A stretch of DNA of 43,553 nucleotides, taken from the NCBI GenBank assembly GCA_937902595.1, contig CALELH010000620.1, positions 1 to 43,553 of the forward strand, written 5' to 3'. This document shows, piece by piece, positions 1-43,553 of this stretch. This DNA is from an uncultured Myxococcales bacterium (GTDB lineage: Bacteria > Myxococcota_A > Bradymonadia > UBA7976 > UBA1532). The notes under the pieces were generated by a model. It had not been told where the DNA came from and ran no database searches. It worked only from the letters and a program-made list of their open reading frames with translations. How positions within the stretch are numbered: position 1 is the first letter of the stretch; each line of letters begins with the position of its first letter. Made by a program: the position numbers and the translations under genes.

Positions 1-570
1 CATGAGCTCATGGGTGCCTTTTATGACGAGCGGGAGGATGGGGAGGTCCTCACGTATGGCGGCCAAGAAGGCCCCCATGCGGAACGCCTTAAGCTGTCCG
101 TCAACGCTCCGTGTACCCTCCGGGAAAAACAAGACGCTCGCCCCCTCCTCGACTACCCGGGACACATGCTCACCAATCTGCCTGTTCCTGTCTTTCGCGT
201 TCTTCCCTCTGTGCACCGGAATATGTCCGGCGTTTCGCAGATACCATCCACTGAAGGGCACGTTGAACAGCGTCGACTTCGCTAACCAACGAAAGTCACG
301 ATTCAGGAACGAACCAAGAACGAGGATATCCAGAGAGCTCAGATGATTCGCGACCATGATCGCTTGGCCTGTCTCTTCCAGACGTTCGCCATAGATTAGG
401 CTGAGGTTGATGTTCAACGCGTCAGACGATCCAGAACACCATCGATGCATACACCAATGGGTAAACGCCCGCATGCCAGGCAACCACCCAACGGCTGTCC
501 CCATGGTCCCATAGAAGACCGCCCGAGCGGACACCTGGCCCCAATTGTGTGCTGCACGAAGGTAATTCAC
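1..570 (-). CDS. 1-acyl-sn-glycerol-3-phosphate acyltransferase (PlsC/LPLAT family), C-terminus cut by window edge
   Basis: Manual reverse-strand translation from GTG at 570 stays open to the window edge: VNYLRAAHNWGQVSARAVFYGTMGTAVGW...GQAIMVANHLSSLDILVLGSFLNRDFRWLAK...GHIPVHRG...VLFFPEGTRSVDGQLKAFRMGAFLAAI. It has the NHxxxxD and FPEGTRS acyltransferase motifs. It is absent from the supplied ORF track, which shows only antisense ORFs here. Confidence 0.88.
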   Translation of the reverse strand, partial: MNYLRAAHNWGQVSARAVFYGTMGTAVGWLPGMRAFTHWCMHRWCSGSSDALNINLSLIYGERLEETGQAIMVANHLSSLDILVLGSFLNRDFRWLAKSTLFNVPFSGWYLRNAGHIPVHRGKNAKDRNRQIGEHVSRVVEEGASVLFFPEGTRSVDGQLKAFRMGAFLAAIREDLPILPLVIKGTHELM

Positions 571-771
571 TTGGCCGTCCAGGAAGCTCCAGAATAGAGA
601 CGCGTATGTTTACCGAATTCATTCTGGAATCGCCAGCCAGAGCCGCCGAATCATTGTCACAGTCAAGGAATGAGGCAACGGGCGACGCGTTTGTTTGGTC
701 TATAAGGTGCGACCAGGTCGCTGAGGAGAGGTTCAGATGTTGACCATCCTTTTGGGAGGAGAGAAGGTGGA

Positions 772-2811
772 TTGGTGAAGACGCTCGGTCCGTACAAGAT
801 CCTAAAGACCATCGCCATGGGTGGAATGGGTGAGGTGTACCTGGCTGCCCTAGAGCGTCATGGGGGCTTTGAGAAGCAAGTCGCGCTCAAGTGTGTGCTG
901 CCCAAACTTATGGCAGACGCTCGGTTCCTGGAGTTCTTCGAGCGAGAAGCCCGGTTGGCCGCGGTACTCACCCACAGGAACATCGTCCCGGTCTTTGACT
1001 TTGGGCGTGACCAGGGGCGAGCTTGGTTAGCCATGGAGTACGTCCATGGAGTTGACGTTAAGGCGGTCTATGACCACGTGTGCGGACCGGTTCCAACGGG
1101 CCTCGCTCTACAGATCGCTACGTCCTGTGCGCGTGCTCTCGACTACGCACATCGCGCCCGCGACTCACGGGGGCGCGCCCTCAACATCATTCATCGCGAT
1201 GTCTCACCACAGAACATCCTCCTGTCCTTTGAAGGCGATGTAAAGTTGGCGGACTTTGGCCTCGCCCAAGCGACAGCGCGAGAAAACCAAGAAGAAGGCA
1301 CGCTTAAGGGAAAGTTCGCATACATGAGCCCCGAGCAGGCTGAGGCCAGAGCCGTCGATGGCCGCAGCGACCAGTTTAGTTTGGCCATCGTGCTCTATGA
1401 GCTGCTCAGCGGTACCCGAGCTTTCTATACGGAAGAAGGCGCCCACACGATCCTAGCGAGAGTCGCTCAGGCTAATCTCTTGGCGCCACTCTCCGAGGTG
1501 GCTCCCGGCGTCAGCCCGACCATCGCTAAGGCCGTGAATCGAGCCCTCTCGAAAGACCGACGGGATCGCTTTCCCGACGCTGGAGCTTTCGCAGATGCGC
1601 TCCAAGACGCAGCGAATCTGAGCGGCGTCACCATCGGACAGCCCGAGGTGGGCACCTGGCTTAGGTCCATGTTTCCTGAACGGTCAGCGTCCCTGCGCAT
1701 GCGAACGGAGCAGACCGTCGAGTCGACGGCCGTCGCTGCTGATCCCATTACGCTCAATCGATATGGATCAGAGCATACGGCCGTCGCTGAGTCCCCTGTC
1801 CTCTCAACCCCCTCAGTAGATATCGGTCTTGAAAACACTGCGAGCGCCGAGCATCCACGCCCAGACACCCTAGATGAGCAGACCGAGGACGCCGGGGAAC
1901 GCACCCCATCGATAGAAGCCCCAGTCACAGAGATCTCCAATTCGGACTCTCCAAAGACCAGTCCACTCAGCCGAATACTCATTCCGCTGACGCTCATCGC
2001 AGGACTCGCCATGGGCGGCGTTTGGCTTTTAGACACGCAGACCTCCGATGCACCGCCCACAGAACCGAGAGCATCTGGCACCTCCAATCAAACGAACGGC
2101 GTCGCGGTCGCTCAAATCGCGAGGGACGCCTTCACTCCCAGGGAGCAACTCAAGGACGCATCCGCGCCCGCTCAGACACTCGCTGACCAAGGGCCGGCGG
2201 CGGACGCAGTCGTGCGTACAAATGAACTAGGAGGGCGCGCTCCGGAGGCCGTCATCGGCGCAAGCCCCTCTCTGAAAACAAAGGTAAAGTCCGCCTCGAA
2301 GCGGGCGAAGAAGACGAAACCAAGGACGCGAAAGAGAGGCAGACCGCGAACCGTTCAGGCGACACCTCGCGCCAAGGCACCTCCAGTCCCAAAGCCAATT
2401 AAGGTCGACGCCGGCCTCGACTCGATCAAAGCGGCGCCTAAGACCCCGGCCATCGCGGTGATCCCACCGAGCCCCCCCCCTCTAAAGGGTCTACGCATCC
2501 GCATTGAGGAGGCGCAGGCGAAGATCCGCGGCGCCGCGCTCCGAGAGGGTTGGTATCAGATCACGAAGCGCGCCGCGCTGGCCACGATCGCGACAGGGCA
2601 AGGACCCAAGGTCAAGGTGCGCGCGGTCACGCGGAGCGGAGTCCCCTACGTAACCTTCGGTTCAACCCCCTACGGAGTTCTTTCTATCAATGGTGAAGAC
2701 AAGGGACCCATCCCTGGACCTCCAACGCGGTTGGCGACAGGGCGAATCAAAGTGGAAGTTCGAGCAAAAGATGGAAGCCGGACCCACTTCATACTCAACA
2801 TCGCCGACTGA
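772..2811 (+). CDS. Membrane Ser/Thr protein kinase with C-terminal PEGA-like domain
   Basis: GGMGEVYLA glycine loop, VALK, HRDVSPQNILL, DFGLA, APE-like YMSPEQAEA. TM segment ILIPLTLIAGLAMGGVWLL, then PEGA-like VTFGSTPYGVLSINGEDKGPIPGPP. TTG start preceded by gggaggagagaagg. Confidence 0.93.
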   Translation: MVKTLGPYKILKTIAMGGMGEVYLAALERHGGFEKQVALKCVLPKLMADARFLEFFEREARLAAVLTHRNIVPVFDFGRDQGRAWLAMEYVHGVDVKAVYDHVCGPVPTGLALQIATSCARALDYAHRARDSRGRALNIIHRDVSPQNILLSFEGDVKLADFGLAQATARENQEEGTLKGKFAYMSPEQAEARAVDGRSDQFSLAIVLYELLSGTRAFYTEEGAHTILARVAQANLLAPLSEVAPGVSPTIAKAVNRALSKDRRDRFPDAGAFADALQDAANLSGVTIGQPEVGTWLRSMFPERSASLRMRTEQTVESTAVAADPITLNRYGSEHTAVAESPVLSTPSVDIGLENTASAEHPRPDTLDEQTEDAGERTPSIEAPVTEISNSDSPKTSPLSRILIPLTLIAGLAMGGVWLLDTQTSDAPPTEPRASGTSNQTNGVAVAQIARDAFTPREQLKDASAPAQTLADQGPAADAVVRTNELGGRAPEAVIGASPSLKTKVKSASKRAKKTKPRTRKRGRPRTVQATPRAKAPPVPKPIKVDAGLDSIKAAPKTPAIAVIPPSPPPLKGLRIRIEEAQAKIRGAALREGWYQITKRAALATIATGQGPKVKVRAVTRSGVPYVTFGSTPYGVLSINGEDKGPIPGPPTRLATGRIKVEVRAKDGSRTHFILNIAD

Positions 2812-2918
2812 CAAGCTAGGTTGACAGTGACAAGTAAACTTTACACCGTGCCCGTATATTTCAGGACCGCGTCTTCGAGACATAGGGGGATTTGGCCCTG
2901 GCCGGCAGAAGACTCGTG

Positions 2919-2933
2919 TGGCACGAAGGTTGC
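2919..2933 (+). promoter_or_regulatory. Sigma-54 (RpoN) -24/-12 promoter
   Basis: TGGCAC-gaagg-TTGC: exact TGGCAC-N5-TTGC core, about 35 nt upstream of the TTG start at 2968. Confidence 0.65.
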
Positions 2934-2967
2934 GATCTATACTTGAGGTACCCCTGGAGGTGAGCAC

Positions 2968-5457
2968 TTGAGATATGTCCTTACATTCGTCGTATTGGCG
3001 TTCACTTTGGCGGGATGTCCCCAGCCAAAGCAGTCAAACACGCGAGTGACACCTCCCCCAAGCGGGCAGGGACATTTCACGACTGACGATGGCGTGCGGT
3101 TGACTCTGTTTACGCCTATGGGTCGGATCAAATATGGCGAGACCAAGAGCGGAACTATCGCCGCAGGTGGCCTCACCGGGTTTGTCGTCGCGGCGAACCC
3201 TGGCGACCGCCCGGTCTTCACCCTAAGAAGCCGCAGCTCTGGCACCTTCAGCGTAACTGCATACGGCCCACGGTCTTCGACGGGCCTGTGGGGCGATCAC
3301 AGCTCAACGAAGAGCGGCGCCGCGCCCACCATATTGGAGACTTGGATGCCCACCTCTAGCGGAGATCACTTTGTTCTCCTCAGAGTGTTCGGCGCAGCGA
3401 GCGCAGACATCGAGGTCACCGTCACCTGTGAAGGCTGCGCTCCGCCTGAATGCGAGGCCCTAGACGCGTGTAACGTCTACTGCCCGGATGGCCTGGTCCA
3501 CGACGATGATGGCTGCTTAGGCTGCACATGCTCCGGCGCCACCTGTCCATCCACCGGATGTCAGGGAGACGGCCTATGTGTTTTTCCTTGTGGCCGTGGG
3601 ACCTGCCCCGATGGAGACACCTGCATCGGCGGGCAATGTGAACAGGGCAGCGAACTGTGCGGTGTCGAGCGGTGCGAGCGAGGAAAAGCATGCGTCGACG
3701 GCGAATGCAGGCCGACCGCCTTTGAATGCAAAGATCCCACGGATACCTGTCGTGAAAGATGCCCTGATGATCTACGCCCGGTCTGCGCGGTAGTGGAAGA
3801 TCGCCGTCAGACCTTTACCAATCGCTGCGAAGCAGAATGCGGAGGTGCGGAGGCGATCATGGACGGCCGGTGTGAATCTGGATGCGGGCCGATGAACCCA
3901 TGCGACGAAGGCCTTGAGTGCGTGCGCGGCCAGTGCAGACCCAGGGAGTGTGAATGCCCGAACCCAAGTGAAGACATGCGTGTCTGCGGACGGTCCGGTG
4001 CCACGCACCCATCTGCCTGCCACGCTCAATGCGCCGAGGACCCCGTCGCTTACCGTGGCGAGTGCGGAGAAAACTCATGTGAGTCGTCGGCTGATTGTCA
4101 ATTTGATCAGGCGTGCATCCCCGTGCTTCGCGGTTCGACAAACCGAGGAAGAATGTGTGATCCCGAATCTGATCCTGACTGTATTTTGCAGTGTCGACCA
4201 TTGCCGAGATGCAGCACCAACGAGCCATGTCCACGACGACAGCAGGCGTCACTGGGCTGCTATCCGGTCACCTCAGACGTCGGAATCTGCCTGCCGACCT
4301 GCAACGTCCAGGACCCGAGCGCCTGCCGCTTTGGTCATTGCGCCTCAATCTTGCACCGGCGTGGTCGTGAGGTCGCCGCGGAGGGCATCTGCCTCCCACA
4401 GTGCGAGAGTGATGAGCAATGTCCAGGAAGCCTACGATGCTTGCCTGATCTCAGCGGAACGCGAGTCTGCCAGACCTGCGCGTGCGGCAACTTCCCGAGC
4501 GAGCAGGTCTGTACGGGCCGAGGTATATTCGAGAACAGGTGTCTCGCCCTGTGCGCCGGACTAGGCAGCGAGGCCGTGTCACGGCCCATCGACCGAGAGG
4601 TCTGTGACAGCCGCGACAATGATTGCGACGGAAGGATCGACGAGGACATCGCTCGCAGAGCGTGTGGTCAAGACGTGGGAGAATGCCGAGCGGGCGTCCA
4701 AGAGTGTACGGCTGACGGAGAGTGGTCAGCCTGTGTTCGCTCCGTCGGGCCAAGAGATGAGGTATGCGACGGTCTTGATAATGATTGCGATGGACATGTG
4801 GATGAAGCCAACGATCTATGCCCAAACGGAGAGCCTTGTCCTCGACCAGACCATGTTCCTTTAGCCCGAGACTGTGGGATCGATAGCGATAATCCGCTGT
4901 GTGGCCAAGGTCGGCAAGAGTGCGTAAATGGATCCTGGAGCCAGTGTGTGAGCTTCCAAGCCCCCTCCCGTGAGATCTGCGACGAGATCGACAATGACTG
5001 CGACGGTCGCGTCGACGAGGCGGCCGACGGTAACGGCGCTGGCCCAGACAACTCGGGGTGCGGAAATCCACAGAATCCCTGTCAGGCGTGCCCCACCGAC
5101 TGGCGTCCCGTCTGCAGCCGCGACGGAACCGTCTATGCCAATGAGTGCGAGGTACGCTGCGCCGACGGGGTAGACGCGCTGCAGCCTCTCCAGCGCTGCT
5201 ATGGGCTGGCTGAAGAGCTCCCTGTGCGCTGTAGAGCCGATAATCAATGTCGCCAAATGGGTCGAGATGGTCAGCTTTGTCTCAATGTAGACGCAGGGGC
5301 GGACGCCTTCGCAGACGTGAGCGCACCGCTCTCTGAGTGGGCGGAGTGCCTCGCCAACACTGGAACATGTGCGTGCGCGGCGAATCGCTGCGGTTTCATC
5401 GCCACAGCCCAGACACGCCGCTGCCTACCCATGGCGCAAGTAGCACCAATGGACTAG
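2968..5457 (+). CDS. Secreted Cys-rich lipoprotein with Kazal-like modules and three MopE-like DNDCDG motifs
   Basis: Lipoprotein signal LTFVVLAFTLAGC. Kazal-like segments RPVCAVVEDRRQTFTNRCEAEC and RPVCSRDGTVYANECEVRCA. MopE-like DNDCDGRIDEDI, DNDCDGHVDEAN and DNDCDGRVDEAA. Confidence 0.85.
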   Translation: MRYVLTFVVLAFTLAGCPQPKQSNTRVTPPPSGQGHFTTDDGVRLTLFTPMGRIKYGETKSGTIAAGGLTGFVVAANPGDRPVFTLRSRSSGTFSVTAYGPRSSTGLWGDHSSTKSGAAPTILETWMPTSSGDHFVLLRVFGAASADIEVTVTCEGCAPPECEALDACNVYCPDGLVHDDDGCLGCTCSGATCPSTGCQGDGLCVFPCGRGTCPDGDTCIGGQCEQGSELCGVERCERGKACVDGECRPTAFECKDPTDTCRERCPDDLRPVCAVVEDRRQTFTNRCEAECGGAEAIMDGRCESGCGPMNPCDEGLECVRGQCRPRECECPNPSEDMRVCGRSGATHPSACHAQCAEDPVAYRGECGENSCESSADCQFDQACIPVLRGSTNRGRMCDPESDPDCILQCRPLPRCSTNEPCPRRQQASLGCYPVTSDVGICLPTCNVQDPSACRFGHCASILHRRGREVAAEGICLPQCESDEQCPGSLRCLPDLSGTRVCQTCACGNFPSEQVCTGRGIFENRCLALCAGLGSEAVSRPIDREVCDSRDNDCDGRIDEDIARRACGQDVGECRAGVQECTADGEWSACVRSVGPRDEVCDGLDNDCDGHVDEANDLCPNGEPCPRPDHVPLARDCGIDSDNPLCGQGRQECVNGSWSQCVSFQAPSREICDEIDNDCDGRVDEAADGNGAGPDNSGCGNPQNPCQACPTDWRPVCSRDGTVYANECEVRCADGVDALQPLQRCYGLAEELPVRCRADNQCRQMGRDGQLCLNVDAGADAFADVSAPLSEWAECLANTGTCACAANRCGFIATAQTRRCLPMAQVAPMD

Positions 5458-5463
5458 GTCCTC

Positions 5464-6336
5464 TTAGACCTCTAATACGGTGTTGTCGATCAAGCGCGTC
5501 GCTCCAAAGCGGACAGCTAAGGCGATGAGCGCGTCTCCAGCGCAGTCGACCTCAATGGGCTCGAGGGACACCGCATCGACCACCTGAATATAGTCAATCT
5601 CGGCGCTGGGGCGGGTCTTGATGACGTCGGCGACGGCCTGCCTTAGAGTCCCAGCGCTGCGCTCCCCTTTCTGCCAAGCTGATCGAGCCTGAGCTAACCC
5701 TTCGGAGAGCGAGAGAGCCTCCCGCCGGTGCTCCTTGCTCAAATAAGCGTTACGACTGCTGAGCGCGAGTCCGTCTGACTCTCGGACGATGGGACCCGCG
5801 AGGATCTCCACCGGGATATCCAGGTCCTGGACCATCCGCCTAATGATGGCGAGCTGCTGGTAATCTTTTTGGCCGAAGACCGCGAGGTCGCACCCCACGA
5901 TATTGAGCAGCTTCGCGACGACCGTACAGACTCCACTGAAGTGGCTCGGGCGACTCTCACCGCAGAGACCCTTGGCGAGAGCGCCGGCATGAATGCTCGT
6001 TTGAGCATCTTCGGAATACATCTCCGATACCGACGGTAAGAAGACCGCGGCACACCCTGCGCTGCGTGCCTTCCTTAGATCACCCTCTATATCTCTTGGG
6101 TACGCGTCTAGGTCCTCGTTTGGTGCGAACTGAGTGGGGTTCACAAAGATGCTCGCTAAGACGACCTCGGACCGCTCCGTCGCCATCCTGATCAGGCTCA
6201 GATGACCTTCATGGAGATATCCCATGGTCGGAACAAACCCAATGGTATGGCCTGCCGCTCTTTGAGCCTGGCGCCAAACCTTGACGTCGGCCTTGGTCTC
6301 CAAGACAAGCAGGCCATCTGGAATGCGAACAGTCAC
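5464..6336 (-). CDS. panC: Pantothenate synthetase
   Basis: GFVPTMGYLHEGHLSLIRMA, SIFVNPTQFAPNEDLDAYPR, FGQKDYQQLAIIRRMV, SSRNAYLS. Confidence 0.97.
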   Translation of the reverse strand: MTVRIPDGLLVLETKADVKVWRQAQRAAGHTIGFVPTMGYLHEGHLSLIRMATERSEVVLASIFVNPTQFAPNEDLDAYPRDIEGDLRKARSAGCAAVFLPSVSEMYSEDAQTSIHAGALAKGLCGESRPSHFSGVCTVVAKLLNIVGCDLAVFGQKDYQQLAIIRRMVQDLDIPVEILAGPIVRESDGLALSSRNAYLSKEHRREALSLSEGLAQARSAWQKGERSAGTLRQAVADVIKTRPSAEIDYIQVVDAVSLEPIEVDCAGDALIALAVRFGATRLIDNTVLEV

Positions 6337-6347
6337 AAGGATCTATC

Positions 6348-7148
6348 TTAGTGATGGCTGTGGGCGAGGCTGGGAAAAGATCCCTCACGGACCTCGTCAG
6401 CGTACTCATTGAGTGCACCGACGACCGCGTCATTGAGGTTCACATACTTCTTTAGAAACTTTGGATTAAAGCGCTCATCCAGCCCAAGCAGATCGTAGAG
6501 GACAAGCACCTGGCCACTGCAGGCGCCGCCAGCACCGATCCCGATCGTGGGGATCTCTAGGCCCTCGGTGACTTCTGCAGCCAGTGTGGCAGGGATCCCC
6601 TCCAAGACGACCGCATAGGCGCCCGCCTCCTGAAGAGCGTGAGCGTCTTGCTTAAGTCGCTCAGCTGCGTTGAGGGTTCGGCCCTGGATTCGATAGCCGC
6701 CAAACTGATGTACGGACTGCGGTGTGAGGCCGAGATGCCCCATCACAGGTATACCGGCTCGAGTCATACGCGCCACCAGCTCGGCGTATTGCAGACCGCC
6801 CTCTAGTTTGACCGCCTGAACGCCGCCTTCCTTCATTAGACGCGCCGCGTTCGCGAGCGCCTCATCTTCGCTTCCTTGATAGGTCCCAAAGGGGAGGTCA
6901 CCGACCAAATGTGCTTTCGATGATCCACGCGCGACGGCTCTACAATGGTAGATCACCTCGTCTAGGGTCACAGGAAGGGTGTGCTCATGTCCCTGGATCA
7001 CCATACCCAGGGAGTCGCCGATCAAGATCGCGTCGACCGCGGACTGATCGACCAGTCGCGCAAAGGTCGCGTCATAGCAGGTCACCATGACCAACTTACG
7101 CTCCTGCTCGCGCCAATTGCGGATCTGTCGAGTTGTTACTCTGCTCAT
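6348..7148 (-). CDS. panB: 3-methyl-2-oxobutanoate hydroxymethyltransferase
   Basis: VTCYDATFARLVD, ILIGDSLGMVIQGHEHTLPVTLDEV, DLPFGTYQ, VKLEGG, GHLGLTPQSVHQFGGYRIQG, GIGAG. Confidence 0.97.
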   Translation of the reverse strand: MSRVTTRQIRNWREQERKLVMVTCYDATFARLVDQSAVDAILIGDSLGMVIQGHEHTLPVTLDEVIYHCRAVARGSSKAHLVGDLPFGTYQGSEDEALANAARLMKEGGVQAVKLEGGLQYAELVARMTRAGIPVMGHLGLTPQSVHQFGGYRIQGRTLNAAERLKQDAHALQEAGAYAVVLEGIPATLAAEVTEGLEIPTIGIGAGGACSGQVLVLYDLLGLDERFNPKFLKKYVNLNDAVVGALNEYADEVREGSFPSLAHSHH

Positions 7149-7367
7149 CGTGCTCCCTCTCGTCCCGGGCTCACATGGCTCCAGGCAATCAGGTTATAGG
7201 TGCAACTGCCAACCAGTGATCCGAATGCACCCCCTCTACTGAGGTGGACGCTTCGACCTGCTGCCCATATGGGGAGAGGCAATCTAGTTAAACGTACCGC
7301 GATTCCAACGATGAACCAAACTCATCGGTATTCTCGCGTCCGCCGAGAAGCCGCGTATACTTCAGTG

Positions 7368-7745
7368 ATGAGGTATTATGCAATCTTTCTATTGCTTGGA
7401 TTGGTCTCGTCGTGTGGTGGTCGGCAGATGGCGCATCCCCGAAGCGCAGCGCTTTTGGACTCTGGAGAGGGCGTATTTACCATGCGTTACAATCCATCGG
7501 AGAGCCTCGCTGACCGACCGGAACTCGCCGCGGAGATCAGCTTTGGCGATCGATGGGAGCGCGTCTCTATCGAGGACGCATCCGAGAGTGGAACTCTCTC
7601 CCAACAGCTCCTGCAGAGTATGAGTGAAGCGCCGGGCAGAGCTGTTCGAGTGCGCGGGGACCTGCTGACGCGGCAGGTCCGCTGGGGACAAGGCCACTCC
7701 AGCCGCGTCTTGATCATCTTAGAGCTCACGCCACCGGAAGAGTGA
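7368..7745 (+). CDS. Small hypothetical lipoprotein
   Basis: ATG at 7368 gives MRYYAIFLLLGLVSSCGGRQ, a lipobox signal peptide. The ORF track's longer start at 7200 is less likely. Confidence 0.65.
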   Translation: MRYYAIFLLLGLVSSCGGRQMAHPRSAALLDSGEGVFTMRYNPSESLADRPELAAEISFGDRWERVSIEDASESGTLSQQLLQSMSEAPGRAVRVRGDLLTRQVRWGQGHSSRVLIILELTPPEE

Positions 7746-7890
7746 GACGTAAGGTCAGCTCACCGCTACAGAGACCTCTCTGAAAGACTCGAAGCGGACC
7801 GCCTCAAAGAACTGAACACACGCATCTTGAATTTAGCGTCCGCTTGGTGGAATCATTCGCCGAGAATTTCTACTCAATGAGAAGGTAAAC

Positions 7891-8502
7891 ATGTCTGATA
7901 AGACCCATCCCCTCGACCAGCTCGGGCAGGCAAACGAAGAATCATATCACCGCAGCCAAGACGCAGCCCTGATCGATGAGCTCCGCAAGCGGCTTCAGAA
8001 TGAAGCGCAGGTCGAGTCCATCAAGGCGGAGACCGGCGTCGCCGATGACGCCGTACTCGCTCGACTCGCAGAGCTGGGAATCACCTCTGAGATGGTCCCC
8101 GTACTGCATTTGGTCCCGCTCTTTGATGTCGCCTGGGCTGATGGAGAAGTTCAGGACGGCGAGCGCGTCCTGTTGAATGAGGCCGCAACGGCAACGGGCA
8201 TCACTGAAGGCCCAGCGAGGGCGTTGTTCGAAAAAATGCTCTCGGAGCCACCCGACGCAAAGCTCGTCGCGGCGTCAATGGCGTTCATATCTAGCCTCCT
8301 GCATGTCCTCCCGGAGGGCGAGGCAGAGGCCGCTAAGAACAACCTCATTGACCTATCTCTCCGCGTCGCAGACGCCTGTGGTGGCGTGTTCGGGCTTTGG
8401 GGACGTATCGAAGAGAGTGAGCGGTCAGCGCTTAACCGGGTCGCTGAGCGCCTCTCTGCTGGGCACCCTGACGCGGCCAAATCTCTACTCGATCGACTCT
8501 AA
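7891..8502 (+). CDS. TerB-like (tellurite-resistance fold) acidic protein
   Basis: VLHLVPLFDVAWADGEVQDGERVLLNEAATATGI matches the TerB-type 'AWADGxxxxxE' signature. Confidence 0.7.
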   Translation: MSDKTHPLDQLGQANEESYHRSQDAALIDELRKRLQNEAQVESIKAETGVADDAVLARLAELGITSEMVPVLHLVPLFDVAWADGEVQDGERVLLNEAATATGITEGPARALFEKMLSEPPDAKLVAASMAFISSLLHVLPEGEAEAAKNNLIDLSLRVADACGGVFGLWGRIEESERSALNRVAERLSAGHPDAAKSLLDRL

Positions 8503-8507
8503 GACCG

Positions 8508-9245
8508 ATGCGATCAGGCCGAGAGTTCGCCCGGTCGCGAGGCGTCACCGTTAAACGTGGTGAGCGGGTCTCGCGCTTCGGTGATGGATGGCTCATCGCC
8601 GACCGGGCTGGATTCAAACCATGTCCATGGGCATTTGAGGTCGCGGAGTTCTCGCCGGCCGCTCAGGCCGATCGTGTCCTCGATTTGGGCACAGGGACCG
8701 GCGCCTTGCTGGTGGCCCTGAACCAAGTGTATCCATCTCTGGGCGAGTGCGTTGGCCTCGAGCTAGACCCAAACACCGCGGACCAAGCTCAGCGAAACCT
8801 CACCCTCCTCGGCGTGGATGACTTCACAGTAGAAGTCTGCGATCTCAGAGTGGCCTCAAGCACCCAAGGGTTCGATCTCGTGGTCGCGAATCCCCCATTC
8901 TATCCAAGTGGCTGGGGCCGAGTGAGCGAAGACAGCGCGAAGGCCCGGGCGACCCACGCACTCTATGGAGACGTCAATGACTTCGCTGAGGTCGCTGCGC
9001 GCTCGGTAAAGCCCGATGGAAACGTGGTCTTCGTCTTCGATGGCGGTCGCGTCCGAGATGTCCTGGTGGCCTTCTCTCGAGCGCGCTTGGTGACACACGC
9101 GATTCGCTTCTTGGAGGATGACCGAGGTCAGTATGCTCGAGTGCTGGTCCTGGGTGGGCCCACAGGTGATGGAGTGATGGTTGAACGACGTGCGTATACG
9201 GATCAAATAGTCGCCGCGGCCAAGGACAGGCCCGGGCAAGATTAG
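8508..9245 (+). CDS. SAM-dependent N6-adenine methyltransferase, TrmN6-like
   Basis: VLDLGTGTGALLVAL (SAM motif I) and FDLVVANPPFYPSGWGR (NPPF motif typical of TrmN6/small MTases). Confidence 0.82.
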   Translation: MRSGREFARSRGVTVKRGERVSRFGDGWLIADRAGFKPCPWAFEVAEFSPAAQADRVLDLGTGTGALLVALNQVYPSLGECVGLELDPNTADQAQRNLTLLGVDDFTVEVCDLRVASSTQGFDLVVANPPFYPSGWGRVSEDSAKARATHALYGDVNDFAEVAARSVKPDGNVVFVFDGGRVRDVLVAFSRARLVTHAIRFLEDDRGQYARVLVLGGPTGDGVMVERRAYTDQIVAAAKDRPGQD

Positions 9246-10099
9246 GCTCCTGCAGCGCGCCCAGAGACGACTCTGTCGAGGCCTGCATAGTCCTTCAAGA
9301 CGGACACTTCCGAGAAGCCGGCTGCCCCAAAAAGAGCCGAGACTGCCTCCCCCTGATCGTGCCCAATCTCTACGATCAACAGGCCGTCTTCATTGAGCCG
9401 ACTATAGGCTTGCGGCACGAGGCGACGATAGACATCGAGTCCATCGGCTCCTCCATCTAGAGCGAGCCTTGGCTCGAAGGCTCTCACATCGACCATCAAC
9501 TGCTCGATCTCTGCCGATGCGATATAGGGTGGATTGCTCAATATGAGGTCAAACGGCTCTGTTTGTCCCTCGAGCAGGTCTCCTTCGCTCCAGGAGACTC
9601 CCGGTAAACTCAACCGCTCCGCGTTCCCGCGGGCCACAGACAGCGCGTCGGTCGAGATGTCGATGCCCATAACATCACACTGTGGCCGGGCTTTGGCGAT
9701 AGACAGAGCAATGCACCCGCTGCCGCACCCAACATCGACGACTCTCTTGGACTCTCCTTCGGGTATATTGGCCAAAGCACGCTCGACGAGGTGCTCTGTC
9801 TCAGGCCGAGGCACAAGGACGCGGTGATCAACGCCTACATCGATCTCCCAGAAGCCTCGAGTCCCAGTGATGTACGCGACAGGCTCGTTAGCTGCCCTCC
9901 GGCGTACCCGCTCGCGAATCTCCGACAGCTCTTCAGGCTGGAGCGGCTGGTGATGGCGCACGTAGAGACTCACTCGGTCAAGATTCAGCGCGTCGGAAAT
10001 CAAGAGCTCTGCGTCTAAGCGAGCCGTGTCGAAGTCCTTCTCCTCAAAATAGCCTGTCGTCCACTGCAAAACGCGGGCGATTGTCCATGTGTCTGTCAT
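9242..10099 (-). CDS. prmC: Peptide chain release factor N5-glutamine methyltransferase
   Basis: NEPVAYITGTRGFWEIDVGVDHRVLVPRPETEHLVE, VVDVGCGSGCIALSIA, FDLILSNPPYIA. Confidence 0.95.
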   Translation of the reverse strand: MTDTWTIARVLQWTTGYFEEKDFDTARLDAELLISDALNLDRVSLYVRHHQPLQPEELSEIRERVRRRAANEPVAYITGTRGFWEIDVGVDHRVLVPRPETEHLVERALANIPEGESKRVVDVGCGSGCIALSIAKARPQCDVMGIDISTDALSVARGNAERLSLPGVSWSEGDLLEGQTEPFDLILSNPPYIASAEIEQLMVDVRAFEPRLALDGGADGLDVYRRLVPQAYSRLNEDGLLIVEIGHDQGEAVSALFGAAGFSEVSVLKDYAGLDRVVSGRAAGA

Positions 10100-10107
10100 T
10101 ATTCGCC

Positions 10108-10659
10108 TTAGATTTCTCGTCTTCGTTTCGCCGTATACCGAGCGTCAAAGAACGCCTTGGAGAAGCCCCTCTTAAACAGCCGCTCGCAATCCGTCTGCTC
10201 CCGACACGTCTCAAGAGGCCCTAGCTCTAGTTTCTCAAAATCCTTCCGCGTCAGCGATAACGCTAGGAACCGTTTTCTGCGCTCTCGAGCGACCCGCCGT
10301 CGAGTGTTCTTCCCGGCGCGAACGACCTCATGAAAACGCAAGATTACGCGCTTCACCATCGGCATTTCGCTGAAAACCCCTCGCGCGCCGGTCGAATACT
10401 GCGTTCTCCCAAACACCAGCCACTGCACAGCCCTCGTCTTGAGGTCGACATCCGACATCCGGTGGACAGGGTGCCAGAGGTCTATCTTGAGGGTCCCTCT
10501 CTTGTAGACAACTTTCTCTGATTCATGGCGTCTCGGGCTGTGGACCAGATAGACGCCCATGAGCTCTTCAACTCGCTCGAGATTTGGACGACTCGACGTC
10601 CCCTGAGCGACGGATATAGTCGGAAAGATCAAGAGCGTCGCGAGCAGGTGTCGGATCAC
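10108..10659 (-). CDS. Hypothetical secreted protein
   Basis: N-terminal signal peptide MIRHLLATLLIFPTISVAQG. GTG start overlaps the gpsA stop (GTGA). No recognisable domain. Confidence 0.6.
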   Translation of the reverse strand: MIRHLLATLLIFPTISVAQGTSSRPNLERVEELMGVYLVHSPRRHESEKVVYKRGTLKIDLWHPVHRMSDVDLKTRAVQWLVFGRTQYSTGARGVFSEMPMVKRVILRFHEVVRAGKNTRRRVARERRKRFLALSLTRKDFEKLELGPLETCREQTDCERLFKRGFSKAFFDARYTAKRRREI

Positions 10660-11654
10660 GCTCGCTCCCGCTTAAGGTCGCGAACCATGAGGTCTTCGAC
10701 GGCCTTCCTACCGCATTTCCCCTCGTACAAAATTCTGAACACCTCAGTCGTTATAGGCATCTCAACCCCTTCTCGGTTCGCGAGGTCGTATGCGCTCCGA
10801 GTAGTCTTGACGCCCTCTGCGACTTGCTTCATCTCCTTCAAGATATCGGACAGCGCCTGACCCTGGCCCAACTTAACGCCCACCGTCCGGTTCCGAGACA
10901 GATCTCCAGTACACGTCAGGACCAGGTCGCCCATCCCTGACAGACCGCTCAATGTCAGTGGATTGGCACCTCGGTGTACAGCCAGTCGGGTAATCTCGGC
11001 GAGCCCTCGCGTCAGAAGCGCCGCGCGGGTGTTGTGACCTAACCCTAGGCCGTGCACAACCCCTGCCGCGATAGCGACGACGTTCTTCAACGCACCGCCC
11101 AACTCTACGCCCGTGACATCCTCCGTCGTATAGGCACGAAAATATGGGGTGCTAAACGCCTTCTGAACAAACTCAGCGACACTCGGGAAGCGCGCGGCCA
11201 CCGTCACGGCTGTGGCCATCTGTAGCAGAGTCTCCCGGGCGAAGCTTGGACCGGAGAGGAAGCTGAGGTCACTCCGACACGATGGATCGATCACTTCGGA
11301 GATGACCTCCTCCATGGTCATCAAGGAGTCATTCTCGATACCCTTGGATGCACTCACGATCGGGACACCCGCGCGCAGGAATGGGGCTGCTTCGGTCATA
11401 ACACGCCGCATCGCGTGGCTCGGGACCACGACGCAGACAAGTTCCGCGCCGGACAAAGCGCTCTCCAAGGAGACAGTCGACGTGAGACCTTCCGGTAAAT
11501 CGAGATCTGACTGATAGCGTGGATTCCGACGATCACGATTGATCCCATCAGCGACGATGGGATCACGTGCCCATTGGATCACAGGGCCCTTATCAGCGAG
11601 CACAGCCGCCAAAGCGGTCCCCCAGCTTCCCCCACCGATTACGGCTGATTTCAT
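10656..11654 (-). CDS. gpsA: NAD(P)+-dependent glycerol-3-phosphate dehydrogenase
   Basis: IGGGSWGTALAAVLA, SKGIE, LSGPSFARE, ELGGALKNVVAIAAGV, GLSGMGDLVLTCTGDLSRNRTVG. Confidence 0.97.
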   Translation of the reverse strand: MKSAVIGGGSWGTALAAVLADKGPVIQWARDPIVADGINRDRRNPRYQSDLDLPEGLTSTVSLESALSGAELVCVVVPSHAMRRVMTEAAPFLRAGVPIVSASKGIENDSLMTMEEVISEVIDPSCRSDLSFLSGPSFARETLLQMATAVTVAARFPSVAEFVQKAFSTPYFRAYTTEDVTGVELGGALKNVVAIAAGVVHGLGLGHNTRAALLTRGLAEITRLAVHRGANPLTLSGLSGMGDLVLTCTGDLSRNRTVGVKLGQGQALSDILKEMKQVAEGVKTTRSAYDLANREGVEMPITTEVFRILYEGKCGRKAVEDLMVRDLKRERA

Positions 11655-11715
11655 CGAAACTCCCTCAAAGTGTAGTGTCTTTGGTCTAGCATATATCTAA
11701 TCGCGCTTCGGGGCA

Positions 11716-12246
11716 TCAGTGAGGCGCAACCATCACAGCAACTCTCAATGGGAGGCTGCTTTTTGCCTGCTCAGGCTCGTAGAGGATCCACTCCACACTC
11801 TTTGGTGGAAGATGGTTTCGAGCGCATCCACAGATCCAGAGTCTGCCGGTCACGTCCACGCCCTCATCGGTCGTGTAGTTGTAGGGTAAGATGTACGTGC
11901 TCTCCCGCTGACCACGAAAGAGCTCATGCAGCATGGGCACGCGGCGTGGTACCCCCAAGGTCCCCTTGACTGCAGGTGCTGTCCGCACGAGCCCAACGCG
12001 CGTCTTGTTCCTTAACACGCTCGCTAAGAAGCCCAGGGCCACGAGCAGCACGCAGAAGACAGCGCCTAAGAGCATGAGCAGGTGATGATTGTAGACAACC
12101 CCGAGGGTCAAGACCCCCAAAGCCCAGAAGAAGAGTTCTCGACAAATCACCGTACCAGGCGTTCGCCAGACCCTCCGATCGTACGCATCTCTAAGGGCGT
12201 ATTGCCGGGGAGGTTCCACCCCGAGCTTCATCGGTTCCTTGGTCAT
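11716..12246 (-). CDS. Hypothetical membrane protein
   Basis: Two adjacent hydrophobic segments near the N-terminus (FFWALGVLTLGVVYNHHLLMLLGAVFCVLLVALGFLASVL). ATGA overlap with the tsaB stop. Confidence 0.65.
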   Translation of the reverse strand: MTKEPMKLGVEPPRQYALRDAYDRRVWRTPGTVICRELFFWALGVLTLGVVYNHHLLMLLGAVFCVLLVALGFLASVLRNKTRVGLVRTAPAVKGTLGVPRRVPMLHELFRGQRESTYILPYNYTTDEGVDVTGRLWICGCARNHLPPKSVEWILYEPEQAKSSLPLRVAVMVAPH

Positions 12247-12923
12247 TTCTTCGTCGGGGGGCGAAGCGCTGCATCTGGGTAGCCGTCCGGATAGTTGATC
12301 TCTGCGTCCGACTTCCGAACATAGACAGGCTCCAGAGTCGCTAACGCCTGTGGTGACTCAAGGTCAACGAGGCTAGGGAGTAGCGCGGCCCTTGGGTGAT
12401 GGAGGGCTGGGTCATCGATCACGCTGATACCAGGCATCGTCTCCGTAAGGATCGATTCATAGAGTGTCGCGCCGTCACCCACCAGTCGATAGACACCGTC
12501 CTCGAGCAGCTCTGCGACCCGACTCGGGTCGCAGCACACGGGTTCACTTATGGGCCCGCCCTCCACATAGACTTGACCGCGACGCGCGTCCAGCACAGCC
12601 ACGGCGTCTTCCCCAACGCCTGCCCTTATGAGATGAGTCGTGCGTGCCCCATAGATGGGCTTATTGAGCGCTAAGGCAAACCCCTTGAGCGTCGCCAGAC
12701 AGATCCTCAATCCAGTGAAGCTGCCAGGCCCCAGGCCTGAGACGAATCCGTCTACATCACCCAGGCACCAGCCTGATTGCATCAGTAAACCGTCCACATC
12801 ATCTAGAATACCCGGTCCATGACCACGATGACGCTCAACACGATGCTCGGCCACAATTTGACCTCCATCGATGAGCGCGACGGACTCAAAAAACGTGGCT
12901 GTATCGATACATAGAAGCTTCAT
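12243..12923 (-). CDS. tsaB: tRNA threonylcarbamoyladenosine biosynthesis protein TsaB
   Basis: LLCIDTATFFESVALIDGG, GFVSGLGPGSFTGLRICLATLKGFALALNKPIYG, VAVLDARRGQVYVEG. Confidence 0.93.
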   Translation of the reverse strand: MKLLCIDTATFFESVALIDGGQIVAEHRVERHRGHGPGILDDVDGLLMQSGWCLGDVDGFVSGLGPGSFTGLRICLATLKGFALALNKPIYGARTTHLIRAGVGEDAVAVLDARRGQVYVEGGPISEPVCCDPSRVAELLEDGVYRLVGDGATLYESILTETMPGISVIDDPALHHPRAALLPSLVDLESPQALATLEPVYVRKSDAEINYPDGYPDAALRPPTKK

Positions 12924-12946
12924 TGAAACTACACACTCTCTCGGAA

Positions 12947-14971
12947 CTATAGATCCACGGGATTAACGAGCCGGATGGAGGTTAGGTCAGCGAACCAGCG
13001 GCCACTGATATTCTTCATCGTCACCAGGATATCACGTCCCCCAACCTCTGCCCTGACCACCCTCTTCGTTTTGCTATCAGCGCCCTCAACAATCTGAGGT
13101 ACGGAGGCAGGCGCGAGCTCAAAGCGCCATCCTAGGAACACGACCAAGCGCTCAGCGATCGCCTCTTTGGTCGCCGAATTAGGTAAGCCGACCTTCTCGG
13201 CGATGAGGGTACGAGTCTCAGGGGTCACCTGAGCCAATTGCCCACTCACGTCATTTCGATAGACGCTGCCCATCAACCCTTTTAGACGGTCGATAGAGAC
13301 ATGATCATCGGGTTTAACCGTGCGCCAGGTTCTCACCGAATCATTCACCATAGCGAAGACAAACAGCCCCAAGATGAAGATGACGCCAACCCGCTGAAAC
13401 GCCTCCAGGACTTGAGGGGAGGTCGGTCTGCGAGTGATCAATTCAACAAAGGCCACCAAGATATGACCACCATCCAATAGCGGGATTGGCAGCAGGTTGA
13501 AGAAGCCGATACTAAGACTGAGTAAAACCATCAGGTTGAGATAGACGTCCCAACCCTGCTTAGCCGCGCGGCCCGCGAGTTGAAATATAGTCAAGGGACC
13601 GCTCAGCTGCGTGGGGCTCACCGCGCCCGTGAACATGCCACCGATGGCTCGAAGGATCTGCTCCGTTTGTCGCGTGAAGCGACTGTGAGCCTCATACCAG
13701 GCGTGGGCGAGCCGATCCTGATTGACGACCTTCTCATTGGGAATCATCTCGTAACGCGGACGCGAGAACCCTAGACTCCAGATCGTATACTCGCCCGCCA
13801 TCGCATCCGTTCGAGACACGGCGCGCCTCTGCAAACTCCCCGTCATCATCTCGCCGTCACGCAGCCACTGTAGCGTCTTCGGACGCTCTGGATGTGTGTT
13901 GAGACGACGGTTGAGAAACGCGCCTAAGTTCTGAGTGAACCCATCAACGGAGATGAGACAGTCACCCTGCTTAAGGATCTCGCTCGCTGGGCCGTTCGGA
14001 TCGACGGAGGTCACACAGGTACCCGCGTGGCGGAGGCCTGGCGCTTCGCCAGCCTCACGCACCGAATACTTAAGCTCTACCCGTGTCCTATGACGAAGAA
14101 AGTCGAGGGTCGGCAGCACCGCATCGCCCACGCGCTCAACGACCACGGTGACCGTCGTATCAGGAGTGACCGCGCGCAGCCTTTCCATTACATCAAGAAA
14201 GCGAACAGTCTCGACTCCACCGACGGATAAGACCTTATCAAAGGTCCTAATTCCTGCGCGGGCAGACGGGCTGTTTGGCTCTGTAACCGCCACGAGTGGA
14301 TTGAGCATGTCGGGCTGGTAACCGATGACGAATGTGGTCTTCGTATAGCCCAGAAAAGGATCCGAGTAGTGAACCGCCTTCGGCCGTACGCTCAGAGTCT
14401 TGGAGCCGCCAGCGCGCTCAACGACGATACTCAATGGTTCATCGCCAGGCTCGTAGGCGTTTATGTGCTCAATGACCTGCCAGAACGCATGAATCGAATT
14501 TCCATCGATAGATGTGATGGTGTCCCCCTTGCGGAGACCAGCCAAGTGACCCGGCATGCTGTGGTCTGTCGCCCCAACCCGACTGCTGTGTACCTCATCG
14601 TATTGGTCGCTGAACGCCACCATGGGGAGCACGATCAGGAAGGGCAGGAGAATATTCATCGCGGGTCCGGCGAAGGCGATGGCGATCCGGGCGATGGCCG
14701 ACTGCTCCGGAAGACTGCGCCCCTCGTCTTCGGGCGACACCTCATCTTCTGGATCCTGACCGAGCATTCGGACGTAGCCACCAAATGGAATCCAAGCGAT
14801 TCGATAATTCGTCTCACCGCGAGTGATCTCCAAGATGGGCCGCCCGAATCCAATCGAGAAGACCTCCACCTTGACCCCGCATAATTTGGCGACGATGAAG
14901 TGGCCAAACTCATGGATCGTAATCAACACGCCGACCAAGACGATCGCCGCGATAATCGTGAGGGGCGTCAT
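12947..14971 (-). CDS. rseP: RseP-type site-2 metalloprotease with two PDZ-like regions and a C-terminal extension
   Basis: ITIHEFGHFIVAKLCGV (HExxH), GFGRPILEITRGETNYRIAWIPFGGYVRMLG, PDZ-like GDTITSIDG, NLLPIPLLDGGHILVAFVELI. Preferred ATG at 14971 overlaps the cdsA stop (ATGA). Confidence 0.94.
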   Translation of the reverse strand: MTPLTIIAAIVLVGVLITIHEFGHFIVAKLCGVKVEVFSIGFGRPILEITRGETNYRIAWIPFGGYVRMLGQDPEDEVSPEDEGRSLPEQSAIARIAIAFAGPAMNILLPFLIVLPMVAFSDQYDEVHSSRVGATDHSMPGHLAGLRKGDTITSIDGNSIHAFWQVIEHINAYEPGDEPLSIVVERAGGSKTLSVRPKAVHYSDPFLGYTKTTFVIGYQPDMLNPLVAVTEPNSPSARAGIRTFDKVLSVGGVETVRFLDVMERLRAVTPDTTVTVVVERVGDAVLPTLDFLRHRTRVELKYSVREAGEAPGLRHAGTCVTSVDPNGPASEILKQGDCLISVDGFTQNLGAFLNRRLNTHPERPKTLQWLRDGEMMTGSLQRRAVSRTDAMAGEYTIWSLGFSRPRYEMIPNEKVVNQDRLAHAWYEAHSRFTRQTEQILRAIGGMFTGAVSPTQLSGPLTIFQLAGRAAKQGWDVYLNLMVLLSLSIGFFNLLPIPLLDGGHILVAFVELITRRPTSPQVLEAFQRVGVIFILGLFVFAMVNDSVRTWRTVKPDDHVSIDRLKGLMGSVYRNDVSGQLAQVTPETRTLIAEKVGLPNSATKEAIAERLVVFLGWRFELAPASVPQIVEGADSKTKRVVRAEVGGRDILVTMKNISGRWFADLTSIRLVNPVDL

Positions 14972-15780
14972 CGAGTGAAGTGCTCCAAGTAGAGCCAGAC
15001 GAAGGGACCACAAAAGAGCAGAGCATCAACGCGATCGAGGATGCCTCCGTGACCAGGGATCAGATCTCCGGAATCCTTAACATCAAAGGATCGCTTCATG
15101 AGCGACTCGACCAGGTCTCCGATAATGGCGAATGATGAGCCGACCGCACCGAGAATCACGCAATCCAGACTAGTGAGAGAGTCCAAACCAGGCACATAGG
15201 CCTGGCACAGAAATGTGAAACCGATCGCGGTCGCCATGCCACCGACAGCACCCTCAATCGTCTTCTTCGGGCTGACGAGCGGATAGAGCTTATGCTTCCC
15301 AAAATACCGCCCCGAAAAGTAAGCCCCCGTGTCGGAACCAAAGGTGATGGCCATCGCCAGGAGAACGATCCAACCACCCTGGGGCTCCAAACGCATTAAA
15401 AGAATAAACGGGAAGGTCGCGCCCAAGTAGAGCAGGCCACAGACATCCAAGGAGAGAGTTGGAAAAGCTGACTCGATAGGCTCTGGACGCGCCAGGCGCA
15501 TGACAGCGAGTAAAATAAAGCCAAGAGCGAGAGCCAGTCCATGGCTATACCCAGTGCACTTCATCGCGATCACGGGCCACAGGATGACGGCTTCACAGAC
15601 CAAAACAAAGAGAACGACGTCAACGGTCTCAGCCTCGGGGCGCGCCATTCGCTGATATTCTCGTGCCCCCACGGCCCCAGCGAGGGCGACAACGCCCGCA
15701 AAGACCCACCAGGGGGTGTAGAGCAATACGGCGACGATCCCGACAGCCATCACGATCCCTGAAAGTACTCGACTCAACAT
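14968..15780 (-). CDS. cdsA: Phosphatidate cytidylyltransferase
   Basis: SDTGAYFSGRYFGKHKLYPLVSPKKTIEGAVGG, IIGDLVESLMKRSFDVKDSGDLIPGHGGILDRVDALLF signature. Confidence 0.97.
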   Translation of the reverse strand: MLSRVLSGIVMAVGIVAVLLYTPWWVFAGVVALAGAVGAREYQRMARPEAETVDVVLFVLVCEAVILWPVIAMKCTGYSHGLALALGFILLAVMRLARPEPIESAFPTLSLDVCGLLYLGATFPFILLMRLEPQGGWIVLLAMAITFGSDTGAYFSGRYFGKHKLYPLVSPKKTIEGAVGGMATAIGFTFLCQAYVPGLDSLTSLDCVILGAVGSSFAIIGDLVESLMKRSFDVKDSGDLIPGHGGILDRVDALLFCGPFVWLYLEHFTR

Positions 15781-15825
15781 GATGTCTCTCCAAGAAGGAC
15801 ACTTAAACTAGTCTGTGGCTCGACC

Positions 15826-16791
15826 CTACGCGTGGTCAGCCAGGGCACGAACGCTAGAGACCGAGGCTAAGATCGCGCGCAGCGATCCATTCTCAGGCTC
15901 ACATTCAATGGCGTCTTTTAGAGCGTCTTCAGCTTTTTTCCAATCACCTATGCTCCGGGCGCTCAATCCACGGACCACAGCGAGGCGTCCCTCAGGCGTC
16001 TCACATACGCTCAACTCTCGCCGCGAAGAGGCGCGGAGAACCTCGGGATCATAACGGAGCGCGCCTCGAGTTCTTAAACAGAGGTCATAGACTGCCCGTC
16101 GAACCGGATTCTCCAAGACATGGTAGGCCTCTGAGAGACGTTTATAGATGTTCTCTATCCGACGATGCAGAAAGCCGCTGCCTTGGAGTAGGCTCCGATA
16201 CCGGTCCGGGTGTGACAGCTCAGCGAGTCGGTGAAAGCGCTCCCTTATATCTTCATGCGTCGCGGTTCTAGGCACACCAAAGACACCGTAATAGTCCTGG
16301 TAGCTCATACCGCCAAAGAGCGTATCAAGCTCGACAACAAGCTCCGACGGGAGGACGCCAAAGTCGGCTAATGGAGCGCGCTCGATCAGAGCCTCCTCCA
16401 TCTTCTCTTGAAATAAGGTGCGCGGCGCGCTTCGCGGCAGACCGACATCGGCGTTCGCTCGTTGACAGAGCCGCGCCGAAGCGTCGCGGTCCGAAAGTGA
16501 CTGCCCAACCAAGGCGATGGTCAAAGACCAGCCGTGGCGAGTCATCCTTAGGCGGCGGCATAGCTTCTCGACCTTGGGCACATCCGCGTCGATGACGACC
16601 AGCCGAGAGCGATGTCTCACCCTGCTCAGTAGCGCAGGCTGGGTGACCTCGTCGGTCACAAGGTCCAAGCTCCCGACCGCCTGAATCACGACATCGCGAA
16701 CGCCACCCGTCAAACAGATGTGAGCGATCTTTCGATCGACGGAGGATCGCTTGAGCGAGACCCGACCTAAATGGCTCGAACGTTGTTCCAC
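15826..16791 (-). CDS. J-domain protein with degenerate receiver-like N-terminus
   Basis: J domain DYYGVFGVPRTATHEDIRERFHRLAELSHPDRY...RLSEAYHVLENPVRRAVYD (HPD present). N-terminal RLVVIDADVPKVEKLCRRL...ALVGQSL looks receiver-like. GTG start overlaps the dnaK stop by 1 nt (TAGTG). Confidence 0.82.
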   Translation of the reverse strand: MEQRSSHLGRVSLKRSSVDRKIAHICLTGGVRDVVIQAVGSLDLVTDEVTQPALLSRVRHRSRLVVIDADVPKVEKLCRRLRMTRHGWSLTIALVGQSLSDRDASARLCQRANADVGLPRSAPRTLFQEKMEEALIERAPLADFGVLPSELVVELDTLFGGMSYQDYYGVFGVPRTATHEDIRERFHRLAELSHPDRYRSLLQGSGFLHRRIENIYKRLSEAYHVLENPVRRAVYDLCLRTRGALRYDPEVLRASSRRELSVCETPEGRLAVVRGLSARSIGDWKKAEDALKDAIECEPENGSLRAILASVSSVRALADHA

Positions 16792-18368
16792 TAAGAGCTC
16801 CGCGCGCGCATCGCGTCGATGTCGTCAGGATCATAGCCTGCGGAGACCCGTACGTGAGCGGCCTGAGCGCGCCCAGTCTCAAGATCTCGCGCCGTCACGA
16901 CGACAAGTCCATTCGCGTCGATCTCGAAGGTGACCTCGATCTGAATCTGACCACGAGGCGCCGGACGTAGACCGTAAAGCTCGATCTCGCCCAAGCGCGT
17001 GTTCTCCGCGACGATTCGGCTCTCACCCTGAAAGATCCTGATGCTGACGGATTCCTGATTATCCTTCGTCGTCGTAAAGACCTGGGTCCTTTCGCATGGA
17101 ATTTGGGCATTCCGCTCAATCAAGACCTCAAAAATCTCGCTGACACTCTGAATCCCCAGAGATTGAGGGGCGACATCTAAGAGCAGCGCATGGGCGCCGG
17201 TGTTTCCCTCAACCAAGTGGTCCTGGACCAGCGCAGCCCCCTGAATCGCCGCACCAATCGCGACAACCTCATCAGGGTTCACTTCAGCCAAGACCTCCCG
17301 ACCGAAATATTGTTTCACCATCTCCCTCACGAGAGGCATCCGGGTGCTGCCGCCCACCAGCACAACCTCGTCCAAGTCCTGCACCGTGAGGCGCGCGTTC
17401 CGAAGCGCCTCATCGCAGATAAGGAAGGTTCGCTGGACGATGTCCTTACACCGCTCACCAAAGCCTTTCCGGTCCAGTTGAAACCTGAGATCGAGAGGCG
17501 CACCAGCCTCGTCTTGAGCGAGCTCATGGACCATCACGATGGCTTTGTCCGTCTCCGTGAGCTCACGCTTGGTCTTCTCTGCCACGTGCTTGAGCCTGCC
17601 CCAGACAAAGGGGTCATCATCCAAGGCGACGTCATGTTGTTTCTTAAAGGCAGCGATCATGTACCTGGCGAGGCGATCATCGAAGTCGTCCCCTCCCAAA
17701 AAACTGTCCCCTGCTGTCGAGACCACCTCAAACACATTCTTGCGTACATCTAAGAGCGTAATGTCAAAGGTCCCGCCCCCAAAATCGTAGATGGCGATGC
17801 GGGCGTTAACGTCGTCGCCATACCCATAGGCGAGCGCTGCGGCCGTCGGCTCATTAATGACACGAATCACGTCGATCCCTGCGAGCTCGCCGGCGAGCTT
17901 AGTCATCTGCCTTTGAGTATCATTGAAATTCGCTGGGACGGTGATCACCGCCTTTCGAATGGGTTGGCCCACATAAGCCTCGGCGATGTCCTTCATACGA
18001 CGCAGGACCATCCCGCTCACTTCGGGGAGCGCGAATTTCTGACCGCGTATCTCTACAAAGGATTCCTGTTGGCGGCCCTTAACGACGCGATAAGGCATAG
18101 AACGCCGGATGGATCTGATCTGTTCACTGTCGAAAGATCGACCAATCAACCGCTTGGCAGACACAACGCTGTTGACCGGATCGACCACAGATTCCTGCCG
18201 AGCTTGGTTACCCACGAGCACCGAGCCATCTTCCAGAAACGAGACCACCGACGCCTGTATCGAATCGCCTGTCTCATCTGGAATCACATGTACGGAACCG
18301 TTAAGTACAACGGCCACACAGGAATTAGTGGTCCCAAGGTCAACCCCTAAGACGGGTTCCAAAGACAA
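16791..18368 (-). CDS. Hsp70/DnaK-family chaperone lacking the C-terminal lid
   Basis: VLGVDLGTTNSCVAVV, KKAVITVPANFND-type stretch, RVINEPTAAALAYGYG, YDFGGGTFDITLLD, VVLVGGSTRMPLVREMV. Protein ends at VSAGYDPDDIDAMRARSS. TTG start with AGGAGG upstream. Confidence 0.94.
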   Translation of the reverse strand: MSLEPVLGVDLGTTNSCVAVVLNGSVHVIPDETGDSIQASVVSFLEDGSVLVGNQARQESVVDPVNSVVSAKRLIGRSFDSEQIRSIRRSMPYRVVKGRQQESFVEIRGQKFALPEVSGMVLRRMKDIAEAYVGQPIRKAVITVPANFNDTQRQMTKLAGELAGIDVIRVINEPTAAALAYGYGDDVNARIAIYDFGGGTFDITLLDVRKNVFEVVSTAGDSFLGGDDFDDRLARYMIAAFKKQHDVALDDDPFVWGRLKHVAEKTKRELTETDKAIVMVHELAQDEAGAPLDLRFQLDRKGFGERCKDIVQRTFLICDEALRNARLTVQDLDEVVLVGGSTRMPLVREMVKQYFGREVLAEVNPDEVVAIGAAIQGAALVQDHLVEGNTGAHALLLDVAPQSLGIQSVSEIFEVLIERNAQIPCERTQVFTTTKDNQESVSIRIFQGESRIVAENTRLGEIELYGLRPAPRGQIQIEVTFEIDANGLVVVTARDLETGRAQAAHVRVSAGYDPDDIDAMRARSS

Positions 18369-18507
18369 ACTTCCCTCCTTGCGCTGCTCCAGAGCAGGGT
18401 TAACATCCTATCCTGCATGAGTGCGATGCCAAACCCTAAAGAGACCCCTCTCTTCTGCAACGTATTCTATCCCGTACCGGCGCTGAGATCCTTAAATCTA
18501 GATCAGG

Positions 18508-18536
18508 TTGACGAGATTAAACCGTCCCCCTAGACT
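18508..18536 (+). promoter_or_regulatory. Sigma-70-type promoter upstream of ffh
   Basis: TTGACG (18508-18513), 17-nt spacer, TAGACT (18531-18536), about 95 nt upstream of the ffh start. Confidence 0.5.
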
Positions 18537-18631
18537 GCCGTTCCTTTAGGGACCCCTTGTTCTAAGCCCTGCGCCGCCTAAAGAGCGTCGCGTTTGGGAC
18601 ATGGCCCCGGCAGACAATACCGAGATTTTTC

Positions 18632-20287
18632 ATGCTCGAAGCGATCAGTAAGGGATTCCGATCGGTCAAGAACCGCTTTCAGGGAAAGCGTGAACTCACC
18701 GAGGAGAACATCGAAGAGGCGCTGCGCGAGATTCGCGTCTCGCTGTTGGAAGCCGACGTAGACTTCAAGGTCGTCAGATCCTTTATCGGCGCCGTGAAAG
18801 AGAAGGCGCTCGGAGAGGTCGTCCAGATCGTCGCTAAGAAGAGCGGGTTGTCCGTTACGGCGGGTGACCACTTCATTAAGATCTGCCAAGACGAACTCGA
18901 GGCCCTCATGGGCCCTGTGGACTCGGCGCTCAACTACGCGAGCGGCATCACCAAGGTGATGATGATCGGTCTGCAGGGCGCTGGTAAGACCACTACCACC
19001 GGAAAACTCGCGAAGTTCCTGATCGAGCAAGGACGTCGGCCCGTTCTGGTAGCCGCGGATATCTACCGACCAGCGGCCATCGAACAACTCAAGGTGCTGG
19101 GAGAGCGCTTGGACGTCCCTGTGTACCATCAGGATGGCCAAAGCCCGCCAGATATCTGTGCCGGCGGCGTAGAGTTCGCGCGCAAGCGAGGCCGAGACGT
19201 CGTCATCTTCGACACCGCCGGTCGACTCGCCATCGACGACGCGCTCATGGCCGAACTTGGACAGATCAAGTCTGCGACCAAGCCCGACAATACGCTCCTC
19301 GTGGTCGACTCCATGATCGGTCAGGACGCGGTACGCACCGCGAGCCAATTTGATGAGCAGATCGGGATCTCCGGTTTCATCATGACCAAGCTGGATGGTG
19401 ACGCCCGTGGCGGTGCAGCCCTCTCCATAAAGGCCGTCACAGGGAAGCCCATTAAGTTCTTGGGCATGGGTGAGGACCTCGACTCCCTAGAGGAGTTCCG
19501 ACCGGAGGGATTGGCGAGTCGAATCATGGGATTCGGCGACATCGTCGGCCTCATGCAGGACTTCGAGAAGGTCGTCGACGAAGAGAAGGCGGAGGAAGAC
19601 GCCAAGAAGCTGCTCTCGGGCAACTTCGATATGTGGGATTTCCTTGAGCAAATCCGCACCATCAAGCAGATGGGGTCACTTTCGGAGATCTTTGAGAAGA
19701 TGCCTCTCTTTGGAGACGGCATGCCCGACGGGGCTCAGATCGATGACAAGGCGCTTGGTAAGATCGAGTCGATCATCCAATCGATGACAAAGCAGGAGCG
19801 AAAGCAACCTGAGCTCGTCGAGGGAGAGCCTAGGCGAGCGAAACGAATCGCGCAGGGCTCCGGAAATGAGCCGAATGAAGTCACCGATTTGATCGGACGC
19901 TTCAAGGGTATGCGACAGATCATGGGCGCTATCGGATCCCCCGGTGGTGGAAACCTATTGATGAAGCTTCCTGGTTTTAAGCAGTTCGCTCAGATGCAAC
20001 AGCTGCGTGGGATGGACATGGGCGACGTAATGTCCCAGTTCGGCGTAGAGGGCGGCGGTATGCCCGGTATGGGCGGTATGCCCGGCATGGGCGGTATGCC
20101 CGGCATGGGTGGGATGTCGCCTGCTGCGATGCAAGAGATGATGCCCGGATTACCCCGCGGCTACCTACCACCGGGCACTCCAGGTGGCAGCCCCAAGGGC
20201 GGCGCCCGCGCCAAGAGCAAGAAGAACGCTGCCCGGAAGAAGAACAAGAAGGCTCGGCAGAGTCGCCGGAAGCAACGTAAGAAATGA
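18632..20287 (+). CDS. ffh: Signal recognition particle protein (SRP54 homologue)
   Basis: GLQGAGKTTTTGKLAKFL, DTAGRLAIDDALMAEL, TKLDGDARGGAALSI, FLGMGEDLDSLEEF, followed by a Met-rich M domain. Confidence 0.97.
   Translation: MLEAISKGFRSVKNRFQGKRELTEENIEEALREIRVSLLEADVDFKVVRSFIGAVKEKALGEVVQIVAKKSGLSVTAGDHFIKICQDELEALMGPVDSALNYASGITKVMMIGLQGAGKTTTTGKLAKFLIEQGRRPVLVAADIYRPAAIEQLKVLGERLDVPVYHQDGQSPPDICAGGVEFARKRGRDVVIFDTAGRLAIDDALMAELGQIKSATKPDNTLLVVDSMIGQDAVRTASQFDEQIGISGFIMTKLDGDARGGAALSIKAVTGKPIKFLGMGEDLDSLEEFRPEGLASRIMGFGDIVGLMQDFEKVVDEEKAEEDAKKLLSGNFDMWDFLEQIRTIKQMGSLSEIFEKMPLFGDGMPDGAQIDDKALGKIESIIQSMTKQERKQPELVEGEPRRAKRIAQGSGNEPNEVTDLIGRFKGMRQIMGAIGSPGGGNLLMKLPGFKQFAQMQQLRGMDMGDVMSQFGVEGGGMPGMGGMPGMGGMPGMGGMSPAAMQEMMPGLPRGYLPPGTPGGSPKGGARAKSKKNAARKKNKKARQSRRKQRKK
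20054..20107 (+). repeat. Three 18-bp near-perfect tandem repeats encoding GGMPGM in ffh
   Basis: ggcggtatgcccggtatg / ggcggtatgcccggcatg / ggcggtatgcccggcatg. Confidence 0.9.
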
Positions 20288-21153
20288 GCGAATCGAGCGA
20301 GCGCCCAACCATGCGCTGTGCATATCACCCCGAACGGCCGGCCTTCGCGGCGTGCTTCGAGTGTTTTGACCAACTCTGTCAAAGCTGTACTCATCGAGGC
20401 GACGACGGTTTAGCGCGATGTGGACCATGCCTGGGCATAGCATCGGAACCCCATGGGACGACGCTTGACGGACCTCCAGGACCAGACGACTCCGCCTGGG
20501 ACGACCCGAGGGACCCAAGATTCGTCGAAGACGTGGTCAGCCTGGGCACCCAGAGGCCTCAAGGTGAGTCACCGAGCGTGGTCGTACCTTGGGAGAATAA
20601 GACCCATCCAAGCGACCTGGGCGCCTTCCTGAGGACCGTCGTCATCGGGATTATGCACCCCATCATCTACATGCAGCAGATCCCGTGGCGAAAATCGAAC
20701 CTGATGACACCGCTCATCTTCGCTGTTCTCGCGGGGATGCTGGGACAGGTGGGCCAAACAGCGCGTTTGCTCGCGAACCCTAGCCACATCGAGGAGGCGC
20801 TTAAGTCCGTACCAGAGCTCGCGCACCTCTCTCCTACGATGTTCGTCCTCTGTCTGCTCCCATTCATCCCGATCACGCTCGCCGTCAGCCTCTTCCTCAA
20901 AAGCTGGATAGCGCACACTCTATTGCTCCTCATCAACGCGACTCGAGGCCCCTTTGAGATGACCTTCAGGGTGTTCGCCTACACGGAGGTCGCGACGGTC
21001 CTTCTCCTCCTCCCCGTTCTGGGCCCGTACGCCCACAAGTTCTACGTCGTATTCTTGGTTTTAAACGGTCTCAGGGAGAGCCACGGCGCTGGTCTTGGAG
21101 CGGGACTTCTGGCGCTCATGCCGATGCTTCTTCTGCAGGCGCTTGCCGGTTAG
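20284..21153 (+). CDS. Membrane protein with N-terminal B-box-like zinc module, Yip1-like
   Basis: CAYHPERPAFAACFECFDQLCQSCTHRGDDGLARCGPC Cys/His cluster, then several TM segments. ATGA overlap with the ffh stop. Confidence 0.68.
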   Translation: MSESSERPTMRCAYHPERPAFAACFECFDQLCQSCTHRGDDGLARCGPCLGIASEPHGTTLDGPPGPDDSAWDDPRDPRFVEDVVSLGTQRPQGESPSVVVPWENKTHPSDLGAFLRTVVIGIMHPIIYMQQIPWRKSNLMTPLIFAVLAGMLGQVGQTARLLANPSHIEEALKSVPELAHLSPTMFVLCLLPFIPITLAVSLFLKSWIAHTLLLLINATRGPFEMTFRVFAYTEVATVLLLLPVLGPYAHKFYVVFLVLNGLRESHGAGLGAGLLALMPMLLLQALAG

Positions 21154-21160
21154 AGACTAG

Positions 21161-21898
21161 TCAGAGCCTCTCCATAAGCTTCTTTTGCCGTCGTTTCTTG
21201 GCGGCGCCACCGCGCTGATTAGCCGCACGGCTGCGGGTGGTCTTTAAATGAGAGATACGAACCTTAAGGTCTGTCAGATAGCGAGCGGCCTCCGTCCCAA
21301 AGCTGTCCGACTCATAAAGCAGCTTCAAATATCCTGTCTTTCCTGCCTTTGGCCGAGTCCGATATATCGTCAGTCGCCCGCCTCTGATGTCTAGAGATAC
21401 GACCGGTGCATCGCTCTTCGGAGTGAGCCCTTCAGCGTCTGGGAGCACTGGCCCATACTTCGCGATGAGCGCCTCTACAACATCCTTGCTGCTCGAGCGC
21501 ATCTTGGCTGAATACAAGAGACCGACGGCCACCTCGAAGAGCTGGTCCCTATAGAAGCTGAACGTCACTCGCCCATCTAAGCCAGCCATTTTAACCCAGT
21601 GACGGTAGCTCTTGAGACGTCGGGCGCCCTTGGGTGTGCGCTTAAGTTGGGTGCGACCTGAGGCTCGTTTTGCCGATCGGTCGGCCTTAAGTAATTGTTT
21701 CCGGACCGTTCGCTCGAACCGTGTTCTTGTCTCCTCTTCAAAGACAGACAGTCGTGGGCTCATCTTCTCAACCGTAGCTAGAGACGTCCCCCAGCTAAAT
21801 TGACCATATCCATCGCCCGTCGCACCTCGGATGGGCATGGAGTCGGCCGCGACCGGCTCTACAAAAAACAAAACGGAGAGGACGATAAGGTAACGCAT
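21161..21898 (-). CDS. Hypothetical secreted protein
   Basis: Signal peptide MRYLIVLSVLFFVEPVAADS; no recognised domain. Confidence 0.6.
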   Translation of the reverse strand: MRYLIVLSVLFFVEPVAADSMPIRGATGDGYGQFSWGTSLATVEKMSPRLSVFEEETRTRFERTVRKQLLKADRSAKRASGRTQLKRTPKGARRLKSYRHWVKMAGLDGRVTFSFYRDQLFEVAVGLLYSAKMRSSSKDVVEALIAKYGPVLPDAEGLTPKSDAPVVSLDIRGGRLTIYRTRPKAGKTGYLKLLYESDSFGTEAARYLTDLKVRISHLKTTRSRAANQRGGAAKKRRQKKLMERL

Positions 21899-22009
21899 AC
21901 CCTATATTGACGGAGTAGAAGCGCTTCGTCCAAATCCCTGTGTCTTGAATCTAAACATTGGCGCGCGATAACGTGCCATTGGAGGCGCAGACCTCCGCCT
22001 CTTAATCTA

Positions 22010-23656
22010 ATGAAAGTGCCCACATTGAAGATCACAAGTCATGTGTCCCTGCTCGCTCTGTTCTGCTGTGCCTTATTGACAGCGTGTGTGGCCAAGGAGC
22101 CGGCTCAACCCGAGGGCAACAGCGCTGACAGTGGAGCCCCCGACGAAAGAGAGCCAAATCCGTATCTAGATCTCGACGAAGATGGATATCCACCCAACGA
22201 TGGGGACTGCGATGACACCGATGACACCGTAAGTCCCGACGGACGGGAGGTCTGTGATGACGGAATTGACCAAGATTGTGACGGTGAAGACCTCAACTGC
22301 GAAGACGCCGATCAAGACAGAGATGGCTATAGCCCTGCTGAGGGTGACTGCGATGACGAAGACAATCGACGTCGGCCTGGCCGGCTAGAGACCTGTGATG
22401 ATGGAGTCGATCAAGACTGTGATGGGAGAGACCTTCCCTGCACTGAGGTAGACCAAGACGGAGACGGTCTGAGCGAAGCCGAAGGCGACTGTGATGACAT
22501 GAACCCCAGGGTCAGGCCAGGGTTTGGAGATCGCTGTGGAGACGGCATCGATCAAGACTGTAGCGGGTCCGACCAAGAGTGTTCGACGGGCGGTGACCGG
22601 GATGGAGACGAAGTCGTCGATGAAGAGGATGTATGTCCGGAGACCCCTGATCCGCTGCAATCAGATGGTGATGGAGACGGCGTGGGAGATCTCTGTGACA
22701 ACTGCCTGAGAGTTTCCAATGCTGACCAGGCTGATCGGGACAACGATGGGGTCGGCGACCTCTGCGACGACGATGAGGACACCGACGGAGATGGGTTCTC
22801 GGCGACGCGAGGAGACTGCGATCCTGATAACCCCGACGTCTATCCGGGCGCTATGGAGACATGTAACCAAATCGACGATGACTGCAACGGGTTTGCCGAT
22901 GATGGCTGTCCGAGTGACCTGAGAAGCGAGACAGTGCGCTTCGCGGCCGGGCCGAGCCTACTCGGTAGCTTGGACGCAGATCCCGACAGGTGCTTGATGG
23001 ATCCACGCTCCGACGAGAACTGTGACGAGGTCCCTCAACGAGAGATCCAATTGAGCGCGTTCTCAATCGATGTACACGAGGTGACCAACGCTCAGTATGC
23101 TGCGTGTGTCGAAGCGGAGCGATGCCGTCTGCCGGACAATCAGGATCGCTATAATGACCCACAATACGCGAACCATCCTGTGGTCTGGGTGAACCAAACA
23201 CAGGCATCAGGCTACTGTGGCTGGGCGGGCGGCAGCCTACCGACAGAAGCTCAGTGGGAGCGCGCCGCGCGTGGCGCCAGCCCGCTGATGCACAGTCGAT
23301 ATATCACGGGTGACGCCGCCCCCACTTGCCAGCAAGCAAATCTACTCGGCTGCGGAGGAAGTACGGTCGATGTTGGCACGACGGCAGGAGACGTCACCGC
23401 ACAAGGCGTCCAAGATCTGGTGGGCAATGTCCACGAGTTCATTCAGGGATGGTACGACCCAATCTATTACCGCCGCCTGCGTCCTCAAGACCCGATGGGG
23501 CCAGAGGCGCCCGGCATGATGGGCCTGATCCCGGTGAGAGGCGGTAGCTTCGCCGAGACAAGCGACTTCTCTACCATCACGTATCGTGGATTCCGGCATC
23601 TCATGAATAATCGAATCGAAAGTGATCGCGTCGGCTTCCGCTGCGCCCACGACTGA
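22010..23656 (+). CDS. Lipoprotein with MopE-like and thrombospondin-type-3-like Ca-binding motifs and C-terminal FGE/SUMF1-like domain
   Basis: Lipobox LLALFCCALLTAC. DGDCDDTDDTVSPDGREVCDDGIDQDCDGEDLNC repeats. DGDGDGVGDLCDNCLRVSNADQADRDNDGVGDLCDDDED. FGE-like DVHEVTNAQYAACV...GWAGGSLPTEAQWERAARG...VRGGSF...YRGFR. Confidence 0.87.
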   Translation: MKVPTLKITSHVSLLALFCCALLTACVAKEPAQPEGNSADSGAPDEREPNPYLDLDEDGYPPNDGDCDDTDDTVSPDGREVCDDGIDQDCDGEDLNCEDADQDRDGYSPAEGDCDDEDNRRRPGRLETCDDGVDQDCDGRDLPCTEVDQDGDGLSEAEGDCDDMNPRVRPGFGDRCGDGIDQDCSGSDQECSTGGDRDGDEVVDEEDVCPETPDPLQSDGDGDGVGDLCDNCLRVSNADQADRDNDGVGDLCDDDEDTDGDGFSATRGDCDPDNPDVYPGAMETCNQIDDDCNGFADDGCPSDLRSETVRFAAGPSLLGSLDADPDRCLMDPRSDENCDEVPQREIQLSAFSIDVHEVTNAQYAACVEAERCRLPDNQDRYNDPQYANHPVVWVNQTQASGYCGWAGGSLPTEAQWERAARGASPLMHSRYITGDAAPTCQQANLLGCGGSTVDVGTTAGDVTAQGVQDLVGNVHEFIQGWYDPIYYRRLRPQDPMGPEAPGMMGLIPVRGGSFAETSDFSTITYRGFRHLMNNRIESDRVGFRCAHD

Positions 23657-23662
23657 AGGCGT

Positions 23663-24196
23663 CTAGAAGTCGACCTTTTGTCGGCGAAGCGCCTTCTCCT
23701 TTTGCTTTCGTTCCTCACGCTCAGCCTTCGTCTCCTTGATGGCGAATTTTGTCTCCGCGAGGATTCGACCACCTAGGCTGACGACCAAACGATACTTGTG
23801 CTCCACAGGGAAATCCTTCTTCGTCATGGTGAAGCCGCTGGCCAAGATCTGCGTGGTCCGCTGATTAGGCATGATCGGAAAACTGATCGCCTGGCGACCC
23901 CGGTCTGACAGGTCGTACACAATCGCGATAAACTCGGTCGCGCGCTTGGCTTTTCGGAAGAAGGCCATGAACTCTAGATTAAGGGTCCCTGACTTCGGGT
24001 ATGAGACCTTCCGCACATTGACCTTCTTCATGTGCCGGATGAAGGCTCGATCACTCTTGAAGGCACCTGGGAAAGGGGTCTTTGACAGAATCACTTTGCC
24101 CCCAAAGACTCTCGCCGGCTTCCGGGCTTCGGCCGATGTGGTGAATCCAATGAGGATCAAACCAGCCAGTAGAATGAGTGGAAGTCTTTGGATCAT
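23663..24196 (-). CDS. Hypothetical secreted protein
   Basis: Signal peptide MIQRLPLILLAGLILIGFTTSAEA; no recognised domain. Confidence 0.6.
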   Translation of the reverse strand: MIQRLPLILLAGLILIGFTTSAEARKPARVFGGKVILSKTPFPGAFKSDRAFIRHMKKVNVRKVSYPKSGTLNLEFMAFFRKAKRATEFIAIVYDLSDRGRQAISFPIMPNQRTTQILASGFTMTKKDFPVEHKYRLVVSLGGRILAETKFAIKETKAEREERKQKEKALRRQKVDF

Positions 24197-24411
24197 AAAG
24201 CTGACCTTTCCAATGAACAGATAAACCAGAGTATCGAAGGGTACTCCAAGCGGATATGATAATCCCCGGCGGTCAGACGCGAGTCTCGCTAAAAAATTCG
24301 ACGTACCGCCCTCTTTTGGGCGACAACGAGGTTGACCACGGGCGCAGGGATCGACAGCCTACGGCCAGGTGCGAAGGCAACTCAGGCTGAGTAGATAGGA
24401 TAGCGACAGGG

Positions 24412-26598
24412 ATGAGGGAGTCTATTTTCGGGTTTGTATTAGCCGGCCTCGTCGTCGGTTGCGCCGTCGGCGCCGTGCAGGCTGTCTTCGGGTTCCCTTC
24501 AAATCATGGACTACACTTCCTCTTAGGCTCGGTCGGTCTTCACGGTTTGTTTGCTCTCCTGATCACGCTTGTACTCGGAACACTCCACCCCTTCGTCCCC
24601 GCGAACCTTGAGCTCTCATCACTGATAAAGAGCGCCAAAGGACACCTGCTCCCCCACCAAGATGATGCTTTGCAGGGGCGATGCCGAGTTGTGACGACGA
24701 TCTGGGTGACGGGCTTCACGGTGATTGGCTCCATTCATCTGCTCAACGTCGGTTACCACGTCTTACTCTCCCGTGTTCAGGCGCCCGAGTTCGCCGCGGT
24801 TGGCGTAGCCCTCTTTGGACTGGCGGTCATTACAACGGTGCTGGCCTTTGCTACCCCGGTGCGGGCGGCAGGCTCCCGTCTATTTGAAACCTTGATCCGG
24901 AGAAACACCGCGCTCACCTTCCTGGTTCATCCTTTGGGCAACTTGATTCTAGCCCTCACCCTTTGCGCGGTGTGGATGGTCGCCAACGCTGATCGCGACG
25001 AGAGTCTCGTCAAGATGGTCCCATGGGTACCCGTACTCGCATTCACTGTGATCGTCTTTGGCTCGGTCGCTGGGGGTGAATGGATACGAGAGCGCCTCGT
25101 TCGTCTCACGTGGCTCAAGTGTCTTCAGCTGTGCCTGATCCCAATCTTTCTCACCACCATCGGAGCTGTCGGTGGGCTGAGATCACCAGGTGCTCGAGTC
25201 GCGCTCGCTAAGCAGCCAGGCCTAAACCAATTGATGATCACCGCCATGCGCGCTCCCTTCGATCAAGATGAAGATGGCTTCTCCTCTGTCTTGAGTGGCG
25301 GTGATTGTAATGACTCGGATCCCAATATTCATCCGAATGCATTAGATATCCCCGGCAGCGGGGTCGATGAGAACTGTGACGGTCAAATGGCGGTCCAGAA
25401 AGTGAACCCAACGACGGTCGATCAATGGCCGGTCTCCTTAGACACACTCGGCTTTCGGCCTCCATACAGTGTCGTCTTGGTGACCGTCGAGTCCTTACGA
25501 TCAGATCATGTTGGATTCTACGGTTACGGAAGAGAGACCACACCGGCGATCGATGATCTCGCGGCTGAGTCGGTCGTCTTTAGAAAAGCCTATTCAGTCT
25601 CAAGTACTCCGCAGATGTCCGTCGCGAGCATCATGTCTGGTCGATACCCATCAGAGCTCATGAGGGACCGTGGTTTCTTCCCGAAGTTCGACCAGAGCAA
25701 CATCTTCATCGCTGAGCTGCTCGCGGAGTCAGGTTTCCACACTGCAGGATTCCCCAGCCATTGGTATTTCCGTGAGGAGAGCGGGTTTGAACAGGGCTTC
25801 GGGCTCTGGCAGCCATATGCCGTAGAGCGCGGTCGAATGCGCTTGGTACCAACGGCAGAGACGGTCGTCACTGCGGCGGTAGAACATCTTCACAGGCTGG
25901 CGCCTGACCCTGAGCGCCCGTACTTCCTCTGGTTGCACATCATCGATCCGCAGCCTCGCTACATCGCTCATCTTGACGTGCCTAGGTTTGGTGCGTCGGC
26001 GGTCGATAGATATGACCATGAGCTCAGATACGTTGACACGTGGCTAGAGTGGTTCTTCGAGACTCTCCGAAGGCGAGAAGACTGGAAGCGGACCGTCGTT
26101 GTTCTTGCGGGAACCCAAGGCGAGAGCTTCCAAAAGATCAAGCCAGCGAGGCTGAGTCAAGCAGACCTAAACGTCCCTTTAATGGTGCGCGTACCTGGTC
26201 TCCAACCTCGACCAGTGGAAGCGCCCGTGAGTTTGGTCGACATCATGCCGACTCTGCTCGACCTCGCCGGACTTGAGGCCAACTCTCCGAAACGAGAGAA
26301 GATCACTCTCCGGGGCACGAGCTTACTCCCACACTTTATTGGGCGCGACCAGGAGCGGAAGCCAATCTTCGCTGAGCTACCCCAATCAGATGAGAGCGCT
26401 ATGCAATTGGCCTGGTTGGATGGAAACACGAAGCTCTCTTTTGATGGCCGAGAGAACACATGGAAATTGTTCGACATCACCAGAGACCCGTGGGAGCAGG
26501 AAGATCTATTACCTACCCGACCTGCTTTGGGGGCCCGCTTGAAGACGTCAATGCGCCAATTCAGAAGTAACCTGACGATCACGCCCGCCCGAAGATGA
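24412..26598 (+). CDS. Polytopic membrane protein with MopE-like segment and sulfatase-fold (alkaline phosphatase superfamily) domain, probably degenerate
   Basis: Several N-terminal TM segments. DEDGFSSVLSGGDCNDSDPNIHPNALDIPGSGVDENCDG. VVLVTVESLRSDHVGFYGYGRETTPAIDDLAAESVVFRKAYSVSS...MSVASIMSGRYPSE; LVDIMPTLLDLAGL. Confidence 0.85.
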   Translation: MRESIFGFVLAGLVVGCAVGAVQAVFGFPSNHGLHFLLGSVGLHGLFALLITLVLGTLHPFVPANLELSSLIKSAKGHLLPHQDDALQGRCRVVTTIWVTGFTVIGSIHLLNVGYHVLLSRVQAPEFAAVGVALFGLAVITTVLAFATPVRAAGSRLFETLIRRNTALTFLVHPLGNLILALTLCAVWMVANADRDESLVKMVPWVPVLAFTVIVFGSVAGGEWIRERLVRLTWLKCLQLCLIPIFLTTIGAVGGLRSPGARVALAKQPGLNQLMITAMRAPFDQDEDGFSSVLSGGDCNDSDPNIHPNALDIPGSGVDENCDGQMAVQKVNPTTVDQWPVSLDTLGFRPPYSVVLVTVESLRSDHVGFYGYGRETTPAIDDLAAESVVFRKAYSVSSTPQMSVASIMSGRYPSELMRDRGFFPKFDQSNIFIAELLAESGFHTAGFPSHWYFREESGFEQGFGLWQPYAVERGRMRLVPTAETVVTAAVEHLHRLAPDPERPYFLWLHIIDPQPRYIAHLDVPRFGASAVDRYDHELRYVDTWLEWFFETLRRREDWKRTVVVLAGTQGESFQKIKPARLSQADLNVPLMVRVPGLQPRPVEAPVSLVDIMPTLLDLAGLEANSPKREKITLRGTSLLPHFIGRDQERKPIFAELPQSDESAMQLAWLDGNTKLSFDGRENTWKLFDITRDPWEQEDLLPTRPALGARLKTSMRQFRSNLTITPARR

Positions 26599-27788
26599 GG
26601 TCTTTAACACCCGCCCTCGCTCTTGTTTTTTTCTTTCTGGGGTCCCAGGCCGCAAACGCGGACGAGACCGCCTCACATCAAGGGCAGATCCGCGACCGCC
26701 TCGCGAAGGTGTCAGTCGAGAAGGCTGATGTCACCTCTGGACCGGCTGAAGCGTATACCCGGCGTGGACGGGTGTATCGTGGAGATGTACTGACTGTTCG
26801 TGGCAAGCCAGGCTCATCCTGGGTGGAGATCATGAGCGGAGACGTCAGAGGCTGGATTCGCCTGAGCAAGCTGACCATCATCCCCTATGGTCAAATCCGG
26901 AAGGACAAAGGTGGTCAAGTCGACGCTGGCCGGGATCGACGAGAGACCAACTACTCCTACGATGCTCAAGGTCGTCGGCGGCACACAGGCGGAGGCCTCA
27001 TGGGGAGTGGCGAGGGCACTCAAACCGAAGACCAGAGACCCGAAACCAGTGAAGAAGAGCGCAGCGTCTATATTGACGTTGGGGTCGGCATTGGTCAGGT
27101 GGATCGAAAATTCTATTCCAACAGCTCAATGCTCTCTGTTCTGTATGGGTCAGCCGTGGCGCCAGTGGGGCTGTCGACATATCTCGACGCTCAGTGGAGA
27201 CCAAGTCGATGGTTCAGCGTGACGGGATCACTGCAAGATGTGCGGCTCGGTTCATCACGAGTCACCGCCCCGCCCCTCAATGAGGGAGCGCCAATAGAGA
27301 TCGCCGTCGATAGCCAAACGAGTCTAGCGGCCCTCCACATCCACTACTCGACCCCCCAACTCACCGTCGGAGGCTTCACTGGTGTTCATCTCTTTCGTAC
27401 TGGTTTTCAAGAGACCAAGCCGGTCCCGCTCTTTTTAGACACCGTGGTGTGGAGCGGGGTCTTTGGTGCCAAAGCCAGATATCAATTGGGCGCGATCGAG
27501 TTCGACGTTCAAGCTGGCCTTTTGGTCCCGCTGTCCGTCCACCAAGAACCAAAATCAAGTGGCCAAGATACGGCATCCGGTCACCATATTAGTGCTCATG
27601 TGCGCTGGTGGGCGCTGAACAATTGGGCTCTAAACCTCCACCTGAACGTCGATAAGATCTATGTCGAATATCAGGGAGATAATGACCACATAGACACCGT
27701 CACCGAGGGTGGACCATACACGTACACCCAAGCTCGGGAGTCTACTCAAGTGTGGACATTCGGTCTCGGTGTGAGTCGCGCCCTTTGA
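26595..27788 (+). CDS. Secreted protein with bacterial SH3 domain and beta-rich (possibly outer-membrane barrel) C-terminus
   Basis: Signal peptide ALALVFFFLGSQAANA. SH3-like ADVTSGPAEAYTRRGRVYRGDVLTVRGKPGSSWVEIMSGDVRGWIRLSKL. Alternating aromatic/hydrophobic strands after it. ATGA overlap with the upstream stop. Confidence 0.7.
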   Translation: MRSLTPALALVFFFLGSQAANADETASHQGQIRDRLAKVSVEKADVTSGPAEAYTRRGRVYRGDVLTVRGKPGSSWVEIMSGDVRGWIRLSKLTIIPYGQIRKDKGGQVDAGRDRRETNYSYDAQGRRRHTGGGLMGSGEGTQTEDQRPETSEEERSVYIDVGVGIGQVDRKFYSNSSMLSVLYGSAVAPVGLSTYLDAQWRPSRWFSVTGSLQDVRLGSSRVTAPPLNEGAPIEIAVDSQTSLAALHIHYSTPQLTVGGFTGVHLFRTGFQETKPVPLFLDTVVWSGVFGAKARYQLGAIEFDVQAGLLVPLSVHQEPKSSGQDTASGHHISAHVRWWALNNWALNLHLNVDKIYVEYQGDNDHIDTVTEGGPYTYTQARESTQVWTFGLGVSRAL

Positions 27789-27810
27789 AGTAAGGCGAAC
27801 ACTCGAGCGC

Positions 27811-30102
27811 TCATCGCGGGGTCAATTTCACCTTGACCTTGACCGTCGTCTCTTTGCCCCAATCAAGGTTCTCTCTCTTCTCTATGAATCCTTGTTTTCT
27901 AATCAACAACGAGACCCGCCGCTCTTTTCGTTTAATGTTTGGCTTAGTGAGCGGCGTGTCGCCAATATACCGACCGTCGAGATAGACCTCAGCCTCCGGT
28001 GGATCTGAGGTGACCACGAGGGTGCCTTGAGACCTCTGCAGTACGAATTGCCGGCGAACCTCCACCACCCCCTGCTCGTTGGCCATCCCGGCGATGCTCA
28101 AGCTTTCGGTATGGGATCGATACCCGTCCCGTTCAAGCCTCACATCGTGCCGGCCACCCACGGTAAACCCTTCGATTCTAGCAGGGGTCAACTGACTGGA
28201 TCGGTCTCCATCTACAATCACCGTCGCCCCCGGTGGTGACGAGCCGATCACCAAGACAGCGGCGCTCACTGGAGGATCCATGATGATCGGTGCTAATTCG
28301 AGCGCCGCATAGGTGATCAACCCAAGCAGCGCGATGACGGTGACCCCACCTGCGCTAAAGACCTTGGCCTTGAGCCGCTCCCCAATAGACATGTCCGGCT
28401 GACTTTGCCTCGACTGTCTCAGCTTTAGGGGAGACGGGGTGCGCGGTCTGGCCGAAGGCGCAGACCGGTTCTTTTCTGAGACCTCGTTGGCGCTCTGCCT
28501 ACCTTGAGGTCTTGGATGTTCTACCGGGTCTGGCGTCACCTCAGATGTAGACCTGGGCACCGCCGCAGGCACACGGGGGGCACTGTCAGGCGTCAACTCA
28601 GACGTCGAACTGGGCACCGCGGCAGGCACACGTCGGTCACCGCCTGACGTCTGTGGTTGTGGTGGTAGAGAAGGCATATCCGGAGTCGTTTTCAAGTGAA
28701 GATCAGGCTCCGGATCGGCTGTTCTCTTAGGCTCCGCTAGCTCATGGGCAGAGAAGACAGACGTCGGCTCATCGGACGCCCCCATTGAACCTGTGACCTC
28801 TGATGTCACCGACTGAATTGAGTCATTCTGAAACATTGACCCATCCAGAAGCTCGGTGTGCTCACCAGACTCTGCCCAACCGCTCGAAGAGACCGAGCTT
28901 GGCTCTACAATGGCGTTGGTTGACTTCGTCAACTCATCGACGTTGTACATACTGGCCATGGTGACGTCGCCGTCATCATAATCGATGGAGCCAGTCGCTG
29001 GCTGATCGTCTTCCCAATCCTCCACCTCTTGCAGCTCTTCAGCGCCTAGAGCGAAGATCACGCTCTGACCATAGGTTCGGTCGAAGTCTTCGGCTTCCAT
29101 GAGTGGGTCATCTGGAACAAGAGGGCTGGGCACCGTAGGCGGGTCTTCGGGGCTCGCGGCGACCATCGTCGCCTCGGAGCGATCCGTGAAGTTCTCCTGA
29201 AGAAACTGACCCACTCTCTGCTGACTAAAGCTGGGCCAATGACCATACAGGAATGAAGAGAGGGCGGTCTGTAGAGCACCTGCGGATGAAAAGCGGTCGT
29301 CTCGGTCGCGCGCGAGGGCCTTCATCACGATCTCTTCCAAAGCTGGAGGGATATCGGGCCTACGCTCACGAATATTGGGGATGACCGCTCTTCGAACCTT
29401 ATCTAAGAGAACCAGCGCCCGGTCTTCCTTGTAAAGCATCTCCCCAGTGATCATCTCATAGAGGCAGATCCCACAACTGAAGACGTCACTTCGGCCGTCA
29501 AGCGGGTCACCCCAAGCCTGCTCAGGAGACATGTAGAAGAACTTGCCTTTGATGACCCCGCTCTCCGTCTGTTGTCGTCTTTGGTTGGCTTTGGCGATCC
29601 CAAAGTCGACGAGCTTAACTTGGCCATCAAAAGAGAGAAGTACGTTTTGTGGGCTCACATCGCGATGGATCAGATTGAGCGGTCGCCCGTAACGGTCTGT
29701 CTTTGTGTGGGCATACTGAAGCGCCGCGGCCGTCTCCTTGGCGACGAAAGCGATGATATCGAACGGGATCGATACATCATCTTCGGCGCAACGCACTAAG
29801 AGTTGATAGAGGTCGCGACCATCCACAAACTCCATGGCGATGTAGTAGGCGTCATCAATACAACCAAGATCGAATATCTGACCCACATTCACGTGGTTGA
29901 GTTGCACGACGATCTTCGCTTCGTCGATCAGCATATCAATGAACTCTTGGTCTTCCGCGTACTTAGGATGAATGACCTTAAGAGCCAGATATTTTTCGAA
30001 TCCCCCGATCCCTGTGGTCCGCGCGAGGTAGATCTCTGCCATCCCTCCAAGCCCGATCCGCTTGATTAGCTCATACGGACCGAGACGAGAGCCTTCTTGC
30101 AC
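27811..30102 (-). CDS. Membrane Ser/Thr protein kinase with two C-terminal PEGA domains
   Basis: GLGGMAEIYLA, LALKVIHP, HRDVSPQNVLLSF, DFGIA. TM VTVIALLGLITYAALEL. PEGA IGSSPPGATVIVDGDRS and VTSDPPEAEVYLDGRYIGDTPL. Confidence 0.95.
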   Translation of the reverse strand: MQEGSRLGPYELIKRIGLGGMAEIYLARTTGIGGFEKYLALKVIHPKYAEDQEFIDMLIDEAKIVVQLNHVNVGQIFDLGCIDDAYYIAMEFVDGRDLYQLLVRCAEDDVSIPFDIIAFVAKETAAALQYAHTKTDRYGRPLNLIHRDVSPQNVLLSFDGQVKLVDFGIAKANQRRQQTESGVIKGKFFYMSPEQAWGDPLDGRSDVFSCGICLYEMITGEMLYKEDRALVLLDKVRRAVIPNIRERRPDIPPALEEIVMKALARDRDDRFSSAGALQTALSSFLYGHWPSFSQQRVGQFLQENFTDRSEATMVAASPEDPPTVPSPLVPDDPLMEAEDFDRTYGQSVIFALGAEELQEVEDWEDDQPATGSIDYDDGDVTMASMYNVDELTKSTNAIVEPSSVSSSGWAESGEHTELLDGSMFQNDSIQSVTSEVTGSMGASDEPTSVFSAHELAEPKRTADPEPDLHLKTTPDMPSLPPQPQTSGGDRRVPAAVPSSTSELTPDSAPRVPAAVPRSTSEVTPDPVEHPRPQGRQSANEVSEKNRSAPSARPRTPSPLKLRQSRQSQPDMSIGERLKAKVFSAGGVTVIALLGLITYAALELAPIIMDPPVSAAVLVIGSSPPGATVIVDGDRSSQLTPARIEGFTVGGRHDVRLERDGYRSHTESLSIAGMANEQGVVEVRRQFVLQRSQGTLVVTSDPPEAEVYLDGRYIGDTPLTKPNIKRKERRVSLLIRKQGFIEKRENLDWGKETTVKVKVKLTPR
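28533..28632 (-). repeat. Two-copy imperfect tandem repeat (57-bp period) in the kinase linker
   Basis: Encodes RVPAAVPSSTSELTPDSAP / RVPAAVPRSTSEVTPDPVE. Confidence 0.8.
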
Positions 30103-30390
30103 GCGCTTGCTCGCTTTTGTTACGGGGTGAATTCCTACCTGAGTCTAGCCGGCCTGATAGAATAACAGCAAGCTTAGCGATCCGAAGCACGGGTCCTGTT
30201 CGCCGAGAGGTCCCTCACGGCCTCCGCAAACGACCAATAGATAATCACTTCTGCATCAGAGTTCATCGTACGTCATAGCGACACCTAAAGACTATTTCCA
30301 CGGTGGGGTGGTCGACGTAGAGTTGAGTCTCGTAGTAGATTCCCACACCGGGTTCAGGTTCAAGAACGTCCATAAACCGAGGAGGCCTCG

Positions 30391-33300
30391 ATGACATTCG
30401 ATACCAAGCTACTGAAGACCACGCTGCGCGCAGCCGCGCTGCTGCTTCTCTTCGGCGCTTGCGGTCAATCATCGGGTTGCTCTGGATGTGGTGGAGAAAA
30501 AGAGGCGAGCTTCCCCGATAAGGACCGGGTGCATAGCGCCGCGCAGCTCCGCGTCACTCGCAGCGGATTGACCTTTCTCGAAGAAAACCTAGAGCCGCTG
30601 CTTGCGGCCGCTCTCCCAGAAGGTGGTCTGAACATCTGCTTGCCGGGCGAATCAGGCCGAACAATTGGGATCAATTATGGGTATTGCCACCAAGACATGT
30701 GCGCTGAAGGGGGCCTCGGTTGCCAACTAAACATCGCCATTGGAGGTGTAGATCTCACTGCTGAGGAACCCAACACGATCCGCGCGTTGATCGAGTTCGA
30801 CGCGCTGTCTGCGCGCATTCCGATCGAAGCCAGCCCCATCGCCGAGTGTGCCATCCTCATTGATGGATCCGGTTTCAACGTTGAGTTTCCCTTGACCTTA
30901 CTCACGCCGGAGCCTGAACGCTTTTTGAGCTTCGAGTTGGCGGAGAACCCACAATACCAACTGAGCGATATCGACGTTCGGTTTGAAGGAGAGGGAGGAT
31001 TCCTGGGCTGGATCTGCGACGGCATCAGCCTGGTCGTCAATCTCCCCTTCATCCGAGACCTCATCTTCGACACGATTCAGACATTCGTCGATGGGTTACT
31101 GGCCGACCAGATCCGAGGCTTTGTCGAAGATTTCACCTGTCGGACCTGTGAGAGCGATCGCGCCTGTCCAGGAAACCTCGGCGCGACGTGTAACGATGGG
31201 CGGTGTGAGTTTCCCAATGGCCGCTGCGTCGCCGCCAAACTTGGAATAGATGGTCGGTTAGATGTCGGTGATGTGCTGAGCACCGTGACACCTGGTCTGA
31301 ACGCGGTGGTCGACTATCTCGCCGTCGCAGGAAGCTACGCTGAGGTCGAGAACGGCGGGCTGTCCTTGGGTGTCGTCAGTGGCGCGATCAGTCAGAGAAA
31401 CCGATGTGTGCCCCAGGTCGTTCAACCACAAGTCTTTGAGCCGATGCGGACAGATCTCCTGAGGGGAAACCTCGATCTATTAGAGCGTGATTATCATCTG
31501 GGTATTGGTGTGACCCGTGAGATCGTGGAGCATTTTACCTGGGCATTTTTCAACGCAGGCAGCTTGTGCGTTCAGATTACGAACGCGACGGTTGAGCAGT
31601 TAAACGCTGGAATATTGAGTATTGTGCTCCCAGACCTCGCAAATCTGGCCGGTAATCCAGAGGCCCCGGTCGCCATTGCTCTGGCACCACAAAACCCGCC
31701 AGAGGTCGTGTTCGGCAACAACCAGTTTGAGATGGACGAAGAAGGAAACAGGGTACTGGTCGATCCGGCGCTCCTCATTCGGATCCCTGAGCTCTGGTTG
31801 GATTTCCACGTGTTCATGGAGGATCGCTGGGTGCGCATCTTCAGTCTGCACGCCGACATCGAGCTACCCGTTGGCCTAGACTTCACACCCAACAACGAGA
31901 TCATTCCAATTATTGGAGACCTCTCAGAGGGCCTCACAAATATTCGAACAACGAACAGTCGGATCATGCGTGACAGTCCCGATCTATTGGGCACCCTGCT
32001 ACCCGCCCTCCTTTCAATCTTCGTCGGTGACTTGGTGGGCGGGATCGTTGAGCCGATCGCGCTGCCCGATCTCCTCGGCTTCAGTTTGGACATGCAAGAT
32101 GGATCCATATCTTCCATCGAAGAGGGGGCATTTCTGGCCATCTTCGCCCGCCTCGCACAGGCTGAAGCACCAGCGCCAGACGGCGAGATGGGCGAGATGG
32201 GCGAGATGGGCGAGATGGAGGCTCCTCTGAGCGCGACCGTCGAGACTCGTATCAACGACGTCCTAGTGAACACACCCGACACTCACGAATTTAGAGCCGC
32301 AGGACCCAATACCTGGAAGCGCATCGAGGTGCTTCTCGAGATCGAGGCGGGCGACGGTCGAGCAATCGAGAGTCCAATGGAGGTCTCCTGGAGGGTCGAT
32401 GGGTCCACTTGGAGCCCTTTTCAGCCCGCGGGAAATCTAGTAGCGCGGCATCCCATGTTCTTGCTTCAAGGTCGCCACCAGTTGGAGGCGCGGGCGCGGA
32501 GAGTTGGGGACTATAGAAGCTTAGACGCAACGCCTGACAGCGTTGAGATTATCATCGACTCCATCCCACCAAACCTGACGTTAGAGGCGAAGGACGGTGT
32601 TGTTCATATCACCGTAGACGACATGGTGTCTCCGCGGGGGTCGATGCTCCTAGAGGTGCTCAGAGCGGGCGATCGATGGGAGGAACTCCACGAACCCGTA
32701 GTCGAATGGGACGGAGAGGGTCTACTCGTCATTCGCGCGACGGATGAGGCCGGTAATGAGGTCACGGAGAAACTTGGCGAAGGACGCGCTGCGCTCATCG
32801 GTCGTCCACCGATCGATCAACGAGGTCAGACGGGCTGCGACTGCGACGCGAGCGGCTCCAGCCCAGCAGGTCTTTGGTGGCTCAGCCTCCTCATTTTGGG
32901 ACTAAGACGAAAGAGACGGATGACGAGCGCTCTGCTACTCGTAGTTGCGCTCTCCGTCATCTCGATGGGGTGTGATGACAGCTCAGGTGCGAGTAAAGAT
33001 GGAGATCCCGACGGTGGCGTATCTCCCACCCTTTGTACGGATTCTAGTGAATGTGCTGAGCCCAACGAGGCCTGTCTAAGCGGTCGCTGCGGGCTAGTTG
33101 ATTGCCGAGATGGCTCCGACGTATGCGATCAACTCTCGTGTCCGGACGGATCACCCAGGTGTAATGATCGCGGCCTCTGCGAATGCGAACCTTTCTGCGC
33201 CCAAGGGTGTCCAGAAGGCACCTACTGTTGTCCCGCTGAGGATGCCTGTAGGCCGCTACCTGAGGAGTGTACAGAGCTGCGATGTGACCCGTCTCAGGAG

Positions 33301-34602
33301 CGCCGAGTCGAGTTTGTGGATGAAGGCAACCCCCTGGCGTGCGGGGACGAGATCTTCGAATGTGAGTGTCTCGATCAAGCCCCATTAGCGATTGGAACCA
33401 TCGGTCGATTCAATGACATCGCCGTCGTCGGTGACGTGCTTTGGGTCTCTGCATACTCGGATACATACGGTGATCTGGTCGTCGGTCGGTACAATCAAGC
33501 GACGGGTTTTGAGTGGCAGTGGGTCGATGGCTTACCCGCCGAAGGGATACCCGAAGCAAACCCGACCGGTCCAAGAGGCGGCCTCATCGGCCCAGGTCCT
33601 AATGTTGGACAGTACACAGCCCTCGCCGCAGCAGAGAACGGAACGCTCCACGTCGCTTACTACGATGTTGACAACCGTACCCTCAAATACGCTCGGGGTA
33701 CTCTCGATGGAGACGTACATGTCTGGGTCACAATGACCTTGGACGCTGACGGTGATGCGGGTCGATGGGCTAGCATAAGCCTCAGTGATGATGGGGCACC
33801 CGGGATCGCGTATCGAGTGGCCAGCTTGGAGGGCGTAAGCCAGCTTCGCTACCTACAAGCGGCGAGCTCGACCCCGATGAACTCCGACGAATGGGGTGAG
33901 CCGCTCATCATTCATACCCGCGCGCTGGATGATCCCGATCCCGAGACAGGCGCCTATCCAGAAGGTACGGGACTCTTCACTACGCAAGACCGAGACCCAG
34001 ACGGTCTCGCGGTAGTCGCCTGGTATGATCGAACAGAAGGCTCACTGTGGTGGGCACGAATGAATGACGCTGGTTTTGATGAACCAGAGATGCTCGCCGG
34101 CTGGGGATATCAAGATCCCGACAGAGATGGAGATATGGGCGCCAACGTCGACCTCGTCTTTGATGCGACCGGCGAAGCGCATGTCTGCTATCAAGATGGC
34201 CTCACCGACTCTCTCCGATATTTGGCACCAGGTTTGGACCACGATGAATGGGTCGACGACGGCGTGTGGCTTGACGTCGGCGGGCGAGGACATTCCGTCC
34301 ACATCGTCGGGGATGACTGCAATATGCTCACAGATCTCCAGGGCAGACCGCTCATCGTGTATCAAGACAGCACCATGCAGGCGCTGCTATTGCGTCGCCG
34401 AGACCAAGTGACGCCGGATCTGATCGAAGGATGGGGTAGGCGGCGCGCGCTCCGCGGAGACGGTGGCGCCATCATGGGCGCGTTCGGTTTCTACGCCAGC
34501 GCACGGCGAAGCGGAAACCAGGTCTGGATCGTCCACTTCGTGTATCGAAACCACCTAGAAGAGCCTGAAAATGGGCTAGAGGTGCTCACCGTAGAGCTCT
34601 AA
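30391..34602 (+). CDS. Giant surface lipoprotein ORF; reads as an in-frame fusion of a MYXO-CTERM-tailed protein and a second lipoprotein
   Basis: N-terminal lipobox LLLLFGAC. MYXO-CTERM-like GCDCDASGSSPAGLWWLSLLILGLRRKRR immediately followed by MTSALLLVVALSVISMGCDD. No stop between them. Confidence 0.8.
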   Translation: MTFDTKLLKTTLRAAALLLLFGACGQSSGCSGCGGEKEASFPDKDRVHSAAQLRVTRSGLTFLEENLEPLLAAALPEGGLNICLPGESGRTIGINYGYCHQDMCAEGGLGCQLNIAIGGVDLTAEEPNTIRALIEFDALSARIPIEASPIAECAILIDGSGFNVEFPLTLLTPEPERFLSFELAENPQYQLSDIDVRFEGEGGFLGWICDGISLVVNLPFIRDLIFDTIQTFVDGLLADQIRGFVEDFTCRTCESDRACPGNLGATCNDGRCEFPNGRCVAAKLGIDGRLDVGDVLSTVTPGLNAVVDYLAVAGSYAEVENGGLSLGVVSGAISQRNRCVPQVVQPQVFEPMRTDLLRGNLDLLERDYHLGIGVTREIVEHFTWAFFNAGSLCVQITNATVEQLNAGILSIVLPDLANLAGNPEAPVAIALAPQNPPEVVFGNNQFEMDEEGNRVLVDPALLIRIPELWLDFHVFMEDRWVRIFSLHADIELPVGLDFTPNNEIIPIIGDLSEGLTNIRTTNSRIMRDSPDLLGTLLPALLSIFVGDLVGGIVEPIALPDLLGFSLDMQDGSISSIEEGAFLAIFARLAQAEAPAPDGEMGEMGEMGEMEAPLSATVETRINDVLVNTPDTHEFRAAGPNTWKRIEVLLEIEAGDGRAIESPMEVSWRVDGSTWSPFQPAGNLVARHPMFLLQGRHQLEARARRVGDYRSLDATPDSVEIIIDSIPPNLTLEAKDGVVHITVDDMVSPRGSMLLEVLRAGDRWEELHEPVVEWDGEGLLVIRATDEAGNEVTEKLGEGRAALIGRPPIDQRGQTGCDCDASGSSPAGLWWLSLLILGLRRKRRMTSALLLVVALSVISMGCDDSSGASKDGDPDGGVSPTLCTDSSECAEPNEACLSGRCGLVDCRDGSDVCDQLSCPDGSPRCNDRGLCECEPFCAQGCPEGTYCCPAEDACRPLPEECTELRCDPSQERRVEFVDEGNPLACGDEIFECECLDQAPLAIGTIGRFNDIAVVGDVLWVSAYSDTYGDLVVGRYNQATGFEWQWVDGLPAEGIPEANPTGPRGGLIGPGPNVGQYTALAAAENGTLHVAYYDVDNRTLKYARGTLDGDVHVWVTMTLDADGDAGRWASISLSDDGAPGIAYRVASLEGVSQLRYLQAASSTPMNSDEWGEPLIIHTRALDDPDPETGAYPEGTGLFTTQDRDPDGLAVVAWYDRTEGSLWWARMNDAGFDEPEMLAGWGYQDPDRDGDMGANVDLVFDATGEAHVCYQDGLTDSLRYLAPGLDHDEWVDDGVWLDVGGRGHSVHIVGDDCNMLTDLQGRPLIVYQDSTMQALLLRRRDQVTPDLIEGWGRRRALRGDGGAIMGAFGFYASARRSGNQVWIVHFVYRNHLEEPENGLEVLTVEL
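32182..32217 (+). repeat. Perfect 9-bp x4 tandem repeat (ggcgagatg) encoding (GEM)4
   Basis: ggcgagatg repeated four times without mismatch. Confidence 0.97.
32830..32919 (+). other. MYXO-CTERM-like sorting segment inside the long ORF
   Basis: TGCDCDASGSSPAGLWWLSLLILGLRRKRR: C-x-C, Gly/Ser, hydrophobic helix, basic cluster. Confidence 0.8.
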
Positions 34603-36896
34603 CGACGCCTCTTCTTACTTCGTGAACGACGAGGCTTGACCGTCTTATGCCTCGTCTTTTGGCTGAAATAAGGAAGCTTCCCCTTACCTCCATAGAGATA
34701 TTGGTACGTGCCATACGTGGACATCACACGCTTGGTGTAGCCCCTCGCCTCCTCATACGGGATTAACTCAACGAAGAGATCCAGCGGTAGGTGGCCTCTC
34801 TGCTTAAGCCATTGCTTCAGTCGTCCAGCGCCTGCGTTATACCCAGCGGGTATGACCGGTAAGGCCGCGTTCGCTGCAGAGCGAACTCGCGATAGATACT
34901 TGGTGCCAAGGACAACATTGAAATCCGGATCCCTCAGACTCTTACGAGTCGCTCGACGTCCAGTGCCTCGAGCCATGTCACGAGCCGTAGGTAAGATGAG
35001 CTGCATCAACCCTATGGCGTTTGCTGATGACTCTATGCCGGCGTTGAACCCGCTCTCCTCCCGCATGATAGCGCGCGCCAAATCAGGTGGAATCGCGGCG
35101 GCTCGCGATTTCTCTCGAATCAATTGGCCAAAAGGTCGAGGAAACGCGACCGTCCAGGCGTCGCGATTCTTACCGATGGGAGCAGACCGTCGAAACTGAG
35201 TGAGGCGCCTGCGTAAGATGTTGTGACTCAGGGGATAAGCGCCAGCCTCATCTAATAACTCAGCTGCACGCCAGAGGGCCGCCGGTGCCTTTGTCTCCGC
35301 TCTACGTACAACGTCCCAGGCCGGTCGAGAGAGACCAAGTCGCGCGAGCTCCTTCGCTAAGGTCCACATGGAGTCATCACTCTCATAGGTATCCGTAAGA
35401 AAAGAGAGCGCTGCGCCCTTATCCTGCAGCGTCTTCAAACCTGTGGTCAGCCAGCGGTCAGCCCGCGTCCTGCTCTCCTCTCGCAATCGGCTGTACGCCA
35501 AGATCGAATACCAACTCAGAGGATACTCAGTCAGCGCTCGACGATAGTGACGCCGCGCCTCCGCTCGACGACCCAAGACTCGAGCAATACGGCCGCGCCA
35601 ATAGGTGCTCCGTCCGAGTTGGCCATCATGGTGCTTGGGAGGTGAGAGCTTCTCCTCTAAGGCGAGTACCCGATGTGCCCGCTTATATTGCCGCCTCTGA
35701 AAGGCGTTGATCGCGACATAGAAGATCGCGTCGGACATCATGTCTCCTCTTGGATAAAGAGGGACTTTCTCGGTGATGAAGACCTCTGCTGCCTCAACCT
35801 CACCCTTGTCATCGATGAGGTGACGGATGAAATGATAGACCGCATCATCAGCTAAACGATGCTTCGGGTTCTCCCGAAGCTGCGCCTTGAAATGCGCTGC
35901 TGACTCCGCATCAGCCCCTTTGACGTTAGCGGCCTTCGCTGCAAGATGCCGTGCCCAAGGGGCGAGGGCGTGATTGGCCGCAGCACACAGAGTCACCGCC
36001 TCCTCCAAGTAGGGCCGAGCTCGCTCCCACTTCCTTAGTTTTCGCAGACCACGACCAAGGGCATATCGATGACGACACAAACTCTCCTGATCCTTGAAGC
36101 GCCGAGTGAGGGGCATCAGTGTCTCTACAGCCTTCTTGTTTCGATGGGACTTCAAGAGCGCTTCACCCATCTGCAGACGCTGCGAGGGAGTCCGCTGAAG
36201 CCATTGGTCTTTCTGGGAGGCATCTAACTTGAGAACCTCTTTGGCTAATCTACCTCCCAGAGACGCTTGCCCTGACGATGGGTGCTCTATATCCAAAGTC
36301 CTCAAATACTTGATGGCTTCCGGGTAATCTTCTCTTTCGACAGAGACTCGCGCCAGGCCGAGCAGCGCGTTCGCCCTCTCGGAACGACCACCCTCTGCGA
36401 GAGATTTATAGACAGCCTCGGCCTCGGACAGGCGCCCCGCTTCTCTCAGTGTTCGCGCTTTTAAGCGTCGGAAACTCTGACCGAGTCGAGTCGGCTCGAC
36501 GATCGAATCAAGCGCCTCAATGGCCTTGTCGGCTCCACCCAACTCGAGGAACGCCTTCGCCCTCTGTAGCGCCGCAAAGCCTTTGAGGGGGTCCGTGAGT
36601 TTATCCAGATTCTCAAGACACTCTAGAGCCTGCTCTGTTCGGCCGGCCTTGAGCAATGCATAACCCTTTACGAGACGTGCATCTGCGGTTCTTGCGTCAA
36701 TCGCCTCGGCGGCACGTACCCACCTGTTTCTTGAGAGCAACTCTCGAACCAGCGGATCCTTACTGCCGAGCACAGCGAGCCCCGGCTCGGCCGAAGCAGA
36801 CGTAGGGAGCGCAATGCCCATCGTCAGCGCGACACCTAGGGCCATCCTGAGGAACCAATTTAAATTAGATCGAATAATTTTTCCGGACGTTTTCAT
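34599..36896 (-). CDS. Soluble lytic murein transglycosylase (Slt-like) with N-terminal superhelical repeats
   Basis: AIMREESGFNAGIESSANAIGLMQLILPTARDMARG and YNAGAGRLKQWL are SLT catalytic motifs. Preferred ATG at 36896 (MKTSGKIIRSN...) gives a signal peptide. Confidence 0.9.
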   Translation of the reverse strand: MKTSGKIIRSNLNWFLRMALGVALTMGIALPTSASAEPGLAVLGSKDPLVRELLSRNRWVRAAEAIDARTADARLVKGYALLKAGRTEQALECLENLDKLTDPLKGFAALQRAKAFLELGGADKAIEALDSIVEPTRLGQSFRRLKARTLREAGRLSEAEAVYKSLAEGGRSERANALLGLARVSVEREDYPEAIKYLRTLDIEHPSSGQASLGGRLAKEVLKLDASQKDQWLQRTPSQRLQMGEALLKSHRNKKAVETLMPLTRRFKDQESLCRHRYALGRGLRKLRKWERARPYLEEAVTLCAAANHALAPWARHLAAKAANVKGADAESAAHFKAQLRENPKHRLADDAVYHFIRHLIDDKGEVEAAEVFITEKVPLYPRGDMMSDAIFYVAINAFQRRQYKRAHRVLALEEKLSPPKHHDGQLGRSTYWRGRIARVLGRRAEARRHYRRALTEYPLSWYSILAYSRLREESRTRADRWLTTGLKTLQDKGAALSFLTDTYESDDSMWTLAKELARLGLSRPAWDVVRRAETKAPAALWRAAELLDEAGAYPLSHNILRRRLTQFRRSAPIGKNRDAWTVAFPRPFGQLIREKSRAAAIPPDLARAIMREESGFNAGIESSANAIGLMQLILPTARDMARGTGRRATRKSLRDPDFNVVLGTKYLSRVRSAANAALPVIPAGYNAGAGRLKQWLKQRGHLPLDLFVELIPYEEARGYTKRVMSTYGTYQYLYGGKGKLPYFSQKTRHKTVKPRRSRSKKRRR

Positions 36897-37008
36897 TGAT
36901 GAATTACGGCTGCTTAACTCGGACTTATGGAAAATAGGCGATAACATGGGGAACACAACTTACCTGAATGGTGTCCAAGGTACGAGGGTCCGAAGGAGTC
37001 GAATCGCG

Positions 37009-37590
37009 ATGGAGGAACGCCAGCTGGTCAAACGGCTGAAGCAACGGAATGAGGCGGCCTTTACTCATCTGGTGCGTCTCCACAAGGTACGAATCTATAA
37101 CGTATGCCTTCGAATGATGTCTAACCGCGCTGAGGCCGAAGATATTGCACAAGATGTTTTTGTCCGCGCATTTATGTCCATTGCCTCGTTCCGTGGTGAC
37201 TCAGCCCTCAACACATGGCTGTACAGAATCGCGATTAATCTCTGCAAGAATCGCCTAAAATACCACGCCCGACGTAAAGCGAAGGTCCACACGAGCTTGG
37301 AGCCAATTCATGAGCGTGAGACAGCTGCGATAAACTCTACGGTGGGGGAGCCTGTTGCCAGGCCCGACCTCGTACTCGAGGGAAACGAAGCCCAGCAGCG
37401 AGTACAACGAGCCCTCGCCTCCATTGATGACAGTTTTAGGGAATTGTTAATCTTGAGAGACATTCAAGGACTCTCGTACATCCAAATAATGGAGATTACA
37501 CGATTGCCCGAGGGGACCGTCAAGTCCCGCCTGCACCGCGCTCGAGGCGCCCTGCGGCGTGCTTTTGACGAACAGGAAGAAATGGAATGA
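37009..37590 (+). CDS. ECF-family RNA polymerase sigma factor
   Basis: NEAAFTHLVRLHKVRIYNVCLRMMSNRAEAEDIAQDVFVRAFMSIASFRGDSALNTWLYRIAINLCKNRL (region 2) and FRELLILRDIQGLSYIQIMEITRLPEGTVKSRLHRAR (region 4). ATG at 37009 has upstream aaggag; an in-frame ATG at 36946 is possible. Confidence 0.92.
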   Translation: MEERQLVKRLKQRNEAAFTHLVRLHKVRIYNVCLRMMSNRAEAEDIAQDVFVRAFMSIASFRGDSALNTWLYRIAINLCKNRLKYHARRKAKVHTSLEPIHERETAAINSTVGEPVARPDLVLEGNEAQQRVQRALASIDDSFRELLILRDIQGLSYIQIMEITRLPEGTVKSRLHRARGALRRAFDEQEEME

Positions 37591-37982
37591 CGCGCAAACG
37601 AGACAAGATTGACGCTTTGTTGACCGACGCTGTCGATGGCGAGACCTCGAATGAGGTCCTAAATGTGCTCAAGGAGTCTGATCTCCAGGAGGAGTTCGAG
37701 ACAGCGGACAGCGTCCGGACGTTGCTCGCTGGTGTCGAATCCGAGCCTGTTCCGAATCAATTCGTTGCAAAAGTAACTCAAAGGGTGCGCCGTCGAACGG
37801 GGGGCCGCTATTTCCATCCAGCTGACCGACCATTTGGAATGCTCGTTTCAATCGATGCCTTTATAGTGCTCGCCGTCGCTGTCATGGCTGCCTGTTGGTT
37901 TCTTCTCAACCCAGCCGTAGATGTTCCAGCTGAGCGCGTCGATTTCCCTCCCAAGATTGAAGCACCGAAGGGTACTCCATAG
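37587..37982 (+). CDS. Putative membrane anti-sigma factor
   Basis: ATGA overlap with the sigma gene. One TM (SIDAFIVLAVAVMAACWFLL) after a cytosolic acidic N-terminus. No HxxxCxxC zinc motif. Confidence 0.62.
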   Translation: MTRKRDKIDALLTDAVDGETSNEVLNVLKESDLQEEFETADSVRTLLAGVESEPVPNQFVAKVTQRVRRRTGGRYFHPADRPFGMLVSIDAFIVLAVAVMAACWFLLNPAVDVPAERVDFPPKIEAPKGTP

Positions 37983-38033
37983 AGTCAATCTATGACTCAC
38001 CCAAGCCCATAAACATCACGTACTCCCACGGAC

Positions 38034-40232
38034 TCACTTTCGCTCCGCCAGGCTGAACGTGGGCGCCTCAACACGCAGATGTCTCCCGAGGTATACCCGA
38101 ACCAAACCATGTTCATCTGTCCTCCAGAGAGGAATCTCGAGACCACGAATACGCCTAACGACCTCTGAGTGGGGAAAACCGTATCGGTTATCCAATCCTA
38201 AACTCGCGACTGCGTACCGCGGTTGCACGACCTGGAGCATACGACGGCCGGTGCTCGTGCGACTGCCATGATGACCGAGCTTCAATACGTCGACCCGGCC
38301 CGGGTTCATGGCGGCCAACCTCGCCTCTCCCGCGCGCTCAAGATCACCAGTCAAGAGGACCGACCCCGAATATCCATCTATACGCACCGCGATGGACCCA
38401 TCATTCTCCGACATCCAGGAGGACCTCAAAGAAGGGAACGTTCTCACATGAAATCGACCAAAATGGTTGTCCGTACGACCCGCTTCTCGAATCTCAACGC
38501 CCGTCTCTTGGGCGTACTCCAAGATCCTTTGCCAGGCTTGATTATCCGTAGTCCGCCAGGGATGAATGAGGCGTACGACCTTAAAGTCCCTCAGGATTGA
38601 AGTCAGTCCCAAGAAGTGGTCCGGGTGGTAGTGGGTGACGATCACTTCATCCAGGGTGTGGACGCCCATGAACCGTAGATATCCACGCAAGTGGTATGCC
38701 TGCGCGGATGGTCCGGCGTCAATGAGCACCGCCTTACCCGCAGACCTCAATAAGATGGCATCCCCCTGGCCAACGGACACAAAATCGACGGCATCGTCCT
38801 CTGGTCGAAGGTGTAACGCGCCACAAACTAAGAGCGTCGTGAGCAGGAAAGACAAGACGCGCCAGCGGAGAAAGAGCGGACAAACAAATAAAACGAGCCA
38901 GAGAGGAGTTGTCCAGCGACCAACCACCCATAGTCCACCAAACAAGTCGGCTATAGATTCGTTCAGGGCGACGAGAAGCTCTGCGACATGCGCTGCCCAA
39001 CTCAAAGGCGTCGTCGTGAGGGGTGAGCATAAGAAGCCGAAGAACCCAAAGGGGATTACGAATCCACTGGCAAGCGGCGTGATCACAAGATTTGAGAGAG
39101 CTGCTCCCGGAACCACGACACCAAAATGCCACGCCTGGACTGGCATAGTCGCGACGCTGGCTGCTACAGCAGTTCTAAGCCAAGACAGTGGCCCGCCATC
39201 ACCACTCGCGAAGATCAAGAGCGTGAGAACAACGCCGAAAGACAATTGGAACCCGACGGTCGAGATCACGGATGGCTGCGCCGCGATTAACATGATGGCC
39301 GCCAACCCCAAGGTGTTCGTAGTCGACTGTCGCCGTCCAAAGGCCACACACAGCAACATGACCCCAGCCATAACTCCTGCCCGTTGGGCGCTGATGGGGA
39401 GCTGCGCCAAGAGGATGTAGCCGATCATAGGAGGAAGCGCAGCTAACGCCGCCCAGCGGTGGGCACGCCGCCACCCCAAGGTGAGACCAACGCTTAAAAA
39501 GAAGAAGAATACGATCCAGACAGTCACGGCTACGTGAAGTCCGCTCACCGCGAGTAAATGTGCTGTTCCAGCTGACTCAAAGGAGGCAAGAGCGGTCTGT
39601 GGCACGGCTTTACGGTCACCGAGCAGCACACCCGTGAGTACGCCTGCGCCATAGGATGGCTCAATAGACTCTAGAATCTTGCGCCCGGCCGACCTCATCC
39701 GAAAGATCAACTGTGACAGTCCGTTGGCGGGTCTTAGGAGCTCGACCGGACCACGACTCGACCAAAGAACACCAACGGCACCATAGGTGGCGCTAGCGTC
39801 AAAACCCCCTGGATTGGATCGTGGCAACAATCGAGTGAAAGGCCCCTCGACGATGACATTCGATCCCGGTGAAACCCCTCTAAGAGGACGACTAAGCGTC
39901 ACCTTTACTGAGGATTTAGTGGAGGGCGAAACATCGACAATGACTAAAGCCTTAGAGGCCATAATCTTGACGGATCGTACTCGGCCAGGCAGGCGGTCGT
40001 AGAGAGAGAGGTCCTCATCTTGAGTTCCTCTCTGTTGCTCCAATTGACCGCAGATAGCACCGGCTACGAAGACCACACAGGTCAAGAAATAGGCGGGGTC
40101 ATATCGATGGAGAGCGAGGGCGCCTATCAAGGCCAATGGGATGGTCCAAGACCAGCTGATGGGAAGCCATCCAAAGGTCACTCCTAGGCTCATCGCAAAC
40201 GCTAAGATAAGCCACCGGTTCGTTGATTCCAT
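38034..40232 (-). CDS. comEC: ComEC/Rec2-family DNA internalisation protein
   Basis: Competence-type GVLTGVLLGDRKAVPQTALASFESAGTAHLLAVSGLHVAV. C-terminal metallo-beta-lactamase DAIL...VLIDAGPS...VIVTHYHPDHFLGL...LLTGDLE...LKLGHHGSRTST. Preferred ATG at 40232. Confidence 0.94.
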   Translation of the reverse strand: MESTNRWLILAFAMSLGVTFGWLPISWSWTIPLALIGALALHRYDPAYFLTCVVFVAGAICGQLEQQRGTQDEDLSLYDRLPGRVRSVKIMASKALVIVDVSPSTKSSVKVTLSRPLRGVSPGSNVIVEGPFTRLLPRSNPGGFDASATYGAVGVLWSSRGPVELLRPANGLSQLIFRMRSAGRKILESIEPSYGAGVLTGVLLGDRKAVPQTALASFESAGTAHLLAVSGLHVAVTVWIVFFFFLSVGLTLGWRRAHRWAALAALPPMIGYILLAQLPISAQRAGVMAGVMLLCVAFGRRQSTTNTLGLAAIMLIAAQPSVISTVGFQLSFGVVLTLLIFASGDGGPLSWLRTAVAASVATMPVQAWHFGVVVPGAALSNLVITPLASGFVIPFGFFGFLCSPLTTTPLSWAAHVAELLVALNESIADLFGGLWVVGRWTTPLWLVLFVCPLFLRWRVLSFLLTTLLVCGALHLRPEDDAVDFVSVGQGDAILLRSAGKAVLIDAGPSAQAYHLRGYLRFMGVHTLDEVIVTHYHPDHFLGLTSILRDFKVVRLIHPWRTTDNQAWQRILEYAQETGVEIREAGRTDNHFGRFHVRTFPSLRSSWMSENDGSIAVRIDGYSGSVLLTGDLERAGEARLAAMNPGRVDVLKLGHHGSRTSTGRRMLQVVQPRYAVASLGLDNRYGFPHSEVVRRIRGLEIPLWRTDEHGLVRVYLGRHLRVEAPTFSLAERK

Positions 40233-40405
40233 TGGTCGAAGGATCTCCCTATCAGTGTCCAAAGGACTAATCGGACAACTGAGGGGCCCGTTGCGGAAAA
40301 GGTGAGAACATAGCGAAGCTAGGTGTCCGATCATTGACCGCATTCCGGAGTTCGTGATAGCCCGCGGTAACCCCATTGCTGTTGGGGCATAGTCAAGAGG
40401 TGTAC

Positions 40406-41773
40406 ATGCGGCGGTATATCGTCCTCGGTGTTTTGAGCTTTGCGGTCTTCGCGGGTTTCGCGGGGGCCAGGCTTAAGATTCACACCCAAGACAACCACTT
40501 TGTTTACCTCGCAGACTCCTTCCTGAACGGTCAGGTTGAGCTCACTCGTAAACCACATCATGGGAACGATTGGGCGAGCTACGAGCGTATGAAGCTCAAG
40601 GGAGAGTCAGCGAATCAACACGGGGCCGAGGTGAAAGGCTTCTTTACTCGCCGTAAGGGCAAACCCAACGAATTTAGGACGCTCCAGGGAGAAAACCTCA
40701 CCATCCCAAAGAAGGATCGAGGAGAACGAAAGACCCATCACTATGTCTCCTTTCCGCCGGGTCCTGCGGTGCTGATGATGCCGTTCGTTGCCGCCGTGGG
40801 CTATGGGACGAATGATGTCCTCTTCACGATCCTCTTCGCGTCTATCAACGCGGTGCTCTTCTTCATACTTCTCTGTCGGTTTAGAGAAGATGGATACACC
40901 GACCGAGACGACAAGCAGCTTCTCTGGTTTACGGCCTTATTCATCTTCGGAACCGCGCATTTCTGGTGTGGGGTCATGGGCAGAGTCTGGTTTACTGCGC
41001 TGATCATTGGCGTGACTTTTCACCTACTCTATATTTATTTCGCGCTGAACGCGCGCCGACCCTTGCTCGCCGGCCTCTGCTTGGCGGTCGCTTTCTCGAG
41101 CCGGGCGAGTCTGGTCTTCGCGGCGTCTTTCTTCTATTGGCAATTGCTGCGCCCCAAGGGGGATGAGGACACGGGGGAAGATCGATGGAGGAAGGCGGCG
41201 CTCTTCTCGGCCCCTTGCCTAGTCATCGGCCTAACGCTGCTCTATTACAACCAGGTGCGCTTTGCGAACCCGCTCGAGTTTGGACACACTTATTTGGCCG
41301 GCGGCTCCCTCGCTCGCATCCGTGACTTCGGTCTCTTCCACGCTGAGTTCCTGAACCGAAATCTAACCGCCGCCTTCACCCTATTGCCGCGATTTACTGA
41401 TTCAGCTCCATTCATTCAATTTAGTAAGCATGGCATGAGCATCTTTCTGACGACCCCCGCTCTCATCTGGCTACTGTGGCCTAAAGAATCGAATGCAATG
41501 CATCGACCGCTCTGGATCGCGACGGCGTGCGTTGGTGTCCCTCTCCTCTTCTATCAAAACACCGGCTGGGAGCAGTTCAGCTACCGCTTCATCCTCGATG
41601 TACTTCCGTATCTCGTTCTCTTGTTGGTGGCCGGCGCCCGACCGATGACGCGGACCTTTAAAACGCTGATCATCGTCGGAATATTGATTAACGCCCTCGG
41701 CGCGGCGACATTCCAGCGCGCGGGCATGGGCTCATTGTATGGCCATCACATGACTGAAGAGCCGAAACGCTGA
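40406..41773 (+). CDS. Polytopic membrane protein, GT39/PMT-like glycosyltransferase candidate
   Basis: ATG at 40406 (MRRYIVLGVLSFAVFAGF). Multiple TM segments; YVSFPPGPAVLMMPFVA and AVAFSSRASLVF pattern. Confidence 0.55.
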   Translation: MRRYIVLGVLSFAVFAGFAGARLKIHTQDNHFVYLADSFLNGQVELTRKPHHGNDWASYERMKLKGESANQHGAEVKGFFTRRKGKPNEFRTLQGENLTIPKKDRGERKTHHYVSFPPGPAVLMMPFVAAVGYGTNDVLFTILFASINAVLFFILLCRFREDGYTDRDDKQLLWFTALFIFGTAHFWCGVMGRVWFTALIIGVTFHLLYIYFALNARRPLLAGLCLAVAFSSRASLVFAASFFYWQLLRPKGDEDTGEDRWRKAALFSAPCLVIGLTLLYYNQVRFANPLEFGHTYLAGGSLARIRDFGLFHAEFLNRNLTAAFTLLPRFTDSAPFIQFSKHGMSIFLTTPALIWLLWPKESNAMHRPLWIATACVGVPLLFYQNTGWEQFSYRFILDVLPYLVLLLVAGARPMTRTFKTLIIVGILINALGAATFQRAGMGSLYGHHMTEEPKR

Positions 41774-41860
41774 GAGGCTGAAGCCAAGTGCGCACTCAGC
41801 GATCCAGCAATCAGCCCGGTGTGATATAAGTGTTCGCAGTCAGATATAGGGAGAGAGAGC

Positions 41861-43186
41861 ATGAGCGGCTCATCGAATGGAGAGCCACCTGAGTTACCGC
41901 CGCCATCAAGAGGCTCGTCTAAGGCTCGACCCTCAAGTCAACGCTCGGTGACTGAATCCACGCTCATCGATACATCTCCCTCAAGTTCAAGACAGCTGAT
42001 CAGTGATTCAACGGGTCAGGCACGACGGACGCCCGCTTCGAGCAGTCAAGGCGGTGGTGCTCCCATGAATATGGACTCCATGAACGCTACGGAGCCTCCA
42101 GCAACCGAGGTGACCGCCACGGCAAAGGATTTGAAGGCGCGCGGCGGCCTACTAGAGCTCAATGAGTCTCCCCGACATGTCCGCGTTCGGAACATGTCTA
42201 CGTCGGAGAAAGGTGACCGCTCATTCGTTCGCGGACGCCTCGTGGTCGTGTCCGATTTGGCTGCGGGTCTTTACATATATCTGGACGCACCATTACTCAC
42301 CGTGGGGCGCGGTCGGGATGCCGACGTCATGGTTCTAGATGATGGTGTGAGTAGACTCCATGCACGACTCGTTCGACACGAAGACGGATTCCGGATCATT
42401 GACGCCGACAGTGAAAATGGCACCTATCTGAACGGTCGTTCGATTCGAGAGGCTGAATTATACGATGGAGATGTGATCGCACTGGGACAAACACAACTCC
42501 AATACGAGGGCGTAGGATGGCGTCGAAGACTCGCCGAGCGGCCCTCAATGGTTCCAGCTGTGTTTCAGTCTGGAGAGGCATCCAGCGATGGTAGCGCCAC
42601 CGTATGGCCCAATTTCGTAATCGCCGCGCTGACGACCTTCATTTTCGTCGCGCTCGTGTCTCTACTGCGAGGGCCTATGGCCCCAGAGCCCAAGGCGATC
42701 GCTCAAGAATGGTACACACGCGCACAACAGTCGGTCACAGAATCCAGATGGCTCGACGCCCGTGATGAAATCGAGATCGCGAAAGTCTTAGGACTAGCGA
42801 AGGCTCCATACGAGGCTCTCATCCACCAGGTTGAGCGAGAAATGGCTGATGAGGAACTCACCCACATGATCCATGGGAGCATCGTCGCTGGACAGCCGAT
42901 CTCGACAATAAAAACCCTCCAGGAGAGAGTCTCTAAGAACACCCCGACCGCACAGAGGATCAGTCAAGCCGTATCCAAAGAGGTCGACCGTCGAGTTGCT
43001 CGGTGGCTGAGAGATGCAAAGCGCGCCCACATGGCCGCAGACCACGATCGGGCGTTACTCCGATTGGATAGAATCTTAGACCTCCGCCCAGAAAACGCGG
43101 AAGCCAAGCGCTTAAGACTGAACCTTCAGGTTCCTAACTTACCGACGCGCCCCGGTCAGCCAGAAGACCAGAAACAACATCAATAA
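41861..43186 (+). CDS. FHA-domain protein with TM and C-terminal helical repeat region
   Basis: LTVGRGRDADVMVLDDGVSRLHARLVRHEDGFRIIDADSENGTYLNGRSI (GR, SRxHA, NGTYLNG). TM FVIAALTTFIFVALVSLL. Confidence 0.92.
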   Translation: MSGSSNGEPPELPPPSRGSSKARPSSQRSVTESTLIDTSPSSSRQLISDSTGQARRTPASSSQGGGAPMNMDSMNATEPPATEVTATAKDLKARGGLLELNESPRHVRVRNMSTSEKGDRSFVRGRLVVVSDLAAGLYIYLDAPLLTVGRGRDADVMVLDDGVSRLHARLVRHEDGFRIIDADSENGTYLNGRSIREAELYDGDVIALGQTQLQYEGVGWRRRLAERPSMVPAVFQSGEASSDGSATVWPNFVIAALTTFIFVALVSLLRGPMAPEPKAIAQEWYTRAQQSVTESRWLDARDEIEIAKVLGLAKAPYEALIHQVEREMADEELTHMIHGSIVAGQPISTIKTLQERVSKNTPTAQRISQAVSKEVDRRVARWLRDAKRAHMAADHDRALLRLDRILDLRPENAEAKRLRLNLQVPNLPTRPGQPEDQKQHQ

Positions 43187-43550
43187 CCTCTTGAATCTCA
43201 AAAGGTTTATCGAGGTATGCGTCGGCTCCATATAGAGGTGATGTCATCTCATTTACCGTACGACCGATCGCCGTCAACATCACCACTGCGATGTCCTTGT
43301 ACTCATCCTTGCTTCGGATGTACTTGCACAGCTCCCATCCAGACAGCGTCGGCATCATCACATCTAGAATAACCAGGTCAGGCTGATGACCAATGATCAA
43401 CTCAAGAGCCTCTTCGCCATCCTTAGCCTGAATCACCTCTCCTTCAAGAGAAGCTAGTGATCGGCTCAAGATGCGCCGAATCTCGATATCGTCGTCGGCT
43501 AGCATAATCAGCGGCCGGCCGTACTCTTCGCTCATGGGTACCTCACTCAT
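43134..43550 (-). CDS. Stand-alone response-regulator receiver protein
   Basis: IMLADDDIEIRRIL, PDLVILDVMMPTLSGWELC, VVMLTA, ADAYLDKPF. No output domain. Confidence 0.93.
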   Translation of the reverse strand: MSEVPMSEEYGRPLIMLADDDIEIRRILSRSLASLEGEVIQAKDGEEALELIIGHQPDLVILDVMMPTLSGWELCKYIRSKDEYKDIAVVMLTAIGRTVNEMTSPLYGADAYLDKPFEIQEVIDVVSGLLADRGASVS

Positions 43551-43553
43551 TAG

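Follow-up and report, generated by a model that had tools for sequence, protein, structure and literature searches.

A single reading frame with two internal sorting signals

The window, meaning the whole stretch of 43,553 nucleotides that was analysed, contains a single unbroken frame of 1403 amino acids on the forward strand at 30391–34602, starting at the ATG at 30391 and ending with the stop codon at 34600–34602. Its parts are as follows, with H1 and H2 denoting the first and second mature halves.

30391–34602, + strand: putative two-lipoprotein precursor ORF; orthologues are also single-frame.
30391–30462, + strand: predicted N-terminal lipoprotein signal peptide of H1, last residue Cys24 (LLLLFGAC); C24 invariant in 26/26 rows.
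30463–32829, + strand: H1, predicted first mature half; AlphaFold2, Foldseek and weak Pfam matches in family members.
32836–32844, + strand: MYXO-CTERM signature CDC (C816, C818), presumed lipidation and myxosortase site; C818 invariant, TIGR03901.
32863–32904, + strand: hairpin helix 1, hydrophobic, predicted to run out-to-in; sequence and hairpin census.
32905–32919, + strand: RRKRR, predicted cytoplasmic loop common to the MYXO-CTERM tail and the n-region of the next signal peptide; Arg columns of profile A1.
32920–32973, + strand: hairpin helix 2, hydrophobic, plus the H2 lipobox, last residue Cys861; C861 invariant, N-terminal equivalent in stand-alone relatives.
32971–34599, + strand: H2, predicted second mature half, from the Cys861 codon; AlphaFold2, Foldseek.

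The first-pass annotation had placed a MYXO-CTERM tail at 32830–32919, followed at once by an ATG at 32920 opening a lipoprotein signal, and had read GGA TGA in the +1 frame at 32918–32923. The latter two points are confirmed by the sequence: 32830–32919 translates to TGCDCDASGSSPAGLWWLSLLILGLRRKRR and the ATG opens MTSALLLVVALSVISMGCDD. Residues 816–843 run from CDC through a short stretch rich in Gly and Ser and a hydrophobic helix to RRKRR, and are followed by MTSALLLVVALSVISMG and then CDD; the second signal runs from M844 to the MG preceding C861. The tail itself was upheld when the hairpin was excised, scoring 24.3 bits against the MYXO-CTERM model TIGR03901 (cut-off 20 bits). The whole ORF gave 17.3 bits, under the cut-off; the tag is internal in the window protein (816–843 of 1403) and not at the extreme C-terminus. 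The features of a lipoprotein signal are present for H2, namely a positive n-region, an h-region and the lipobox Cys, with Ser at the −3 position of the lipobox, and LspA and Lgt are encoded in the genome. Many relatives have degenerate lipoboxes.

The columns of C24, C818 and C861 are invariant in 26/26 rows of an alignment of 26 family proteins (A2), and in the hairpin profile (A1) the Arg columns are invariant or almost so. The remaining hairpin positions drift while both cysteines and the arginines are held constant. In a census of 67 ORFs the Cys-to-Cys distance has a median of 52 residues (range 37–89), and within one class alone the linker from the arginines to the lipobox cysteine can be as short as 15 or as long as 55 residues. 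A fixed rule (Cys, helix, Arg cluster, helix, [GASPN]C) found the hairpin in 66/67 fused homologues, and in the 67th (L254) it is visible by eye. The same rule matched 1/67 composition-shuffled copies and 9/67 reversed sequences, the latter because the motif is nearly symmetrical (near-palindromic). The hairpin is more than chance.

Fused and separate forms among relatives

A protein search found the family in 45/58 related genomes. Within the taxonomic family of the window the fused form is present in G000, G001, G002, G003, G004, G005, G008, G009, G010 and G011, so that 10 of the 11 members with a complete junction are fused and only G012 has separate genes. The nearest relative, of the same genus and with 56–57% identity, has an in-frame fusion with a different linker. 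Class-wide, the order Cys, helix, Arg cluster, helix, lipobox Cys lies within one frame in 39/39 full-length homologues and, phylum-wide, the same join is inside one frame in 67 homologous ORFs, these counts taking in paralogues and many draft genomes (contig breaks split the gene in G006 and G007). The phylum survey consisted of a scan of named genomes with a 12-row alignment and a sample of 113 genomes; the fused form reaches Lujinxingia, Polyangium-, Nannocystineae- and Kofleriaceae-type records and further families. On this sequence survey the predicted two-protein gene is conserved over much of the myxobacterial phylum.

Separate genes were also found. The first half in G012 (L045) ends RRRRRGEDQ-stop and the second opens MSKTRLALLAALAALAFGCDD. 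The two genes of G063 (L238) meet as TGATG, H1 having a MYXO-CTERM end and H2 opening MNARTCLVGALALTLAGVANPGCSC, and those of a G005 paralogue (L264) overlap by ATGA. The halves of G122 lie on different contigs, H1 with a terminal tag and H2 with a lipobox. The MYXO-CTERM signal is thus terminal in G012, G063 and G122. G117 (L257) lacks the tag on H1 and encodes H2 as a lipoprotein in a gene of its own, the two genes overlapping by GTGA, so the tail is not essential to the H1/H2 pair. Nearly all separate first halves carry the terminal MYXO-CTERM tail and the second halves open with a lipobox; stand-alone relatives of H2 are ordinary N-terminal lipoproteins, their signal standing at the N-terminus whereas that of the window is internal to the translated chain. 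Where the frame is broken, these relatives nearly always have two free lipoproteins, each sorted by itself. The arrangements in G063, the G005 paralogue and G012 also indicate that one-base changes can interconvert the fused and separate states. In a quick tree built from 80 H2 rows, in which the placement of the H2-only group is uncertain, five changes are needed to account for 'separate' as a label, three of them nested inside fused clades (L045, L238 and L194/L240). The fused state of the window matches its clade. The two-gene overlap that had been offered as a second reading of the window is a real alternative state elsewhere, in G063 and the G005 paralogue, with separate genes in G012.

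Proposed processing and alternative explanations

The window genome encodes the myxosortase MrtP (365.6 bits, cut-off 250), LspA (135 bits) and two Lgt genes (Lgt, 201 bits), and a myxosortase above cut-off is present in 54/58 relatives. Guo, Haft and Wall described Cys-dependent cleavage of MYXO-CTERM proteins by MrtX, which rather than MrtP was the enzyme tested (PMC11980579). They proposed prior acylation, perhaps by Lgt, emphasised that the MYXO-CTERM topology is inverted relative to that of lipoproteins, and stated that the acyltransferase for MYXO-CTERM lipidation has not been identified (PMC11980579). Internal MYXO-CTERM tags are rare according to the same authors, the case being MXAN_5598 (PMC11980579).

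With the sorting tag of H1 adjoining the export and lipid-anchor signal of H2, cleavage probably turns the chain into two proteins with lipid anchors. The conserved open frame shows that the ribosome makes one chain, from which H1 would be exported via its N-terminal signal. The MYXO-CTERM helix would then act as a stop-transfer sequence keeping RRKRR in the cytoplasm, and helix 2 as an internal lipoprotein signal exporting H2. In such a two-helix hairpin C818 and C861 would both face the periplasm, where Lgt-type acylation of both would precede cleavage, by MrtP after C818 and by LspA before C861, with loss of a hairpin peptide of about 42 residues in the window. The products would be a BPI-fold protein and a Cys-rich propeller lipoprotein in equal quantity; a few lineages would make this pair from adjacent or overlapping genes instead. 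An N-terminal lipobox is recognised by rule in 61/67 fused ORFs, so H1 would be expected to carry lipid at each end (C24 and C818 in the window).

The first-pass annotation had set a genuine polyprotein against a one-base error or recent indel. On the latter view two overlapping genes (ATGA, 32920) became joined in no contig but this one, whether by a mistake in sequencing or assembly or by a one-base indel of very recent date. The GGA TGA of the +1 frame, the existence of overlapping genes in G063 and the G005 paralogue and the draft state of the source genome (837 contigs) are all compatible with it. However, 10 of the 11 family members whose junction is complete share the join, among them the same-genus relative with its different linker, as do the 67 ORFs across the phylum, and the frame preference is unchanged from one side of the junction to the other. 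The orthologues and the frame preference rule out an assembly error, and the explanation as a whole is extremely improbable. A comparison of orthologous loci had been proposed as a check; the locus is fused in the same-genus relative and at all other complete family loci but one, and homologues fused with different linkers throughout the phylum favour the polyprotein.

Two further explanations accept the frame as real. H2 could arise mainly from internal translation initiation at ATG 32920, the fusion being read-through noise. The window does have its ATG exactly there, and some ATG is found in the linker of 13/39 homologues, but 12/39 have no ATG, GTG or TTG between the Arg cluster and the lipobox, so independent translation of H2 is not the general mechanism. 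An ATG or GTG with an upstream SD-like stretch occurs in only 5/39, the ATG at 32920 has no such stretch, and fused frames have been kept over deep divergence despite common linker indels. Internal initiation was rejected as the general route, linker start codons and SD-like stretches not being conserved, and is very improbable as the main source of H2; it may add to the output of H2 in some species. Alternatively the chain might never be cut, leaving the hairpin as a permanent two-helix anchor and both halves as one inner-membrane protein. The hairpin by itself would give the right topology for this, but invariant edge cysteines flanking unconserved helices look more like marks for processing than like a membrane domain with a function of its own, the separate-gene relatives yield two free lipoproteins, and LspA and a myxosortase are encoded. 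An uncut chain is therefore unlikely, though less so than the other two alternatives. Counting against cleavage into two proteins are the Ser at −3 in the window, the degenerate lipoboxes of many relatives and the untagged H1 of G117. We nevertheless hold with good confidence that the ORF at 30391–34602 really encodes a polyprotein, the precursor of two surface proteins with lipid anchors, which would be released by cleavage.

The two proteins, other users of the join and known systems

The AlphaFold2 model of H1 (pLDDT 83.8, pTM 0.79) has a predicted BPI/LBP/CETP-like double TULIP module at about residues 42–594, followed by predicted beta-sandwich (Ig/FN3-like) domains at about 614–799, the domain limits being taken from predicted secondary structure. 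The best Foldseek match is BPI (1ewf, E 2.7e-16), with LBP (4m4d) and CETP (2obd) also found; the top five are BPI, LBP, BPI, CETP and LBP (E 2.7e-16 to 4.9e-14, TMt 0.48–0.64). Matches to the Pfam LBP_BPI_CETP families are weak (PF01273 best E 0.014 in 1/34 members; PF02886 best E 0.0035 in 2/34). Thus H1 is like the BPI/LBP/CETP (TULIP) proteins in its predicted double TULIP, with BPI the best fold match, but differs in its marginal sequence similarity, its presumed lipid anchors at both ends and its extra beta-sandwich domains. A BPI fold in bacteria is not new, since DUF4403 is a known full-length bacterial BPI homologue (PMC6791001). No match of H1 to DUF4403 was found, and the literature search found no paper linking the BPI fold to myxobacteria. 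The model of H2 (pLDDT 89.9, pTM 0.81) consists of a Cys-rich module (about 862–985) and a beta-propeller (about 988–1403). The nearest Foldseek matches are PLL-type bacterial lectins (8q82, E 4.7e-13, TMt 0.73), though at about 12% identity; H2 differs from them in its Cys-rich N-terminal module, and its sugar binding is putative. A search of solved structures by sequence with the 26-row alignment gave no significant match. Lipid handling by H1 and glycan binding by H2 are putative functions suggested by the folds.

Among the relatives, profile A1 also finds this join in unrelated ORFs, whose domain names are by-eye readings of the sequences. Lipobox-type joins occur in L139 (in the window's own genome), L140, L142/L146, L143, L145, L148, L150 and L151, and signal-peptidase-I-type joins in L144/L153, L152, L154/L155 and L156. 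The second part of L154/L155 appears by eye to be OmpA-like, as in MXAN_5598. This suggests that tail-to-head joining of candidate exported proteins is a recurrent myxobacterial arrangement. Only tentatively, and with more doubt than belief, might hairpins of MYXO-CTERM and signal peptide be a general myxobacterial device, used by several unrelated families, for producing a pair of envelope proteins at a constant ratio from a single chain; its most widely conserved user would be the doubly lipid-anchored, lipid-handling BPI-fold protein with its lectin-like propeller, acting jointly in surface lipid or outer-membrane traffic.

The closest known case is MXAN_5598 of Myxococcus xanthus, which like the window has in one ORF an internal MYXO-CTERM after a surface region and then a second exported part; processing of its N-terminal part was proposed by the authors (PMC11980579). 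Its second part is an outer-membrane beta-barrel with OmpA domains, whereas in the window a lipobox follows and both halves would be lipoproteins. MXAN_5598 was moreover described as one atypical example that might be a gene fusion (PMC11980579), whereas the window join is conserved phylum-wide. The general MYXO-CTERM/myxosortase system (TIGR03901, NF040674 MrtP, MrtX) shares the Cys motif, helix, Arg cluster and enzyme, but in the window the tag lies inside the chain, and its Arg tail apparently also serves as n-region for a signal peptide. In TraA/TraB of M. xanthus the ORF of a MYXO-CTERM protein overlaps that of a partner envelope protein (cited in PMC11980579), though as two genes with unrelated domains and not as one frame. 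Two further models, NF058595 lipo-invert (invert_tail) and NF033207 midcut-by-XrtH, have names that point to lipobox-like or sorting signals in unusual places. The alignment of NF058595 to the window hairpin is weak (17.8 bits, cut-off 37), and the model is above cut-off in 0/58 genomes; membership was rejected, scores being under the cut-off everywhere. On a rough look many NF058595 matches resembled ordinary lipoprotein signals. NF033207 matched only 2/27 hairpins, weakly. The literature search found no papers on lipo-invert, midcut or bacterial lipoprotein polyproteins.

What appears to be new here is an internal MYXO-CTERM that is found phylum-wide and paired with a second sorting signal, where previously it was a rare oddity (MXAN_5598). 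If the proposal is correct, MYXO-CTERM tags acting from within a protein would be the norm and no curiosity, and this would be a cellular polyprotein strategy in which two lipidation systems of opposite topology are coupled on one membrane hairpin. The precursor would be a natural substrate for studying MYXO-CTERM lipidation because the tag shares its hairpin, and the face on which it lies, with a normal lipobox. A further consequence would be that these bacteria, noted for outer-membrane exchange, share across the phylum a pair of surface proteins with the lipid-binding fold of BPI-like proteins.

The probable polyprotein gene and other putative lipoproteins of the window

Across 27811-37590 a Ser/Thr kinase is followed by the gene for the probable polyprotein, then by an Slt-type lytic transglycosylase and an ECF sigma, an order common to the window and to G001, G003, G005, G010 and G011, relatives in its taxonomic family. 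The Slt ORF is convergent to the polyprotein gene and overlaps its stop by four bases (34599-34602). An in-frame short tandem repeat, GEMGEMGEMGEM, was found at 32180-32220 within a variable linker of the first half, and a similar Met/Asp/Gly-rich stretch is present at the same linker in a relative (L046). Two more putative lipoproteins were annotated by eye in the window, at 2968-5457 and 22010-23656; as judged in the same way, one is Cys-rich and the other has calcium-repeat-like stretches and an FGE-sulfatase-like C-terminus.

A paralogue and the myxosortase gene

The two-lipoprotein gene has a paralogue, which is present on contig C13 of the window's own genome, G000 (L002/L003/L266), and also as L263, L264 and L265. 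In G001 the paralogue is close to a GGDEF-like ORF, mrtP, prfA and rho, where mrtP, the gene for the presumed MYXO-CTERM-cutting myxosortase, was identified by profile and the other neighbours were named by eye from ORF ends. As mrtP, again found by profile, also lies within about 8 kb of the paralogue in G003 and G005, the two genes are linked in some genomes.

Other internal MYXO-CTERM signals and Lgt copies

A second ORF of G000, L139 (C57:760-927; 1038 aa), is unrelated to the polyprotein gene; here too a lipobox signal comes after an internal MYXO-CTERM, and the hairpin occupies residues 729-785. In ORFs of relatives (L144, L152, L153, L154, L155 and L156) the internal MYXO-CTERM is followed by a signal-peptidase-I-like signal in place of the lipobox.

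More than one match to the family of the lipoprotein acylation enzyme Lgt was observed in many relatives, often two side by side, and the G000 matches are on contigs C287 and C675. These multiple Lgt-family matches are a possible lead to a MYXO-CTERM acyltransferase.
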